Shown here: piece after piece, positions 1 to 64,000 of the stretch
Layout: every line of letters begins with the position of its first letter
Position numbering within the stretch: position 1 is the stretch's first letter
Assembly (NCBI RefSeq): GCF_016031635.1
Contig: NZ_JACEGD010000021.1
Span: 62,001 to 126,000 of the forward strand
Source of the DNA: Bradyrhizobium diversitatis
GTDB lineage: Bacteria > Pseudomonadota > Alphaproteobacteria > Rhizobiales > Xanthobacteraceae
Length of the DNA: 64,000 nucleotides
Reading direction: 5' to 3'
Translations under genes and position numbers: made by a program
Notes under the pieces: generated by a model
The model's input: the letters and a program-made list of their open reading frames with translations, nothing else
Told to the model about the DNA's origin: nothing
The model's database searches: none

Positions 1-357
1 GATCTGCTGGTAGGTCGGAAGCAGGCCGATCAGGAAGGTGCCGATGCCCATCACCATGATCGTGATCGCGAGCATCGCCTTGCGGCCGACCCGGTCGCCG
101 TAATGGCCAAAGATCGCGGCACCGAGCGGGCGCGCCAGAAATCCGACGGCGTAGGTGCCGAAGGCCGCGATGGTGGCGAGCGCGGGATTGCCTGCGGCGA
201 AGAAGACCTTGTTGAACACCAGCGCGGTCGCCGTGCCATAGATGAGGAAGTCGTACCATTCGACCGCGGTGCCGATCACGCTCGACCACACGATCCGTCG
301 CAAGCTCGCCGCCTCGTCCGGCGCTACGTTCAGGGTTACGTCGTCTGCTACGGTCAT
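1..357 (-). CDS. MFS transporter, metabolite:H+ symporter (MHS) type, N-terminal part
   Basis: Partial gene: its 3' part lies outside the window and 119 codons are visible. The protein starts MTVADDVTLN, runs through WSSVIGTAVEWYDF and GTYAVGFLARPLG, and reaches the cytoplasmic loop GHYGDRVGRK. This order is typical of the MHS family of proton symporters for organic acids or osmolytes (ShiA/KgtP-like). The substrate cannot be told. It is transcribed away from the XRE-cupin regulator at 713, which may control it. Start at 357 fits the family N-terminus. Confidence 0.85.
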   Translation of the reverse strand, partial: MTVADDVTLNVAPDEAASLRRIVWSSVIGTAVEWYDFLIYGTATALVFNKVFFAAGNPALATIAAFGTYAVGFLARPLGAAIFGHYGDRVGRKAMLAITIMVMGIGTFLIGLLPTYQQI

Positions 358-517
358 CGATCTCTCCAAAAGGTACCGGCGCCTGGGAAAAGCAGTTGGC
401 TCGGTCGCGATGCTCATCGGCAGCCGCGACGGTAAAATCGATCATGTTTACTATTGGAAATCAACGCCGCGGAACGCGGCAAATGCCGACGATCGCGGCA
501 ATACGGTCGAATTGCAC

Positions 518-535
518 GAAAATTCGGCTATTTTC
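518..535. promoter_or_regulatory. Palindrome in the divergent MFS/XRE-cupin intergenic region
   Basis: The gap 358-712 (355 bases) holds no gene. It contains an inverted repeat GAAAAT-N6-ATTTTC at 518-535. There is also a distant inverted pair ATTGGAAA (453-460) and TTTCCAAT (600-607). Either could be an operator for the neighbouring XRE-cupin protein; this is inference from position and symmetry only. Confidence 0.3.
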
Positions 536-712
536 CGCGTTGTACCAGTTCACCTGCTCATAATATCCGCGCCCTTGCCCGAAATTTCTGCTCAGAAGTT
601 TTCCAATGGAATACGCTTGCGGGCGACCGGCGCGGGGCCTTGCCGTCCGCCGGGCTGGCAGTCCGGCGGCTTCTGTTGCAAAACAGGCCTGAGCAGTTCG
701 GGAGATTCACGC

Positions 713-1270
713 GTGCTTGACGTCAGCAAAGCCACGGCGGTCGGGGCCAACATCCGCCAGGCGCGGATTGCCAAGGGCCTGACGCTGGACCAGCTTGCGA
801 AACAGAGCGACCTCACCCGCGGCTACATCTCGCTGGTCGAGCGCAACCTCAAGATCCCCTCCCTCGCAGCTCTGCTGCGGATGGCCGCCGCGCTCGAGGT
901 CAATGTCGCGAACTTCTTCGACCCGAACGCCGAGCCGGCACCGCGCTACACGCTGTTCCGCCGCCAGGACGGCAATGTGCCGCTGTTCCAGGACACGTTC
1001 GGCGTAGTCCCGCTGGCGACCGGTCGCACCCGCAAGATGATGGAACCTTTCCTGCTGAGTCCGCCGCACAAGTCGGCGACGCGCGCCTCGCATGCGGGCG
1101 AGGAGCTGCTGTTCGTCATCAACGGCAGGATCGCGATCAAGCTCGATGGCGAAGAGCTCGTCCTCGGCAGGGGAGATTGCCTGTATTTTTCAGGCGAGAC
1201 GCCGCACGAGGTCAGGAGCCTCGGCCGGCAGAAGGCCGAAGTGCTGGTCGTCGTGGCCCAGACGTCTTGA
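713..1270 (+). CDS. XRE-family regulator with C-terminal cupin domain
   Basis: 185 residues. An N-terminal helix-turn-helix (about residues 10-65, with NIRQARIAKGLTLDQLA and TRGYISLVERN) is followed by a C-terminal cupin_2 barrel (about 110-180, with HAGEELLFVINGRI and GDCLYFSGETPHEV). This architecture belongs to PuuR-like regulators that bind a small effector in the cupin. The GTG at 713 was chosen because GGAGA stands 8 bases before it and the domain begins there; the frame stays open further upstream but reads through intergenic DNA. It lies head-to-head with the MHS transporter and is its probable regulator. Confidence 0.88.
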   Translation: MLDVSKATAVGANIRQARIAKGLTLDQLAKQSDLTRGYISLVERNLKIPSLAALLRMAAALEVNVANFFDPNAEPAPRYTLFRRQDGNVPLFQDTFGVVPLATGRTRKMMEPFLLSPPHKSATRASHAGEELLFVINGRIAIKLDGEELVLGRGDCLYFSGETPHEVRSLGRQKAEVLVVVAQTS

Positions 1271-1290
1271 CGCCCAGCCTCGGCAATAGC

Positions 1291-2505
1291 CTAGCGGAAC
1301 CAGAAGAAACGTCCCTGTGACGGCGGAATCGACTCCGGCGGCCGCAACCGCTTCGGGCGCGGCGGCCTTGGCGGCGGCCCGGTAGCCGAGGTGGTCTCCG
1401 CAGTCGGCGCAGTCTCGCTGCCCAGCACCTTCACCGACAGCAGTAAATTCGATTCGCGCATCCGCCAGCGATAGCCGACGCCGAAATCGATCGGCTGGGC
1501 GCGCGTGAACAGTTCGGCATAGCGCTCCTGATAACGGCCGGGGAATTCGTCGATGGGACCGAGATAGCGGCCAAATGGGAAGAACCGCCATTGCCGTGCG
1601 TTGTAGTTCGCGAGCGGAATGCCGGAATCGTCCTGGATGATGGTGGCACTATTGGCAAGCAGCCAGTCGCGCACGACGGAGAAATTGCCGGAGTGCAACA
1701 GATAGGACGCACTCTTGAGCAGGCTGTTGCCGGGCCCGAGCGTCTCGCAGAACTTCAGGAAGCCTGCGGCGCGCGCGCCGGAATTGGATAGATCGGTCGA
1801 GAAATAATACAGCGTGCGCGCTTCCCCGTCGCTGCCGGCGAAGGTGATGCGGACGCCGCGCGTCGCGTTTCGTCCCGGATTGTCGTCGCCGACATGCACC
1901 CCGCCCTTGTCGTCGAGCGCGATCATCTCGACGTTGCGGATGGTCTTGCCGGAGCGCGCGAGGAAGACATAGAGGATCGGCAAGGTGCCGTTGACCTGGT
2001 TGGCGCGCAGGTCGACCTTCATCTGCTTGGTGATGAAGAAGGAGAAGCTCAGGATCGAACCGAGCGAACGCTCGACATTGTAGAGCGCGGCGGCGACCGA
2101 ACCACGCGGCAGCCGCGTCAGGTCGGGCACGGCGCCGACCGGCTCCAGCGCGCCGAGCACATACGTGCTGGCCTTGGAATAGAAGGCATCGGCGTAGAGG
2201 AAATCCGGGCCACTGAACATGTAGAACATGGTCGGCCGTGGCGCGGCGAGATTGGCGTCGGCCCAGCTGCGGATCTTGGAGAGCTGCCGCTGTTCGAGCT
2301 GGGCGAAGGCGCCGTCGAAGAACTTTGCATGGCGCTGCCAGCCCGGATCCCTGGTGAGCGGCACCAGCGGCGAGTCCGCCGAGGGCTGCATGCCCGCAAG
2401 GAAGCGCGCGGTGTCGTCGAAGCTGGCGTCGGCAGCATGCGCGGACGAGACGACCGCAGCCAGCAGGGCGAAAGCGATGGCCGCAATTCTCATGGATCGA
2501 AACAT
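1291..2505 (-). CDS. Secreted protein of unknown function
   Basis: About 404 residues. Two in-frame ATGs are possible (2505 and 2493). The second gives a clean signal peptide, MRIAAIAFALLAAVVSSAHA. The mature part has motifs such as TMFYMFSGPDFLYADAFY, LSFSFFITKQM and GVRITFAGSDGEARTLYYFSTDL, and a proline/arginine-rich C-terminus ending FFWFR. I do not recognise the family. The start falls two to fourteen bases after the stop of the APC permease at 2508, so the two are probably co-transcribed. Export to the periplasm is likely; the role is unknown. Confidence 0.75.
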   Translation of the reverse strand: MFRSMRIAAIAFALLAAVVSSAHAADASFDDTARFLAGMQPSADSPLVPLTRDPGWQRHAKFFDGAFAQLEQRQLSKIRSWADANLAAPRPTMFYMFSGPDFLYADAFYSKASTYVLGALEPVGAVPDLTRLPRGSVAAALYNVERSLGSILSFSFFITKQMKVDLRANQVNGTLPILYVFLARSGKTIRNVEMIALDDKGGVHVGDDNPGRNATRGVRITFAGSDGEARTLYYFSTDLSNSGARAAGFLKFCETLGPGNSLLKSASYLLHSGNFSVVRDWLLANSATIIQDDSGIPLANYNARQWRFFPFGRYLGPIDEFPGRYQERYAELFTRAQPIDFGVGYRWRMRESNLLLSVKVLGSETAPTAETTSATGPPPRPPRPKRLRPPESIPPSQGRFFWFR

Positions 2506-2507
2506 CT

Positions 2508-3875
2508 CTATTCGCGGTGTGACGAGTTGCCGGCGGCAGCCGGCCGCCTGCGGAACGCAGCATAGATCAACAGGCCCGCGAGCATGACGAGCATCCCCGA
2601 GAGCGACTGCACCGGCCGCTCGGTCAAGAGGTAGTACATCATGAACGCGGTCACGAGCAGGAAAACGAGCGGTGTGAACGGGTATCCCCAGGTGCGATAG
2701 GGCCGCGGCAGGTCGGGATCTGTGATGCGCAGCTTGATGACGCCGGCGACCGTGAAGAACGAGCAGAACAGCAGCGCGAACTGGATGAAGTCGAGCACCG
2801 CCTCGAAGCTGCGCGTGAACAACAGCAGGTTGGCGATGGCGAGCTGGAACAGGACGGCATAGGCCGGCGCGCCGCTCGCCGATCGCTTCGAAAACACGCG
2901 CAGGGCTGGAATGTCCTCCCCCATCGTCATCATCACGCGCGGTCCGATCCACATCATCGCGCTGATCGAGGAGATCAGGCCGACGCAAATCATGGCGCCG
3001 ACGATCCGGCCGCCGAGGCTGCCGAAGATGGCACTGCCGGCGACGCTGGCGACGTCGAGCTGGCCGGCGAGCGCACTCACCGGCGTGGAATAGAGAAAGA
3101 CCGCGTTCAGCGCGACGTACAGCACGAGCACGATCAGCGTACCCGCAAGCAGTGCGCGCGGCAGGCTCTGCTGCGGCGTGTTCATCTCGCCGATGATGTA
3201 GGTCGCGGCATTCCAGCCCGAGAAGGAATACATCACGAAGACGAGGCCGATCGCGAACGGCGCGCTGACGATGTGGGCGAGATCGCCCGGCTGCGGCGTG
3301 AAGGCGATCGGCTGCTGCGCGCCGACGACGAAGCCGGCGACCAGGAAGGCGACGATCAGGACGACCTTGAGGATGGTCGAGATCAGCTGGAAGGTCGAGG
3401 AGTGCCGGACTCCGGTCAGTTGCACCAGCGAGACGAGCCACACCACGCCGATGGCAAGCGGAATCGGCGGCAGATCCGGGACAACCGATTTGGCGTATTC
3501 GCCGAACGCCATCGCCGCGAGCGCAACCGGCGCCGCGAAGCCGACCGTGGCCGACACCCAGCCGGCGAGAAAGCCGAAGGCCGGATGATAGGCGCGGCCG
3601 AGGAAATTGTACTCACCGCTCGAGCGCGGAAACATCGCGCCCAACTCGCTGTACGCGAACACCCCGCACAAGGCGACGATGCCGCCGACGGTCCAGAGCA
3701 GCAGGATCGAGAAGCCGGATGGGATGTCCTTGACCTGGAAGCCGAGGCTGGTGAAGACGCCGACCCCGATCATGTCGGCCACGACGATGGCGGTTGCGAC
3801 CGGAACGGAGACCCCGGCCCCGCTCCCGGTCAGCCGGCCCATCCAGGCTGCGGTTCCCGCATGTGATGCCGTCAT
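2508..3875 (-). CDS. APC-family amino acid/polyamine permease
   Basis: 455 residues with about 12 hydrophobic segments. It has the APC signature near the N-terminus (ADMIGVGVFTSLGFQ), then AYSELGAMFPRSSGEYNFL and later SGWNAATYIIGEM. The family moves amino acids or related amines by proton symport or exchange; the substrate cannot be read from sequence. The ATG at 3875 is preceded by AAGGA five bases upstream and was preferred over an extension that reads 26 codons into the intergenic region. Upstream partner of the secreted protein at 1291. Confidence 0.88.
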   Translation of the reverse strand: MTASHAGTAAWMGRLTGSGAGVSVPVATAIVVADMIGVGVFTSLGFQVKDIPSGFSILLLWTVGGIVALCGVFAYSELGAMFPRSSGEYNFLGRAYHPAFGFLAGWVSATVGFAAPVALAAMAFGEYAKSVVPDLPPIPLAIGVVWLVSLVQLTGVRHSSTFQLISTILKVVLIVAFLVAGFVVGAQQPIAFTPQPGDLAHIVSAPFAIGLVFVMYSFSGWNAATYIIGEMNTPQQSLPRALLAGTLIVLVLYVALNAVFLYSTPVSALAGQLDVASVAGSAIFGSLGGRIVGAMICVGLISSISAMMWIGPRVMMTMGEDIPALRVFSKRSASGAPAYAVLFQLAIANLLLFTRSFEAVLDFIQFALLFCSFFTVAGVIKLRITDPDLPRPYRTWGYPFTPLVFLLVTAFMMYYLLTERPVQSLSGMLVMLAGLLIYAAFRRRPAAAGNSSHRE

Positions 3876-4181
3876 CGCGGTCCTTAACCTCAGGCGTCTC
3901 GCCTCGCAGGTCATCGTGCAGTTCGCCCCAGTCAATTCAAGCAGGGTTAACAAGGGTTAAATGAGGCAACGGCAGCGGGTACCAAAACACCGACTAACCA
4001 CGCTTTTGGACAATGACGCCTGGATTACCCCGAAATTTCCCGTTCGCGCTCCCCACAATCAGGACACGATTGCATGGTCCTTTTGAGCGTTCCGGATGTG
4101 GGGAAGTTGCTCCGGACGTTTAACGTCGCCTAAACGCCAGTCGGCTCAATTGTCTTAAAGCATGCCGACGGACTTGATGTC
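3876..4181. other. Intergenic region without a gene
   Basis: This 306-base divergent gap separates the APC permease from the hydrolase lipoprotein. It is richer in A+T than its flanks. A TTAA-N6-TTAA pair near 3942-3956 resembles a CtrA box but has the wrong spacing. I see no coding potential, no RNA gene and no clear promoter. Confidence 0.5.
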
Positions 4182-5540
4182 GTGACTTGGGGTCATCGGT
4201 GGATGTTCGGGGCCGTTCCGACACTGACAGCTGACTTTCGTGCCGATCGGACGACGTCCGGCGCGCGCAGTCGCGCGCGACGCGTCGGCCTGATCTCGGC
4301 CTTGGTGCCGCTGTCGCTGACGCTGGTTCAATGCGGCAAGGCGCCCGATCCGGCGGCGCTGGCAACGAGTTCGCAGGCGAATGTCCAGGTCGTCGCCAAA
4401 AACAATTCGCAAGCCTCCAACCCACGCGTGGCAAGCGGCGACACGTTCGAGGACCGCTTTCCCGCCCCGCAGTTCAGGGAGCGCTTTCCCTCGGCGAGCG
4501 AAAGCTTCCTGCAGCGGCAGATGTCGGACTTCTCGCCCAGGCGCGCCGTTCAGCAACAGCCGCCGGAGCAAGCGCCTTACAAGGTGGCGTCGCTGGAGCC
4601 GCAGGTCCCCTACAAGCGTCCGCCGCGCGACGACCTGACGACACTCGTCAGCATGAAGTCGTCGGCCTTCCCTTACTTCGGCAACAACCCCGCCTCCGAC
4701 GCACCCTTCCTCAACATTTCCAAGGGCGACCGCCGCGGCCACCGCAGCTATTCCGGTCGCGTGTTCTGGCAGGATGAGACCTACAGCGACAGCCGGGTGT
4801 TGGTGCACGTGCCCGAGCATTTCGACGTGCACAAGCCCGGTGTGATCGTGGTGTTCTTCCACGGCAATGGCGCGACGCTCGAGCGCGACGTACGCGACCG
4901 CCAACTGGTGCCCAAGCAGATCAGTGATTCCGGCGCCAATGCCGTGCTCCTTGCACCGCAAATGGCCGTCGATGCCGCCGATTCCAGCGCCGGCAAGTTC
5001 TGGCAACCGGGCGGGTTCAAGCGCTTCATGGCGGAATCGGCCGACCATCTCGCCCGCCTCAGCGGCGATCCCGAAAGTGCGCGCGCCTTCGCCAACATGC
5101 CGATCGTGATCGTCGGCTATAGCGGTGGCTTCCTGCCGACGGCTTGGAGCCTGGAGGTCGGCGGCATCAGCGACCGCGTCCGCGGCGTGGTGCTGCTCGA
5201 CGCCATCTACGGCGAACTCGACAAGTTCGCCTCCTGGATCGAGAGCCACCGCTCCGGCTTCTTCGTCAGCTCCTACACCCGCTACACGGCGCGGCGCGAC
5301 CGTGAGCTGATGAGCATGCTGCGGCAGAAGGGCATCAGCGTCGCGGAGGACATGGAGGGTCCGCTCCGTCCCGGCAGCGTGGTGTTCGTGGAGACCGGCG
5401 ACGGCATCACCCATCGCGATTACGTGACCCGCGCCTGGACGCGGGATCCGCTCAAGGACGTGCTGGTGAAGATGTCGGCAACGCCGTCGCTCGCGCTCAC
5501 GCGCGTCGCCTCGACCAATCCATCCGCATCGAGCCGCTAG
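4182..5540 (+). CDS. Alpha/beta-hydrolase-fold lipoprotein
   Basis: About 452 residues from GTG 4182 (ATG 4203 is an alternative). A hydrophobic stretch ends in a lipobox, LTLVQC, with Cys51, so the protein is probably lipid-anchored in the envelope. A low-complexity linker of about 130 residues follows. The hydrolase-like domain has FFHGNGA (oxyanion region) and the nucleophile elbow GYSGG with Ser314; a candidate His lies in THRDYV. Substrate unknown; esterase or peptidase activity is possible. No obvious operon partner. Confidence 0.7.
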   Translation: MTWGHRWMFGAVPTLTADFRADRTTSGARSRARRVGLISALVPLSLTLVQCGKAPDPAALATSSQANVQVVAKNNSQASNPRVASGDTFEDRFPAPQFRERFPSASESFLQRQMSDFSPRRAVQQQPPEQAPYKVASLEPQVPYKRPPRDDLTTLVSMKSSAFPYFGNNPASDAPFLNISKGDRRGHRSYSGRVFWQDETYSDSRVLVHVPEHFDVHKPGVIVVFFHGNGATLERDVRDRQLVPKQISDSGANAVLLAPQMAVDAADSSAGKFWQPGGFKRFMAESADHLARLSGDPESARAFANMPIVIVGYSGGFLPTAWSLEVGGISDRVRGVVLLDAIYGELDKFASWIESHRSGFFVSSYTRYTARRDRELMSMLRQKGISVAEDMEGPLRPGSVVFVETGDGITHRDYVTRAWTRDPLKDVLVKMSATPSLALTRVASTNPSASSR

Positions 5541-5600
5541 GCCCAATTGCTCAGGTCGATCAGCGACTGAGCCCTGACCTGGCGAATATCAGTGCGAATA

Positions 5601-5984
5601 TCAGTTCTTGGGCAGCTTCGGAATGCTCTCGGCAAAGCCGTTGAAGCAGGTCAGCCGCTCGTCCTCTTCCTTGAAGAAACGGCAGTCGGCGTAGCCCTTG
5701 GCCTTCGCCGGCTTCGGCTTCGGCGCCGGCGGGATCACGGCGTCGTAGCAGTTGAGGCGATCCTTGGTGCCGTCGTCGATCTCGAGGCAGGCCTGGAGCC
5801 GGACGGCGATCGACTGCGGCTTGCCCTTCGCCGCGGCGGGATTGGCCGCTGCCTCTTTGGTTCCCTTCGGCTTGACCTGCACCAGCGGCTTGTCTCCCAC
5901 CATCGGGGGCTTGTCGGCTTGCGCAAATGCGGAGGTTGAATAGAGCACCGCGGCAACCGCCAGAATCATCCTCATCTCAGTCAA
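5601..5984 (-). CDS. Small secreted protein with paired CYD/CFN cysteine motifs
   Basis: 127 residues with a signal peptide (MRMILAVAAVLYSTSAFAQA). A lysine/proline-rich spacer separates two motifs, CLEIDDGTKDRLNCYD and CRFFKEEDERLTCFN. This C-x(n)-DRL-x-CYD pattern recurs in alphaproteobacterial periplasmic proteins and at the N-terminus of some type VI accessory proteins; no activity is known to me. Its ATG overlaps the stop of the MFS gene upstream (ATGA, 5981-5984), which indicates translational coupling. Confidence 0.78.
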   Translation of the reverse strand: MTEMRMILAVAAVLYSTSAFAQADKPPMVGDKPLVQVKPKGTKEAAANPAAAKGKPQSIAVRLQACLEIDDGTKDRLNCYDAVIPPAPKPKPAKAKGYADCRFFKEEDERLTCFNGFAESIPKLPKN

Positions 5985-7240
5985 CTCTCTTTGGTCCCCA
6001 TGACCGGCCTTCTAGCGCCCTCACGCGAGGTTTGCCAAGCACCTTGCGACAGGAAAGACGGCCTTCGGGCGGTCGTGGCAGCCCCCGGCCGTGGCCGGGT
6101 CAGCACCAACAGGATCAGCGCCAGCACGACGAACCCGACCGCGACGAAGCCGAGCGTGTGCAGGAGCCCGCGGGCAAACAGCAGCCCACCGACAGCGGAG
6201 CCGATCGCCTGGCCGATATAGAGGACCGAGGTATTGAGCGCGACGGTCGCCGATGCCAGCGGCGGCGCGGCCGCGACCAGCCGCACCTGCTGCATCGAAT
6301 TGGTCGACGCGAATCCAAGGCCCCAGGTCGCGACCGCGCCCGCCATCAGGACGAGCGAGCCGGCGCCGAGCGCCCAGCCGCTCATCCCGGCAAGCACCAG
6401 GCAGGTGAACAGCAACGAGGTGCGATAGGGCCCCGAGGTGTCGACGATGCGGGTCGCGATGACAACGCCAAGAAAGCCGCAGATGCCGTAAAGCGCGAAC
6501 ACCATGCCGATCGCATCGGGACCGGCGCCGGTGAGCCTGTTGAGCAGCGGGCCCATGTAGGTGAACACCACGAACTGCCCCGACATCTGCAACATCGTGA
6601 TCGCAAGCAGCAGCAGGATCGTCCTGCTCCGGCCGACCGCGGCCCATGTCTTCAGATCCACCGGAGCGCCCTTCAGGCCCGCCGGCAGACGCAGCAGCAA
6701 CAGCAGGAAGCTGATGCAGCCGAGCGCGCCGATCCCGCCATAGGCCGCGCGCCAGCCATAGCGGCTGGCGATGAAGGTGATCAGCGGCAGGCCGACGGCG
6801 GCCGCCAACGACCAGCCTAGGAAAATGTATGCAATGGTGCTGCCGCGCCGTTCGGCCGGCACGATCAGCGCTGCCGTGCCGGCAGCCTGCGGCGTGTAGA
6901 GCGCGCCGACCGCGAGCATCACGAGGCGAATGACGAGGAGGCTGGCGTAGTCGGGCGCAAAGGCCGAAGCGAGATTGCCGAAGGCGAGCACCGCAAGCGT
7001 CGTTGCGAGCAGCGTCCGCCGCTCCATGCGGCTGGTGAGCCAGGCCGTCAGCGGCGAGCCGATGCACAGCGTGACCGCGCCGAACGTGATCAGGAGCCCG
7101 GCCGCATGGATGCTGACCTGAAGTCCCGTCGCCAATTCCGGCAGCATGCCTGCCGGCGCCAGCACCGAGCAGCCGGTGACGAGATTGCCGAGCATCAGGG
7201 CGGTTGGCGCGAAACGGCCGGCGGCGGGAGCTTTTTCCAT
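5981..7240 (-). CDS. MFS transporter, DHA1 drug/sugar efflux type
   Basis: 419 residues with 12 predicted membrane segments. Loop 2-3 reads SPLTAWLTSRMERRTLL and the family-typical GYPxx-like segment is at AAAVGLPLITFIASRYGWR. It resembles AraJ/YdhP efflux carriers. The substrate is unknown. The gene ends in a 4-base overlap with the small secreted protein that follows, so the two form a unit. It is divergent from thrS. Confidence 0.85.
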   Translation of the reverse strand: MEKAPAAGRFAPTALMLGNLVTGCSVLAPAGMLPELATGLQVSIHAAGLLITFGAVTLCIGSPLTAWLTSRMERRTLLATTLAVLAFGNLASAFAPDYASLLVIRLVMLAVGALYTPQAAGTAALIVPAERRGSTIAYIFLGWSLAAAVGLPLITFIASRYGWRAAYGGIGALGCISFLLLLLRLPAGLKGAPVDLKTWAAVGRSRTILLLLAITMLQMSGQFVVFTYMGPLLNRLTGAGPDAIGMVFALYGICGFLGVVIATRIVDTSGPYRTSLLFTCLVLAGMSGWALGAGSLVLMAGAVATWGLGFASTNSMQQVRLVAAAPPLASATVALNTSVLYIGQAIGSAVGGLLFARGLLHTLGFVAVGFVVLALILLVLTRPRPGAATTARRPSFLSQGAWQTSREGARRPVMGTKES

Positions 7241-7343
7241 GCAAGTGCATGTAGAGCAGGCCTACGGCCAGTTGAAGGGCGCTGCTCGAGATAGTTGGTG
7301 CAAAGTCGCGGGTTTTGCGCGTCACTTTCTTGGAAATGCCGGA

Positions 7344-7371
7344 TTGCACGGGCCGAATCGCCTGATATATC
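7344..7371 (+). promoter_or_regulatory. Candidate thrS promoter
   Basis: TTGCAC (7344-7349) and TATATC (7366-7371) are 16 bases apart and end 55 bases before the thrS start. The leader then has a small hairpin, CTGCG-N6-CGCAG, near 7389-7404. I see no T-box specifier or antiterminator, which would not be expected in this group. Confidence 0.4.
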
Positions 7372-7425
7372 GCTCGTTCCCGCTTACCTGCGCTCGTTCG
7401 CAGGAGTGAGCCTCAGGAGAAAAGC

Positions 7426-9468
7426 ATGACCGACCAGCCCAAATCCGAGTCCGGCTTCCAGTATAGCCTGTCCAATCTGAAGCCCGTGACCCCTGCCGCC
7501 AAAGTCACCCTCACCTTCCCCGACGGCGCCCAGCGCCAGTTCGACAAGGGCATCACCGGCCTCGATATCGCCAAGGGCATCTCGCCGTCGCTGGCCAAGC
7601 GCACGGTTGCGATGGCGCTCGACGGTGCGCTCGCCGATCTCAACGACCCGATCGAAGATGACGCCAAGATCGAACTCGTCAATCGCGACGATCCGCGCGC
7701 GATCGAATTGATCCGCCACGACTGCGCACACGTGCTCGCGGAAGCCGTGCAGACGCTGTGGCCGGGCACCCAGGTCACCATCGGTCCCGTGATCGAGAAC
7801 GGCTTCTACTACGACTTCTTCCGCAACGAGCCGTTCACGCCGGAAGACTTTGCCGCAATCGAGAAGAAGATGCGCGAGATCATCGCGCGCGACAAACCGT
7901 TCACGAAAGAGGTCTGGGATCGCGAGAAGACCAAGCAGGTGTTCCGCGACAAGGGCGAGGCCTTCAAGGTCGAGCTGGTCGACGCCATTCCCGGCACCGA
8001 ACCGATCAAGATCTACTACCAGGGCGACTGGTTCGATCTGTGCCGCGGTCCGCACATGACCTCGACCGGCAAGGTCGGCAATGCCTTCAAGCTGATGAAG
8101 GTGGCCGGCGCCTATTGGCGCGGCGACAGCAACAACCCGATGCTGACCCGCATCTACGGCACGGCCTTCGCCAAGCAGGAGGACCTTGACGCCTACCTCA
8201 AGCAGATCGAGGAAGCCGAGAAGCGCGACCATCGCAAGCTCGGGCGCGAGCTCGACCTCTTCCACTTCCAGGAGGAAGGTCCGGGCGTCGTGTTCTGGCA
8301 CCCGAAAGGCTGGACCATCTTCCAGCAGCTGATCGCCTACATGCGCCGACGCCTGACCGGCGACTACAACGAGGTCAACGCGCCGCAGATCCTCGACAAG
8401 GTGCTGTGGGAGACCTCGGGCCATTGGGGCTGGTATCGCGAGAACATGTTCGCGGCGCAGTCGGCCGGCGACGAGGCGGAGGACAAGCGCTGGTTCGCGC
8501 TGAAGCCGATGAACTGCCCGGGCCATGTGCAGATCTTCAAGCACGGCCTGAAGAGCTACCGCGACCTGCCGCTGCGCCTCGCCGAGTTCGGCGTGGTGCA
8601 TCGCTACGAGCCCTCCGGCGCCATGCACGGCCTGATGCGCGTGCGCGGCTTCACCCAGGACGACGCGCACATCTTCTGCACCGAGGACCAGCTCGCCGAG
8701 GAGTGCCTGAAGATCAACGATCTGATCCTGTCGACCTATGCCGATTTCGGCTTCACCGGCGATCTCACCGTGAAGCTGTCGACCCGGCCGGAAAAGCGCG
8801 TCGGCACGGACGAGATGTGGGATCACGCCGAGCGCGTGATGGCCACCGTGCTGCGCGAGATCCAGTCGCAGAACAATCACATCAAGACCGAGATCAACCC
8901 GGGCGAAGGCGCCTTCTACGGGCCGAAGTTCGAATACGTTCTGCGCGATGCCATCGGGCGCGACTGGCAGTGCGGCACCACGCAGGTCGACTTCAACCTG
9001 CCGGAGCGGTTCGGCGCGTTCTACATCGACCATGACGGCGGCAAGAAGCCGCCCGTGATGGTGCACCGCGCGATCTGCGGCTCGATGGAGCGCTACATCG
9101 GCATCCTGATCGAGCACTATGCCGGCAACTTCCCGCTCTGGCTCTCGCCGGTGCAGGCGGTGGTCACGACCATCACTTCGGAAGGCGACGAATACGCCAA
9201 GGTGGTACTGGAGCAGGCGCGCCGCGCGGGCTTGCGGGTCGAGATCGACCTGCGCAACGAAAAGATCAACTACAAGGTCCGCGAACACTCGCTGGCCAAG
9301 ATCCCGGCCCTGCTCGTGGTCGGCAAGAAGGAAGCCGAGACGCATTCGGTCTCGGTTCGCCGGCTCGGCAGCGACGGCCAGAAGGTGATGACCACGGCCG
9401 AGGCGATCGCTGCGCTGGTCGACGAGGCCACCCCGCCGGATGTCCGGCGGGCGCGCGGCAGCGTCTGA
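7426..9468 (+). CDS. thrS: Threonine--tRNA ligase
   Basis: Charges tRNA-Thr with threonine in the cytoplasm. The protein is 680 residues, somewhat longer than the usual 640-650 because of an N-terminal extension. Order: TGS domain (about 25-90), editing domain with H98-DCA-H102 and C206/H210, class II catalytic core with motif 2 around [19 protein letters not shown], and the C-terminal anticodon-binding domain from about 570. Zinc ligands are C364 (MNCPGH), H415 and H547. CAGGAG lies 8 bases before the ATG. All catalytic features are intact. Confidence 0.98.
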
Positions 9469-9474
9469 CGGCGC

Positions 9475-9849
9475 TCAAGCGGCTCTATCTTGCCCAACTT
9501 TGATGAGGGACTCGGCAGGAATGCCGAGCCCCACATGCAGGCGTCGGATCATGCTGAGCGTCAATTCGCGCCGCCGGTTAAGCACTTCGTGGACCCGGTT
9601 GCGGCTGCCAATGAAAGGAATCAGGTCCCTCGGCTGCAGGCCGCTCTGTTCCATATGATACTTGATGGCTTCGACCGGGTCTGGAAGGTCCAGCCGATAA
9701 TGCTTCCGTTCCCACGCCTCCACGAGCGTCACAAGCACATCCAGCCGATCGCCCTCAGGCGAGTTCCGGCGCGCCCTCATCAACGTCTCGATCTCCTTGA
9801 GCACGCGACGATAGTCCCGGTTAGACTTGATTGGCGCGATTTCCATCAT
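9475..9849 (-). CDS. higA: HigA-type antitoxin, XRE family
   Basis: About 124 residues. The N-terminal part binds the toxin in this family; the C-terminal part is a helix-turn-helix (about 70-120, with SGLQPRDLIPFIGSRNRVHEVL). It would neutralise the HigB-like nuclease encoded just upstream and repress the pair. Two adjacent ATGs (9849, 9846) are possible; AGAGG suits 9846 slightly better. The toxin stop is 7 bases away. The locus is AT-richer than its neighbours, as expected for a mobile toxin-antitoxin module. Confidence 0.85.
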   Translation of the reverse strand: MMEIAPIKSNRDYRRVLKEIETLMRARRNSPEGDRLDVLVTLVEAWERKHYRLDLPDPVEAIKYHMEQSGLQPRDLIPFIGSRNRVHEVLNRRRELTLSMIRRLHVGLGIPAESLIKVGQDRAA

Positions 9850-9856
9850 CGACCTC

Positions 9857-10159
9857 TTAAATGGTTTGCGCATCGATTGCGTCGTACTGCCGATGTGTTC
9901 CAACAAAACGGACATAGACCACGCGGTATGGATAGTTGATCCAGACTACGACGCGATATTTGTTGCCGGCGACGTTGAAGACGACACGGCCATCCCTGAG
10001 GATACTGGCGGTTCGGATATCTCGCTTCACGTCCGCGGGCTTCGCCCAATCGGCCTGCTTTACCTGCCGAAACCAGGCCATCAGGGGTTCGCGGGCATCG
10101 GAGACCTCGCCCGCTCGATCGAGAAAAGCCTTGATCGTGCTGAGCGCGATGATCCTCAT
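9857..10159 (-). CDS. higB: HigB-type mRNA interferase toxin
   Basis: 100 residues of the HigB/RelE-like toxin family, which cleaves mRNA on the ribosome. Recognisable stretches are AREPLMAWFRQVKQADW, DIRTASILRDGRVVFNVAGNKYRV and YRVVYVRFVGTHRQYD. As in other higBA loci the toxin precedes the antitoxin. No frameshift or loss of the basic residues is seen, so the toxin is probably functional. Confidence 0.87.
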   Translation of the reverse strand: MRIIALSTIKAFLDRAGEVSDAREPLMAWFRQVKQADWAKPADVKRDIRTASILRDGRVVFNVAGNKYRVVVWINYPYRVVYVRFVGTHRQYDAIDAQTI

Positions 10160-10177
10160 TCATGTCATCTTAGCATA

Positions 10178-10192
10178 GTCCCAACCTGGGAC
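10178..10192. promoter_or_regulatory. Perfect palindrome upstream of higBA, candidate HigA operator
   Basis: GTCCCA-ACC-TGGGAC is a 6+3+6 palindrome ending 19 bases before the higB start. A possible -10 (TATGCT on the minus strand, 10170-10175) lies next to it, so binding here would block transcription. HigA proteins autoregulate through such sites; that this is the site is inference. Confidence 0.5.
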
Positions 10193-10305
10193 CACAACTT
10201 TCTGGCCGGAGCGCCAGCAGACCTCATAATCACTCTAAATCCCTTCCATTCGTCCTCTGGCGGGCCTATCTCCTGGCGAGAACAGCAAGCCACAAGGACC
10301 TGCCC

Positions 10306-10869
10306 GTGCCCGACGCCATCGAACTCCTGAAGACACGCCGCTCGGTCAAGCCGCGCGAGATGACCGGCCCCGGCCCCTCGCCGGCCGAGCTCGAGACGAT
10401 CCTGACCATCGGTGCGCGCGTGCCCGATCATGGCAAGCTCGCGCCCTGGCGCTTCATCATCTTCGAAGGCGATGCCCGCCAGCGCGCCGGCGAGGTGATC
10501 GCGAGGGTCTTTGCCCGGAAGAATCCCGGCGCGCCGGCGGCCGACGTCGAGATCGAGCGCAAGCGCCTCACCGACGCGCCATTGGTGATCGGCATCGTCA
10601 GCTTCACCAAGCCGCATCCGAAGGTGCCGGCGTTCGAGCAGGAATTGTCGGCGGGCGCCAGCGCCATGAACATCGTCACGGCCGCCACCGCGCTCGGCTA
10701 CGGCGCCTGCTGGCTGACCGGATGGTTCTCGTTCGACCGCGACGTGCTGGACGGGCTCGGCCTCAAGCCGGACGAAAAGCTCGCCGGCTTCATCCATATC
10801 GGCACGCCGACCAAGCCGAGCGAAGACCGTCCGCGACCGTTCCTTTCGGAAATCGTGACGCGCTTTTAA
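10306..10869 (+). CDS. Nitroreductase-family protein, YdjA type
   Basis: 187 residues, the short YdjA-like branch of FMN-dependent nitroreductases. It has the typical N-terminal TRRSVKPREM, the FMN-contact segment ARVPDHGKLAPWRF and the C-terminal LAGFIHIGTPTKP. Such enzymes reduce nitro or enone compounds with NAD(P)H; the physiological substrate is unknown. The GTG start is preceded by AAGGA at 8 bases. The gene appears to stand alone. Confidence 0.88.
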   Translation: MPDAIELLKTRRSVKPREMTGPGPSPAELETILTIGARVPDHGKLAPWRFIIFEGDARQRAGEVIARVFARKNPGAPAADVEIERKRLTDAPLVIGIVSFTKPHPKVPAFEQELSAGASAMNIVTAATALGYGACWLTGWFSFDRDVLDGLGLKPDEKLAGFIHIGTPTKPSEDRPRPFLSEIVTRF

Positions 10870-10932
10870 TCGATGTTTTGTTGACGACTCGAACGTTGCG
10901 CGGCTTAGATCCCGGCGGGGGAGGAAGCCCGG

Positions 10933-12201
10933 ATGCGACGGCGTGAATTTCTTGTCGGGGCCGCGATGCTCGCCGGTGCGATGGCGCGAAGCCGTGCTGC
11001 CGATATTCCCGCTCCCTCATCCGAGGGGCTCGATCGCATCACGGCGTTTTTCGACAACGAGGTGACAAGCGGCCGACTGCCGGGCGCGGTGGTCCTGATT
11101 AAGCAGCACGGCAAGCCGGTCTATCTGAAGACCTTCGGCGTGCGCGACACCAGGACCGGCCTCGCCATGACGCCGGATACGATCTTTGCCATCCATTCCA
11201 TGACCAAGCCGATCACCTGCCTTGGCGCGATGATGCTGATCGACGAGGGCAAGCTCGCGCTCACCGATCCCGTATCCAAATACGTTCCCCTCTTTGCCAA
11301 GACCAAGGTGGGCGTCCAGACCACCGATTCGCACGGCGAGCTCGAACTTGACTTCGTGGCGCCGGTCCGTCCCGTCAACATCGAGGATCTGCTGCGGCAC
11401 ACCTCGGGTATCAGCTACGACTATATCGGAGCCGAATGGGTCGAGCATGCCTACAAGGCGGCCGACATCTTCGAAGGTCCTTTCAACAACAGGGAGTTCG
11501 CCGACCGGATCGCCAGGCTGCCGCTGGCGCGTCAGCCTGGAACGCTGTGGCGCTACGGCCATTCCACCGACGTGCTCGGCAGCATCATCGAGATCGTCTC
11601 GGGCCAGACGCTGTATCAATTCCTGAAACAGCGCATCTTCGACCTGCTCGGCATGAACAGCACCAAATTCGTGCTCGCGACCGAGGACGAGCTTGCGCGG
11701 ATGGCGCGGCCGCTGCCGAACGACTTCATCCTGCTTGCCGGCGAACGCGATCGCCTCGCCCATCCCGAATGGCAATCCGGCGGCGGCGGCCTGCTCTCGA
11801 CCATCACCGACTATCAACGCTTCTCGCAGATGCTGCTCAACGGCGGCGAGTTCGCGGGCAGGCGCTATCTCAGCCCGTCCGCGTTCGAGGCCATGACGAC
11901 CGATCACATCGGACCGGGCTCCGGCGTCGCACGCGACTATTTCTATTTCCCCGGCGACGGCTTCGGCTATGGCTACGGCCTTGCGGTGCGGACCGATCCC
12001 GGCAATGCGAAACCGCCGCCGCCGGGCTCGCTCGGCGAACTGAAATGGGACTCCGGCAGCGGCACCTATTTCGGCGTCGATCCCAAGCTCGACATGGTCT
12101 ACCTCATGATGCAACAGACCCAGAACGAGCGCAGCCGCATCACACCGGCGTTCAAGGCGCTGGTTTACGACTGCTACCCGCCCCCACTACGCCGCCCGTG
12201 A
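10933..12201 (+). CDS. Serine hydrolase of the beta-lactamase/EstB family, Tat-exported
   Basis: 422 residues. The N-terminus MRRREFLVGAAMLAGAMA is a twin-arginine signal. The domain has the SxxK motif (SMTK), the second motif as YGHS in place of Tyr-x-Asn, and HTSGISYDYIG. This fits class-C-like esterases and D-aminopeptidases rather than a true beta-lactamase. GAGGA stands ahead of the ATG. The last 15 bases overlap the convergent GGDEF-EAL gene. Confidence 0.87.
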   Translation: MRRREFLVGAAMLAGAMARSRAADIPAPSSEGLDRITAFFDNEVTSGRLPGAVVLIKQHGKPVYLKTFGVRDTRTGLAMTPDTIFAIHSMTKPITCLGAMMLIDEGKLALTDPVSKYVPLFAKTKVGVQTTDSHGELELDFVAPVRPVNIEDLLRHTSGISYDYIGAEWVEHAYKAADIFEGPFNNREFADRIARLPLARQPGTLWRYGHSTDVLGSIIEIVSGQTLYQFLKQRIFDLLGMNSTKFVLATEDELARMARPLPNDFILLAGERDRLAHPEWQSGGGGLLSTITDYQRFSQMLLNGGEFAGRRYLSPSAFEAMTTDHIGPGSGVARDYFYFPGDGFGYGYGLAVRTDPGNAKPPPPGSLGELKWDSGSGTYFGVDPKLDMVYLMMQQTQNERSRITPAFKALVYDCYPPPLRRP

Positions 12202-14649
12202 GGTGCGCTCACCGAAATCGGCAAGGAGCTTTCCGATCTCGGCCGCGGGCCGCGCGGCACTGAACAGGAATCCCTGCACCTCGTTGCATCCTTCGGCGCG
12301 CAGCCAGTCGAGCTGATCTTCAGTCTCCACGCCCTCCGCAGTCGTGGTGATGTTGAGGCTGCGGCCGAGCCCGGAGATCGCGCGCACGATCGCGCCGCAG
12401 TCGGGCCGCTGCGCCAGATCCTTGACGAAGGAGCGGTCGATCTTGATCTTGTCGAATGGAAAGCTGCGGAGATAGCTCAGGCTGGAATAGCCGGTGCCGA
12501 AATCATCCATGGAAATGCCGACGCCGAGCTCGCGCAACTGATGCAGGGTCGCGAGATTGGCCTCGGTCTCGGCGAGAAAGATCGACTCGGTGATTTCGAG
12601 CTCGAGCCGCTTCGGCGACAGGCCGGACTGCGCCAAGGCCGAAATCACCACCTGAACCAGGTTGCGGCTGCGGAATTGCGCCGGCGACAGATTGACCGCG
12701 ACCTTGACGTCGGCAGGCCATTTGACGGCCTCGGCGCAGGCCTCGCGCAATACCCACTCGCCGAGCTGGATGATGAGGCCGATGTCCTCGGCAACAGGGA
12801 TGAACTCCGCCGGCGAGATCATGCCTTTGTCGGGGTGATGCCAGCGCAATAGCGACTCGAAGCCGGAGATGCGGTCGGAAGCGATCGACACCAGCGGCTG
12901 ATAGTGCAGCTCGAACTCGCCATTGGCGAACGCACGACGCAGGTCGAGCTCCATGTCACGGCGCCTCTGCGCCTGGAGGTCCATCTCGCGCTCGAAAAAG
13001 CGGTGCACGCCACCGCCATCGGACTTCGCCCGGTACAACGCCATGTCGGCATTGCGCATCAGCTCTTCCGGCGTCGTCCCGTCGCCCGGCGACAGCGCGA
13101 TGCCGATGCTGGCGCCGATCACCATCTCCTGCCCCTCGAGATCATAAGGTGCCTTCACCATGTCGATCAGCAAGGACGCGCAGGCGCTGGCCTCGTTCGG
13201 CGAGACGTCGGCGGCCAAAATGACGGCGAACTCGTCACCGCCGAGCCGCGCCGCGAGATTGGCGCCGCGGACCGCGGTAGTCAGGCGCCCGGCGACCTGC
13301 TTCAGCAGGCAATCGCCCACCGGATGACCGAAGGAATCGTTGATGTTCTTGAACAGGTCGAGATCCATGTAGAGCACGCCGACCCGTTTTCCATCGGCCT
13401 GGCCCAGCGCCTGCTTCAGGCGCTCCTGGAAGAACTCGCGGTTCGGCAGGTCGGTGAGCCCGTCATGGTGCGCCATATGGGCGATGCGGGCCTCGGCCTT
13501 GCGCCGTTCTGTGATGTCGACCACCGCCACCAGATAGCCGTCGCGATCGTCGAAGGCGACGCGGCGGCCGAAGGTGAGCACCTCGATCTCGCTGCCGTCG
13601 GCGCGCAGATGCCGCCAGTTGCGCGAGGAGTGATAGGCGTCGCCGAGGCGCTCCAGCGCTTCGGCGTGGCTGTCCCACTCGTCCTCCGGCCAGATCTCGT
13701 GCAGCTTCATGCGCAGGAAGGTGGCGCGGCTGTAGCCGTAGTGCTGAACAGCGGCGTCGTTGACGCTGAGGAACGCCTTGGTCTGCGCGTCGAACACCCA
13801 CATCGGCATCGGGTTGTTGTCGAACAGCAGGCGGAACGAGGCGTCGCGCCGCTTCAGCGCGGTAACATCGGAGATCGTCAGCGAAACCACGTCGGCGAAG
13901 GCGATCGCGCTGAGCCTGAGGTAGCGTCCCTCGCTCTCGATCTCGAGCTGATCGCCGCGGCCGCTCAGAACGGCCTTGAACAGGAATTCCATCACCTCGG
14001 GCGAAGCCAGCAGCGTGCCGCCCTCGCCGATCCGTCGCCACAACAGGCTTCCGCTCGCAACCTTCAGCAGTGCGCCCGCGCTCTTGTTGTGATGCACGAC
14101 CTGAAGATCGAACGGCTTGCCACCCGCATCGCGCAGCATCACGAGGGAGACCACCGCATCGTCGGTCGAGGAAAAGATCGCGTCGAGGAGATTGTATTGC
14201 GCGCCGCGCTCGTTGACATAGGCGCCGACCAGCGTCGCGCCCCAGCGCGAGGACGTCGGCAACGCCAGCACGTCGTAGGTCCTGACCATGCCGTCGCGCA
14301 CGCAATGCGCTCTTCCCCGGTGCGGCCGTCCGGTCGCAAGCGCGCTCGCCGCGGCTTCCGACAGCGCCGTGGCGCAATCGGGCGACAGCGCGGCGACGGG
14401 AATGTCCCAGGCTTCCTCGCCGAGCCATTTCTGCACGTAGCGTCCGCTGCGCGACAGTTCGAGCGCGCCGTCGTTCTTCAGCAGCGCGATGTGGTCGGAG
14501 AGCCGTCCGAGGCTGCCGAGCATCACGTCCTCATAGCGCGGCAGCCGCTCGCCCGGCTTCAATGCCGCATGCCATTTGCGCTGAAGCACCGGGATGTCGT
14601 CAAACATTTCGGTGGCCGGCTTTCCCGACACCCTCTTCGCGGCATTCAT
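12187..14649 (-). CDS. PAS-GGDEF-EAL protein (bifunctional cyclic-di-GMP enzyme)
   Basis: 820 residues without membrane segments. An N-terminal PAS-like region (about 20-130) and a second PAS with PAC (about 255-380, ending VVDITERRKAEARI) precede a GGDEF domain with an intact GGDEF motif at 470-474 and an EAL domain. The EAL signature reads ESL at 598-600; the other catalytic segments NLSPAQF, EITES, DDFGTGYSSL, KIDRSF and AEGVE are kept. It probably makes and breaks cyclic di-GMP. Start 14649 has GGGGA five bases upstream. Its 3' end overlaps the esterase gene by 15 bases. Confidence 0.92.
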   Translation of the reverse strand: MNAAKRVSGKPATEMFDDIPVLQRKWHAALKPGERLPRYEDVMLGSLGRLSDHIALLKNDGALELSRSGRYVQKWLGEEAWDIPVAALSPDCATALSEAAASALATGRPHRGRAHCVRDGMVRTYDVLALPTSSRWGATLVGAYVNERGAQYNLLDAIFSSTDDAVVSLVMLRDAGGKPFDLQVVHHNKSAGALLKVASGSLLWRRIGEGGTLLASPEVMEFLFKAVLSGRGDQLEIESEGRYLRLSAIAFADVVSLTISDVTALKRRDASFRLLFDNNPMPMWVFDAQTKAFLSVNDAAVQHYGYSRATFLRMKLHEIWPEDEWDSHAEALERLGDAYHSSRNWRHLRADGSEIEVLTFGRRVAFDDRDGYLVAVVDITERRKAEARIAHMAHHDGLTDLPNREFFQERLKQALGQADGKRVGVLYMDLDLFKNINDSFGHPVGDCLLKQVAGRLTTAVRGANLAARLGGDEFAVILAADVSPNEASACASLLIDMVKAPYDLEGQEMVIGASIGIALSPGDGTTPEELMRNADMALYRAKSDGGGVHRFFEREMDLQAQRRRDMELDLRRAFANGEFELHYQPLVSIASDRISGFESLLRWHHPDKGMISPAEFIPVAEDIGLIIQLGEWVLREACAEAVKWPADVKVAVNLSPAQFRSRNLVQVVISALAQSGLSPKRLELEITESIFLAETEANLATLHQLRELGVGISMDDFGTGYSSLSYLRSFPFDKIKIDRSFVKDLAQRPDCGAIVRAISGLGRSLNITTTAEGVETEDQLDWLRAEGCNEVQGFLFSAARPAAEIGKLLADFGERTSRAA

Positions 14650-14809
14650 GGCAGTCCCCAACGCACTTTGCCGGCGCATCCAATGCAGACGCGCTTAACG
14701 ACGTGTAAAAAGCGCGCAGGCGCGGGTTCCATTCGGCGATTATGACAGTTTTAAGTCAGGCGTTGGTTAGTGGGCGTTAGAGACTATGACAGTTGTGCAA
14801 AGGCGATGC

Positions 14810-14910
14810 GCTCGTGTCCCGGACGCGGCGCAATGCCGCAACGCGCTGTTACATGGGCCCCGGCTCTGCAGCGCACCGCTTCGCGCTGCGCTGGGTCCGG
14901 GGCACGAGAG
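14810..14910. repeat. GC-rich dyad repeat, copy 1
   Basis: A CCCCGG-to-CCGGGG dyad with TGCAGCGC/GCGCTGCG arms. Closely similar modules occur at 22348-22405 and in degenerate form at 63866-63945, so this is a dispersed palindromic repeat rather than a gene-specific terminator. Confidence 0.6.
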
Positions 14911-14940
14911 CGGAGTGTTCGCGCGCAACTGCATCAGCAG

Positions 14941-15020
14941 CGTCATTGCGAGCGAAGCGAAACAATCCAGAATCCATCCGCGGAAAGACTCTGGATTGCT
15001 TCGCTGCGCTCGCAATGACG
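14941..15020. repeat. Long palindromic repeat (CATTGCGAGCGAAGCG type), copy 1
   Basis: Arms of 31 bases (14941-14971 and 14990-15020) match at about 29 positions. The unit begins CGTCATTGCGAGCG and ends CGCTCGCAATGACG. A second copy is at 63757-63835. This is a REP/BIME-like element common in rhizobial genomes. Confidence 0.7.
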
Positions 15021-15703
15021 GAGTACGTGGGTGGCAGCGCTGCCCTCCAATTCGCCGTTCAATTGCAGACACACGGGCGCATCCTCGCGGCTCATCTCGC
15101 CCGAGCTTTGCTTGTCGCCTCACCCTCAAATGAAAGAGGGCGCAGGGAAGGCCGGGAGCCGGTTGGCTCCCATCGACCGCCATGCCGGACGCAAACTGCG
15201 TGCGCTTCGATGCATAGCGGGTAACAGGGCAACCGGAGACATCCCGGCCTTCCCTGCGCAGTGGTTTTACGGCTTATGTCGTGATCTCCCCGGGGAGCGA
15301 TGCACTATTGCCCCCGTCGCCTTGCGGATGACTGACGCTGCGAGCCCGGTCGGGCCGCAACGTCACCGCAAGACTTGGCGCACAGACCCCGGGCGCCAGG
15401 ACCACACGATTTTGCCGTACGCTGATGGCACCGGTCGCATGCGCGACGGACCTTGCTCACGGTTGCCCGCCCTGCAAGCCCGTTCGTGCCAACGCCATCT
15501 GCGTCCACCGCCGCCCGGCCCGCGTTCGTGACGATCGCGATACGCCCCTCTTCCATGGGCCGGGTTGCGGCGACACATACGCCGTTTCCGAATTTCGGTA
15601 AAGCGGAATATTTTCGGCGAGGCGTCTTGACCGACGGTTCGGGTGTTTTGCCCGACGGGCAACGCAAGGTCTGGTAGCCCTGGAGTTGGCTCCATCCGGG
15701 CTG

Positions 15704-16564
15704 CTACGGGTGCGTGCCTGCCAACCGCTCGATCACCACATCCAGCAGCGCGCGCAGGCGAGCCAGGCGCTTGAGGTCGCGGTGATAGCCGACGAAGGTA
15801 TCGCGGCCGGGCGGCGACGTACCGATGTCAAGCGCGACGAGGCGGCGGTCGCGGTCGCCGAGCGGGCGCGGCAGCACCGCCAATCCGCCGCCGCTCGCGC
15901 AGAGCTCGGCCTGCGCCTGCCTGTTGTTGCTGCGCGAAGCCACCTCCGCATTGGGCAGCGCGCGTTTCAGCCAGGCCGCATCGGGCATGTCGGCGAATTC
16001 GACGTTCATGGTCACGACGCGGACGCCACGCCCGTCGCCGGCGCGCGGCGGCTTGCTGCCCTTCTTGCCATAGAGCGCGTAGGGAATGTGCAGCAGCTTC
16101 CTGGAAATAATCTCCGGCTCGCTGAACGGCTTGATGCGAAAGACGAGATCGGCTTCGCGGCGCGGCAGGCTGTAGAGGCGCGCATCGGTCAGGAGCTCGA
16201 CGGTCACCCTCGGATGACGCCTGCCGAAGGCGGCGATCACCGGCGCGAGCATCACCGTCCCGAACCAGTCCGACGACGACAGGCGCAAAAGGCCATCGAG
16301 CTGCGTCTCCGCGCCGGAGGCGTGACGTTGAAGGGCGAGCGCTTCCTCCTCGATCCGCTCGGCATGGCGCAGCACGGCGGTGCCCTCGTCGGTGAGGACG
16401 AAGCCGTCGGCGGTGCGCTGGAACAGCGTCTGCCCCAACGCCTGTTCGAGCGCGCGAAGCCGCCGGCCCATGGTCGGCTGGGTCTGGCCGATCTTTCGCG
16501 CGGCAGCCCCAAGCGTGCCTTCGCGCGCGATCGCCAGGAAGATGCGCAGATCGCCCCAGTCCAT
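15704..16564 (-). CDS. LysR-family transcriptional regulator
   Basis: 286 residues. The N-terminal winged HTH (about 3-62) begins WGDLRIFLAIAREGTLGAAARKIGQTQ; the C-terminal substrate-binding domain follows. It is divergent from the quinone-oxidoreductase-like gene at 16666, the usual LysR/target arrangement. Start 16564 was chosen because GAGGG lies 5 bases upstream; earlier ATGs at 16576 and 16588 lack this. The effector is unknown. Confidence 0.9.
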   Translation of the reverse strand: MDWGDLRIFLAIAREGTLGAAARKIGQTQPTMGRRLRALEQALGQTLFQRTADGFVLTDEGTAVLRHAERIEEEALALQRHASGAETQLDGLLRLSSSDWFGTVMLAPVIAAFGRRHPRVTVELLTDARLYSLPRREADLVFRIKPFSEPEIISRKLLHIPYALYGKKGSKPPRAGDGRGVRVVTMNVEFADMPDAAWLKRALPNAEVASRSNNRQAQAELCASGGGLAVLPRPLGDRDRRLVALDIGTSPPGRDTFVGYHRDLKRLARLRALLDVVIERLAGTHP

Positions 16565-16665
16565 CGGAACCCTCATGCAATAATGCACGGTGATCGTACA
16601 TCATCGTTTCTTTCCATGCAAAAATTCATGAGCATATTGGAGGGCGACAACGGAGCAGAACGATC

Positions 16666-17658
16666 ATGACCAAACGATCGACAATGCGTGCAGCCGTGCT
16701 GGAGGCGCACAACGCGCCGCTGCGACTCTCGATCATCTCCACGCCCGAAATCGGCCCGCGCGAGGTGCTGGTTCGGGTCCGCGCGAGCGGGGTCAATCCG
16801 CTCGACACCAAGATCCATGCCGGCGCGGCGCCGCATGCGCGGCATCCGCTGCCTGCGATCCCCGGGATCGATCTCGCCGGCGTGGTCGAGCAGGCCGGGC
16901 ACGAGGTGACGCGGTTCAAGCCGGGCGATGAAGTCTATGGCATGACCGGAGGCGTCGGCGGCGTGCAGGGATCGCTGGCCGAATTCGCCGCAATCGATGC
17001 CGACCTGCTGGCGTCGAAACCCGCCAATCTCAGTATGCGGGAAGCGGCAGCCCTGCCCCTGATCTTCATCACGGCCTGGGAAGGCCTGATCGACCGCGCC
17101 TCGCTAGGAGCCGGCCAGAAGGTGTTGATTCATGGCGGCGCCGGCGGCGTCGGCCATGTCGCGATCCAGATCGCGCGCGCTTTCGGAGCGAACGTGTTCG
17201 CAACCGGCTCGGCAGCGCAGCGCGCCACGATCGAAGGTTTTGGCGCGATGTTCATCGACCGCAACACGCCTGTCGAAACCTATGTTGCGCAGCATACCGG
17301 CGGCCGCGGCTTCGACGTCGTCTACGACACCGTCGGCGGCAAGGTCCTCGACGCCTCCTTTGAAGCGGTGCGCCGCTTCGGCCATGTGGTCAGTGCGCTC
17401 GGCTGGGGGACGCACGCGCTTGCGCCGCTGTCGTTCCGCGCCGCAACCTATTCCGGCGTGTTCACGCTGCTGCCGCTGCTGTCGGGCGAAGGGCGCGCGC
17501 ATCATGGGGAGATCATGATGGAGGCGACGCGCCTGGTGGAGGCGGGCAAGTTGGTGCCGCTGCTCGATCCCAGGCATTTTACGCTGGAGAATGTCGGCGA
17601 CGCCTATGCGCTGATCCGCGATCACGCAGCGAAGGGCAAACTGGTCGTCGACGTCTAA
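16666..17658 (+). CDS. Zinc-independent MDR oxidoreductase (quinone reductase-like)
   Basis: 330 residues. It is a medium-chain dehydrogenase with a GroES-like N-terminal half (GVNPLDTKIHAG, IPGIDLAGVVEQAG) and an NADPH-binding Rossmann half (VLIHGGAGGVGHVAIQIA). Zinc ligands of alcohol dehydrogenases are absent, so it belongs to the QOR/zeta-crystallin branch that reduces quinones or enones. The LysR gene at 15704 is divergent and likely regulates it. A dyad repeat begins at the stop codon. Confidence 0.88.
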   Translation: MTKRSTMRAAVLEAHNAPLRLSIISTPEIGPREVLVRVRASGVNPLDTKIHAGAAPHARHPLPAIPGIDLAGVVEQAGHEVTRFKPGDEVYGMTGGVGGVQGSLAEFAAIDADLLASKPANLSMREAAALPLIFITAWEGLIDRASLGAGQKVLIHGGAGGVGHVAIQIARAFGANVFATGSAAQRATIEGFGAMFIDRNTPVETYVAQHTGGRGFDVVYDTVGGKVLDASFEAVRRFGHVVSALGWGTHALAPLSFRAATYSGVFTLLPLLSGEGRAHHGEIMMEATRLVEAGKLVPLLDPRHFTLENVGDAYALIRDHAAKGKLVVDV

Positions 17659-17757
17659 AGTGCGATGCGATCAGGATGAATCGTCATCGCGCTTTAGTTT
17701 GTTGTTCAAGCATGATCTTTTCGGAAAACCGCTGCGCACTTTTCCGGATCATGCTTT
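17656..17757. repeat. Two-dyad rhizobial intergenic repeat, full copy
   Basis: The first dyad is AAAGTGCGATG...CATCGCGCTTT. The second is AGCATGATC-(TTTTCGGAAAA...ACTTTTCC)-GGATCATGCT. It starts inside the stop codon of the oxidoreductase and may terminate transcription. I recall the same unit as highly repeated in Bradyrhizobium. A shortened copy is at 18367-18421. Confidence 0.7.
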
Positions 17758-17802
17758 GGCCGGGCCTGTAGCCCGAGCCGGATCACGAGGCTGTGCGCGC
17801 CG

Positions 17803-17997
17803 TTAGTCCTCGCTGGACGCGGCGGAGCGGTTGCGCAGATAGGCCTGCGACAACAGAAAGAACAACGCGCGCTCGCCTTGATATTTGGCAGATGGCCGGG
17901 TGCGCTCGAAGCCATCGGCAAATATCTTGCCGGACTGGTCGCACACCTGCCAACGCCAGCCAAACCGCTTGCGCCTGGTAAGGATCACTTCGAACAT
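17803..17997 (-). CDS. Small conserved hypothetical protein
   Basis: 64 residues beginning MFEVILTRRKRFGWRW and containing VCDQSGKIFADGFERTRP and a C-terminal ALFFLLSQAYLRNR. The regular pattern with conserved Trp/Arg residues looks like a real small protein. I recall similar proteins in Bradyrhizobium but no function. The start at 17997 is chosen on protein sequence; no strong ribosome site is present. The 423 bases from 17998 to 18420 hold no gene that I can support, only the shortened repeat. Confidence 0.5.
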   Translation of the reverse strand: MFEVILTRRKRFGWRWQVCDQSGKIFADGFERTRPSAKYQGERALFFLLSQAYLRNRSAASSED

Positions 17998-18366
17998 GCC
18001 GACGGGCTTGGTCCCTGCTCCTTGCCGGTCTCGCAGACGCACAGGCCTGCTCCGGCTACCCCCATTAGATGGATGACCGACATATAACCCAGCGCGGTGG
18101 AAAGAGAATAAAATAGATGATCGGAAATTCGTATCGTGTGCCGCAGTGTGATGAAGCCGCGGTGCGGGAATAAGCCGTGGTCAGCGGTGTTTCCTCCGTC
18201 CCCAAGCGGCCATTTGGTCAAAAACACTGGGTGCGGCAGCGAAGAGCGGTTGCTTCCGGCACCCGGTACCGATCTGGCGGTAACAAGAGATGCACATCCG
18301 TGCGCTGGATGAGAACCGATCGTGCGGTGCGTCAAGTCAGGCTTGCGCGCAGCGCCGCCTGGGTTC

Positions 18367-18421
18367 TAAAGCGCGATGCGATCGGTCGGAAAACCGCTAC
18401 GCACTTTTCCGGATCATGCTT
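18367..18421. repeat. Internally deleted copy of the two-dyad repeat
   Basis: AAAGCGCGATGCGATC is joined directly to GGTCGGAAAACCGC and the unit ends TTTTCCGGATCATGCT. Relative to the copy at 17656-17757 about 45 central bases are missing. It abuts the stop codon of the minus-strand gene at 18421 and could serve as its terminator. Confidence 0.6.
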
Positions 18422-19494
18422 CAGCGCGCGACGACTTCGACTTCGCCGTCGACGCCGTTGACGACGTTGAAACCGCGCTCATAGACCTTGCCCTCGTTCT
18501 TGGCGATGGCGCGGTATTCTCCTTCGGAGAGCACGACGCGCGGGAAGGCGCCGATCGATTCCTTGATGACGTCGCCGCCGGGGGTCAGCACCGACCAGGC
18601 GGTGTTGGCGAGCGCCTCGCCGCCCCTGTCGCTGACCAGCTTGAGCGTGATGACCGCGGCGCGGTGGGTGATGGTGACGTCGGTGAGCTTGCCGGCCTGG
18701 ACGCGGATGTCCGAGCGCACCACCGAATTGGCGTCGCCGTAGTTGGAGACGATGTAATAGGTGCCCTCCGGAATCAGCACGACGTCACCGGCGGCGACGT
18801 TCGGCACCAGCGATGCGCGCTCGCCGGATTCGAACTGGCTGCCCTTGTAGATCGCGAACGAGATCTGGTTCTGCGGAATGCGGCTGGTGCCGACGCGGCC
18901 CTCGATGCGCAGGCCGCCCGCCGGCAGCACGAAGGATTCGCGGTCCGTCTCCGCCTTCAGGGCGACGGTGCGCACCGCACTGACGAGGCCGAAGGCAACA
19001 TGCACGACGTAATTGCCGGGCGGCAGCACGATGTTTGGCGTGGCGTTGCGGTCCTCGCGGATCAGCTTGAAGGTGCCGTTCTCGTCGGGACGGTCGGCGA
19101 ACACGCGCCAGACCAGGCCGCTGGTGATGGGCGGAGAGTCCTTGCCGTACTTCGCCGTCAGCGACAGCACGCCCTGCCCCGGCGCAGCCGCGTTCAGCGG
19201 GGCCGCCGGTGGCACGGTCGTGACCGCGGGCGGCGGCATGCTGGGAGTCGTGGGCTGCATCAGCGTCGGCGGCAGGCTTGGGGGTCCGGCGCCAAGGCCG
19301 GAGGGCGGCGCCAGGCTGACGGCGCCGCCGGGGTCGGGTACCGATGCCGGCGGTACCGGCGGCGGACGATCGGAGAAAAGCTGCGCCTGCGCAGCAGTTT
19401 GGCCTGAGGTAACCAGGCACGCGGCAAGGATCAGCGCCGGCAGCAGCCTGCCGCTGCGCCGCCATCCGATGATGCCGTCACCCCCGCGTGTCAT
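18421..19494 (-). CDS. Secreted proline-rich protein of unknown function
   Basis: 357 residues. An N-terminal signal peptide (RLLPALILAACLVTSGQTAAQAQ) is followed by a Pro/Ala-rich linker (about 40-105). Beta-rich repeats come next, in which phrases such as VLPPGNYVVHVAFG, LIPEGTYYIVSNYG and VLSEGEYRAIAKNEG recur. These look like carboxypeptidase-regulatory or PEGA-like modules. A periplasmic structural or binding role is possible; no enzyme motif is seen. Confidence 0.72.
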   Translation of the reverse strand: MTRGGDGIIGWRRSGRLLPALILAACLVTSGQTAAQAQLFSDRPPPVPPASVPDPGGAVSLAPPSGLGAGPPSLPPTLMQPTTPSMPPPAVTTVPPAAPLNAAAPGQGVLSLTAKYGKDSPPITSGLVWRVFADRPDENGTFKLIREDRNATPNIVLPPGNYVVHVAFGLVSAVRTVALKAETDRESFVLPAGGLRIEGRVGTSRIPQNQISFAIYKGSQFESGERASLVPNVAAGDVVLIPEGTYYIVSNYGDANSVVRSDIRVQAGKLTDVTITHRAAVITLKLVSDRGGEALANTAWSVLTPGGDVIKESIGAFPRVVLSEGEYRAIAKNEGKVYERGFNVVNGVDGEVEVVAR

Positions 19495-19745
19495 ACCCCC
19501 TGCTTTTCACCGAAAACGCGGCAAATTCAAGCCTCTGAAACCCCAGGAAATACGGCCTCGCGCGCGATCGCTGGAACCCGATTGACGCTTGCGTGATTAC
19601 CCCGGAGCCAGCCATCCCTCGCCATACTCCTGCCCCGTGCCCTTCGCAAAGCGGCATAAACCATGCTTCACCCCTGATGTGGCGGAGCGCAGCAGCGGTG
19701 CCTAGTCTGGTGATACGGGCTGGCCTCGGCGTTAGGAGGGTTTCG

Positions 19746-20777
19746 GTGCTGGACAGATTGAAGGGTCGGGGCTCCAATGGCGAGAAGGTGGGACTCGGCA
19801 GCATCCGCCGGCCGGTCATCGGCCTTGCCCTCGGCGGCGGCGCGGCGCGCGGCTTTGCCCATATCGGCATCATCAAGACCCTGCTCGCCAACGGCATCGT
19901 GCCTGACGTCGTGGTCGGCACCTCGATCGGCGCCGTCGTCGGCGGCCTCTATGCGGCCGGCCAGCTCGACACGCTGGAAGAATGGGGCCGCAGCCTGCAA
20001 GGCATGCGCAACATCCTCAGCTATCTCGACATCCGCCTCAACGGCTCCGGCCTGATCGGCGGCGAGAAGCTCGCACTCCGGCTCGAGGATGCCTGCGGCC
20101 AAACCCAGATCGAGGACCTTCCGATCAAGTTCGCGGCCGTGGCGACCGAGGTCCGCACCGGCCACGAGATCTGGCTGACGCGCGGCCGCGTGGTCAACGC
20201 GATGCGCGCCTCCTATGCGCTGCCGGGCATCTTCGCACCGGTGCTGATCGGCGACCGCTGGCTGGTCGATGGCGCGCTGGTCAATCCGGTGCCGGTTTCG
20301 GCCGCCCGGGCGCTCGGCGCCGAAATCGTCATCGCCGCAAATCTTTCCAGCGACATCTTCACCCATTCCACGACGATCTATTCGCACGGCGCGATGCCGG
20401 AGACGGTGGCGCCCGAGGCCGGGGAGACGACGGTCAAGCGGCGCTTTCCGCGGTTGTTCTCGCCGGAGAAGACCGTGAAGCGCGAGTTCTTCGGCGGTGG
20501 CGGCCGGCCCGGCATCTCCTCGGTGATGGTCGATGCCTTCAACATCATGCAAGACCGCATTACCCGCGCCCGCCTCGCCGGCGATCCGCCTGACATGCTG
20601 ATCACGCCACGCGTCGGCCAGATCGGCTGGTTCGACTTCCACCGCGCCGATGACCTCATCGCCTTCGGCACCCGCGCCGCCGAGCGCGCGCTGGATTCGA
20701 TCCAGGAGGCCATCCATGTGCTGGCGCCGGCGCCCGAGGGCACCGCGCCGAAAGCACGGGAATCAGGTCAGTTGTGA
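19746..20777 (+). CDS. Patatin-like phospholipase
   Basis: 343 residues. The oxyanion loop GGGAARG is at 30-36, the nucleophile elbow GTSIG has Ser60, and the catalytic Asp is in DGALVNP (Asp175), so the Ser-Asp dyad is complete. The family hydrolyses acyl esters of lipids and resembles the RssA group. The GTG at 19746 has AGGAGGG five bases upstream, a strong start that excludes the longer open frame. It is followed by a convergent CBS gene only 6 bases away. Confidence 0.92.
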   Translation: MLDRLKGRGSNGEKVGLGSIRRPVIGLALGGGAARGFAHIGIIKTLLANGIVPDVVVGTSIGAVVGGLYAAGQLDTLEEWGRSLQGMRNILSYLDIRLNGSGLIGGEKLALRLEDACGQTQIEDLPIKFAAVATEVRTGHEIWLTRGRVVNAMRASYALPGIFAPVLIGDRWLVDGALVNPVPVSAARALGAEIVIAANLSSDIFTHSTTIYSHGAMPETVAPEAGETTVKRRFPRLFSPEKTVKREFFGGGGRPGISSVMVDAFNIMQDRITRARLAGDPPDMLITPRVGQIGWFDFHRADDLIAFGTRAAERALDSIQEAIHVLAPAPEGTAPKARESGQL

Positions 20778-20783
20778 GGTCGG

Positions 20784-21212
20784 TCAGGCCGTCTTGATGT
20801 AGTCGCGCAGGGCCTCCTGCTCCGACTCGTATTCCTGGACCCGGCGCTTGACGATGTCGCCGATCGAGATCAGGCCGACCACCTTGCCGTTGTCGAGCAC
20901 GGGCAAATGGCGGAACTTGCCCGACGTCATCATCTCCATCAGCTCGGCCACGGTGTCGGTCTCCTTGCAGGTCACGACCTTGCGGGTCATGACGTCCGAG
21001 ACCGGCGCCTCCAGCACGCCGGCGCCGCGCTCGCCCAGCACGCGTACAATGTCGCGCTCCGACAGGATGCCCTCGAGCCGGCTCTGGTTCATCACCAGCA
21101 CCGCGCCGATCTTCTTCTCAGCGAGCAGCTTGATCGTGGCGGCCAGCTTGGCGTCGGGCTCGACGCTCACGATCTGGTGCCCCTTGGTGTTCAGAATGGA
21201 ACGTACCGTCAT
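20784..21212 (-). CDS. Tandem CBS-domain protein
   Basis: 142 residues made of two CBS motifs (about 7-65 and 74-135). Conserved pieces are KIGAVLVMNQSRLEGILSERD and FRHLPVLDNGKVVGLISIGD. Stand-alone CBS pairs sense adenine nucleotides and modulate partner proteins; the partner is not indicated here. The ATG at 21212 is preceded by AGGGAGG at 6 bases. Confidence 0.92.
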   Translation of the reverse strand: MTVRSILNTKGHQIVSVEPDAKLAATIKLLAEKKIGAVLVMNQSRLEGILSERDIVRVLGERGAGVLEAPVSDVMTRKVVTCKETDTVAELMEMMTSGKFRHLPVLDNGKVVGLISIGDIVKRRVQEYESEQEALRDYIKTA

Positions 21213-21403
21213 TGCAGCCTCCCTGAATCGGAGCCGTCCGCCCTTGAGGCGATCCGAACTTGTTCTTCGAGTCTTCAACTAACAGTTTTGGCGCCGGTTT
21301 CACGCTCAGGCGCGTTGCGAAGCATCGCCGCCAGCGGCTTGCTGCTTCGAAACATTGCTCTCGCGGATGATGGATGAATTCGGGCCGCGCCGCAAGCGCC
21401 GCT

Positions 21404-22303
21404 TCAAATACGGTTTGAAATGTCCTGTGATGACGCATCCGCAGCATCGCCTCGAACGCGCGGCACGGGATCGAACAGGGCGAACAGCAGCAGACCGGCA
21501 AAGAAGCCGCCGATATGCGCCTGCCAGGCGACGCTCGTGGTCTCGGAATCGATCCCGATCGCGCCGACGCCGAAGATGATGTTGACGCCGAACCAAACGC
21601 TGAGGAAGCCGATCACCCGTCCGTCGCGCAGCGCGCGCGACAGCGGCAGCGCTGGAACTTTTGCGGCGGTATCGGCGTCCGAGCGGCTGAAGGACAGGAA
21701 GCTGCCGCGGACGAAGGCGAAGCGGATTGCGGCTGCCATCGCGCCCGACACCGAGGCCGAGGCGCCGATCATCGGGGCCACCGCATGCTCGTGGGTGATG
21801 AGATGGGCCAGCGCGCCGGCCGCCGCCGTCACCGCCAGGAAGACGAAGAACCTGACCGCGCCGAAGCGCCGCGCCAGCGCGCTGCCGAACGGCAGCAGCC
21901 ACAGCACGTTGAAGCCGAGATGGGTCAGATTGGCGTGCAGCAGCGAATAGGTGACGAAAGTCCAGACCTTCGCACCCGCCCCGCCCGGGATCTGCAGATT
22001 GAGCAGCGAGGAATCGTAGCGCTTCGGGATGAAGCCGAACACGTCGATGGTCCAGTTCTCGAGCTCCGGCGGCAGCAACACCCGCAGATGGATCACCGCC
22101 AAAAGCAGGATATAGGCGGTCAGCGCCGCGGGCAGCGTCAGGATCGGCTCGCGCGGAGCCTCCTCGACGACGGCAGGCAAGCCCGGCTGAGGACCTTGCG
22201 GTGACGAATCTTGCGGGGAATCCAAGGCAGCTTCGCTTTCAGGCGCGATCGGAGCGTTAGGCTTGGAGATAGTCGCCTTTACCGTCCCTGCGCAAGTGCA
22301 CAA
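21404..22303 (-). CDS. Rhomboid-family intramembrane serine protease
   Basis: About 299 residues with six or seven membrane segments. Rhomboid features are THLGFNVLWLLPFGS, the serine motif MIGASASVSGAM and the C-terminal catalytic His in WQAHIGGFFAGLL. Such proteases cut membrane proteins within the bilayer. The start is uncertain: no ATG or GTG lies in frame before the first membrane segment, and TTG at 22303 is the last candidate before the frame enters a palindromic repeat. A start at a non-standard codon or a lesion at the 5' end is possible. Confidence 0.75.
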   Translation of the reverse strand: MCTCAGTVKATISKPNAPIAPESEAALDSPQDSSPQGPQPGLPAVVEEAPREPILTLPAALTAYILLLAVIHLRVLLPPELENWTIDVFGFIPKRYDSSLLNLQIPGGAGAKVWTFVTYSLLHANLTHLGFNVLWLLPFGSALARRFGAVRFFVFLAVTAAAGALAHLITHEHAVAPMIGASASVSGAMAAAIRFAFVRGSFLSFSRSDADTAAKVPALPLSRALRDGRVIGFLSVWFGVNIIFGVGAIGIDSETTSVAWQAHIGGFFAGLLLFALFDPVPRVRGDAADASSQDISNRI

Positions 22304-22347
22304 ACGGAAAAGGCGCGAGATGTCCGGCTGCGGTCCGGACGGCCGCT

Positions 22348-22405
22348 GGGCCCCGGCCCTGCAGCGCATCACTGAAGAAGTGCTGCGCTGCGTCCGGGGC
22401 ACGAG
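22348..22405. repeat. GC-rich dyad repeat, copy 2
   Basis: CCCCGG-CCC-TGCAGCGCA pairs with TGCGCTGCG-T-CCGGGG around a short loop. Same family as 14810-14910. Confidence 0.6.
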
Positions 22406-22628
22406 AGATGCCGTGAAAACGGAAAAGGCAGGGCCCTGGGAAAGCCCTGCCTGTCCGTGTCGGTCTTCCGGTGGCCGGAGAGATAAGGAGCATCCCCACC
22501 CCTCCCCGCGGCCCGTGACCAAACTGTTTGACGCCCTAAGTACAGGCCTTGCCGAGAACCTGGAGAAAGCGGCAAGGCTTGCGACCGCGGTCACCATAAC
22601 AGGCACGCATCCGGCACAAAGCGCATAG

Positions 22629-22644
22629 TTAATTTAACGTTAAC
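22629..22644 (+). promoter_or_regulatory. Exact CtrA-type box upstream of the PAS_5 gene
   Basis: TTAA-TTTAACG-TTAAC matches the alphaproteobacterial CtrA full-site consensus TTAA-N7-TTAAC. It is 150 bases before the start at 22794. Confidence 0.5.
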
Positions 22645-22793
22645 GACGCAAAGGCGGGCACAAGAGGCCGAAAACGCCGCTGCGGCATGGACGCTGCAAA
22701 TCCCCTCCTGCACAACAAGAGAAGGGATCGCGGGTGCACTGAAGCGGGACAGGTTTGTCCCGTGAGGTCGCGCCCGGGGGTTAGCGTTCAGAC

Positions 22794-23348
22794 ATGAAAC
22801 ATCCGTCGAGCCGCGCGTTCTTCGCGTATTGGAACAAGAAGCGCGGCACTGCGCGGGCCCCCGACCGGGCCGACATCGATCCGGCTGCGGTCCGCGGCCT
22901 GCTCGGCGACATCTTCGTGCTGTCCTGCGAGCCGAACCTCGGCTTCCCGTTTCGCGTCGCCGGCACGCGCGTCTGCGCGCTTGCAGGAACGGACCTCAAG
23001 GACCAGAGCTTTGCGGCGCTGTTCACTGACGCGAGCCGCAGCGAGATCGAGGAGATCACGACAATCGTCGCCGACGAGACGCTCGGCGCGATCGCCGGCG
23101 TCACCGCGGTGCGCGAGGACGGCAGCAAGGCGCATCTCGAACTGCTGCTGCTCCCCTTCAATGCCCGCCCGCACACGCCGGTGAGCGTGACAGGCGTGCT
23201 CGCGCCGTTCGACGACGAATGCGGCATGCTCTCCGCCTTCACCCTCACCTCTTGGCGCTACCTGCATCAGCCGGAAAAACTCCTGCCGCGCGCCATCCGC
23301 AAATTGCAGATCGCACGCGGGCTGATGGTGTACGAGGGGCTGAGATAG
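22794..23348 (+). CDS. PAS-domain protein (PAS_5 family)
   Basis: 184 residues forming one PAS-like domain of the PAS_5 (PF07310) type. The N-terminus has FFAYWNKKRG and ADIDPAAVRGLLGDIFVLS, followed by FPFRVAGTRVCALAG and the C-terminal LTSWRYLHQPEKLLPRAIRK. These stand-alone cytoplasmic sensors are common in Rhizobiales and Caulobacterales; their ligand and partner are mostly unknown. A CtrA-type site lies upstream. Confidence 0.85.
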   Translation: MKHPSSRAFFAYWNKKRGTARAPDRADIDPAAVRGLLGDIFVLSCEPNLGFPFRVAGTRVCALAGTDLKDQSFAALFTDASRSEIEEITTIVADETLGAIAGVTAVREDGSKAHLELLLLPFNARPHTPVSVTGVLAPFDDECGMLSAFTLTSWRYLHQPEKLLPRAIRKLQIARGLMVYEGLR

Positions 23349-23449
23349 TCCCCGCCGTCCGCCGCGCGACAAGCCAACGCGCGGATGGCGGTTTTTGCCG
23401 GATCTGCGTCATTCCCGATGTCGTTGCCAGCGGCTAGCTTCCGCCTCGC

Positions 23450-24613
23450 ATGAGGCAACGAGGATCGGGCGACACCATCATGATATTGCGCATTCTGGCG
23501 TGGTGCGGCGTCGGCTGCGTGGCACTGCTGGCGGCGATCGGTGGAACCTGGCTGTTCCTGCTACCTGGCTCGCCGGCTCAGGGGACCGCGCCTGCGATAT
23601 CCAGGGACGAGATCGAGGCGACGCTTGCGGCGTTGAAGCCGCCAAAGCGCAATCGTCCCCTGATCGCCATCGTCGGTATCAACGAGATGAGCGAGACCAC
23701 CGACTATCTGATGCCGTACGGCATCCTCGCGCGCGCCGATGTCGCCGACGTCCTCACATTGGGGACGCAGCCCGGACCCGTCGCGCTCTATCCCGCGTTG
23801 AAAGTGCAGCCGCACGCGACGATCGCCGAGTTCGATGCTGCGCACCCCGACGGCGCCGATTACGTCATCGTGCCGGCGATGAGCCGCGACGACGATGCCG
23901 TGGCCCTGCAGTGGATCAAAGACCAGGCCGGCAAGGGCGCGATCGTCATCGGCGTCTGCGTCGGCGCCATGGTCGTTGCCAATACCGGGCTGCTCGACGG
24001 CCGCCGGGCCACCACGCACTGGTATTCGGTGCGCGATCTGCAAAAGCATCCCGCGATCCGCTATGTCGCGGACCGCAGGCTGGTGGTCGACCGCGGCGTC
24101 GCGACGACGACCGGCATCACCGCATCCATGCCGATGGCCCTGACCCTGGTCGAGACGATTGCCGGCCGCGCCAAGGCGCTAGCCGTCGCCCGCGACATCG
24201 GACTTGCGGAATGGGATGCGCGCCACCGCAGCGAAGCCTTCCGGTTCACACGCCCCTTTGCACTGACGGCGATCGCCAACACGCTCGCATTCTGGAACCG
24301 CGAGCAACTCGGCATCGCGCTGACGCCTGATATCGACGAGGTGTCGCTTGCGCTGATCGCCGATGCGTGGTCGCGCACCTATCGCTCGCACGCCCTCACC
24401 TTCGCCGCCACGGCGGAGGCACGGACGAGCCGTAGCGGACTCCGCATCCTGCCGGACAGGATCGCGGCCGACTGGCCGGCAAAGCAGACGCCGCCGGCCG
24501 CCGTCGACCTGCCGCCGGCGCGAGCGCTGGACCAGACGCTGCAATCCATCGATGCGCGCTACGGGCCACGCACGGCCGACTTCGTCGCGATGCAGCTCGA
24601 ATATCCGAGATAA
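23450..24613 (+). CDS. Membrane-anchored DJ-1/PfpI-family protein
   Basis: 387 residues from ATG 23450; ATG 23480 (MILRILAW) is an alternative that starts directly at the membrane segment (about 12-35). A PfpI/GlxA-like domain follows, with the nucleophile-elbow cysteine in VIGVCVGAMVVANTGLL and RRATTHW. The last 150 residues continue with IGLAEWDARHRSEAF but carry no AraC-type HTH, unlike GlxA regulators. The activity is unknown; it may be an amidotransferase-like enzyme on the membrane. Confidence 0.75.
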   Translation: MRQRGSGDTIMILRILAWCGVGCVALLAAIGGTWLFLLPGSPAQGTAPAISRDEIEATLAALKPPKRNRPLIAIVGINEMSETTDYLMPYGILARADVADVLTLGTQPGPVALYPALKVQPHATIAEFDAAHPDGADYVIVPAMSRDDDAVALQWIKDQAGKGAIVIGVCVGAMVVANTGLLDGRRATTHWYSVRDLQKHPAIRYVADRRLVVDRGVATTTGITASMPMALTLVETIAGRAKALAVARDIGLAEWDARHRSEAFRFTRPFALTAIANTLAFWNREQLGIALTPDIDEVSLALIADAWSRTYRSHALTFAATAEARTSRSGLRILPDRIAADWPAKQTPPAAVDLPPARALDQTLQSIDARYGPRTADFVAMQLEYPR

Positions 24614-24677
24614 CGGCACGGCAGCTCGCCGGCTGTCGCGTGCAACGGCCGACGCACCGTGTTTGCGCAGAGCGCCG

Positions 24678-25064
24678 TTACGGCATCGCCAGATGCCAGG
24701 CGCCGTTCAAGAAGCCGTCGCCGGTGATGTCGCCGGGCTTCTGGTCCTTGGCGAAAGTGTAGAGCGGCTTGCCCTTGTAGGCCCACTGCTTCGAACCATC
24801 GTCGCGGTTGATGATGGTGTAGCCGTCGCCGGCGGCGTCGCTCGCTTCGGCCTTCAGCACCGGCCAGTTGGTCGCGCACGGACCGTTGCAGGCCGACTTG
24901 CCGTCCGCATCCTTGTCGAAAGTGTAGAGTGTCATGCCCTTGGCGTCGGTCAGCACGTTGCCCTTGTCGGTCTTGCCCGTCTTGGTCGGCGGTGCGGCGA
25001 AGGCGGCGGGAACGATCGCGAGCGATATTGCCAGCGCGAGCGCGAGGCGGATCGAGGACGTCAT
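24678..25064 (-). CDS. Secreted protein with YxFxxD repeats (COG4315 type)
   Basis: 128 residues. The signal peptide (LALALAISLAIVPAAFA) is followed by two lipoprotein_15 repeats. The first has GMTLYTFDKDADGKSACNGPCATNWP; the second has WAYKGKPLYTFAKDQKPGD. The CxxxC pair sits in the first repeat. The family is periplasmic or surface-exposed and of unknown function. The gene is single and divergent from the GNAT gene. Confidence 0.85.
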   Translation of the reverse strand: MTSSIRLALALAISLAIVPAAFAAPPTKTGKTDKGNVLTDAKGMTLYTFDKDADGKSACNGPCATNWPVLKAEASDAAGDGYTIINRDDGSKQWAYKGKPLYTFAKDQKPGDITGDGFLNGAWHLAMP

Positions 25065-25210
25065 GATATCTCCTTGTCATGCAATTGGACTGCATGGGTA
25101 GGACGCCGCACGCGACCTCGTATTCCTCGGATCGCAGAAAGATATTTTTCGCTGCGCGCGCCAACGCGGCGGAATAAACTGGACCAACCGAGACGTAACG
25201 ACGGATCGAC

Positions 25211-25717
25211 ATGAGCAAGCCGCACTGGCGTCCCGCGCATCCATCCGATCTGCCCGCGATCAGCGCCATCGCGGCGCGGATCCATCCTGATCTTCCGGAA
25301 CGCCCCGAGGTGTTCGCGGAGAAGATGCGGCTCTATCCCGACGGATGCCGCGTGCTTGTCGCCGGCGACGAGATCGCCGGCTACGGGCTCGCGCATCCCT
25401 GGAAGCAGCATCAGATCCCGCCGCTCGATCGCTTCCTGGAACGACTCCCTCAAGATGCAGGCTGTCTCTATGTGCACGATATCGCCGTGCTGCCGGATCG
25501 GCGCGGCGGCATTGCGCGCGCCTATATTGCCGGGATCGCGGAGCTGGCGCGCGCCTCCGGCATCGCGGCGCTCGCACTTGTCTCGGTCTACGCCACGCGG
25601 CCGCTATGGGAGCATCTCGGCTTTCGTCCGGTGACGGCAGACGCGGCACTGCGCGCGAAGCTCGCCTCCTACGGGGAAGGCGCGACCTATATGCGGCATG
25701 ACCTCACCGCGGCGTAG
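25211..25717 (+). CDS. GNAT-family N-acetyltransferase
   Basis: 168 residues. The acetyl-CoA-binding region reads LYVHDIAVLPDRRGGIARAYI, close to the family pattern R/Q-x-x-G-x-G/A, and LWEHLGFRPVT is the usual C-terminal strand-helix. The acceptor is unknown. It appears monocistronic. Confidence 0.88.
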   Translation: MSKPHWRPAHPSDLPAISAIAARIHPDLPERPEVFAEKMRLYPDGCRVLVAGDEIAGYGLAHPWKQHQIPPLDRFLERLPQDAGCLYVHDIAVLPDRRGGIARAYIAGIAELARASGIAALALVSVYATRPLWEHLGFRPVTADAALRAKLASYGEGATYMRHDLTAA

Positions 25718-25802
25718 CGTCCCTGCCCGAGCGCCCCGCTGCAGATGACGTCGCCGGTGCAATCCGGCGGCATCATCGTCGTCTGTCCTGAATGGCGGCG
25801 GC

Positions 25803-27749
25803 TCAGCCGCGATGCTTCTTCTTCGTCTTCTTTCCCGGCGCGCCCTTCACCGGCCAGGGCGTCACCGACGGCTCCGCGCGGGCCTGCTTGTCGCGATGCT
25901 TCTTCTTTCCAAAAGGCGGCGTATCGCCGAATCGCGGTCCGCGCTCGCCGGACGGTTTGCCGCGCGGCTTGAATTCACGTGCCTCGCGCGGGCGCTCGTC
26001 GCGGCGAGCGCGACGATCGCCATCGGCTCTCTCGCGAGCCGGCGCGTGTGACCGTTCCTCCGACGGTGCCTGTCGTTGAGGCGCCTCCGCCATCGGCTCG
26101 ATGCGGATGCTGTCTTCCTTGTCCGGACGCTTGACCTTGGCAGCGAACGACTCCGCGACCCGCTCGGAAATCTCGAACTCGGTGGTGGTGTCCATGATAT
26201 TGATGGCGCCGATGTCGCGCTTGTCGATGCCGCCGCGGCGGCAGATCATCGGCAGCAGCCAACGCGCCTCCGCGTTCTTGCGTCGTCCGATGGCGGCGCG
26301 GAACCAGACGCTGCCTTCCGCCATGCCGTGTTTCGACGATGCTTTACCAGGCTTCGATCGGAGCCGCGCTGGGCGATCCTCCCCATCTGCGCCTTGAGAT
26401 CTGTCGCGACCGCGATCGTCGCGCGTCCGGCTGCCTCGCTCGCCGGGATCGATGATGTCCTCGGGCGACGGCAGCCGCGCGCGGTAAAGCCGCGCGAGCG
26501 CGGCGGCGATGTCCTCCGCCGAGCGCTCGGCCAAGAGCGCCTGCGCCAGCGCCAGATCGTCGGCCGTCGTCTCCTCGGTGAACAACACGTCCTTCATGCG
26601 CGCGTGATCGAGCTTGCGGATTTCGTCGGCTTGCGGCGCGGTGCCCCAGGCCGCATCGATGCCGGAGACATTGAGCAGCATCTCGGCGCGGCGCCGACGT
26701 GCGGGCGGCACCAGGAGGACGCTGGTCCCCTTGCGGCCCGCGCGCCCCGTACGGCCGGAGCGATGCTGCATCACCTCGGCGTCGTTGGGCAGATCGGCAT
26801 GAATGACGAGGTCGAGGCTCGGCAAGTCGATGCCGCGGGCGGCGACATCGGTGGCGACGCAGACGCGGGCGCGCCCGTCGCGCAGCGACTGGAGTGCCAG
26901 GGTGCGCTCGTTCTGCGTCAATTCGCCGGAGAGGGCGACGACCGAAAAGCCGCGCTCCAGCAGCGCCGCCTGCAAATGCCTGACGGCATCGCGCGTGCTG
27001 CAGAACACCAGCGCGCTCGGCGCCTCGTAGAAGCGCAGCACGTTGACGACGGCGTGCTCGACGTCGGCGGGCGCGATGCGGATCGCGCGATACTCGATAT
27101 CGGCGTGACCGCCTGCGTCACCGGCGACCTCGATCCGGAACGCGTCGCGCTGGTATTGCCTCGCCAGCGCGACGATGCCGCGGGGAAACGTCGCCGAGAA
27201 CAGCAGCGTGCGGCGCGTCTCCGGCGTGGTCTCGAGAATGAACTCCATGTCCTCACGAAAGCCAAGATTGAGCATCTCGTCGGCCTCGTCGAGCACGACG
27301 GCGGCGAGTTCGGAGATGTCGAGACGGCCACGGCGCAAATGATCGCAGAGCCGCCCGGGCGTGCCGACGACGATATGAGCGCCTGCGGCCAGTTCGCGCT
27401 GCTCGCGCCGCGGATCCATGCCGCCGACACAGGAGACGACGCGCCCGCCGGCATGCCCGTAGAGCCAGGCCAGCTCGCGCTGAACCTGAAGGGCGAGCTC
27501 GCGGGTCGGCGCCACGATCAGGGCGAGCGGCGCTGCCGCGGGCCCGAACTGCTCGGCATCATCAAGAAGATTCTTCGCGATGGCCAATCCGTAGGCGACA
27601 GTCTTGCCGGAGCCGGTCTGGGCGGACACCAGAAGGTCACGGCCTGCGGCTTCGTGAGCAAGCACGGCGAGCTGGACGGGGGTCAGTGAATCATAGTTCC
27701 GCTCGGCCAAAGCGCGGGCGAGCGGCGGGGTCAGGGCCGGAAGGGACAC
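25803..27749 (-). CDS. DEAD-box RNA helicase with DbpA-like C-terminal domain
   Basis: 648 residues. Motifs in order: Q motif (Q26), Walker A AQTGSGKT (K49), PTRELALQ, TPGRL, VLDEADEML, SATFP, ARGIDLP and HRSGRTGRAGR. After the helicase core comes an RRM-like DbpA domain (KNAEARWLLPMICRRGGIDKRDIG), then a very basic Arg/Lys/Gly-rich tail ending GKKTKKKHRG. It probably remodels rRNA in ribosome assembly or cold adaptation. The GTG at 27749 begins MSLPALTPPLARALAER, the typical N-terminus; the frame remains open upstream without a homologous start. Confidence 0.92.
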   Translation of the reverse strand: MSLPALTPPLARALAERNYDSLTPVQLAVLAHEAAGRDLLVSAQTGSGKTVAYGLAIAKNLLDDAEQFGPAAAPLALIVAPTRELALQVQRELAWLYGHAGGRVVSCVGGMDPRREQRELAAGAHIVVGTPGRLCDHLRRGRLDISELAAVVLDEADEMLNLGFREDMEFILETTPETRRTLLFSATFPRGIVALARQYQRDAFRIEVAGDAGGHADIEYRAIRIAPADVEHAVVNVLRFYEAPSALVFCSTRDAVRHLQAALLERGFSVVALSGELTQNERTLALQSLRDGRARVCVATDVAARGIDLPSLDLVIHADLPNDAEVMQHRSGRTGRAGRKGTSVLLVPPARRRRAEMLLNVSGIDAAWGTAPQADEIRKLDHARMKDVLFTEETTADDLALAQALLAERSAEDIAAALARLYRARLPSPEDIIDPGERGSRTRDDRGRDRSQGADGEDRPARLRSKPGKASSKHGMAEGSVWFRAAIGRRKNAEARWLLPMICRRGGIDKRDIGAINIMDTTTEFEISERVAESFAAKVKRPDKEDSIRIEPMAEAPQRQAPSEERSHAPARERADGDRRARRDERPREAREFKPRGKPSGERGPRFGDTPPFGKKKHRDKQARAEPSVTPWPVKGAPGKKTKKKHRG

Positions 27750-27995
27750 GAGATGGAGAACCTTGGTTGATTCAGGCGCGGAACGGTGATCCGGCGAACC
27801 TGAGCTGCATGCGCGGCGAACGGCCTGGCCGCACGCTGGCGATTTGATCTGGGCGCTCTTTACGCCAAGCGCCGGCAAATCGCCATGCCTATGTTGCATG
27901 GCTTGGTGGAGAGCACCGCGCCTCAAGGTTGCGGCAGACTCTTCCGGCCACCTCCATTAACCTGAGACCGACCGGATTTTCATGGGAATGACCGC

Positions 27996-28568
27996 GTGAC
28001 GCCCTCCGTCAAACGCAGCTGCGGCGACTGCACGCTCTGCTGCAAGGTGATGGCCATCGAGGCGCTGGCCAAGCCCGCAAATGCCTGGTGCCGGCACTGC
28101 AAGCCCGGCCGGGGCTGCTCGACCTACGCCGCGCGTCCGGGTGAATGCAAGGCCTTCGCCTGCCTGTGGCTGGTCAACGATCTTCTCGACGAGCGCTGGA
28201 AGCCGAGCCGATCAAAACTCGTCCTGACGACGTCGAAGGACGGCATCGAAGTCCGGTGCGACCCGGGCTCTCCCAATGCCTGGCGCAAGGAGCCCTACGC
28301 TGCCGATATCCGCGCATGGGCGGCGGAAGGCGAGCGCAACGACATGACGGTGGTGGTGATCGTCGGCAAGCGCTTGATCCTCGTCACGCGGGAGCGTGAG
28401 TTCGATCTCGGGATCGTGGGACCGGACGAGCGGATCGTGCGGGAGCTCGAGGGCACGAAGGTGGTGGATGCGAGAGTGGTGAAGGAGAGCGAGATCGCCG
28501 CGGCCGCAAGCCCGGAACAGAGGCAGAAGACCAACCGAGGACTGCCTGATATGAAAGCGTCGAGGTGA
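27996..28568 (+). CDS. YkgJ-like cysteine-cluster protein
   Basis: 190 residues. The N-terminus is cysteine-rich: CGDCTLCCKVM, CRHCKPGRGCSTYAARPGECKAFACLW. This is the zinc/iron-chelating CxCC pattern (YkgJ/FliB-like family). The C-terminal half is predicted to be alpha/beta and has no catalytic motif I recognise. Its stop overlaps or closely precedes plsY, suggesting one mRNA. Confidence 0.78.
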   Translation: MTPSVKRSCGDCTLCCKVMAIEALAKPANAWCRHCKPGRGCSTYAARPGECKAFACLWLVNDLLDERWKPSRSKLVLTTSKDGIEVRCDPGSPNAWRKEPYAADIRAWAAEGERNDMTVVVIVGKRLILVTREREFDLGIVGPDERIVRELEGTKVVDARVVKESEIAAAASPEQRQKTNRGLPDMKASR

Positions 28569-28573
28569 GCCCC

Positions 28574-29254
28574 ATGGGTTTCTGGATTGCGTGCGCGATG
28601 GGATTGGCGATCGCTTATCTCTTCGGTTCGACGCCGACGGGCTATCTGGCAGGAAGACTGCTGCAGGGCATCGACATTCGAGAGCATGGCTCCAGATCCA
28701 CCGGGGCAACAAACGTGTTGCGCACCTTGGGAAAATGGCCGGCATTGGTCGTCCTGTTGGTCGATGTGCTGAAGGGCGCCGGGGCGATCGTCTTCGCCCG
28801 CTGGTTCTGTCGTTGGCTCACCACCTTGCCGTCCGTGACGCTGCCGGCAGCGCTCTATTCCCAAACCTGGATACCCTGGGCCGTCTGCCTGGCCGGACTT
28901 GCCGCGTTGTTAGGGCACAGCCTTTCGATCTGGCTGAATTTCACGGGCGGCAAATCGGCTGCGGCGGGTCTGGGCGTCCTGCTCGCGATGTCTTGGCCGG
29001 TCGGTTTGGGGGCCGCCATCGCCTTTGCCGTTGCGCTGGCGATTTTCCGCATCGTGTCACTTGGCTCGATGCTCGCCGCGCTGACTGCGATCGCCCTCGT
29101 CTGCAGCCTGGAGCAACCGTTGCCTTACCGATTACTCGTGATTGCCGGGGGCATCTACGTGATCGTGCGTCACCGTGCCAACATTCACCGGCTACTGGCC
29201 GGGGCAGAGCCACGGCTCGGACAGGTCAGCCCAGAACCCAGAACAGAAATATAA
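28574..29254 (+). CDS. plsY: Glycerol-3-phosphate acyltransferase PlsY
   Basis: 226 residues, polytopic inner-membrane protein. PlsY moves an acyl group from acyl phosphate to glycerol-3-phosphate, the first step of phospholipid synthesis. Family motifs are FGSTPTGYLAGR, the GSRSTGATNVLR loop, LGHSLSIWLNFTGGKSAA and the final RHRANIHRLLAG. ATG 28574 has GAGGTGAG just upstream; a GTG at 28565 overlapping the previous stop is the alternative. Many Bradyrhizobium genomes have more than one PlsY-like gene, so this may be a paralogue. Confidence 0.93.
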   Translation: MGFWIACAMGLAIAYLFGSTPTGYLAGRLLQGIDIREHGSRSTGATNVLRTLGKWPALVVLLVDVLKGAGAIVFARWFCRWLTTLPSVTLPAALYSQTWIPWAVCLAGLAALLGHSLSIWLNFTGGKSAAAGLGVLLAMSWPVGLGAAIAFAVALAIFRIVSLGSMLAALTAIALVCSLEQPLPYRLLVIAGGIYVIVRHRANIHRLLAGAEPRLGQVSPEPRTEI

Positions 29255-29306
29255 GGGCTTGTCGTGGTGTCCGTCGTTCCGGCGCAGCGCCGACCGCCCA
29301 GGTTCA

Positions 29307-29765
29307 TCAGCAGGTGCCCTCGTTGGAGCCACGCTCTCGAATCTGGATCTCCGCGTAGACTTCCAGCAAATTGCCGTCGGGATCGCGGAAGAACAGCGTG
29401 CGATGCCCGAAGGGCTGGTCCGTCGGCGGCGACAGCGGCGCCACGCCTTGACGCAGCAGTTCATCGGCGCATTGATCGACCTCGGCGGCGGAGACCTTGA
29501 AGGCCAGTTGCAGCGAGGCGCTGCCCGCCGGGATCGGCGCATCGGAAGCAGTCCGACTCGGCCTCGCCAAGGCCAGAGTGTTGCTGCCCAGGCCGTATTC
29601 GATCCAGTTCGGCGACAGCTCGCGCAGCAGCGGGAAGGCGAGGACGTCCTCATAGAAGCGGCGCATCGCCACCATGTCGCGCTCGAAGATGACGGTATAG
29701 TCGATCGCGCGAATGGCGCTGAAGGGGGAGCGTCGGTTTGGGTCGTCAGTCTCTTCGTTTGTCAT
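29307..29765 (-). CDS. VOC (glyoxalase/bleomycin-resistance) family protein
   Basis: 152 residues forming a paired beta-alpha-beta-beta-beta fold. AIDYTVIFERDMVAMRRFYEDVLAFPL starts it and HRTLFFRDPDGNLLEVYAEI ends it. Metal-dependent lyase, dioxygenase or binding roles exist in this family; the substrate is unknown. The ATG at 29765 excludes upstream codons that fall in a palindromic repeat. Confidence 0.87.
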   Translation of the reverse strand: MTNEETDDPNRRSPFSAIRAIDYTVIFERDMVAMRRFYEDVLAFPLLRELSPNWIEYGLGSNTLALARPSRTASDAPIPAGSASLQLAFKVSAAEVDQCADELLRQGVAPLSPPTDQPFGHRTLFFRDPDGNLLEVYAEIQIRERGSNEGTC

Positions 29766-29789
29766 TTCATCGTGCAATCCAAACTCCGA

Positions 29790-29870
29790 CGCGTAGCCCG
29801 CATGAGCGAAGCGAGATGCGGGAATCATCAGCAAGGCCCCGGATATCGCTTCGCTCATCCGGGCTACGCA
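29790..29870. repeat. Palindromic repeat (GTAGCCCGCATGAGCG type)
   Basis: Arms at 29791-29817 and 29843-29869 pair over 27 bases with three or four mismatches; the left arm begins GCGTAGCCCG and the right arm ends CGGGCTACGC. It fills the space between the VOC start and the alcohol dehydrogenase stop. A typical dispersed rhizobial element. Confidence 0.65.
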
Positions 29871-29873
29871 TCC

Positions 29874-31025
29874 TCATCCCACCAGCTCCGGCCACGGCAC
29901 GATGGTCGATTTCACCGTCTTCATCGCCATCGCATCCCTCACCGCCTGCGCGACGCCCTCCTCTGTGAACGGATAGATCGTCTGCATCTTCAGCCACGGG
30001 TATTTGTCGCGCGTCCGGTAGAGCATGTCCACGCCGAGCGGCAGATCGTTGCCGGTGAAGCCCCAGGATCCGAGCACGTTGAGATCCTTGGTGCAGATGC
30101 GGTGCCAGGAGGTGTCGATCGAGCCGGCGTCGGTGAACTGGCCCATCTCGACATAGGTGCCGCCGTCGCGCAGCATCTCGATGCCTTCGGGTCCGGCGGT
30201 CGGGTGGCCCGAGCAGTCCATCACGAGATCGGCGCCGAAGCCGCCGACGATCTCCCGTACGCGTGCGATGCGCTCCTGCGGCGACTTGATCTCCTCGATG
30301 TTCACCGTCGCCTCCGCACCGAACTCGCGGGCGAGCTTGAGCCGCGGCTCCTCCGGCGCGCCGACGCAGACGACGCGCCCTGCACCCATCTCCCTGGCGG
30401 CGGCGACCGCCAGGATGCCGATCGGGCCGGAGCCCTGGATCACCACCGTATCGCCCCAACTGAAGCCGCCGGCGCGGGTTGCACGATTGAAGGCGCGGAT
30501 GCAGGAGGTCAGCGGCTCGGACAGCGCCCCGAGCCGCAGCGACATGTCGTCGGGCAGCTTGTAGATCTTGGTGCCCGGCAGCATGTCGAGGTCGACATAG
30601 ACATATTCGGCCCAGCCGCCCCACAAATGCGGCGCCTTGTCGAAGCCGAGATAGCGGCCGTAATAGACCGGGGTCAGGCACTTGTTCGCGGTTTGCGGAT
30701 AATGGACGCAGTAATAGCAGCGGCCGCACGGCATCAAGGGCGGGATCATCACCTTCGAGCCGACCGTCAGCGGCTTGCTCATGAAGTCCTCGGAGAATTC
30801 ATCGCCGCATTCGACGATGATGCCGCCGAGCTCGTGTCCCAGCGTGAACGGCCAGGGCAGCGGCTTCGGCCAATGTCCTTTCAGAATATGCAAATCGGTG
30901 CCGCAGACCCCGCAGGCGCCAATCTTGATCAGTGCGCCCCTGCGGCCGACCTTCGGCCACGGCACGCTGCGGATGACGGGCTCCGAGCCGGGACCAGCGT
31001 GAGTGCAGACGCGGATGGATTCCAT
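29874..31025 (-). CDS. Zinc-dependent alcohol dehydrogenase family protein
   Basis: 383 residues. Catalytic zinc ligands are Cys41 (GACGVCGTDLH) and His64-Glu65 (GHELGG). The structural zinc lobe is PPLMPCGRCYYCVHYPQTANKC. The Rossmann motif is VVIQGSGPIGILAVAAA. The relatively long loop around the structural site and the TSWHRICTKDL segment suggest a threonine/polyol-dehydrogenase-like branch. The substrate is unknown. ATG 31025 is preceded by GAGGAA at 8 bases. Confidence 0.9.
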   Translation of the reverse strand: MESIRVCTHAGPGSEPVIRSVPWPKVGRRGALIKIGACGVCGTDLHILKGHWPKPLPWPFTLGHELGGIIVECGDEFSEDFMSKPLTVGSKVMIPPLMPCGRCYYCVHYPQTANKCLTPVYYGRYLGFDKAPHLWGGWAEYVYVDLDMLPGTKIYKLPDDMSLRLGALSEPLTSCIRAFNRATRAGGFSWGDTVVIQGSGPIGILAVAAAREMGAGRVVCVGAPEEPRLKLAREFGAEATVNIEEIKSPQERIARVREIVGGFGADLVMDCSGHPTAGPEGIEMLRDGGTYVEMGQFTDAGSIDTSWHRICTKDLNVLGSWGFTGNDLPLGVDMLYRTRDKYPWLKMQTIYPFTEEGVAQAVRDAMAMKTVKSTIVPWPELVG

Positions 31026-31218
31026 GGCTGTTTCCTCGATCCCCGCTTGTTGTGATTTGTGGTGCGGGCGTATCGCGAAGCGTATCATAGCTCAGCCAAC
31101 GAAGGCGGAAGTGGCCTATGTGACCGGCGCACCATCATTGCGCTGCAAGCGCCCGCATTTCGGCAAGATATTTGCAGCGACGCAAGCAGTGCCACAGCAA
31201 TTCCATATCGAGGAGCCC

Positions 31219-31626
31219 ATGACCGAGAACATACGCGCCCTCTTTGATCGCTGGGAGCAGGTTTGGCACGAGGGACGATTTGACCTGATCCCGGACTGCG
31301 TGGGATCGCACTACATCCGTCACGATGAGAGAGGCGACCGGACCGTCAGCCGGGAAGAGTATGCTGCGGAATTGCAGACCGTGCATCGAGATCGGCCCGG
31401 AATCCGCGTCGTGGTGTATGATCATTCCTTCACGAGCGAGCGCGCGTGGTTCCGATTTGCATTCGTTTGGCCCGATCCGACGACCGGCGAGAAGCGTAGC
31501 CGCGCCGGCATGCAAAGCTATCGTATCGAAGGCGGCAAGCTGGCCGAGACCTGGATCACGATGCTTGGTCTCGGAACCGCATGGGCCGACGAGCCCCAGG
31601 AAAGCTGGACCCGCCGCAAGACGTGA
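31219..31626 (+). CDS. SnoaL/NTF2-like protein
   Basis: 135 residues of the SnoaL-like polyketide-cyclase/NTF2 fold. The N-terminus is IRALFDRWEQVWHEGRFDLIPDCV; YIRHDERGDRTVSREEYAAEL and SYRIEGGKLAETWI follow. These small barrels serve as isomerases or binding proteins; no substrate is suggested. GAGGAG lies before the ATG. It is divergent from the alcohol dehydrogenase with about 190 bases between. Confidence 0.82.
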   Translation: MTENIRALFDRWEQVWHEGRFDLIPDCVGSHYIRHDERGDRTVSREEYAAELQTVHRDRPGIRVVVYDHSFTSERAWFRFAFVWPDPTTGEKRSRAGMQSYRIEGGKLAETWITMLGLGTAWADEPQESWTRRKT

Positions 31627-31810
31627 GGAGGAGCTCAGGTTCGGGACGTCGCTCGTCCGCCCGTCGCGATTTGCGGCGCCGGAGCACGGTCGATAGCGCG
31701 ACGAAGTCACGGCTACCATGCAAGGCATGGCTGGTCTTCGTCCACGTGCAAAGTCTTGAGCCGTCGCCAGCGAACGTGTAAGGCGCCAAGAGTCCCACTC
31801 AGGTCATCCC

Positions 31811-33052
31811 GTGAACCCCCTCCCCCAAAATCCCATGGCCGCATCCGGATCGTTTGCGGCGATGAAGTCCGTGCCCTACCGTCTCCAGTTCGCCTCTTAC
31901 GTGCTGGCGATGATGGCGGACAATATCGAGCATGTGATCAGCTATTGGGTGGTGTTCCAGAAATTCCATTCGCCGACGCTGGGCGGGTTTGCCGTGCTGT
32001 CGCACTGGCTGCCGTTCCTGCTGTTCTCCGTCGCGGTCGGTGGCCTCGCCGACCGGTTCGATCCGCGCCGCATCATCCAGTGCGGCATGCTGCTGTTCAT
32101 CGCCGCCTCCGCCGGTTGGGGCTTCTTCTTTCTGACCGATACGATCCAGATGTGGCACGCGATGCTGCTCCTGGTGATCCACGGCTGTGCCGGCGTGCTC
32201 TGGCAGACGCCGAACCAGCTTCTGCTCTACGACCTCGTCGGCCCGGCCGATCTGCCGAGCGCGGTGCGGCTGAACGCGATGGCGCGCTATCTCGGCATCC
32301 TGGTCGGACCTGCGGTCGGCGGCATCGTCATGCTGACGCTCGGTCCCTCGCACGGCATCATCTTCAACACGCTGTTCTATCTGCCGATGCTGCTCTGGCT
32401 GTTCTGGGCCCCGGCCAGGGACAAGAGCGTGGCGGCGCGTCGCTTCGCGGTGCGCGGCCTTGCCGACATCGTGCTCACCATCCGCGCGATCGGCACCCAG
32501 CCCGTGCTGTCGGGGATGACGTGGCTTGCCGGCCTCACCTCCTTCATGATCGGCAACGCCTATCACGCCCAGATGCCGGGCTATGCCGGCGATCTCGGCC
32601 ATGGCGATCCCGGCGTCTCCTACAGCGTGCTGCTCGCGGCGGATGCGGCCGGCGCGCTGCTGGCCGGCATCGCACTGGAATCCTGGGGACGGCTGAAGGG
32701 CACCCCGCGCACCGCAATCACGCTGGCGATGCTGTGGAGCGTGGCGCTGCTCGGCTTCGCACTGGTGCCGGTCTATCCGGTCGCGATTGCGCTGCTGTTC
32801 CTTGCAGGCTTCTTCGAGCTCTCCTTCAACACCATGGCGCAGGCGCTGGTGCAACTGAACGCGCCGCACGACATCCGCGGCCGCATCGTCGGCCTTTACA
32901 ACATGGCCGGGCTCGGCATGCGGGCCTTCAGCGGCATCACGGTCGGGGTAGCAGGCGCGGCGATCGGCATCCACTGGTCGCTCGGGCTCTCGGCCGCCGT
33001 GCTGCTGGCGCTGCTGTGCCTGCTGTATCAGCGCGCGGCGAAGGCGGCGTGA
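31811..33052 (+). CDS. MFS transporter, EntS-like (MFS_3)
   Basis: 413 residues with about 12 membrane segments. It has the loop GGLADRFDPRRIIQCG and TPNQLLLYDLVGPADLPSAVRLNAMARYLG, typical of the EntS/enterobactin-exporter-like branch, where the latter segment reads as a signature. Substrate unknown. GTG 31811 is used; ATG 31835 is a possible later start. Confidence 0.85.
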   Translation: MNPLPQNPMAASGSFAAMKSVPYRLQFASYVLAMMADNIEHVISYWVVFQKFHSPTLGGFAVLSHWLPFLLFSVAVGGLADRFDPRRIIQCGMLLFIAASAGWGFFFLTDTIQMWHAMLLLVIHGCAGVLWQTPNQLLLYDLVGPADLPSAVRLNAMARYLGILVGPAVGGIVMLTLGPSHGIIFNTLFYLPMLLWLFWAPARDKSVAARRFAVRGLADIVLTIRAIGTQPVLSGMTWLAGLTSFMIGNAYHAQMPGYAGDLGHGDPGVSYSVLLAADAAGALLAGIALESWGRLKGTPRTAITLAMLWSVALLGFALVPVYPVAIALLFLAGFFELSFNTMAQALVQLNAPHDIRGRIVGLYNMAGLGMRAFSGITVGVAGAAIGIHWSLGLSAAVLLALLCLLYQRAAKAA

Positions 33053-33129
33053 GGGCGCAGCGTTACGACACGGCCGATTGACTCCGGCGTCCCCTCACCG
33101 CACGCTCAAGACTTTTGGGAGATGGGGCA

Positions 33130-34296
33130 TTGCGCAATCGCTGGGGCATTCTTGCGATCCTGTTCATCGTGCGCCTCACCATCGCGTTCCAGTTCCAGAG
33201 TGTCGCGGCGGTCGCCCCACTGCTGCAACAGACCTTCGGCGCCGGCATCGCCGATATCGGCATCCTGATCGGGCTCTATTTCACGCCAGGCGTGGTGCTT
33301 GCGCTGCCGGGCGGCGCCATCGGCCGGACCCTCGGCGACAAGCCGACGACGATTGCCGCGCTGCTGCTGATGACTGCGGGCAGCCTCGTCATGGCCGTCA
33401 CCGACGTCTGGAACTGGCAGATGGCGGGCCGCCTCGCCTCCGGCGCCGGCGGCGTGCTGCTGACGGTGCAGCTTACCAAGATGGCCGCCGACTGGTTCGC
33501 CGGAAAGGAGATTGCGACCGCGATGGCGATCTTCGTCAATTCCTGGCCGGCCGGGGTCGCGATCTCGCTGCTGGTGCTGCCGGCGATCGGCACCGCCCAT
33601 GGTGCGGGCGCCGTATTCCTGTCCGTGGGCGCACTGACCGCGATCGGCATTCTGCTGATCACGTTCTACCAGCCGCCGCCGGGAGCCGGCGCCGGCGCTG
33701 CCGGCTCGGGCCGGCTCGATCCGCTGGCGCTGCTGGCGGTGATCGTCGCAGGGCTCATCTGGGGCCTCTACAATGTCGGCTTCGCCATGATCTTCTCGTT
33801 CGGCCCGACGCTATTGGCCGAGCGCGGCTGGAGCATCGCCGCGGCGGGCTCGGCGATCAGCGTCGTGATGTGGCTGTCGGTGATCTCTGTTCCAGCAGGC
33901 GGCTATCTCGCCGACCGCTTCAAGCGACCCTTTATATTGGCGATCGGGGCCAGCCTCATCGTGGCGGGACTGCTGGCCTGGCTGCCGCGATCGGACGCGG
34001 TGATCACCATCCTGATCCTGATCGGCCTGATCGGAGGCCATCCGGCCGGCCCGATCATGAGCCTCGCCGCCCGCGTGCTCGCCCCGGACACCAGGGCGAT
34101 CGGGATGGGCGTGTTCTACACCCTCTTCTATGCGGCGATGATGCTGGGGCCGGCGGTGGCCGGGCGGCTCGCCAAATCGGCCGGGACCGCCGCGGTCGCG
34201 CTCGACCTCGGCGCGCTGACGGTGCTGGCCTGCCCGCCCCTGATGTGGCTTTTCGAATGCATTGTGTCTGTCCGTTGCCGCCGCGCCCAATCCTAA
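33130..34296 (+). CDS. MFS transporter, CynX/NimT-like
   Basis: About 388 residues with 12 hydrophobic segments. Features are LTIAFQFQSVAAVAPLLQQ, GVVLALPGGAIGRTLGDK and GGYLADRFKRPF. It resembles the cyanate/nitrate-nitrite branch of MFS importers. The start is a TTG: 33130 has GGGAG and GGGG upstream, 33115 is an alternative five codons longer. Lies 77 bases after the EntS-like gene on the same strand. Confidence 0.82.
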   Translation: MRNRWGILAILFIVRLTIAFQFQSVAAVAPLLQQTFGAGIADIGILIGLYFTPGVVLALPGGAIGRTLGDKPTTIAALLLMTAGSLVMAVTDVWNWQMAGRLASGAGGVLLTVQLTKMAADWFAGKEIATAMAIFVNSWPAGVAISLLVLPAIGTAHGAGAVFLSVGALTAIGILLITFYQPPPGAGAGAAGSGRLDPLALLAVIVAGLIWGLYNVGFAMIFSFGPTLLAERGWSIAAAGSAISVVMWLSVISVPAGGYLADRFKRPFILAIGASLIVAGLLAWLPRSDAVITILILIGLIGGHPAGPIMSLAARVLAPDTRAIGMGVFYTLFYAAMMLGPAVAGRLAKSAGTAAVALDLGALTVLACPPLMWLFECIVSVRCRRAQS

Positions 34297-34365
34297 CGCG
34301 GCATTAACCCTATGCACCTTAGGGTCGTCCCGGACTCCGCCCGGGCGGGGGGTCGGGTGTTGAAA

Positions 34366-34977
34366 ATGGCGTTGGCGAACAAAAAATTTCTTCCGGCCGC
34401 CGAGGAGCGCAGGCGCTTCCAGCGGGTGAAGGTGCACCTGCTCGGCCGCTACATGCTGCCGGACCGCCGGGAATTCCCCTGCCAGGTGATCAACATGTCG
34501 CCGGGCGGCCTCGCTTTGCTCGCGCCCGGCATCGGCAATGTCGGCGACCGCGTCGTCGCCTATCTCGACCATATCGGCCGCGTCGAGGGCAAGATCACCC
34601 GCATCATCGACAACGGCTTCGCCATGACGATCGGCGCGACGCCGAGGAAGCGCGACAAGCTCGCGGCCCAGCTGACCTGGCTCGCCAATCGCGACATCCT
34701 CAACCTGCCGGAGGACCGCCGCCACGACCGTATCGTGCCGCGCAACCCCATCGCGGTGCTGACGCTCGAGGACGGCACCAAGATGACGTGCCGCATCATC
34801 GACCTTTCCTTGTCCGGTGCTGCCATTGCCGCGGAGAACCGCCCGCCGCTGAAATCGACGGTCCTGCTCGGCCGGGTCCAGGGCCGCGTGGTCCGAAACA
34901 TCGAAGACGGCTTCGCGCTGGAGTTCCTGCACGAGCAGCCGATCGAGACACTCGAAGAGAGCGTTACCGCGCGGTAA
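34366..34977 (+). CDS. Protein with two PilZ domains
   Basis: 203 residues. The first PilZ domain has the cyclic-di-GMP-binding pattern RRRFQR plus NMSPGG; the second has RHDRIVPR plus DLSLSG. It probably reads out cyclic di-GMP made by enzymes such as the GGDEF-EAL protein at 12187, but no physical link is shown. ATG 34366 gives the usual N-terminus MALANKKF. A terminator hairpin follows at 35016. Confidence 0.88.
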   Translation: MALANKKFLPAAEERRRFQRVKVHLLGRYMLPDRREFPCQVINMSPGGLALLAPGIGNVGDRVVAYLDHIGRVEGKITRIIDNGFAMTIGATPRKRDKLAAQLTWLANRDILNLPEDRRHDRIVPRNPIAVLTLEDGTKMTCRIIDLSLSGAAIAAENRPPLKSTVLLGRVQGRVVRNIEDGFALEFLHEQPIETLEESVTAR

Positions 34978-35015
34978 AGCACGCGGACGCGAAAACCTCA
35001 TTATTTCCAAGCTGG

Positions 35016-35049
35016 AAGGCGGCCTCCGGGATGCGGATGCCGCCTTTTT
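35016..35049 (+). terminator. Rho-independent terminator after the PilZ gene
   Basis: AAGGCGGC (35016-35023) pairs with GCCGCCTT (35039-35046) around a 15-base loop and runs into a T tract ending at 35049. It sits 39 bases after the PilZ stop. Confidence 0.75.
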
Positions 35050-35163
35050 CGCATCGCCTGGCCGCCGCCTTGCGGTTAACGCGTCGGTCGCGGAGCGGCG
35101 CGCACGCCGCTTCTGCCAGCGTTTTCGCGTTAATCGGTAAAATTTGAATCGATTGCAGTCATA

Positions 35164-35203
35164 TCGAATTTTATTCGAATTCGATTCAAGTATAGATCGA
35201 ATT
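35164..35203 (+). promoter_or_regulatory. Three helically phased TCGAATT repeats upstream of the BTLCP gene
   Basis: TCGAATT occurs at 35164, 35175 and 35197, so the spacings are 11 and 22 bases, one and two helical turns. The central copy is part of the palindrome TCGAATTCGA. The array lies about 105-145 bases before the start at 35308. A regulator binding on one face of the helix is inferred. Confidence 0.4.
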
Positions 35204-35307
35204 CGCCGCGCCTTTTACTTGCATTCGTCTCGACTTGACTTGGTTGACTTAGCGGCAACTCAAAAGCTCCGTGCGAAATGTGGTCCCAACAAGAAACGGG
35301 GACCGCA

Positions 35308-35934
35308 ATGTTTGACTTCAGGGGACAGGGGAAGAGGCTGGCGCTGGCTGCCATGCTCTTCGGGATCAGCGCGGCGGCGCAGGCTGGCGAAAGCCGTCTG
35401 CTCTACGCGAGCCTCGGCGACACCACGCGTGCGCCAATCGGCTGGGTCGAGTTCTGCGCGGACAACGCCGCCCAGTGCCAGGGCGTACCGATGCAGCCGC
35501 GCGACATCGTGCTGTCGCAGGCCGCATGGCGCGACCTCGTCAAGGTCAATCGCTGGGTCAACGAGACCGTCAAGCCTTTGACCGACCAGGAGCACTGGGG
35601 CGTGATCGAGAAGTGGTCGCTGCCATCAGACGGCTACGGCGACTGTGAAGACTACGTGCTGTTGAAGCGCAAGATGCTGATCGACGCCGGATGGCCGCGT
35701 CAGGCCCTGCTGATCACCGTCGTGCGCGACAAGAAGGGCGAAGGCCACGCGGTGCTGACGGTGAAGACCGACAAGGGCGAGTTCGTTCTCGACAATCAGA
35801 ACGAGAACGTCGTCGCCTGGACGGAGACCGGCTATCGCTTCGTCAAGCGCCAGTCGCAGAGCGATCCCAATGTCTGGGTCTCGCTGGGCGATACCAAGCC
35901 GGCGGTCTCCACCGCCAGCGCCAAGGATCAGTAG
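35308..35934 (+). CDS. Bacterial transglutaminase-like cysteine peptidase (BTLCP)
   Basis: 208 residues. A signal peptide ends near AAQAGES. The papain-like triad is intact: Cys in GYGDCEDYVLLK, His in GEGHAVLTVKT and Asp in FVLDNQNENV. The family (PF06035, LapG-related) includes periplasmic proteases that cleave adhesins in response to cyclic di-GMP signalling, so a link to the adjacent PilZ gene is plausible but not shown. No LapD partner is visible nearby. ATG 35308 has GGGG at 8 bases. Confidence 0.9.
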   Translation: MFDFRGQGKRLALAAMLFGISAAAQAGESRLLYASLGDTTRAPIGWVEFCADNAAQCQGVPMQPRDIVLSQAAWRDLVKVNRWVNETVKPLTDQEHWGVIEKWSLPSDGYGDCEDYVLLKRKMLIDAGWPRQALLITVVRDKKGEGHAVLTVKTDKGEFVLDNQNENVVAWTETGYRFVKRQSQSDPNVWVSLGDTKPAVSTASAKDQ

Positions 35935-35981
35935 GAACGAGACAACGAGTTACGCGGCCCGGTCACATCCCCACCCCTCCC

Positions 35982-36040
35982 CGTCCCAGACCGGTTCGCG
36001 CGCGCCCAGCCATCCCCCAATGGCTGGGCGCAACTCTTTT
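35982..36040 (+). terminator. Strong hairpin after the BTLCP gene
   Basis: GCGCCCAGCCAT (36002-36013) pairs perfectly with ATGGCTGGGCGC (36020-36031) over a 6-base loop, followed by AACTCTTTT. The preceding bases TCCCAGACCGGTTCG recur before another hairpin at 38588. Confidence 0.75.
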
Positions 36041-36052
36041 GGGGATGCACGA

Positions 36053-37822
36053 TCAGCTCTGCTGGCCCTGGCGAGTCCAGGGAACGCGTGCGGCGGTGAA
36101 ATCCCGCCAGCTATCCTGCAGCGCCTGCTGCACGCCGATCGATGCCCGCGCCTGCCAGCCGGCGATCGCGGCCGCCGCAATGGTGCTGTCGCGATCTTCA
36201 GCGCCGAGCCCGTCGAGCAATGAGGCCGTCACGGCCATGTCGTTGAAGACGCCGAGCTCCTCCTGCAAGCCGGCGAGCCGGCGCGCGAATTTTCGCGCGG
36301 ACTTGCGATCCTCGTACAGCGGCAGCAGGAACTCGCCGAGATAGCGCAACCGCTTGGTGGCGAGCCGCACCCGGTGGAGCTCGTCGACCGTGAGCGACTT
36401 GAAGCGGCGGCCGCGCTTGAGCACCTTCGCATACTGCTCGGACAGGACGCGTTCCGCGAAATTGACAGCGGGCTCGGCGAGCCGGCCGAGATCTTCGGGC
36501 GCGACGCCGTTGCGCCAGCCGCGCGTCTCGATGCAGCCGCCGAGACCGATCAGGAAAAGCGCGCAGCGGCGATCATCGAGCGCATTGCGGACCCCGCGAT
36601 AGGCTTCCGCCTGACGCTGAGCCGCGACCCGCGCGAGCGCATCGAAGCCGGTGACCGACGGACATGCCTTTGCGATCGCCGGCAAGGTGTCGAGCTGGAA
36701 CATGTCCCAGTCGCGCGCGGCGGACAGGCCTTGCGCCAGCCATTTGGCTTCCGAGCGCAGCGCATCGAGGTTGCCGAGCGCGCCGACCGATCGCATCAGG
36801 TCGAGCGCAGATCGCAGCCGGCGCAGCGAGACGCGCAGCTGATGCACGCCTTCCGGATTGCGACCGTCCTCGGCGGCCGGCAACGATTGCAGCAGGTGAA
36901 GGAAGCAGGAGCGCAGGATGGCCGCGAAGGCTTCGTCGAGCGCAACGGAGGGATCGAGGCCAAGCTTGCGCGGCCGGCGTGCCGACGGCGGCTGGTCCGC
37001 GGCAAGGTCGAAGCCGCGTGCGGATTTGCTGCGGATGGACGGCCTCACCGTTCCGTGCTCCGCAAGGCGCAGCGCGATCTCGTAGATCGCGCTCGCGCCG
37101 CCGCTCTTCAGCTCCAGCTCGATCTCGCTCACCGGCATCGACCTGCCGCCTGCGGTCAGGTCGCCCCGATCGAAGGCCACCTCGACCGTGCCGGACGGCA
37201 GGTCGACGATGCGCGTGTGCCGATGGATATCGGCCTTGAACACCGCTTCGAGCGGCTGCGCGTCGAGTTGGCCGCGCAGCTTCTCCGGAATGAACGGCAT
37301 CGCCAAGGCGACATCGGGCGCAAGCGACAGCACACTCGCTTCCCATTCGCCGCGACGCAGCGGATCGTCCGCAACGTCGCTCTTCACGGTCTGCACGAAG
37401 CGCGTGCCGCTCTGGCGGACGCGCAAGCTCAGGCCGGCGCGGCGAAGCGCCCGCTCGGGCGTGTCGTAGTAGACGGACTTGAGACGTTTGCGCGAGCCCT
37501 TGTTTCGTGCATTCGCCGCGATGACCGGCGCAGCGCCGAAATGCGCCATGCGATCGGCATCGACGAGAAGCTTGAGCTCGATTTCGCCGGCGGGATGAGC
37601 GGTGCTGCCCGGCTCGGTTGGCTGCAGATCAGGCGTCGCCTCTTGCGCCGGCGTCCGTTCGCTCACAGCGTCCTTGATCCCCGGCTCCGCGTCTGGTCCT
37701 GCGGGTTCAATCTGCCTCAAGAAGCCGGCAACGATGGGCGCTCCTTTGTTCTCCTTCGGAGACTGATTCCCATCCGGCGCGCCCAGAGTCTTGCGAGCCG
37801 TCGTTGAATCTGACTTGAGCAT
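36053..37822 (-). CDS. CYTH-CHAD domain protein
   Basis: 589 residues. A disordered N-terminal stretch of about 80 residues precedes a CYTH (triphosphate tunnel) domain starting EIELKLLVDADRM with the ExExK-type motif, then a helical CHAD domain (about 280-580) rich in conserved His/Arg, for example GVHQLRVSLRRLRSAL and ELHRVRLATKRLRYLGEF. CYTH-CHAD proteins include inorganic triphosphatases and polyphosphate-binding proteins (YgiF type). The start is uncertain: 37822 was chosen on sequence, 37861 is possible. Confidence 0.88.
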   Translation of the reverse strand: MLKSDSTTARKTLGAPDGNQSPKENKGAPIVAGFLRQIEPAGPDAEPGIKDAVSERTPAQEATPDLQPTEPGSTAHPAGEIELKLLVDADRMAHFGAAPVIAANARNKGSRKRLKSVYYDTPERALRRAGLSLRVRQSGTRFVQTVKSDVADDPLRRGEWEASVLSLAPDVALAMPFIPEKLRGQLDAQPLEAVFKADIHRHTRIVDLPSGTVEVAFDRGDLTAGGRSMPVSEIELELKSGGASAIYEIALRLAEHGTVRPSIRSKSARGFDLAADQPPSARRPRKLGLDPSVALDEAFAAILRSCFLHLLQSLPAAEDGRNPEGVHQLRVSLRRLRSALDLMRSVGALGNLDALRSEAKWLAQGLSAARDWDMFQLDTLPAIAKACPSVTGFDALARVAAQRQAEAYRGVRNALDDRRCALFLIGLGGCIETRGWRNGVAPEDLGRLAEPAVNFAERVLSEQYAKVLKRGRRFKSLTVDELHRVRLATKRLRYLGEFLLPLYEDRKSARKFARRLAGLQEELGVFNDMAVTASLLDGLGAEDRDSTIAAAAIAGWQARASIGVQQALQDSWRDFTAARVPWTRQGQQS

Positions 37823-38073
37823 GGAGAGTTGCGTGACAGTTTGATGACAGAGCGCAAGCATATAGCGGATGAGCCGCGCGAGGAATAGTCAGGTGTCGTC
37901 GCAACGCATCATCGTCCACATGCGACATCTCGAACGCTGGGATCGACGAGGCCTGTCACAATCGGGCGCGGCTTCTCGATTTCACTTGGCGTCGCATACA
38001 GTTAGTGATCCTATCAAGAAAGGAAATCTCACAGTTCTCGAAATCGAGATCAACGCAGCAACGAGCCTGGTTC

Positions 38074-38274
38074 ATGCTGGCCGAGAAATTCTTTCTGGTT
38101 CTGGAGACACTTAGGAGTCACCTGCCCGATGACAGGCCCGAGATTGTGACAAGCCCTTCGCCGGAGGCGTCGACTCCCACAGATTCGCACCCCAAGAAAC
38201 CGGTTCCCGACAGTCAGGAGCAGAAATATCGTTCGAGCGGCGGCACCACGGCGCCGGATGTTTCTGATCTCTGA
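38074..38274 (+). CDS. Small hypothetical protein, MLAEKFF type
   Basis: 66 residues starting MLAEKFFLVLETLRS, followed by a Ser/Pro-rich tail. I recall a family of short rhizobial proteins with this same start but know no function. The tail differs from the members I remember, so the gene may be diverged. The frame is open 23 codons upstream. The region is AT-richer than average. Confidence 0.45.
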   Translation: MLAEKFFLVLETLRSHLPDDRPEIVTSPSPEASTPTDSHPKKPVPDSQEQKYRSSGGTTAPDVSDL

Positions 38275-38343
38275 GCCACGGGCATGCCAAATGAAGGCCA
38301 CCGCTTCATTAGGAACCTTCATCGCCCTCGCGCTTGAAACGGC

Positions 38344-38571
38344 ATGAAGACTCCATCACCGGGAATGCGCAGGGCGCTGCGCCAGGCTCAATTGTACGGG
38401 CACCTGCTCGTCCGAAATGACAGGTTGTATTACCCAGGCGGCAATCAACCGATCTGCTCGATACAGCTTGCGCGGGAGATGGTCAGATCAGGATGGATGA
38501 CCAGGCAGGACGGCGAATACGAGATCACGCCTGACGGGCAGCTTGCCGCCGAAAGCGAGCTCAATCGCTGA
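38344..38571 (+). CDS. Small hypothetical protein, possible winged-helix fold
   Basis: 75 residues with the pattern LYGHLLVRNDRLYYPGG...LAREMVRSGWMTRQDGEYEITPDGQLAAE. The final strand-turn-strand (GEYEITPDGQ) resembles the wing of small winged-helix proteins. No partner gene suggests a function. A terminator-like hairpin follows at 38603. Confidence 0.5.
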   Translation: MKTPSPGMRRALRQAQLYGHLLVRNDRLYYPGGNQPICSIQLAREMVRSGWMTRQDGEYEITPDGQLAAESELNR

Positions 38572-38587
38572 CATAGACCGCCTCCCT

Positions 38588-38644
38588 GTCCCAGACCGGT
38601 TCGAGCGCGGCCAAGCCTCTCCCAAAGGCCGGCCGCAACTTTTC
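38588..38644 (+). terminator. Hairpin after the 75-residue gene, sharing a repeat with 35982
   Basis: GCGGCC-AA-GCCT pairs with AGGC-C-GGCCGC, then AACTTTTCC. The leading TCCCAGACCGGTTCG matches the block at 35982, so both hairpins derive from one dispersed terminator module. Confidence 0.6.
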
Positions 38645-38650
38645 CGGAGG

Positions 38651-41565
38651 TTACGCCGGCGCTGTCTCGCCCGAAGCCGGCGCCGCTGCGGGCCGCGCGA
38701 TCAGGGCATAGGCGACCGGCACCACGAACAGCGTGAACAGCGTGCCGATCGACAGCCCCGTCGCGATCACGAGGCCCATGTTGTAGCGCGACACCGCGCC
38801 CGCTCCGCTCGCGGTGATCAGCGGAACGACGCCGAGCACCATCGCCGCGGTCGTCATCAGGATCGGCCGCAGCCGGATCGCCGCGGCCTCGATGATCGCC
38901 TCGGTCACCCCTTTCCCTGCCGCGCGCAATTCGTTGGCGACCTCGACCATCAGAATGCCATGCTTGCTGACGAGGCCCATCAGCGTGAGCAGCCCGACCT
39001 GGGTATAGATGTTGAGGCTCGCGCCGCCGATGCCGAGGCTGATGAAGATCAGCGCGCCGGCGAGCGACATCGGCACCGATACCAGGATGATGACGGGATC
39101 GAGGAAGCTGTTGAACAGCGCCGCCAGCGCCAGGAAGATGATGATGACGGCGAAAGCGAACGTCGTGACGAAGCCGCCCGACTCCTGCTCGAGCTGCCGC
39201 GAGGCGCCGCCGAAATCGACCGTGTAGCCGGCCGGCAAGGATTTCGCGAGATCCTTGAGCGTGGCAAGCGCGCTGCCCATCGACACCGTCGGCATCGCAA
39301 CGCCCGAGATCGTCGCCGCATTGATCTGCTGGAAATGATTGCGCGACTGCGGAACGGTCCTGTTCTCCAGCTGGGCGACGGTCGAGAGCGGCACCATCGA
39401 ATTGTCGTTCGCCTTGATGTAATAGCCGAGCAACTGGTCTGCCGTCAGCCGATCGTTCTGCTTGGCCTGGGGAATTACCTTGTAGGAGCGGCCGTCCAGG
39501 CTGAAATAATCGAGATAGTTGCCGCCGAGCATGGTCGCGAGCGCACCGCCGAGATCACTCATCTTCAGGCCGAGATCACCGGCCTTGTCGCGGTCGAAGG
39601 AGACCAGCGTCTGGGGCCTGTCGATTTTCAGGTCGGTATCGAGGAAGATGAATTGGCCGCTCTTCAGCGCCTGCACCATGAAGTTGCGCGAGACCTGGTC
39701 GAGTTCGTTGTAGGAACCGGTCGTACCGATCACGAACTGGATCGGAAGGCCGTTGCTGCCGGGCAGCGGCGACGGCTGGAAGGCGACCGAGCGCGTGCCG
39801 GCGATGGTGTTGAGCAGGTTCTGGAAATCTGGCTGAAGAGTCTTCGTGGTCAGGCTGCGCTGGTCCCAGGGCTTGAGCACCCAGCCTCCGATCGCCTGGG
39901 TCGGCGTGTCGATCTGGAAGAGGGTCTTCGTTTCCGGGCGCTTGGCCACGAGATCGTAGACCTGCTGGCTGTAGAATTGCCGCTGCTGAAGCGTCGCTGA
40001 GGGCGCCGAGGTCGTCAGCGAGAGCACGACACCCTGGTCCTCGTCGGGCGCGAGCTCGCTGGTCGAGGTCGCGTAGAGCCAGGGAATGCCGGCCAGCAGC
40101 AGCAGCGCGAACACGGCCACGACCGGCTTCATCGCAAAGACGGCCTCCAGCCGGCGGCGATAGGCGCCTGAGAGCCACTCCAGCACGTGGTCGATCGTCC
40201 GGACCAAGCGCGCCTCCCAGTTCGTCGCATCGCGCTCGGTCTTGCGCAATAGCCAGGCGCAGTTCATCGGCGACAGCGTCAGCGCGATCACCGCAGATAC
40301 CGTGACCGCGCCTGCGAGCGTGAAGGCGAACTCGGTGAACAGCGCGCCGGTACGATGATGGCGTCATCCACCACGAGCCCGATGGCGAGCACGAGTGCAA
40401 GCAGGGTCAGCAGGTTGATCGAGAATCCCATCAGCAGCATCAGGCCGAAGGTGCCGATCAGCGACAGCGGAATCGCGATGACGGGGATCAGGACCGATCG
40501 CCACGAGCCCAGGAACAGAAACACCACCACGATCACGATCAGCACCGCTTCCACCAGCGAGTGGACGACCTCGTCGATCGAGGAATTGACGAAGTCGGTG
40601 GAGTCGTAGAGCACCTCACCGATCAGACCGTTCGGAAGCTGCGCCTTGATGTCGGGCAGGACCGCCTTCACACCGTTGACGACGTCGAGCAGATTGGCCG
40701 TGGGCGCCGTCTGGATGCCGATATAGACAGCCGTCTTGCCGTTGAATTTCGTTTCGCTGTCGTAATCGTCGTTGCCGAGCGTGACGTTGGCAACGTCGCG
40801 CAGGCGGATGATGGCGCCGTTGACGGTCTTGACCACGAGGTTGCGGTACTGCTCCAGCGAATGGAGGTTGGTCGAGGCCGCCAGGTCGACCTGCACCAGC
40901 CGGCCCTTGGTCGTGCCGAGGCCGGAGATGTAATCGTTGCCCGAGAGCGCGGTCGAGACCTCGCTTGCGGTGAGGCCGTAAGCCGCCAGCTTGTCGGGAT
41001 CGAGCCAGGCGCGGAGCGCGAACTTCTTGGCGCCGAGCAGCTCGGCGGTCTGCACGCCGGCGACGGCCTGCAGCCGCGGCTGAACCACGCGCGTCAGATA
41101 GTCGGTGATCTGGTTCGGCGCCAGCACATCGCTGGCGAAGCCGATATACATCGCGTCGATGGTCTGGCCGACCTTGAGCGTGAGCGTCGGCTGCTGCGTG
41201 CCGCTCGGAAACTGGTTGAGCACCGAGTTGACCTTGGCGTTGATCTCCGTCATCGCCTTGCCGGAATCGTAGTTCAGCCGCAGATTGACCGTGATGGTGC
41301 TGGAGCCGGTGACGCTGCTCGAGGTCATGTAGTCGATGCCGTTCGCCTGGGCGATGGCGTTTTCGAGCGGCGTCGTGATGAACCCGGCGATGATGTCGGA
41401 ATCCGCGCCGGCATAGGCGGTGCTCACCGTGACGATGGCGTTCTGCGTGCGCGGGTATTGCAGGATCGACAGCGTCGCCATCGAGCGCAGGCCAAGCACG
41501 AGGATCAGGGCGCTGACCACGAGCGCCAGCACCGGCCGGCGGATGAAGATATCGGTGAAACGCAT
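38651..41565 (-). pseudogene. RND (HAE1) efflux pump gene with internal deletion and frameshift
   Basis: The 5' part (to about 40355) encodes the first four membrane segments and periplasmic domain of an AcrB/MexF-type pump, through VLAIGLVVDDAIIV. Normal pumps continue VENI... for about 50 residues to the GGLTGALFTEF region; here the reading jumps directly to GALFTEFAFTLAGAV in another frame. The 5' frame stops at 40288. A GTG overlapping that stop (40291) would restart the 3' part, 546 residues to the usual end. Two separate half-proteins from coupled translation are conceivable, but the lost segment includes the loop and membrane helix after DDA, so the pump is probably dead. Confidence 0.8.
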
Positions 41566-41625
41566 CTTGTCCTGAACTCGTTGGTCGCCACTCGTTGCTG
41601 CGGTATCCTCGCGCCGTCGCGAAGC

Positions 41626-42741
41626 CTACTGGTCGACGATGTTCGGCGCGGCCTCGGCCTGCGGCACGTGTGAATTGTCGATCTTGACCGGGCTGCCGTT
41701 GCGCAGCTTCAGCTGGCCGGCGATGACCACCGTCTCGCCCGGCTTGATCCCATCGTTGACCGCGACGCGGTCTCCCTTCGGGGGCCTCGTCTTGACGAAC
41801 ATCTGCCGCGCGGTGCCCTGCCCGTCATGGAGATCGTCGACGAGGTAGACCAGGTCGCCGTAGGAATTGTTCACGATCGCGGTGAGCGGGAGGGTGACGA
41901 CCTGCTCGGGCTTGCCGACGGCGATCTCGACCTTTGCGAACATGCCCGGCAGCAGCCGGGCCTCGCCGTTGCGCAAGGTGGCGCGAACCTGGACGTTGCG
42001 GCTGCTCGAATCCACCTTGGCGTTGATTGCCGTGATCTGCCCGGTGAAGCGCTCGGCCGGAAAGGCATCGACTGCGACCGACACGTCCTGCCCGATGCGG
42101 ATCGAGGCCAGCGCCTGCTGCGGCAGGTAGAAGTCGACATAGATCGGATCGAGACTCTGCAGCGTGACGATGCTGGTGCCGGCGGAGAGATACTGGCCGA
42201 GATCGACGGCGCGGATACCGAGGCGCCCGGAGAACGGCGCCTTCAGCGTCTTCTGCTCGAGCAGGGCCTTCTGCTGCTCCACCAGGGCCTGGGCGTTCTT
42301 CAGATTGGCCCTGTCGCTGTCGACCGTCGCCTGGCTCACCGCGTTGAACTTGATCTGCTCCTCGTCGCGCTTGAGCACGATCGCGTAGTTCTCCGCCGTC
42401 GCCTGCAGTGAACGCAGCTTGGCGAGGTCGTCGGTCGCCACCAGCGCCAGCAGGGTCTGTCCGGCCGTGACGCTGTCACCCGAGGAGAACTCGATGCTCT
42501 GCACGATGCCGGCGACCTGGAGCGCGAGATCGGCGCCGTTGACGGCGCGCAGCGAGCCGACCGCGCTCAGGCTGGACTGCCAGGGCGCGTTCGCGGCAAC
42601 CGCTGTGGAGACGGTCTGCGGCGGATTGGCCAACGCGCCAATGGCCCGCCTGATCATGATCTCCTTGAAGGTCTGGAATCCATAGAGGCCGCCGAACAGG
42701 ATCGCCATCCCGCACAGCATGATTGTCATCCGCTTGATCAT
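41626..42741 (-). CDS. RND efflux periplasmic adaptor (membrane fusion protein)
   Basis: 371 residues. An N-terminal membrane anchor is followed by the lipoyl halves (VGSLRAVNGADLALQVAGIV, LEQKTLKAPFSGRLGIRAVDLGQYL), a coiled coil between them (about 105-165), then the beta-barrel and proximal domains. It would bridge the inner-membrane pump and outer-membrane channel. The ATG overlaps the stop of the outer-membrane gene (ATGA, 42738-42741) and the pump follows after 60 bases, so the three form one operon. This gene is intact although the pump is broken. Confidence 0.92.
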   Translation of the reverse strand: MIKRMTIMLCGMAILFGGLYGFQTFKEIMIRRAIGALANPPQTVSTAVAANAPWQSSLSAVGSLRAVNGADLALQVAGIVQSIEFSSGDSVTAGQTLLALVATDDLAKLRSLQATAENYAIVLKRDEEQIKFNAVSQATVDSDRANLKNAQALVEQQKALLEQKTLKAPFSGRLGIRAVDLGQYLSAGTSIVTLQSLDPIYVDFYLPQQALASIRIGQDVSVAVDAFPAERFTGQITAINAKVDSSSRNVQVRATLRNGEARLLPGMFAKVEIAVGKPEQVVTLPLTAIVNNSYGDLVYLVDDLHDGQGTARQMFVKTRPPKGDRVAVNDGIKPGETVVIAGQLKLRNGSPVKIDNSHVPQAEAAPNIVDQ

Positions 42742-44330
42742 CGCAACGCGTCCTCGGTCTTCTTGTCGACGCCGGCGAAGTAACCGGCACTGGCGCGCGG
42801 CAGCGCGTCCGGCGTTTCATCCACGCGATTCCACCAGCCGCCGCCGAGCGCCTGAAACAGGGCGGCAGTGTCGGTAAAGCGGGTCGCCTGCGCCTTGACG
42901 CGCGACACCCGTGCGTTGAGGTAGGATTGCTGGGCGTTGATGATGTTGGCGTAAGGCACGGCGCCGGTCTTGAACTGCTCGACCGCCATCGCGAGGCTGT
43001 CGGCCGTCGCCTTCTCCGCGGCAGTCTGCGCCTTCAGCGTCGCGGCGTCGTATTGGATGGCGCGCAGGGAATCGGCGACGTTCTGGAACGCGGTCACCAC
43101 CGTGCTCTTGTAGAGCGCGAGATCCTGCTCGAACGCCGCCACGTCGGCTTCCTTGGTGTGGTACAGCGTTCCGCCGTCGAAGATCTTTTGGCTGACGCTG
43201 GAAGCGGCGCTCCAGACGATCGTCTCGGGCGAGAACAGCCGCTCGGGGCTGGTGGCGCCGTAGCTGCCCGAGAGCGTGAGCTGCGGCAGCAGGTTGGCGA
43301 TGCCGACACCGACGGTCGCGGTCGCCTGATGCAAGGTCGCCTCGGCCTGACGAATGTCCGGCCGCTGCCGTACCAGCGTCGAGGGCAGCGACAATGGCAG
43401 CCGCCCGGGCAGGCGCAGATCGGCCAGCCGCACATGCTCGCCGCGGTCCTGGCTCGGCAGCCGGCCGAGATAGGCCATCAACTGGTTGCGCTGTTGCGCC
43501 AGCTGCTTCTGCAGAGGAGCCAGCGTCGCCTTGGCTTGCGCCAGCGTCGCCTCTTGCGACAGCAGGTCGGATTTCGAGATCGCACCGATGTCGAACTGGC
43601 GCTGGATGCGCGCCAGCTGATCCGACTCCGCCTTGATGATCTCCTCGGTCGCAAGGATTTGATCGCGGAGCGAGGCATCCGTGATCGCGGCCGTCACCAC
43701 GTTGGCGGTCAGCGCGAGATAGGTCGCTTCGAGCTTGAAGCCTTGATAGTCGGCCTGGGCTTGCAGCGCCTCGACCTGACGCCGCGTGCCGCCCCAGGTG
43801 TCGAGCGCGTAGGACACGCTGACGGAAGCGTTGTAGAGCGTGTAGGTCGAACCTTGCGCCGGCCACACCCCCGACTGCGACGTGCTCGTCCGGTCGCGCT
43901 CCGCCGAGGCGCTGCCGGACACTTGCGGAAACAGGCTGCCCTGTTGCGCCAGCGCATTCTCCCGCGCATAGCGCAAAGCGAACTGCGCCGCCTGCACGTC
44001 GGGATGATTGCGGATGGCTTCCTCGACAAAGGCGTTGAGCTGCCGCGAGCGGAATAGCGCCCACCAGGCGCCGGGAATGTCCCTGCCTGTTTCGAAGCCC
44101 TGCGAATTGCCGCCGGTCACCGGCGCACTCGTGGTGGCGGCCGGGCGCTGCTCGCGTGTGTAGCCGTCCACGGCCGGTCCGGCCGGCGACACGAAGTCCG
44201 GTCCGACGGCACAGGACGCCAGCACGACGCCGCAGAGCGAGACGCCGGCCCAGGCCGAGGCCCGCGCCGGCCGCCACCCTGCTGCGACGACGGGGACGTG
44301 CCTGGGCCTGCCTGGAAGAGGAGCTGTCAA
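42738..44330 (-). CDS. NodT-family outer-membrane efflux lipoprotein
   Basis: About 530 residues. A signal sequence ends at the lipobox VLASCAVGPDF. Two OEP repeats follow, with AIRNHPDVQAAQFALRYAREN and RPDIRQAEATLHQATATVGV. It forms the trimeric outer-membrane duct of a tripartite pump. The start is poorly defined: the only in-frame candidate after the operator is TTG at 44330 without a clear ribosome site; the longer frame would start within the promoter. Confidence 0.88.
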   Translation of the reverse strand: MTAPLPGRPRHVPVVAAGWRPARASAWAGVSLCGVVLASCAVGPDFVSPAGPAVDGYTREQRPAATTSAPVTGGNSQGFETGRDIPGAWWALFRSRQLNAFVEEAIRNHPDVQAAQFALRYARENALAQQGSLFPQVSGSASAERDRTSTSQSGVWPAQGSTYTLYNASVSVSYALDTWGGTRRQVEALQAQADYQGFKLEATYLALTANVVTAAITDASLRDQILATEEIIKAESDQLARIQRQFDIGAISKSDLLSQEATLAQAKATLAPLQKQLAQQRNQLMAYLGRLPSQDRGEHVRLADLRLPGRLPLSLPSTLVRQRPDIRQAEATLHQATATVGVGIANLLPQLTLSGSYGATSPERLFSPETIVWSAASSVSQKIFDGGTLYHTKEADVAAFEQDLALYKSTVVTAFQNVADSLRAIQYDAATLKAQTAAEKATADSLAMAVEQFKTGAVPYANIINAQQSYLNARVSRVKAQATRFTDTAALFQALGGGWWNRVDETPDALPRASAGYFAGVDKKTEDALR

Positions 44331-44332
44331 AG

Positions 44333-44349
44333 AACTAAACCGTTTAGTT
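44333..44349. promoter_or_regulatory. TetR-type operator between efflux operon and regulator
   Basis: AACTAAAC-C-GTTTAGTT is a perfect 17-base palindrome. It overlaps a possible -35 of the tetR gene (TTTAGT 44343-44348, 17 bases before TATGTT 44366-44371). It also lies just after a possible start point for the efflux operon (minus-strand TTGACT 44393-44388, 17 bases before ACATAC 44370-44365). One bound repressor dimer could block both directions. Confidence 0.65.
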
Positions 44350-44412
44350 TTTGTCCGGGAGGCTGTATGTTGCAGGTTGGAACCAAAAGTCAAGCCGTGG
44401 GGTTACAGGTCA

Positions 44413-45132
44413 ATGACGACGACAGTGCATAAGGCGCAGATGCGAGAGACCAAAGGACTGGCCGATACGAGCCAGAAGCCGCGCGCCAGGGCCAAGCACA
44501 GCCAGATTCTCGACAGCGCCCGCGTTCTCTTTCTCGATCAGGGTTTCGATGCCACCAGCATGGACGCGATCGCGCGCGAGGCCGGGGTCTCGAAGGCTAC
44601 GCTCTACGTTCATTTCGACGACAAGGACGATCTGCTGCTCGCGCTCGTGAACGAGGAGTGCAAGCGCTTCGGGCCGAAGACGCTATGGCGCGACCACGGC
44701 GGCAAGATCGATCTCAGGGCAGAACTCCACACCATTGGCACGACGTTCCTCGAAGCCTTTCTCGACCAGCGCGGGCTTGCCGTGCACAGACTCGTGATGT
44801 CCTGCGCCTCGCGTTATCCGCGCGTGGCGGAGGTTTTCATGAAGTCCGGACCGGACCGCTGCGACGCCGAAGTGGCCGCCTTCCTGCGTGCAGCGCAGGC
44901 GCAGGGCCTTGTCGACGTTCCCGACGTCGCCATGGCGGCGACGCAGTTTCTCAGCCTGATCCAAGGCAAGGAGATCCTGAAATGGACCCTCTCGATGAAG
45001 ACGCCGAGCCCGGCCCGCCATCGCGCGCTGATCGAGAATGGCATCAACGTGTTTCTCGCGGCCTATGAGCGACGTCCCGTGGCTGCGAAGCAGACGGGGC
45101 GAAACCCGGCGAAGGCATCCGCGCGCCGCTAG
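44413..45132 (+). CDS. TetR/AcrR-family repressor
   Basis: 239 residues. The HTH is at about 33-80, with ILDSARVLFLDQGFDATSMDAIAREAGVSKATLYVHFDDKDDLL; the C-terminal helical domain would bind the inducer. It is divergent from the efflux operon and faces the 17-base palindrome, so it most likely represses that operon and itself. ATG 44413 has AGGT just upstream. Confidence 0.9.
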   Translation: MTTTVHKAQMRETKGLADTSQKPRARAKHSQILDSARVLFLDQGFDATSMDAIAREAGVSKATLYVHFDDKDDLLLALVNEECKRFGPKTLWRDHGGKIDLRAELHTIGTTFLEAFLDQRGLAVHRLVMSCASRYPRVAEVFMKSGPDRCDAEVAAFLRAAQAQGLVDVPDVAMAATQFLSLIQGKEILKWTLSMKTPSPARHRALIENGINVFLAAYERRPVAAKQTGRNPAKASARR

Positions 45133-45144
45133 TATCAGGACCGC

Positions 45145-45849
45145 TCAGGCACCCAGCACGTCGGCGAGCCGCCGATCCGCGGCGTCGAGCTCTTTCAGGA
45201 ACAGTTCGGCCTCGATCTCCTGCAGATGCGACAACATCAGCGCACGCGCGGCCTCGCCATCGCGCCGGCCGATCGCCTCGACGATCCCGGCGTGGTGATC
45301 GGTGCCGCAAGCCGGCGTGTCGTGGCGGCGGTAGAGCAGGATGATGAGCGAGGAGCGCGCGATCAGCTCCTTGAGGAAGCCGAGATAGATGCTGTGGCCG
45401 CTCATCTCGGCGACGAGACGATGAAACTCGCCGGAGAGCCGCACCGAGGCGCGCGCATCGCCGCGCAGTTCCGCCTCGCGCTCCTCGGTGAGATGGCGCT
45501 GCAGGCGATTGATCCAGGCCGGAGACGCCGCATCGATCGCGTGATCGACGATGGCAGGCTCGATCAGGCGCCGCGCCTCGAACACTTCGCGGGCATCGGC
45601 AGGCGTCGGGCGCGCGACGAACGCGCCGCGGTTCTTCTCGATGTTGACGATGCCCTCATGCGCGAGCTGCTGCAGCGCGGTGCGCACCAGCGTGCGGCTC
45701 GCGCCATAGATATCGCCGATCTCGTCCTCGCCGAGCTTCGTGCCCGGCAGCAGGCGATGTTCGAGGATCGCGGCGGTCACGCCCTCCCGGATACGGCTGA
45801 CCCGATCGCTCGCATCTGGCGCATCGGATTTCGGGCGGGTCTTGGCCAT
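45145..45849 (-). CDS. GntR-family regulator, FCD type
   Basis: 234 residues. A winged HTH (about 15-80, IREGVTAAILEHRLLPGTKLGEDEIGDIYGASRTLVRTALQQLAHEG) is followed by an FCD all-helical effector domain with metal-binding His residues (FHRLVAEMSGH, HHAGIVEAI). It is divergent from the ABC transporter/racemase operon and likely regulates it in response to a substrate or breakdown product. ATG 45849 is chosen at the start of homology; no strong ribosome site. Its gene converges with tetR. Confidence 0.88.
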   Translation of the reverse strand: MAKTRPKSDAPDASDRVSRIREGVTAAILEHRLLPGTKLGEDEIGDIYGASRTLVRTALQQLAHEGIVNIEKNRGAFVARPTPADAREVFEARRLIEPAIVDHAIDAASPAWINRLQRHLTEEREAELRGDARASVRLSGEFHRLVAEMSGHSIYLGFLKELIARSSLIILLYRRHDTPACGTDHHAGIVEAIGRRDGEAARALMLSHLQEIEAELFLKELDAADRRLADVLGA

Positions 45850-45901
45850 GGGCGTGAGGGCTCGATCGGCGACGTTCGACCGAATGGTAGTCGACGAGCT
45901 G

Positions 45902-45932
45902 TATCCAATCACAGGCGAAACTTTATACAATC
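45902..45932. promoter_or_regulatory. Direct repeats upstream of the GntR gene
   Basis: TATCCAATC (45902-45910) and TATACAATC (45924-45932) differ at one base and are 22 bases apart, two helical turns. They may bind the GntR protein or overlap its promoter. Confidence 0.3.
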
Positions 45933-46050
45933 TGAGCCCGTTTTGTGTGCAGAGGAATGCGCCGGCGGCGGCCGGCCAGCCGGAGTCGGAATTGACCTAA
46001 CGATCTGACTCCACTGCACAGTTTTCTGAAATCGGTTGACTGAGGGTTGT

Positions 46051-46065
46051 TGGCACGGAGCTTGC
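46051..46065 (+). promoter_or_regulatory. Consensus sigma-54 promoter of the transporter/racemase operon
   Basis: TGGCACG-GAGC-TTGC matches the RpoN -24/-12 consensus (TGGCACG-N4-TTGC) exactly. Transcription should start near 46077, 28 bases before the ATG at 46105. This also rules out the longer reading frame that begins at 46036. Confidence 0.75.
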
Positions 46066-46104
46066 GGAGAGAGGCGGAAAGCATCGCCCCTGCCCGGACA
46101 CGCC

Positions 46105-47091
46105 ATGGCCACTCCCGCCGCTCTCGAACTGGTCGCCGTCACCAAGCGCTACGACGCCACGCTGGCGGTCGACAACGTCAACCTGAAGATCCCGGCCGGC
46201 ACCTATTGCTGCCTGCTCGGCCCCTCCGGCTGCGGCAAGACCTCGACCCTGCGCATGGTCGCGGGCCACGAGGCGGTCAGCGAGGGCGACATCATCCTCG
46301 GCGCGCAGAACGTCACCGATCTCGAGCCTGCCAAGCGCGGCACGGCGATGATGTTTCAATCCTACGCGCTGTTTCCGCACCTCAGCGTGCTCGACAACGT
46401 CGCCTTCGCCTTGAAGATGCGCGGGATCGACAAGCCGACGCGGCACAAGCGCGCCGGCGAATTGCTCGAGTTGGTCGCAATGAGCCAATATGCGGGCCGT
46501 CTCCCGGCGCAGCTTTCCGGCGGCCAGCAGCAGCGCGTGGCGCTCGCCCGCGCGCTGATCACCGAGCCGCAGATCCTCCTGCTCGACGAGCCGCTCTCCG
46601 CGCTGGATCCGTTCCTGCGGGTGAAGATGCGCGGCGAGTTGAAGCGGCTGCAGCGCGAACTCGGCATCAGCTTCATACAGGTCACCCACGGTCAGGAAGA
46701 GGCTATGGCCCTCGCCGACCACATCGTCGTGATGAACCAGGGCCGGATCGAGCAGCAGGGCACGGCGCGCGACATCTTCCACCATCCCCGCACCGAATTC
46801 GTGGCCCGCTTCATCGGCGGCCACAACGTCCTCAGCGACGCCGGCAAACTCATCGCCGTGCGCGCCGATCAGCTCGGCATCGTGCCGTTCGCTGACGGCG
46901 CGTTCGGCGCGCCGGCGCTGCTGACCCAGACCGAGTACCAGGGCTCCTACATCGCCGTCTCGCTCACGCTCGACGACGGCACCGCCCTGTTCTCCCACCT
47001 TCCCGAGGCCGCCTTCGACGTCCACCCGTTCCGTCCGGGCGATCGCGTGCTGGCCACCTGGGATCCCGCCAAGGCGCAACCCCTGCAATAG
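46105..47091 (+). CDS. ABC transporter ATPase, PotA-like
   Basis: 328 residues. Walker A GPSGCGKT (39-46), Q-loop FQSYALFPHL, signature LSGGQQQRVALARAL, Walker B ILLLDEPLSALD and H-loop VTHGQEEAM are all present, with a TOBE-like C-terminus. It powers import for the PotB/PotC-like permeases and binding protein encoded next. First gene after the sigma-54 promoter. Confidence 0.93.
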   Translation: MATPAALELVAVTKRYDATLAVDNVNLKIPAGTYCCLLGPSGCGKTSTLRMVAGHEAVSEGDIILGAQNVTDLEPAKRGTAMMFQSYALFPHLSVLDNVAFALKMRGIDKPTRHKRAGELLELVAMSQYAGRLPAQLSGGQQQRVALARALITEPQILLLDEPLSALDPFLRVKMRGELKRLQRELGISFIQVTHGQEEAMALADHIVVMNQGRIEQQGTARDIFHHPRTEFVARFIGGHNVLSDAGKLIAVRADQLGIVPFADGAFGAPALLTQTEYQGSYIAVSLTLDDGTALFSHLPEAAFDVHPFRPGDRVLATWDPAKAQPLQ

Positions 47092-47132
47092 CGCCGATCA
47101 ATCACCGGAATGCGCAACAGAGGAGTGATGAC

Positions 47133-48422
47133 ATGACCGAGACCACCAGGACGAAGGGCGTCAGCCGCCGCACGCTGCTCAAGGGCACCGCAGGTCTCGC
47201 CGGCCTTGCCGCCGGCTCGGGGGCGATCACCGGCTTTCCCTACGTGAAGTCGGCCGACGCGAAGGTGCTGCGCTATCTCGGCACCGCCGTGAACGAGGGC
47301 GACGACATCGCCAAGCAGTGCCTGAAGGACACCGGCATCAAGATCGAATACATCACCGCGACCACCGACGACGTCACCAAGCGCGTGATGACCCAGCCGA
47401 ATTCCTTCGACGTGCTGGACACCGAATATTTCTCGCTGAAGAAGCTGGTGCCGTCGGGCAACATCCTTGCGCTCGACGCCAAGAAGATCAAACAGTTCGA
47501 CAACATCACGCCCGTCTTCACCAAGGGCGAGACGCCCGGCGGCAAGAAGATCGGCGGCCAGGGCACCGCACCCTGGAAGGTGCTTTATCTCGAAGGCAAG
47601 GACTCCAAGAAGTTCGCGACGTCGCCGACCGAATTCGTCACGCTGATCCCGACCGTCTACAACGCCGACACGCTCGGCATCCGCCCCGACCTGATCAAGC
47701 GTCCGATCAGCACCTGGGCCGAACTGCTCAACCCCGAATTCAAGGGCAAGGCCTCGATCCTCAACATCCCCTCGATCGGCATCATGGATGCCGCGATGGT
47801 CGTGGAAGCCTCCGGCAAGTACAAATATGCCGACAAGGGCAATATGACCAAGGAAGAGATCGATCTCACCATGAAGGTGATGACCGAGGCCAAGAAGGCC
47901 GGCCAGTTCCGCGCCTTCTGGAAGGACTTCAACGAGAGCGTCAACCTGATGGCCTCCGGCGAGACCGTGATTCAGTCGATGTGGTCGCCGGCGGTGACGA
48001 AGGTGCGCTCGATGGGGATCGCCTGCACCTTCCAGCCGCTGAAGGAAGGCTACCGCTCCTGGGCCTCCGGCTTCTGCGTCTCCAAGGGCGTCTCGGGCGC
48101 GAAGCTCGAATGGGCCTATGAGTTCGTCAACTGGTTCCTGTCCGGCTACGCCGGCGCCTATCTCAACCGCCAGGGCTACTACTCCGCCGTCCTCTCCACC
48201 GCGAAGGCGCATATGGAGCCCTACGAGTGGGCCTACTGGATGGAAGGCAAGCCGGCCGAGAAGGACATCAAGGCGCCCGACGGTTCGCTGCTGGAGAAGG
48301 CCGGCGCGGTGCGCGACGGCGGCTCCTACGAGGACCGCATGGGCGCGGTCGCGTGCTGGAACGCGGTGATGGACGAGAACGACTACATGGTCCGCAAGTG
48401 GAATGAGTTCATCGCGGCGTAA
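47133..48422 (+). CDS. ABC transporter substrate-binding protein, PotD-like, Tat signal
   Basis: 429 residues. The N-terminus SRRTLLKGTAGLAGLAAGSGA is a twin-arginine signal, unusual enough to suggest a cofactor or folding need. The rest is a type-II periplasmic binding fold of the spermidine/putrescine cluster, e.g. FDVLDTEYFSLKKLVPSG and ETVIQSMWSPAVTKVRSMG. The substrate is unknown; the neighbouring racemase points to a hydantoin-like or amino-acid-derived compound rather than polyamines. Confidence 0.9.
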   Translation: MTETTRTKGVSRRTLLKGTAGLAGLAAGSGAITGFPYVKSADAKVLRYLGTAVNEGDDIAKQCLKDTGIKIEYITATTDDVTKRVMTQPNSFDVLDTEYFSLKKLVPSGNILALDAKKIKQFDNITPVFTKGETPGGKKIGGQGTAPWKVLYLEGKDSKKFATSPTEFVTLIPTVYNADTLGIRPDLIKRPISTWAELLNPEFKGKASILNIPSIGIMDAAMVVEASGKYKYADKGNMTKEEIDLTMKVMTEAKKAGQFRAFWKDFNESVNLMASGETVIQSMWSPAVTKVRSMGIACTFQPLKEGYRSWASGFCVSKGVSGAKLEWAYEFVNWFLSGYAGAYLNRQGYYSAVLSTAKAHMEPYEWAYWMEGKPAEKDIKAPDGSLLEKAGAVRDGGSYEDRMGAVACWNAVMDENDYMVRKWNEFIAA

Positions 48423-48427
48423 CGGAC

Positions 48428-49381
48428 ATGTCGGAAGAAGTTCTGCAACAGGCAACCCCGGGCTTGATCCCGGGGTCGGGCACAGCGCGCGCCGCAAAGC
48501 CGACGCGCTTATCGCCGTCCTTCATCTCCTGGCTCCAGGCCGGGCCGATGATGCTGGTGTTTCTCGCCTTCTTCCTCATTCCGCTCGTCTTCGTCGTCAT
48601 CGTTTCGTTCTGGGACTACAACGAATACCAGCTGCTGCCGGCTTTCTCCGGCCGCGGCTACACCGACACGTTCGAGGGCTGCCTCGCGCAGCTCCCCGAT
48701 CTCTGCACGATCGGCAAGACCTATCTGAAAACGCTGAAGCTGTGCTTCATGGTCTGGGCCATCACGCTGTTCATCGGCTTCTGGGTCGCCTATTTCCTCG
48801 CGTTCCACGTCAAGTCCAAGACCTGGCAGATGGGACTGTCGCTGCTCTGCACGATCCCGTTCTGGACCTCCAACGTGATCCGCATGATCGCCTGGATTCC
48901 GCTGCTCGGGCGCAATGGCCTGGTGAACTCGGGCCTGATGAAGACGGGCCTGATCAACCATCCCGTGGAATGGCTGCTGTTCTCCGAGTTCTCCGTCGTG
49001 CTGGCGCTAGTGCACCTCTTCACCTTCTTCATGGTGGTGCCGATCTTCAATTCCATGGTGCGCATCGACAAGTCGCTGATCGAGGCGGCCTATGACGCCG
49101 GCGCCACCGGCTTCCAGACCCTCGTCAACGTCATCATTCCATTGGCAAAGCCCGGCATCGTGATCGGCTCGATCTTCGTCATCACCATCGTGATGGGCGA
49201 CTTCATCACCATCGGCGTGATGGGCGGCCAGCAGATCGCCGCCGCCGGCAAGATCATCGAGACGCGGGTCAACGCGTTGCAATTCCCGGCCGCCGCCGCG
49301 AATGCGGTGATCCTGCTCGCGATAACCTTCCTGATCATCACGATGATGTCCCGGATCGTCGACATCAAGAAGGAGCTCTGA
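48428..49381 (+). CDS. ABC transporter permease, PotB-like
   Basis: 317 residues with six membrane segments. The EAA loop reads EAAYDAGATGFQTLVNVIIPLAKPGI. It starts 6 bases after the binding-protein stop. Codons 10-16 are formed by a perfect palindrome (48455-48476) that looks like an inserted intergenic repeat. The rest matches the family. Confidence 0.92.
   Translation: MSEEVLQQATPGLIPGSGTARAAKPTRLSPSFISWLQAGPMMLVFLAFFLIPLVFVVIVSFWDYNEYQLLPAFSGRGYTDTFEGCLAQLPDLCTIGKTYLKTLKLCFMVWAITLFIGFWVAYFLAFHVKSKTWQMGLSLLCTIPFWTSNVIRMIAWIPLLGRNGLVNSGLMKTGLINHPVEWLLFSEFSVVLALVHLFTFFMVVPIFNSMVRIDKSLIEAAYDAGATGFQTLVNVIIPLAKPGIVIGSIFVITIVMGDFITIGVMGGQQIAAAGKIIETRVNALQFPAAAANAVILLAITFLIITMMSRIVDIKKEL
48455..48476. 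repeat. Palindromic repeat inside the PotB-like coding region
   Basis: ACCCCGGG-CTTGAT-CCCGGGGT, 8-base arms around a 6-base centre. In frame it encodes TPGLIPG near the N-terminus of the permease, before the first membrane segment. Confidence 0.6.
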
Positions 49382-49383
49382 GC

Positions 49384-50262
49384 ATGAGGGAAGGACGTCC
49401 GCGCTCTTTCTACGTGCTCGCGATCTTCTTCGCGGCCTATGTGCTATTTCTCTACGGACCGATGATCGCGATCTACGTGCTGTCGTTCCAGGGGCCGCAG
49501 GGCGGCCTCACCTTCCCGATGAACGGCGTCTCGACCTTCTGGATCGCGAAACTGTTCCAGGGCACCGGCATCGTCGATCTCGGCGCGGCCTTCCGCCGCT
49601 CGCTGCTGCTTGGCCTCGTCGTGATGGTCCTCACCGTCGTGCTGTCGGTCGCCGCAGGCATGGCGTTCCGCCGTAAATTCAAGGCGCAAAGCATCCTGTT
49701 CTATTCGGCGATCGCGAGCCTGATCGTACCCTCGATCATCACCTCGCTCGGCATCTCGCTTGAATTCCGCATCATCGACGATCTGATCAAGGCGCATTGG
49801 AACGAGAATTTCGAAACCTCGATGGGCCTGCTCACCTCCGGGCTTGGCGCGCATCTGACCTGGACGCTTCCGTTCGGGCTTCTCATCATGTTCGCGATCT
49901 TCAACCGCTTCGACCCGCGCCTCGAGGAAGCCGCGCGCGATCTCGGCGCGACACCGTGGCAGACCTTCCGTCATGTCGTGCTGCCGATCATCCTGCCGTC
50001 GGTGATCGGCATCGGCCTGTTCGGCTTCACGCTGTCCTGGGACGAACTCGCCCGCTCCAGCCAGGCCATCGGCGCGGTGAATACATTGCCGCTCGATCTG
50101 CAGGGACTCACCACCACCGTGACGAACCCCGACATCTATGCGCTCGGCACTGTGATCTCGGCGGTCTCGTTCACCGTGATCTCGCTTGCGCTCGGCACCA
50201 TCCACGTGCTCAACAAGCGGCAGGCGGCCAAGGGCTCGGACGCCGGCAAGGGGCTCGTCTGA
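49384..50262 (+). CDS. ABC transporter permease, PotC-like
   Basis: 292 residues with six membrane segments. The EAA loop reads EEAARDLGATPWQTFRHVVLPIILPSVIG. It begins 2 bases after the previous permease stop and completes the four-component importer. Confidence 0.92.
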   Translation: MREGRPRSFYVLAIFFAAYVLFLYGPMIAIYVLSFQGPQGGLTFPMNGVSTFWIAKLFQGTGIVDLGAAFRRSLLLGLVVMVLTVVLSVAAGMAFRRKFKAQSILFYSAIASLIVPSIITSLGISLEFRIIDDLIKAHWNENFETSMGLLTSGLGAHLTWTLPFGLLIMFAIFNRFDPRLEEAARDLGATPWQTFRHVVLPIILPSVIGIGLFGFTLSWDELARSSQAIGAVNTLPLDLQGLTTTVTNPDIYALGTVISAVSFTVISLALGTIHVLNKRQAAKGSDAGKGLV

Positions 50263-50282
50263 CAGGGGACTTGTCTGATCCG

Positions 50283-51014
50283 ATGCGGCTTCACGTCGTC
50301 AACCCCAACACCACCGCGTCGATGACGGCGAAGATCGCCGCTGCGGCGCGCAGCGTCGCCCTGCCCGGGACGGTGATCGACGCGCGTCAGCCGGCGATGG
50401 GCCCGGTCTCGATCGAGGGCTTTTACGACGAGGCCTTCGCAGTCCCCGGCATGCTCGGCTGCATCCGCGAGGCCGACCGCGACGGCGCGGACGCGCACAT
50501 CATCGCCTGCTTCGACGACACTGGCTTGGATGCCGCGCGCGCCGCCGCGAAGGCGCCGGTGATCGGCATCGGCGAAGCAGGCTTCCACGTGGCGAGCCTG
50601 ATCGCCGCACGCTTCGCCGTGGTGACGACGCTCGGTGTGTCCATCGTGCCGATCGAGCACAATTTGCGGAAATACGGCCTCGCCGAGCGCTGCGCCCGCG
50701 TCCGGGCGGCCGACGTGCCGGTGCTGGCACTGGAAGAGCGCGACACTGATGCACTCGGTAAGATTTCGGCGGAGATCACTGCCGCGATCCGCGACGACCG
50801 CGCCGAAGCCATCGTGCTCGGCTGTGCCGGCATGGCCGACCTCGCCACTGAGCTCGCCGCCACGCACGGCCTGCCCGTGGTCGACGGCGTCACTGCTGCG
50901 GTGACGCTGGCGGAATCACTGGGGCGGCTGGGGTTGAAGACCTCCCGGCTCGGGCCCTATGCCGCGCCGCGATCGAAGCCCTATGATGGATTGTTGTCGC
51001 AGTTTCGGCCGTAG
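50283..51014 (+). CDS. Aspartate/glutamate/hydantoin racemase family protein
   Basis: 243 residues. Two catalytic cysteines are in place: Cys76 in HIIACFDDTGLDAAR and Cys181 in IVLGCAGMADL; the N-terminus MRLHVVNPNTTASMT is typical of HyuE/allantoin racemase. It would interconvert the stereoisomers of a 5-substituted hydantoin, allantoin or an amino acid after import by the ABC system. Last gene of the sigma-54-driven operon. No hydantoinase or carbamoylase lies next to it, so the later steps must be elsewhere. Confidence 0.88.
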   Translation: MRLHVVNPNTTASMTAKIAAAARSVALPGTVIDARQPAMGPVSIEGFYDEAFAVPGMLGCIREADRDGADAHIIACFDDTGLDAARAAAKAPVIGIGEAGFHVASLIAARFAVVTTLGVSIVPIEHNLRKYGLAERCARVRAADVPVLALEERDTDALGKISAEITAAIRDDRAEAIVLGCAGMADLATELAATHGLPVVDGVTAAVTLAESLGRLGLKTSRLGPYAAPRSKPYDGLLSQFRP

Positions 51015-51380
51015 GCGCAGCACCACATATCTATGGACGGCGTGAGCAAAGGGTCCGTGTGCCCGGCCCGCACCCGCACCGCGACGGTCGGCCTCGCCTG
51101 CCGACTGATGCGGAATCACTGACGAGCGCAGCCCCGACGACCGGGATCAGCAACGTGTCCTCAGGCGGACGCCGGCGCCCTGGATTGAGCGAATCTCGTG
51201 AAAACGCCGCGGAAAAGGTGTTATTGAACCTTTTTCTGCACCCGCCCGTCCCATAAATCCCAACCAGCCTCTTTTTGGTCCTATTCCTTGCCGAAACCTA
51301 AGGCTTTCGGGACGCCCCGGTGGCCCTCTGGGTTGCCGGTCTTCGCCATTCGCCAAGTTTCCATTTGGGTTTTGTCAGCG
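51015..51380. other. Intergenic region
   Basis: 366 bases without a supported gene. A short hairpin, AAAAGGT (51213-51219) with ACCTTTT (51228-51234) followed by TCTGC, could be a weak terminator. No other structure stands out. Confidence 0.5.
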
Positions 51381-51875
51381 ATGATCGATCTCGCCCGGGA
51401 CACACCGTCCACCTCCCTGCTTCGCCTTGGGGGTCAGCCCATCGCGCTGACCGCTGCAGCCCTCCTGCTCCTGATCGCGGGCGTGACTTCAATCGCGATC
51501 TGGCGTGCTTATACCGGCGCCGCCCCTGAGAGCGATCGCATGGTGGCATCGCGGCAGCTCCAGGCCCGCGCGGCCCAGGCGTCCGAGCAGTTGGTCGAGA
51601 AGACCAAGGGTCTGGAGGCGACCCAGCAGGAATCGATCGACCAGCTCCAGGTGGTGCAGGACCAGCTCCTGACCATGAAGCGGCTGCTCGCCGCGCAACA
51701 GGCCGATACCAAGCGTCTGTCAGATCAGGTTGCCACCCTGAACGAATCCATCGACGGCTTGCGGCAGTCATTTGCCAGTGCGCGGGCGACCGAGGTCGAG
51801 ACACCGTCGGTTACCCGTAGGAAACCGGCGCGACACCGCGTCCAGACCAGCGCGCGCAAGCGGTCGCGCGGCTGA
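51381..51875 (+). CDS. Membrane-anchored coiled-coil protein of unknown function
   Basis: 164 residues. One membrane segment (about 20-40, LTAAALLLLIAGVTSIAIW) is followed by a coiled coil (about 55-140) rich in Gln/Glu, e.g. ASEQLVEKTKGLEATQQESI and QADTKRLSDQVATLNESIDGL. The C-terminus is basic. A structural envelope role is plausible. ATG 51381 starts MIDLARD. Confidence 0.72.
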   Translation: MIDLARDTPSTSLLRLGGQPIALTAAALLLLIAGVTSIAIWRAYTGAAPESDRMVASRQLQARAAQASEQLVEKTKGLEATQQESIDQLQVVQDQLLTMKRLLAAQQADTKRLSDQVATLNESIDGLRQSFASARATEVETPSVTRRKPARHRVQTSARKRSRG

Positions 51876-51908
51876 GCCGCTAGCAGCGGGAACTTTATTT
51901 TCGCCACT

Positions 51909-51924
51909 TGTGAACTGGATCACA
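51909..51924. promoter_or_regulatory. Perfect CRP-type palindrome
   Basis: TGTGA-ACTGGA-TCACA matches the CRP/cAMP-receptor consensus with both half-sites exact. It lies between the 3' ends of two genes, 34 bases after the coiled-coil gene, not in front of a known start. Confidence 0.55.
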
Positions 51925-51997
51925 TTCGCCCGTAGGATTCCGCGCGATGTTGGCGGCTACCGGATGGCGTGAGCCGATTTCAATATCCGGGGCTGGC

Positions 51998-52038
51998 AAG
52001 GTCGTTGACGGTATACTGCGTCAACGGCCTTGTTCTTT
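51998..52038 (+). terminator. Strong rho-independent terminator hairpin
   Basis: The 13-base arms 51998-52010 (AAGGTCGTTGACG) and 52019-52031 (CGTCAACGGCCTT) pair with a single G-U, loop of 8, followed by GTTCTTT. The T tract is on the plus strand. It could end the coiled-coil mRNA or a short RNA starting after the CRP-type site. Confidence 0.7.
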
Positions 52039-52055
52039 AACAGGTTATTCCGGTC

Positions 52056-52451
52056 TCACTCGCAGACGTCGACCCGACGGTACCGCCATCCCGACGGCGT
52101 CATGACGCGCTTCCGCGCGACATAGCAGCCGCCGTAACCGTCGTTGTAGCCGGGGCCGTCATAGTAGGGATCGCCGTAGTAGGGATAGCCGTAGCCGTAA
52201 TAGCCGCCGTAGTAGCCCGCACCGACGAAACCCGCGCCGATTGCGACACCTGGCCAGAAGCCGCCGCCATGCCAGTGGCGATGCCCCCAGCCTCCCCCAT
52301 GAAAGCCACCGCCGCGAAAGCCTCCACCATGGAAGCCGCCGCCATGGAAGCCTCCACCATGTCCGAAGCCGCCGCGCGCCTCGGCCACCTGCGGCGCCAA
52401 CAGTCCGAACGCCGCCACAGTCAGCGCCGTCACGATCATCTTGCGAAACAT
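52056..52451 (-). CDS. Secreted Gly/His/Tyr-rich protein
   Basis: 131 residues. A signal peptide (LTVAAFGLLAPQVAEA) is followed by tandem FHGGG/FRGGG repeats, then a Gly/Tyr stretch (GYYGGYYGYGYPYYGDP) and a C-terminal segment with two Cys (GGCYVARKRVMTPSGWRYRRVDVCE). Such low-complexity exported proteins are frequent in Bradyrhizobium; metal binding by the His repeats is possible. GGAGG lies 9 bases before ATG 52451. Confidence 0.8.
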   Translation of the reverse strand: MFRKMIVTALTVAAFGLLAPQVAEARGGFGHGGGFHGGGFHGGGFRGGGFHGGGWGHRHWHGGGFWPGVAIGAGFVGAGYYGGYYGYGYPYYGDPYYDGPGYNDGYGGCYVARKRVMTPSGWRYRRVDVCE

Positions 52452-52554
52452 CACTCGATCCTCCGCGTGGACACACTCCACGCTTCAAAGCCGGACCAAG
52501 CTAACGTCAGTTGGGAACTCGTGACAGCCACGCTGTCTCACTTCCGCGCGAGCG

Positions 52555-52914
52555 TCAGCAGCCGCGGCAGATGCTCTTGATTTTCCTGTCGAGCTGCCGG
52601 TTCTCGGCATTGACGGCGGCATCAGCCGCCTCACCTCCGCCGGTGCCGGTCGTGACTCCGGAGCCAGGGCCGGATGATTGAGCCGTACCCAGGCTGTTGA
52701 GACCCGGCGGTGGAACTGGCGAATTGGCAAAGCCTCCGGTCGACCCGACCGAGCCTCCAGTCGATCCCACTGAGCCTCCGGTTGGTCCCACTGAGCTTCC
52801 ACTCGATCCGGCAGAGCCGCCGGTCGTTTGCGCGAACGATAAGGCGGGCAAGGCCGCGAGTGCGAGGATCATGATCGTAGTCTTGATTGAACCGCCTGCA
52901 GACGATCTGGCCAT
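52555..52914 (-). CDS. Secreted Gly/Ser-repeat protein
   Basis: 119 residues. A signal peptide (IMILALAALPALSFA) is followed by a run of about four 7-residue repeats GGSVGST and a C-terminal end RQLDRKIKSICRGC with two Cys. Underlying DNA is a 21-base tandem repeat (52730-52826). AAAGGAGGA stands 7 bases before ATG 52914, an unusually strong site. Function unknown. Confidence 0.78.
   Translation of the reverse strand: MARSSAGGSIKTTIMILALAALPALSFAQTTGGSAGSSGSSVGPTGGSVGSTGGSVGSTGGFANSPVPPPGLNSLGTAQSSGPGSGVTTGTGGGEAADAAVNAENRQLDRKIKSICRGC
52730..52826. repeat. 21-base tandem repeat within the Gly/Ser-repeat gene
   Basis: Units begin GAGCCTCC on the plus strand at 52730, 52751, 52772, 52793 and 52814, with a few substitutions each. 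In frame, so copy number change would lengthen or shorten the protein by seven residues. Confidence 0.75.
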
Positions 52915-53003
52915 CGGAAATCCTCCTTTGCCGGTCAACGGCCGCTATCAAGAGCTGTTCCGAAACAAATGCCGTCACATCAGCTTGAAAGCGAGGGGAG
53001 CAA

Positions 53004-53173
53004 ATCACGACGATCGATCGCGATCCCTTTGCAGAGGGCGAGCGCGCCGCGCGCGAAAATATTCCGGCCGAAGCCAATCCTACCTCAACGGCAGCGACGA
53101 ACATGCACCCTGGGCCGCCGGTCACGAGAAGGTGGCAGGCGCGATCGAAGCGCGCAAATCCGAGGGACGCTGA
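53004..53173 (+). pseudogene. Broken small gene resembling the Rmf/CrpP family
   Basis: Reading from 53004 gives TTIDRDPFAEGERAAREN then IPAEANP; a shift by one base after 53080 continues YLNGSDEHAPWAAGHEKV to a stop at 53173. Joined, this is a 56-residue protein with the EG-x-AA...NPY-x-x-G-x(5)-W-x-x-G pattern of ribosome-modulation-factor-like proteins. The codon where ATG is expected reads ATC, yet GAGGGGAG stands just before it. Two lesions (start codon and one missing base) make loss of function likely. The family assignment is inference from the pattern. Confidence 0.6.
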
Positions 53174-53201
53174 GGGCCCGCTCCGTGGCGAACGCCGGCC
53201 G

Positions 53202-54896
53202 CTATGCCGCCGCCGCTGGCCGCTCGGTCCGATCCTCGACCATGGTCACGAACATGTGGGACTCCTCACCGGCGCCCCCCACCTGGATGCGGCGGGCGCA
53301 GATGACGCGGCGCCCGCGGACGGGATTATCGATCGTATCGATGATCGGCTCGAGCTGCTGCCTCTGTGCGAGCAACTGCTGGTCGCGCCGCTCGATCAGT
53401 TCGGCAGCCTCGGCGGAGAACAATTCCCGCGCCGTCTTGCCGATGATCTCGCCGCGCGACATGCCGATCATCTTCTCGGCGGCCTGGTTGACGAAGACGT
53501 AGCGCAGATTGCGCGCATCTTTGGCGATGATGCCCTCAGCCACGTTCTCGATGATGGTGGCGAGGAAGCGCTCCATCCGCTCGAGAATGCGTTCGCGCTG
53601 GCGCTGTTCCGTGACGTCCTCCTGCACCGACACCCAGCCGCCGCCGTCCATCGGGCGCTCGTAGATCTTGATGATGCGGCCGTCGTTCAAGGCGATCTCG
53701 GAGGCCGCCGGCTGGCGCTTGGCGATCCGGTCGAGAACCGCCGCGACGTATTTCGTGACGTCGCCGCTGAACAATCCGCTCTCGACCCTGTGCTGGAGGA
53801 TCTCCTCGAGGCTCGACCCGGTCTGGATCGTCTCCGGCAGATTGTAGATCTTCCTGTAGTTGGCGTTCATCGCGACCACGTTGGCCTTGCCGTCGAGCAT
53901 GATCAATCCCTGCGGCATGCTGTTGATCGCGGCCGAAAGCTGCCACTTCTTGGCCTGGTATTTGTCGTTGAACTTGTCGCGCTCGGTCATGGCCGCGTCC
54001 CGCGCCTGCGCGGTCCCGAGCTCGAGCTCCTCGAGCTCGAAGATGCGCGCCACCGCGTCGCGGAAATTCTGCACCGCGCGCGCAAGATGACCGATCTCGT
54101 CGTGACGGGAGAGATGCGGCACCTGGCTCTTGACGTCCCCCCGCGCGATCCGGTCGGTCGCGTGCGTGATTTCGGACAGGGCACCGACGACCGAGCTGCG
54201 CATGACCACGACGTTGAGCGCCGCCAGCATCAAGGCGGCGAGTCCGAGCACGAACAGATAGGCGGCCGCGTAGCGGTTGCTGTCGGCGAGTTCGTCCGCC
54301 TCGCGGGCACGCTGCTGGTAGATGCGCTCGAGCTCCTCGATGTCGCTGTTGAGCTTGCTGCGCACGGTGCGGTTGGCGTCGTTGTCGCCCCATTCGCGCG
54401 CCGCGGCCGAGCCGATCTCCACTCCGCGCCGCACGAGCTCCTGACGGAAATCGATGAACTGCTGGATCCGCTGCCGGAAGCTCGAGAACAGTTCGGCGTC
54501 ATCATTGCCGACGTTCTTCTCCATGTTCTTCACGGCCTCGGCAAGCTCACGGTTGCGCCGCAGCAGACCGTCCGCGAAGTGCTTCATCCTGGCACGATCC
54601 GCCGTCATGTAGATGCCGCGCGACTCCATGACGATCGCATAGATCAGCGCATTGATGCGTCCGACGTTGATCGCTGCCGCAGCCGAGGACGCATGCATGT
54701 GACGATAGGTCGTCTGCAACCGCACCGACTGGACCGACATCACCAGCAGGAAGACGGTGACGATCGCCAGGAAGGCGGCGATGCTGTAGACCTTCTCCGC
54801 GACCGTCAGCGTGTCGGCGCCGCGCGCGAATCTCACAAACTTCTTCAATAATTCGGTTCCGGCACCGAAGCCTGATCCCAGCGCCGTCGCGGCCAT
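53202..54896 (-). CDS. Membrane sensor with HAMP and two PAS domains, no output domain
   Basis: 564 residues. TM1 (about 35-57) and TM2 (about 212-232) enclose a helical periplasmic domain. HAMP follows (about 233-290), then PAS_7 (about 318-420, NSMPQGLIMLDGKANVVAMN) and a second PAS with PAC (about 440-555). It ends VEDRTERPAAAA. Related proteins usually continue at this point into a GGDEF/EAL or kinase domain; here the gene stops. It may be a truncated signalling enzyme or a sensor that acts through a partner. AGGAGGAG lies 8 bases before ATG. Confidence 0.85.
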   Translation of the reverse strand: MAATALGSGFGAGTELLKKFVRFARGADTLTVAEKVYSIAAFLAIVTVFLLVMSVQSVRLQTTYRHMHASSAAAAINVGRINALIYAIVMESRGIYMTADRARMKHFADGLLRRNRELAEAVKNMEKNVGNDDAELFSSFRQRIQQFIDFRQELVRRGVEIGSAAAREWGDNDANRTVRSKLNSDIEELERIYQQRAREADELADSNRYAAAYLFVLGLAALMLAALNVVVMRSSVVGALSEITHATDRIARGDVKSQVPHLSRHDEIGHLARAVQNFRDAVARIFELEELELGTAQARDAAMTERDKFNDKYQAKKWQLSAAINSMPQGLIMLDGKANVVAMNANYRKIYNLPETIQTGSSLEEILQHRVESGLFSGDVTKYVAAVLDRIAKRQPAASEIALNDGRIIKIYERPMDGGGWVSVQEDVTEQRQRERILERMERFLATIIENVAEGIIAKDARNLRYVFVNQAAEKMIGMSRGEIIGKTARELFSAEAAELIERRDQQLLAQRQQLEPIIDTIDNPVRGRRVICARRIQVGGAGEESHMFVTMVEDRTERPAAAA

Positions 54897-55013
54897 GGCG
54901 ACGCTCCTCCTGGTTGAAAACGCCCAACAATAAGCGTGATCGCACTAGCGGAGGATTAAGCTGGCCGCCGGTATTCTTACGGGACGGAGCGAGCCGCGCC
55001 CCCGCGCCGGATC

Positions 55014-55544
55014 TCAGCCGATCCGCTTCAAGCCTTTCCTGAAGCGCGGTCCGTTGGCCACGTAGAACCTGGCCGCACTGCCCATCTTCTCCACCTGCGT
55101 GTCGTCGAGCGTACGGATCACGCGCGCGGGCGAGCCGATGATCAGCGAGCGCTCGGGGAACTCCTTGCCCTCGGTGATGACGGAGCCGGCGCCGACGATG
55201 CTGTTGCGGCCGATCCTGGCGCCGTTCATCACGATCGAGCCCATGCCGATCAGCGCGCCGTCCTCGATGGTGCAGCCATGCAGGATGACATTGTGGCCGA
55301 CCGTGCAGTTCCTGCCGACGTGAAGCGGAAAGCCGAGATCGGTATGGCAGGTCGAGCCGTCCTGCACGTTGGCGCCCTCCCCGATCTCGATCCACTCGTT
55401 GTCGCCGCGCAGCACGGCGCCGAACCAGACGCTCGCACCCGGCTTCAGACGCACGCGGCCGATCACGGTCGCGGTCTCCGCGATGAAATAATTGCCGTCG
55501 GCGGGAAGATCGGGCGCCTGCCCGTCGAGCTCGTAGATCGCCAT
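55014..55544 (-). CDS. Gamma-class carbonic anhydrase family protein
   Basis: 176 residues of left-handed beta-helix hexapeptide repeats. Metal-binding histidines are His67 (STCHTD), His84 (VGHN) and His89 (LHG). The family includes carbonic anhydrases and PaaY/CaiE-like proteins; activity cannot be proven from sequence. AGGAGA is 6 bases before ATG 55544. Confidence 0.92.
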   Translation of the reverse strand: MAIYELDGQAPDLPADGNYFIAETATVIGRVRLKPGASVWFGAVLRGDNEWIEIGEGANVQDGSTCHTDLGFPLHVGRNCTVGHNVILHGCTIEDGALIGMGSIVMNGARIGRNSIVGAGSVITEGKEFPERSLIIGSPARVIRTLDDTQVEKMGSAARFYVANGPRFRKGLKRIG

Positions 55545-55626
55545 CAAGGTCTCCTGTCGGGTTGACCCAGCCATAGCGAAACGACAGCCCCAACGCAAAG
55601 GGCCGCCCGCGCCCAGAGTGCGGGCC

Positions 55627-55956
55627 TCAGACCAGAATGCCGGCCGCGCGCAGCGTCATCAGAAAGAAGGTGCCGCTCATCATGCTCCAGAAGCCGGCGA
55701 TGACGGTCGCCATCATCACGAATTCCACGCGGCGGCTTTCCACTCGCACGCCGCGCAGCGTGTTGCGCATGATGATGAAGGGCGCGGCGAACACCAGGAA
55801 CGGAACCGCCGCGAAAGTTTTCGGCGCCACGCCCTCCTGCAACAGGCCGAAGCCGGCGGGCCGCTGCGCGAGCGCCTGGTAGCCGTTCACGAGCGCGCCA
55901 GCGAGCGCAAAACCGATGCAGATCGAGAAGAAGGTATTGAGAGCTTCGGGTGTCAT
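55627..55956 (-). CDS. Small integral membrane protein of unknown function
   Basis: 109 residues with three or four membrane segments (TFFSICIGFALAGALVNGYQAL, FAAVPFLVFAAPFIIMRNTL, VEFVMMATVIAGFWSMMSGTFFL). I recall it as a conserved hypothetical family in Rhizobiales. Start 55956 has GGAC upstream; 55971 is possible. A CtrA-type site lies about 75-90 bases upstream. Confidence 0.7.
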   Translation of the reverse strand: MTPEALNTFFSICIGFALAGALVNGYQALAQRPAGFGLLQEGVAPKTFAAVPFLVFAAPFIIMRNTLRGVRVESRRVEFVMMATVIAGFWSMMSGTFFLMTLRAAGILV

Positions 55957-56028
55957 CGGAACAGTCCGCATTTACGCAACGCCGGAGCCTACCTGTGACA
56001 AAGAGTGCCGGTTAACGCTACATTATCC

Positions 56029-56044
56029 TTAAGGGAAGGTTAAC
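56029..56044 (+). promoter_or_regulatory. Exact CtrA-type box between divergent genes
   Basis: TTAA-GGGAAGG-TTAAC matches the CtrA consensus. It is 73 bases upstream of the membrane-protein gene (minus) and 134 bases before the gene at 56178 (plus). A further GTTAAC occurs at 56011-56016. Confidence 0.5.
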
Positions 56045-56177
56045 GCGGCCGGCCGGTCCACGCAGGGCCGTCCCCGCCTCCCGCAGCCGCGAATACTCCG
56101 CGAAACCGCCCTCGCGTGGCATATTCGCCGCTGATTCGTCGGCCATCGGCCGACCTCCGGCTCGACTTGCGCAATTC

Positions 56178-56885
56178 ATGACGGTGTTTTCGGCAGCTCC
56201 CCTCAGGTCCCCCCGCACGCGCACCCGCGCGCATGTCGTCCCGATCGTGCTCGCCGGCACTGCCGCGGCATGCGCGGTTGCGCTCGTCGCCTATTTGTTG
56301 TGGCCGACCTGGGGCCCCAGGGGCGCCAACGCCCCGGACAAGCTGCCGGTGAGCATCGGCGGCACGCTGTTCAACCTGCCGGTGACCGCGATCCGGATGA
56401 AGATCCAACGGCACTCGGGGCCGCAGGAGCGCATCGATCTCGACTTCCTGTATCCCTCGCTGGAGCCGCCCGGCCCGCCAAAGCACGTCACCGCCGACAC
56501 GGTGGAGGCGGCGGTGCAATCGATCGACCGCATCTTCCTGTCGATCGCGGCCCATCACGATGCGCTCTCGCCCGAGCAGCGGACGGCCACGATCTATCCG
56601 CGCTATCTCGATCAGGCCGCGACCATGCCCGTGGATGGGCTGACGATGCGGATGTTCCGCACCGACACGCCTTATGGAAGCGAGGATCTCTATTCCGCGG
56701 CAAACCCCGCACTCACTGCGCGCTGCACCCGGGATGCGGCCACCCCGGGCATGTGCCTCTCAGAGCGCCGCATCGGCGGCGCCGACCTCACCTTCCGCTT
56801 CCCGCGCAGCTGGCTGTCGCAGTGGCGTGACGTGGCGGATGCGATGGACAGGCTGACGGAGCAATTGCGCGGGCCGCGGGGCTGA
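56178..56885 (+). CDS. Membrane-anchored hypothetical protein
   Basis: 235 residues. One membrane segment (about 20-42, VVPIVLAGTAAACAVALVAYLLW) is followed by a soluble periplasmic domain with LPVSIGGTLFNLPVTAIRMK, RIDLDFLYPSLEPPG and FRFPRSWLSQWRDV and two Cys in RCTRDAATPGMC. I do not recognise the fold. It looks like a real gene by codon bias. Confidence 0.72.
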   Translation: MTVFSAAPLRSPRTRTRAHVVPIVLAGTAAACAVALVAYLLWPTWGPRGANAPDKLPVSIGGTLFNLPVTAIRMKIQRHSGPQERIDLDFLYPSLEPPGPPKHVTADTVEAAVQSIDRIFLSIAAHHDALSPEQRTATIYPRYLDQAATMPVDGLTMRMFRTDTPYGSEDLYSAANPALTARCTRDAATPGMCLSERRIGGADLTFRFPRSWLSQWRDVADAMDRLTEQLRGPRG

Positions 56886-57201
56886 GCGCGGCCGCCGCCG
56901 GCCCGAGATTAGCTGGCAGGAACAAAACTTCGAAAACAACCCCATGCACAGTAGCCAAGCGCTTGGCGTGATTTCGCTATTTTTAAATGCTTGGTCATGC
57001 CCCGATGGGAATGATGCGGCAACACATTTCAGCACCCGCGACAGTTCAGAAACTTCGTATTTGTCGAAATTGATTTTGACTCGTCGGGCAAAACAGGGGC
57101 AGAATGGCACGATGGGGGATATTGATTGGTGGTGCAGGGCAGTACCACCAATCCGCAATGGCTGGTCACGGCACGACGTCCGGCCTGGCACTCCGTATCG
57201 C
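56886..57201. other. Low-GC intergenic region
   Basis: 316 bases with lower GC than the left flank. An open frame of 90 codons (56944-57216, plus) has no ribosome site and no domain and runs over the hydrolase 3' end; I do not call it. Parts of the sequence look like a remnant of a dispersed element. Confidence 0.45.
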
Positions 57202-58608
57202 TTATTCCTCATCTAGCCCGAAATCAAAGGTCTGCGCCGGCGCAGCCTTGCGCGCTGCACCAAACTGACTGATCGGCAAACTTATCGAAGCCGAGGATGA
57301 GTTTAGACTGGTTAGCTCCAGCTTGAGGTTCTGTCCGTTTTCCAATTCAGCAATTAGCGGTCGATCGACTGCGTCTGCCGCGATGCAGATGTTTGTGAGG
57401 CACCAATTAAAGGGAATTTGCGTTGACCGGCCCTGATCTACCTTCACATTGACCCCCTGCTGCAAATTCGCTCCCTGAGGAACGAAAATCTGCAGGCGAG
57501 CCCGACCATCGGCACGCTCGATAAGGTCTACGCGTACAATCACCTGATCCAGATCGTCCACGCCGGTCGATGTGGTCCGGCATATTTCAGTCTTGTCGGA
57601 CGAAACGAAGCAAAGCTTTTGCCAGCTCGAGTAATGAATATTCTGAGGTAGACTCAGTTTAGGGGGCGCTAATGTGGGCTGCTGCCCCGAGGCATCGCGT
57701 TTGTTGACTTGCTGTGGCGGGCTGCCGGTTGCCGAATGGGCCTCCAAAAACTGCGCGACAAGCGGTGACCATATCGGCACAGCGTCCGGAGAATCGATCA
57801 TGAAATGGCCGTCACTTCCGAACGAGGGCAGCATTTTATATTCTGCATTCCCTCCCGCCTCTACGAACGCATCATGCATGCGTTTCGTAAGTTTCGGGCC
57901 GAAATAGCTATCGTTCTCGGCGTATATCCATAACATCGGTACTCGCGCCGTTCGGCCAAATTCGCCTGCAGCTGCGACGAGCTTGTCGGGAGCGCAATTG
58001 TTGTTTGGCTTGCCATCTACCCTGCCTCCGCGCCCAGCTGCAAAGGTGATCACCGCCTTGACTGACGCAGGATTGAGGCTGGCAAGAGCAATGGATCCCC
58101 ATCCGCCTCCCGATTGGCCGACGACGACGACCTTACCGGGCAGGACCAGTTTCTTCTTGCTCATGTAGTCAATGACCCATTCATTCAGGGTCGCGATCGC
58201 CAATCCGGGCCCACGGAAATTTGGATTGTCGCAGCTGCCGACGTGCGCAAACACCGCCCCGTAAAGTCCCTTGTCCTTATCATCGAGGCTGCTCGCTCCG
58301 TACCTTATCGGCGAGATGACTACATAACCACGGCGCGCGAACCAGCGTGCGGCTTCCCGGTACTCGACCATCGGAAACATCGTCCGCTCTTGAGCACCGA
58401 GAGAAATGCCGTGGTTCATAATCACCAAAGGGAAAGGCCCGTCACCGATCGGCCTGACCAGATAGGCGAGGACCGGCAATGAAAACGGCAGGGCCCAGAT
58501 CTCTTCTTCGATTTTTGGAGATGTGGCAGCCTGATCCGCCAATGCCGGTGGGCTGGCGACCGGCAGAAATGCGAGGAAGAGAAATGCAAGGAGGAGGCGC
58601 TTGACCAT
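57202..58608 (-). CDS. Secreted alpha/beta hydrolase fused to an IalB-like domain
   Basis: 468 residues. A signal peptide (LLLAFLFLAFLPVASPPALA) precedes an alpha/beta-hydrolase domain (about 35-295) with NHGISLG, nucleophile elbow GQSGG (Ser166), acid in YAENDSYF and His in SDGHFMID, so the triad is complete. After a Pro/Ser linker a domain of about 140 residues (CFVSSDKTEICRTTSTG, LQIFVPQGANLQQGVNVKVD, FNWCLTNICIAADAV) matches the invasion-associated locus B family. The fusion is unusual. GGAGG is 7 bases before ATG 58608. The gene is poorer in GC than its neighbours, suggesting transfer. Confidence 0.82.
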   Translation of the reverse strand: MVKRLLLAFLFLAFLPVASPPALADQAATSPKIEEEIWALPFSLPVLAYLVRPIGDGPFPLVIMNHGISLGAQERTMFPMVEYREAARWFARRGYVVISPIRYGASSLDDKDKGLYGAVFAHVGSCDNPNFRGPGLAIATLNEWVIDYMSKKKLVLPGKVVVVGQSGGGWGSIALASLNPASVKAVITFAAGRGGRVDGKPNNNCAPDKLVAAAGEFGRTARVPMLWIYAENDSYFGPKLTKRMHDAFVEAGGNAEYKMLPSFGSDGHFMIDSPDAVPIWSPLVAQFLEAHSATGSPPQQVNKRDASGQQPTLAPPKLSLPQNIHYSSWQKLCFVSSDKTEICRTTSTGVDDLDQVIVRVDLIERADGRARLQIFVPQGANLQQGVNVKVDQGRSTQIPFNWCLTNICIAADAVDRPLIAELENGQNLKLELTSLNSSSASISLPISQFGAARKAAPAQTFDFGLDEE

Positions 58609-58640
58609 CTTCATACCTCCATAGCTCAAGCATGCCCTTG

Positions 58641-58707
58641 TTGGGCTGAGCGCCGATTTCTCGACCTGGAGCTTCCATTGGGCTGGGCGCCGATTTCTTG
58701 ATCTGGA
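58641..58707. repeat. Imperfect 30-base direct repeat
   Basis: 58641-58670 and 58678-58707 match at 27 of 30 positions, period 37. The second copy contains most of the FixK/FNR box; the matching segment of the first copy is degenerate. Confidence 0.7.
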
Positions 58708-58711
58708 TCAA
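58698..58711. promoter_or_regulatory. Perfect FixK/FNR box
   Basis: TTGATCTGGATCAA is a complete palindrome matching the rhizobial FixK/FNR consensus (TTGA-N6-TCAA). Its centre is 96 bases from the hydrolase-IalB start, so a class II site at -41.5 would place transcription start near 58663. Confidence 0.7.
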
Positions 58712-58879
58712 GCTCCCATCGCGAGAGCACCTTCCCAACATGCGAAACGCGGGCTGGCTTCCAACATCGCTTGGCGTCAGAGCACGGTTAAGGAGTTGGT
58801 CGAACCGATCCACGGCTTGGCTTTATTATCCAACCCGGATCAACTGAGACGTGGCCCCAGCTCGCCAAAGTCGGCGCGC

Positions 58880-59779
58880 TCAGTCCCGCCCCTTCTGCGC
58901 CCGATACAGGCTCGGCGTCGTCCCGACCGCCTTGCGGAAGGCGCGGTTGAAATTAGCCTGCGACGAAAATCCCGCGGCAAAGGCGATGTCGACCAGCGGG
59001 CGATCGCTGGTGGACAGGAGCCGCTTGGCGAGATCAAGACGCTGACGGCTAACATATTCATGCGGCGCGCTACCCGTCGCGGCCTTGAAGCTGCGGGAGA
59101 AATGCGCCGGGCTCATGCACGCCACCGAGGCCAGATCCTTCACCGTGACATCGCGCTCGACGGATGCGTCGATGAACTCCGTGACGCGCGACAGGCGCCT
59201 GGCATCGAGCGGCTTCTGGACGGCATACGACTGCTTCAGCCGGACTGACGTTGCCGCATAGCTGTGCACCAGATGAGCCGACAGGGCCCGTCCCAGGCTT
59301 TCGACCAAAAGGCGGCCGGTGGACGTTTCCTGCTCGAGCTCGGCGAGGATCCGGGTGGCGACATGCTCGATGAACATGTCTTGATCGATGGCCTCGTAGC
59401 GGATCGACATTCCCGACGGATCGATGTCGAGATCCCGGAGCATGGTGTCGTCGAACGGCTGTCCGGGAAGAAAGATATGCAGGCATTCCTGCATCTGGTT
59501 CTCGACGCGGATGAAATCCTCGCGGATGCCGGCCGGACAGAGCCACACGGTGCCCCTTCTGCCGAAAGTGCGCTGCCGCATGCCCGCGCCTTCCCGGTCG
59601 ACGACCGAGCTGCCGCGCAGCAGGATGGCGATTTCGGTGTCGCGCGGCAATTGCGGGGGAAGATCGCCCGGCTCATGGCTCCAGCGCTCGGCCAGGAGAT
59701 GCCCCCACCGCCGGTCGTTGGACGTCTGAAGCATTCTGCCGGTAACATATTTATCGACAGAGTTGCCAAGCATACCCAT
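58880..59779 (-). CDS. AraC-family transcriptional regulator
   Basis: 299 residues. The last 100 hold two HTH motifs: VKDLASVACMSPAHFSRSFKAATG and VDIAFAAGFSSQANFNRAFRKAVGTTPSLYR. The N-terminal half would bind an effector. It is divergent from the molybdoenzyme operon and probably controls it. ATG 59779 has GGAG 8 bases upstream; the frame is open upstream but reads through the intergenic region. Confidence 0.9.
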   Translation of the reverse strand: MGMLGNSVDKYVTGRMLQTSNDRRWGHLLAERWSHEPGDLPPQLPRDTEIAILLRGSSVVDREGAGMRQRTFGRRGTVWLCPAGIREDFIRVENQMQECLHIFLPGQPFDDTMLRDLDIDPSGMSIRYEAIDQDMFIEHVATRILAELEQETSTGRLLVESLGRALSAHLVHSYAATSVRLKQSYAVQKPLDARRLSRVTEFIDASVERDVTVKDLASVACMSPAHFSRSFKAATGSAPHEYVSRQRLDLAKRLLSTSDRPLVDIAFAAGFSSQANFNRAFRKAVGTTPSLYRAQKGRD

Positions 59780-59818
59780 CGGAAATCTCCGCCAGATCAC
59801 GCGATGTGTGGGCAGAAA

Positions 59819-59843
59819 GGTATTGCCGGGTCCAGCAATTACC
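59819..59843. promoter_or_regulatory. Dyad between araC-type gene and molybdoenzyme operon
   Basis: GGTATTGC-N8-GCAATTACC is an inverted repeat with one extra T in the right arm. It lies in the 196-base divergent space and is a candidate binding site for the AraC-like protein; inference from position and symmetry. Confidence 0.35.
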
Positions 59844-59975
59844 ATGCCAGAGATCCGGCGGTGCGTCCACCGGCCCCGAGCAGTCCGGGACAACAACACC
59901 GCACATTTTGAAAAGCCAGACTGCGCCCGGCCGCCGCATCCTTGGTCGTCTTGAAATCAGGAAGCGGAGAGATCC

Positions 59976-62102
59976 ATGGCAAGGACCACGGTCATCGGCG
60001 CGTGCCCCCACGATTGCCCGGACACCTGTTCCATCCTGACCACGGTCGAGGATGGCAAAGCCATCGCCGTCCGCGGCAATCCCGATCATCCGTTCACGCG
60101 CGGACGGCTTTGCGTCAAGGTCAACAACTACGAGGAGCGCGTCTACAGCGACAAGCGCGTCCTGTATCCACTCAAACGCGTCGGACCGAAGGGCACCAGG
60201 CAGTTCCAGCGGGTCTCCTGGGAGGAAGCGGTCGCGACCATCGCGGCGCGCTGGACATCCGTCATTGCCGAGCACGGCGCGCAGGCGATCCTGCCCTACA
60301 GCTATCTGGGCACGCAGGGCGTCATCAACGGGCTGAACGTCGGCGATCCCCTCTTCAACAAGCTCGGCGCGACCGTTCTGGAGCGCACCTTCTGCGATTC
60401 CGGCTCTTGCACCGCGTACATGATGACGATCGGGCACACGCCGGGCGTCGATCCCGAGAGCTTCGTGCACTCGAAGTACATCATCCTGTGGGCCTGCAAC
60501 ACGCTGAGCACGAACTCGCATCACTGGCCGTTCATCGAGCAGGCGAAAAAGGCCGGTGCCAAGCTCGTGGTGATCGATCCGGTCCGCACTCGCACCGCAC
60601 GCCTTGCCGACTGGCATATTCCGATCCGTCCCGGCACCGACGCTGCGCTGGCGCTCGCGATGATCCACGTCATCATCAAGGAGAATCTGGTCGATCGCGA
60701 CTATATCGACAAATACACCGTGGGCTACGACGAGCTGGCCGAACGGGCGTCCAGCTACACACCCGAATTCGCCTCGCAGGAAACCGGCATTCCCGTCGAC
60801 GACATCCTCAAGCTCGCGCGGGAATATGCGACGACACCTCCGGCCGTCGTCCGCATCGGCGTCGCGGTCGAGCGGCATGCCGGCGGCGGTCAGACCGTGC
60901 GCGCGATCGCCTGTCTTCCGGGACTGATCGGCGCCTGGAAGCACGTCGGCGGCGGGCTGCTCCAGCTCCCGATCTGGGCGTTCCCGGTCCGATGGGACGT
61001 GCTGATGCGTCCCGATCTCCAGCCGGAGAAGATGCGCGTGCTCAATTCCTGGCGCCTTGGAGCTGCGCTGACGGGCGAACTCGGCTTCGATCCGCCGATC
61101 AAGGCGCTGTTCGTCTACAATGCCAATCCAATGGCGATGGTGACCGAGCAAGGCAAGCTCGAAAAGGGATTGGAACGCGAGGATCTCTTCACCGTCGTCA
61201 GCGAGCACTTCCTGACCGACACCGCGAAATACGCCGACATCGTTCTGCCCGCGACCACCCAGCTCGAGCAGAAGGACATCATGTTCTCCTGGGGGCATCT
61301 CTATCTGTCGTACAACAACCAGGCGATCGCGCCGCTCGGCGAGGCCGTGTCCAATACCGAGCTGTTCCGCCGGCTCGCGCGCGCGATGGGCATCACCGAT
61401 CCCTCCTTCTTCCGGAGCGACGACGAGATCATCGAGGCCTCCCTCGACTGGAGCAGCCCGGTGCTCGCAGGCATCACGCTCGACGACGTCAAGGCCAAGG
61501 GCTATGCGCGCCTCAACATGCCCGCGCCGGCCGACTGGGCGCCGCACCGCGAGGGTAATTTTCCGACCGCATCGGGGAAGTGCGAATTCAAGTCGACGAT
61601 CGCCGGCGGCGGCAACTTCGTGGTGCCGCTGTTCCGCCAGGGCTACAATGGCGACCAGGATGCCGCGCCGGTCGATCCCCTGCCCCACTACATCCCGCCG
61701 AACGAGAACCCGCGCACCGCGCCCGTGCTCGCAACGCGCTATCCGCTCAGCCTGATCTCGCCGAAGAGCCACGCCTTCCTGAATTCGAACTACGGCAACC
61801 TGCCGGCCCAGACCGCGCAGGCGGGCGAGGAGCAGGCGGTGCTGCTCAATCCGGACGATGCGGCACAGCGTGGCATCGTCGCGGGCGCGCCGATTCGCGT
61901 GTTCAACGACCGTGGCGCGTTCGAGGCGTTCGCGACCGTTTCGGCCGACGTCATGCCGGGCGTGGTGGTGGCTCCGTCCGGCTACTGGCAGCGGTCCAAT
62001 CGCCGGGGCGCGACGGTTCACGTGCTGACGCCTCCCGCCTTCGCCGACCTCGGACGTGCCCCGACATTCTCGGACATCCTCGTTCAGGTCAGCGGGGCCT
62101 GA
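59976..62102 (+). CDS. Molybdopterin oxidoreductase (cytoplasmic, [4Fe-4S])
   Basis: 708 residues. The N-terminus carries the iron-sulfur motif Cys10-x3-Cys14-x3-Cys18-x27-Cys46 (ACPHDCPDTC, GRLCVK). The bis-MGD-binding core follows (WACNTLSTNSHHWP, VVIDPVRTRTA), FCDSGSCTAY may hold the molybdenum ligand, and the C-terminal dinucleotide-binding domain contains LISPKSHAFLNSNYGN. There is no Tat signal, so it works in the cytoplasm. The substrate is unknown. GCGGAGA precedes the ATG. First gene of a three-gene redox operon. Confidence 0.9.
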   Translation: MARTTVIGACPHDCPDTCSILTTVEDGKAIAVRGNPDHPFTRGRLCVKVNNYEERVYSDKRVLYPLKRVGPKGTRQFQRVSWEEAVATIAARWTSVIAEHGAQAILPYSYLGTQGVINGLNVGDPLFNKLGATVLERTFCDSGSCTAYMMTIGHTPGVDPESFVHSKYIILWACNTLSTNSHHWPFIEQAKKAGAKLVVIDPVRTRTARLADWHIPIRPGTDAALALAMIHVIIKENLVDRDYIDKYTVGYDELAERASSYTPEFASQETGIPVDDILKLAREYATTPPAVVRIGVAVERHAGGGQTVRAIACLPGLIGAWKHVGGGLLQLPIWAFPVRWDVLMRPDLQPEKMRVLNSWRLGAALTGELGFDPPIKALFVYNANPMAMVTEQGKLEKGLEREDLFTVVSEHFLTDTAKYADIVLPATTQLEQKDIMFSWGHLYLSYNNQAIAPLGEAVSNTELFRRLARAMGITDPSFFRSDDEIIEASLDWSSPVLAGITLDDVKAKGYARLNMPAPADWAPHREGNFPTASGKCEFKSTIAGGGNFVVPLFRQGYNGDQDAAPVDPLPHYIPPNENPRTAPVLATRYPLSLISPKSHAFLNSNYGNLPAQTAQAGEEQAVLLNPDDAAQRGIVAGAPIRVFNDRGAFEAFATVSADVMPGVVVAPSGYWQRSNRRGATVHVLTPPAFADLGRAPTFSDILVQVSGA

Positions 62103-62104
62103 CG

Positions 62105-62410
62105 ATGACATATGTGGTCACCGACAATTGCCGCGGCTGCCGATACACCGAATGCGTGACCGTCTGTCCCGTGGAGTGTTTCCACGTCGACGACGCCATG
62201 ACCTACATCGATCCGGAAAACTGCATCGATTGCGGTGGCTGCGCACCGGCTTGCCCGGTCGGCGCGATCGAGCCCGACTATCGCCTCGCCGCGGACAAGA
62301 AGTACTGGATCGACGTCAACCGCAAGCGCGCGACCGAAACTCCCGTCATCAGTGCGCGCCTGCCGGCCCTGCCGGGGGCCGATGAACGCAGGCGGGCGCT
62401 GGGCCGATGA
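62105..62410 (+). CDS. fdxA: FdxA-type ferredoxin (7Fe/8Fe)
   Basis: 101 residues. Cluster-binding cysteines are Cys9-xx-Cys12-x4-Cys17-x3-Cys21 and Cys40-xx-Cys43-xx-Cys46-xxx-Cys50; the x4 spacing in the first motif is that of 7Fe ([3Fe-4S][4Fe-4S]) ferredoxins. The C-terminal tail (KKYWIDVNRKRATETPVI) is the FdI extension. It starts 2 bases after the molybdoenzyme stop and its end overlaps the next start, so it is probably the electron carrier between the two enzymes. Confidence 0.93.
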   Translation: MTYVVTDNCRGCRYTECVTVCPVECFHVDDAMTYIDPENCIDCGGCAPACPVGAIEPDYRLAADKKYWIDVNRKRATETPVISARLPALPGADERRRALGR

Positions 62411-63723
62411 CGGGGTCCGTCGCAAACGAAAACCGCATCGCCGTCGTCGGTAGCGGACCGAGCGGCTTCTACACCACCGAGGCCCTGTTGCGCTCGGGCG
62501 TGCCCTTGACGGTCGACATGTTCGAGCGGCTCCCGGTACCGTACGGGCTGGTGCGGTTCGGCGTGGCCCCCGACCATCCGAAGCTCAAGCAGGTCACAAC
62601 GGCCTTCGACCGGATCGCCACCATGCCCGGGTTTCGCTTCATCGGCGGCGTGACCATCGGAGACGACGTCTCGATCGACGAGCTGCGCAAGGCCTATGAC
62701 GCCGTCGTGCTGGCAACGGGCGCGGAACTGAGCCGGGCGCTCGACATCCCGGGCGAAGCACTCCCGGGCAGCCACACGGCGGGCGATTTCGTCGCGTGGT
62801 ACAACGGGCATCCGCAGTTTGCGGATCTGCGGATCGATCTTCATCATGAGACCGCGATCGTCATCGGCCATGGCAACGTCGCTCTCGACGTGGCGCGCAT
62901 CCTCGCCAAGACTGCGGACGAGCTGCGCCGGACCGACATCGCACGCCACGCGCTCGAGGCGCTGGCCGAGAGCCGGATCCGCGAAATCCACGTCGTCGGC
63001 CGCAGCGGACCGGCGCAAACCAGATTCACCGCAAAGGAATTGCGTGACTTTCTCGAACTCAACACATGCGATACATGCGTCGACATGCGCAACGTCAGCT
63101 CCGATGAATTCGAGCCGCCATCTCCCGACGATCCGGAGCTGACCGAAAAATTGTCGTTGCTGCGCGCGTTCTCGCAGGCCGCCGTGACGAAGCCGCGGCG
63201 CTGCGTTCTTCGATTTCGTCTGTCACCCGTCGCGCTCCGCGGACGAGACCGCCTGGAGGCCATCGCGTTCAAGCAGGAATCGGGCGCTGTCGAGGACATC
63301 GCATGCGGCCTCTCGCTCAGCAGCGTCGGCCGGAAGACCACGCCGGTGGCTGGGGTTCCCTATGACGCGCATCGCGGCGTGCATGCGAACATCGACGGAC
63401 GCGTCGCAGCCGATGGTTCGGTGATCGAGGGCCTCTATGTCTGCGGATGGAGCAAGCGCGGGCCGAACGGCACGATCGGCACCAATCGCGGCTGCGGGAT
63501 CGCGACCGCAGAGGCGGTCCTGGCGGATATCACCCATCGACGGCCGCGCTCGGATACGCCTGACGCACTGCTTGCGCGCCTAACCGGCCGCGGCGCACGC
63601 ATCGTGAGCTATCCGGATTGGGCCACGATCGACGCGGCCGAAAAGCGCAGGGGAGCCGCGCTCGGCAAGCCCCGGGAGAAGTTTGTCACGATTCCCGACA
63701 TGCTCGCGGCCGTGCGCGCGTGA
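62407..63723 (+). CDS. Adrenodoxin reductase-like ferredoxin-NAD(P)+ reductase
   Basis: 438 residues. FAD-binding motif VVGSGPSGFYTTEALL, then LPVPYGLVRFGVAPDHPKLK, NADP-binding VIGHGNVALDVARIL and the C-terminal GWSKRGPNGTIGTNRGCG. This is the FprA/adrenodoxin reductase family, which moves electrons between NADPH and ferredoxin. A 4-base overlap (ATGA) with the ferredoxin gene indicates coupled translation. Confidence 0.93.
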   Translation: MTGSVANENRIAVVGSGPSGFYTTEALLRSGVPLTVDMFERLPVPYGLVRFGVAPDHPKLKQVTTAFDRIATMPGFRFIGGVTIGDDVSIDELRKAYDAVVLATGAELSRALDIPGEALPGSHTAGDFVAWYNGHPQFADLRIDLHHETAIVIGHGNVALDVARILAKTADELRRTDIARHALEALAESRIREIHVVGRSGPAQTRFTAKELRDFLELNTCDTCVDMRNVSSDEFEPPSPDDPELTEKLSLLRAFSQAAVTKPRRCVLRFRLSPVALRGRDRLEAIAFKQESGAVEDIACGLSLSSVGRKTTPVAGVPYDAHRGVHANIDGRVAADGSVIEGLYVCGWSKRGPNGTIGTNRGCGIATAEAVLADITHRRPRSDTPDALLARLTGRGARIVSYPDWATIDAAEKRRGAALGKPREKFVTIPDMLAAVRA

Positions 63724-63756
63724 CGGAGAACCGTGCACCGCCGCGAAGCTAACGGC

Positions 63757-63835
63757 ATCATGCGAGCGCAGCGGAGCAATCCAGAATCTCTGCGCGGAAA
63801 AATTCCTGGATTGCTTCGCTGCGCTCGCAATGACG
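63757..63835. repeat. Long palindromic repeat (GCGAGCG type), copy 2
   Basis: The left arm ATGCGAGCGCAGCGGAGCAAT and right arm ending GCTCGCAATGACG resemble copy 1 at 14941-15020. It lies 33 bases after the reductase stop and could act as a terminator. Confidence 0.65.
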
Positions 63836-63865
63836 ATGGGGAGCGAGCTCAGCTCGATCGTCGAT

Positions 63866-64000
63866 GCGTGCCCCGGACGCAGCGCAGCGTCTCCCTGGCG
63901 ATGCGAAGCATCGTCCAGTGACGGTGCGCTGCTGAGCCGGGGCCTATGTTGCGGAGATGCGTCGTGCGGCTTCCTGAGTCCCGGCTCTGCACCGCAACGC
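63866..64000. repeat. Degenerate GC-rich dyad repeats at the window end
   Basis: GTGCCCCGGACGCAGCGCAGC pairs partly with GGTGCGCTGCTGAGCCGGGGC (to 63945); further CCCGGCTCTGCACCGC follows at 63980. Same family as 14810-14910. No gene is visible from 63724 to the end. Confidence 0.55.

Follow-up and report, generated by a model that had tools for sequence, protein, structure and literature searches.

A conserved sigma-54 promoter element ahead of an importer/racemase operon in Bradyrhizobium diversitatis

What switches on an operon that joins an ABC importer to a racemase of the Asp/Glu/hydantoin family, and what does that operon bring into the cell? The question arises from a stretch of 64,000 nucleotides of Bradyrhizobium diversitatis (called the window here, with positions counted from its first letter), in which a first-pass annotation, made from the letters alone, saw a consensus sigma-54 promoter, control by nitrogen status as well as by a divergent GntR-type protein, and import of hydantoins, allantoin or D-amino acids. 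I give a probability of roughly three in four to the following reading as a whole: a sigma-54 promoter serves five genes, its AAA+ activator is most likely NtrC, the GntR protein modulates it, and the imported compound is of the hydantoin, allantoin or ureide type.

The five genes lie on the forward strand. The first encodes an importer ATPase with a TOBE domain, similar to PotA and PhnT2 by family and model searches (46105-47091), whose orthologue in Bradyrhizobium sp. DOA9 is named ydcT. It is followed by a solute-binding protein assigned to SBP_bac_8 by a Pfam-type family match, with an SRRTLLK leader that by eye looks twin-arginine-like (47133-48422), and by two permeases placed by the same kinds of search as the ATPase, one resembling PotB/PotH (48428-49381) and the other PotC/PotI (49384-50262). 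The last gene encodes the racemase (50283-51014). The genes are separated by gaps of 41, 5, 2 and 20 bases, and all five are probably carried on one transcript. Facing away from them on the reverse strand is the gene for an FCD-domain GntR regulator (45145-45849), recognised by its Pfam GntR and FCD domains.

The proposed promoter, TGGCACGGAGCTTGC, occupies positions 46051-46065 of the forward strand. In a pattern scan of the window, this 15-mer (TGGCACG-GAGC-TTGC) matches TGGCACG-N4-TTGC with no mismatch, as had been claimed, with the -24 GG at 46052-46053, the -12 GC at 46064-46065, and 10 bases from GG to GC. The first gene had been placed some 40 bases beyond it, and indeed 39 bases separate the end of the element from the ATG at 46105; transcription of the operon is predicted to start at about 46077. 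An exact 11-base match is expected about 0.03 times per 64 kb, counting both strands (by arithmetic that assumes equal base composition). The window on its own might still be read as holding a chance match, with a sigma-70 promoter driving the operon, since allowing one mismatch yields 2 matches against 2.2 expected from shuffles, no excess at all. The genome of 8.45 Mb speaks against that reading, with 21 exact matches as compared to 4 for a reversed control pattern, and 67 matches to the looser TGGCAYRN4WTGC as compared to 13. Judged by eye and not by family search, some of the 21 exact sites precede nifD, nifH and several transporter genes, others precede regulators or unrelated genes, and for some no gene can clearly be made out behind the site. 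Elsewhere in the window, a one-mismatch element, TGGCATGGTAATTGC, lies on the reverse strand at 59835-59849, its first base 49 bases before a frame of 306 codons (58880-59800, reverse strand) that reads by eye as an AraC-type regulator.

Conservation of the element was assessed over two sets of loci, 110 in all. One set comprises relatives of the racemase from named genomes, limited to the best 80 of more than 500 loci; for the other, matches to the binding protein were sought in 98 genomes of the genus, 68 of which had one at E up to 1e-80; 61 of the 68 carry a copy of about 85% identity or more, and 30 loci were taken. In 77 of the 110 loci the ATPase was at least 50% identical and its start could be mapped (60 at 90% or more, 17 at 52-72%), and the other 33, where the ATPase was missing, cut or too distant, were left out. 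The two sets share strains, and the 60 close loci reduce to 52 distinct upstream regions.

The element is present with at most two mismatches in its 11 defined positions in 51 of the 52 close regions (43 exact, 5 with one mismatch and 3 with two), the sole miss being locus L107, where the region is deleted. Over the 51 regions that could be aligned, mean column identity is 0.973 for the element (46050-46065), as compared to 0.702 for the 23 bases just before it (46026-46048), and it is 0.85 for the leader. The deletion in L107, which comes from a single Bradyrhizobium genome (G079), has removed about 190 bases between the GntR and ATPase genes, and may be either natural or a fault of assembly.

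The more distant orthologues come from Oryzibacter, Pleomorphomonas, Stella, Propylenella, Neorhizobium, Agrobacterium, Phyllobacterium and three other Bradyrhizobium, among others. All 17 have the element (2 exact, 12 with one mismatch, 3 with two), and its first base lies 36-89 bases ahead of the ATPase start, which in L060 and L069 was extrapolated from the alignment and is not an ATG. For the 14 sites with no more than one mismatch, an equal match was reached in 0-8 of 1000 shuffles each, while the three two-mismatch sites are weak one by one (35-49 of 1000), and these tests are not independent, the loci being related. The element is thus conserved in orthologues, close and divergent, beyond what neutral drift would leave, and because of this conservation and the enrichment in the genome it stands above chance. 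In the Rhizobiaceae-type orthologues L089, L091 and L100 one can also see by eye a shared sequence, CAAGCACTTAGCG, shortly upstream of the element, and a similar one, CTTAAGCG, in the same position in L099.

Dependence on sigma-54 has been reported for the orthologous promoter of a relative. A 2026 study of the two RpoN proteins of Bradyrhizobium sp. DOA9 (PMC13207237) gives in its Table 1 ydcT, a 'putative ABC transporter ATP-binding protein', as a target of RpoNc with the promoter TGGCACGGACCTTGC at -40, and one sentence of its text names potH, potC and ydcT as down without functional RpoN. The DOA9 genome contains that 15-mer a single time, in the orthologous position (locus L048), before an operon orthologous to the present one (ydcT being BRADOA9_v1_50728), and the sequence differs from the B. 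diversitatis element at a single base of the N4 spacer. In the table of that study, hits to a loose motif are crossed with differentially expressed genes. From the text of the paper, its gel-shift probe 'Pm::ABC-transporter' cannot be tied to ydcT, nor can potH and potC be equated with the permeases of this operon. Because the DOA9 orthologue is listed as an RpoNc target and is down without RpoN, the promoter considered here is essentially known, albeit reported in DOA9 without a mapped start. This listing, the conservation across genera, the enrichment in the genome and the failure to find a sigma-70-type match anywhere in 45800-46200 together make a chance match hardly credible. The element is best regarded as a real, conserved promoter element, and the sigma-54 control asserted by the first-pass annotation is well supported by comparison of sequences and by the published listing.

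The words 'GntR' and 'racemase' occur nowhere in the main text of PMC13207237, and 'racemase' is likewise absent from the main texts of the nitrogen-stress and start-site papers on S. meliloti and the start-site paper on B. japonicum. A literature search over a partial library brought up no other paper on the operon, as judged by titles and the beginnings of abstracts. Relative to that library, the new findings are that the element is conserved across genera, that the GntR protein has a putative operator, that the racemase can be placed at the level of residues and that sigma-54 sites recur ahead of an unrelated importer.

The divergent regulator has a putative operator of its own, a pair of near-palindromes, CTGTATCCAAT and CTTTATACAAT, which lie 22 bp apart at 45899-45932 and resemble ATTGYATACAAT. 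Positions 45900-45933 are almost invariant (mean identity of 0.96 in the 51 aligned regions). The association with the regulator was examined in 18 loci, the 17 divergent ones and L030. A palindrome within two mismatches of ATTGYATACAAT is found in all 10 divergent loci that have the GntR gene and in 1 of the 8 loci that do not, for a Fisher p of 0.00025, a value that ignores relatedness and is partly circular in that the template came from the same sequences. Taken singly, the matches in L055 and L056 are weak, equalled in 13 and 27 of 200 shuffles. In the close regions the operator is found within two mismatches in 47 of 52, and the misses are at three mismatches in L039, L054 and L126, at four in L107 and at five in L030. 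L107 retains the GntR gene and has lost the operator region; L030 has lost the gene, the operator and the adjacent conserved block (block 2, below), and keeps block 3 and the sigma-54 element.

The putative operator lies about 145-180 bases upstream of the predicted transcription start. This is a zone where enhancers of sigma-54 promoters are usually found, and because the operator sits there, the GntR protein could possibly interfere with activation. The double regulation that had been proposed is supported in one of its halves: that the operator is kept and lost with the gene argues, at the level of sequence, for control by the GntR protein, while the nitrogen half finds no such support.

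Where, then, would an activator bind? Two conserved blocks lie between the operator and the promoter. Block 2 (45936-45953; mean column identity of 0.873 over 45939-45953) is a candidate enhancer, and it contains what a search for NtrC sites upstream of 46105, suggested in the first-pass annotation, brings to light: GCCC-N7-GTGC at 45936-45950, an imperfect version of the NtrC-like palindrome. Block 3 (CTAACGATCTGACTCCACTGCACAGTTTT, 45997-46025) is the more conserved, with a mean identity of 0.947 over 45998-46024 against 0.70 on both flanks. It contains no NtrC-like palindrome within one mismatch, and is possibly the site of an activator or of an architectural protein.

The best match to GCAC-N7-GTGC is exact in 4 of the 52 close regions, with one mismatch in 36 and two in 12. 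Such a palindrome is not rare: of the 21 exact sigma-54 sites in the genome, 5 (this one among them) have one with no more than one mismatch in the preceding 260 bases. Over the whole genome, the exact palindrome 26-86 nt upstream of a loose sigma-54 element occurs 5 times as compared to 1 for the control, with no promoter of a nitrogen gene recognised among the five, in a test that covers exact palindromes only and excludes the present site, one mismatch off. Long reading frames contain or overlap four of these hits, including a frame on the opposite strand for glutamine synthetase (taken to be glnII), and the fifth is L157. Inspection by eye of the loci for glutamine synthetase and for ammonium transporters in this genome brought out no NtrC site common to them. 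Words were also counted upstream of 42 of the 67 TGGCAYRN4WTGC sites, namely those having a G+C below 0.62 and an open reading frame of at least 80 codons downstream, and no convincing activator motif emerged; the strongest 7-base word, AAGCTCC, is in 7 regions as compared to 0.9 expected, which was judged not significant in view of how many words were compared. No NtrC site is therefore claimed at this promoter: the palindrome is imperfect and not rare, and the exact-palindrome test did not pick out nitrogen genes. Control by NtrC and nitrogen status, as first proposed, gains no support from these results.

The genome has no shortage of other candidates. NtrC, NtrX, NifA and FlbD are all encoded in it, with scores that exceed the curated cut-offs, and the sigma-54 activator domain has six further strong matches, which amounts to nine strong matches besides NtrC, one of them shortened. 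None of the 14 activator-domain matches is on the contig of the operon. (There is also, at L139, position C1:301710 of this genome, a second nifA-like frame of 455 codons, apparently shortened, to which the nifA model matched only as far as position 349 of 534.) One must therefore consider that the promoter answers to NifA, NtrX, FlbD or an unnamed protein and that the signal is something other than nitrogen status as such. The number of candidates favors this, as do the NtrC-site test and the greater conservation of a block with no NtrC-like palindrome. NifA is active as well in free-living, nitrogen-fixing, microaerobic growth. It is from such growth that the DOA9 expression data were obtained (PMC13207237). 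On the other side, an activator gene is linked to the operon in only 1 of the 110 loci (L099, with ten query sequences), which favors a global activator, and several of the other genes behind such sites look like nitrogen-scavenging genes, though others do not. On balance I consider an activator other than NtrC a serious possibility but the less probable one, and NtrC, because it is global, the simplest guess.

The nature of the imported compound is approached most readily through the racemase. Its closest relatives in the PDB are 3qvj/3qvk and 5lfd/5lg5, allantoin/hydantoin racemases (3qvj of K. pneumoniae, 5lfd/5lg5 of P. fluorescens) that it matches over nearly their full length with E of 7e-62 and 2e-47, respectively. 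C76 and C181, which I take to be its catalytic cysteine positions, align with residues that are serine in the 3qvk chain. The structures 3QVJ and 5LG5 are called allantoin racemases in PMC12661438, where Asn12, Met17, Thr118 and Thr119 are described as typical of allantoin-hydantoin racemases. These contact residues are kept here as N9, M14, T115 and T116, if the numbering in that paper is two ahead of the chain index (as the two threonines imply). By its family domain, its two cysteines and these four residues, the protein can be placed in the allantoin/hydantoin racemase group. It differs from those enzymes in its setting, an operon with a Pot-like importer and no allantoinase or hydantoinase.

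The importer considered alone might lead one elsewhere. Its subunits score best against the Pot, Ydc and PhnT models of NCBIfam, the only matches of the binding protein in the PDB are weak ones to the polyamine binders PotD and PotF, and the naming of ydcT in DOA9, with potH and potC in the same sentence (PMC13207237), points the same way. From these one might conclude that the operon imports polyamines, in the manner of PotABCD or YdcSTUV, and that the racemase is incidental. The scores do not reach so far: the ATPase reaches the curated cut-off of none of the 25 models shown out of 186, both permeases fall below those of all the models they matched, and the binding protein matched no NCBIfam model, which among the models shown leaves no subunit above a cut-off for PotABCD or YdcSTUV. 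Moreover, the racemase remains last in the operon across the divergent orthologues (with the full gene order in 15 of 17), its relatives travel with other importers elsewhere, and the racemization of an achiral polyamine would make no sense. Polyamine import is improbable in light of these considerations, and a substrate of the hydantoin, allantoin or ureide type is the reading I prefer.

The preferred reading draws also on the paralogues. Clusters for hydantoin utilization (hyu) generally combine a racemase, an importer and a regulator with a hydantoinase and a carbamoylase. The present operon shares the first three with them and has neither of the last two, nor is any hydrolase gene found within it. 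The genome holds four racemase genes of this type (E up to 1e-5, this one included), and the other three are also near importer genes (gene types assigned by eye unless family-searched). On contig C42, an exact sigma-54 site is followed after 30 bases by the start of a Pot-like importer; facing the importer are an FCD-GntR gene, whose product is 39% identical to the regulator described above, and then the racemase. On C54 the gene next to the racemase encodes a D-hydantoinase; a carbon-nitrogen hydrolase is nearby, and there are genes of a peptide-type importer, one of which, about 10 kb away, lies behind TGGCATACCATTTGC. The neighbors of the C79 racemase are a Pot-like importer and a gene of GntR type; a D-hydantoinase lies at a distance of about 4 kb, and the 15-kb stretch contains no match to TGGCAYRN4WTGC. 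Two of the three paralogues thus lie within about 4 kb of a D-hydantoinase gene in clusters that, like hyu clusters, hold an importer. A sigma-54 site in three of the four racemase clusters is by itself suggestive only, there being 67 such sites in the genome. Of the substrates first proposed, then, hydantoins and allantoin are favored by family and context, namely the racemase family, the contact residues and the two neighboring D-hydantoinases, and nothing was found to favor D-Asp or D-Glu.

Two other loci of the genome may be mentioned in this connection. Divergent sigma-54 elements at C79:24457 (L183 1958, reverse strand) and C79:25250 (L183 2751, forward strand) serve an NCS1-type permease (cytosine/purine/allantoin) and an amidohydrolase, likely a second nitrogen-scavenging pair controlled by RpoN. 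On C56 an isochorismatase-family gene (L185 2845-3651, reverse strand) lies behind an exact element, and its only NCBIfam match at E up to 1e-40 is to biuret amidohydrolase, at 258 bits, below the cut-off of 370.

The association of sigma-54 sites with such racemases extends to importers of another kind. At four loci a racemase relative (62-69% identical) follows genes for a peptide-type importer, and in all three that permit the test an exact TGGCAYRN4TTGC precedes the importer genes, the fourth, L095, being cut off. In L068 (Betaproteobacteria), L079 (Phreatobacter) and L093 (Burkholderiales) the site starts 46, 50 and 85 bases before the first gene. An alternative start in L068 makes the distance 67 bases, and it is there that a single transcript is least certain, about 1 kb before the racemase having no assigned gene. 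The probability of one such site in a 150-base stretch is about 0.0017, using the rate in L055-L101 with these sites included. A one-strand scan of the 29 racemase loci in which no Pot-like ATPase had been mapped upstream, allowing TGGCAYRN4TTGC a single mismatch at most, gave 13 matches over the whole stretches as compared to 5 for the reversed pattern. Beyond the three loci just named, the only site at an importer start was in L061, with one mismatch and 191 bases before the first importer frame, in a scan where frame starts are approximate and at least L066 stops short of the operon start. The loci of Mesorhizobium and Ancylobacter with racemases of 60-67% identity have no clear sigma-54 site at the operon start, and none was seen at an importer start in the rest of those scanned, from Mesorhizobium, Sinorhizobium, Ancylobacter and others. 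Sigma-54 control of racemase-importer loci, as judged from these sites, is recurrent but not universal.

A broader conjecture, to which I would give rather less than even odds, is that alpha- and beta-proteobacteria possess a scavenging module under RpoN control whose constant component is a racemase of this type, and that at least two unrelated ABC importers, Pot-like and peptide-type, have been joined to the racemase on separate occasions, a sigma-54 promoter preceding each. The FCD-GntR operator of the Pot-like version would lie in the enhancer zone so that sensing of the substrate could veto activation, and the 29 bases at 45997-46025 would be the site of an activator yet to be assigned.

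The operon itself would work as follows. RNA polymerase with RpoN would wait at 46051-46065 and begin transcription near 46077 once an AAA+ activator bound upstream, probably within 45936-46025, became active; if this is NtrC, as seems most likely, expression would rise when nitrogen is short. The FCD-GntR protein, bound to the operator pair, would probably repress its own gene and hinder activation of the operon until released by a ligand, probably the imported compound or a product of it. What the importer takes up would be a small ring compound rich in nitrogen, of the hydantoin, allantoin or ureide type, and through the racemase both of its enantiomers would become usable by stereospecific hydrolases encoded elsewhere. 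The activator, the repression and the substrate are here matters of inference.

The operon is a well-supported addition to the RpoN regulon of Bradyrhizobium and its relatives, and one with a plausible class of substrate. B. diversitatis is a soil bacterium related to the symbionts of soybean, and since legumes of the soybean type move nitrogen as ureides such as allantoin, the question of substrate bears on symbiosis. The findings suggest that root symbionts may scavenge ureide- or hydantoin-like nitrogen when nitrogen is short, with the GntR switch deciding whether the substrate is worth importing.
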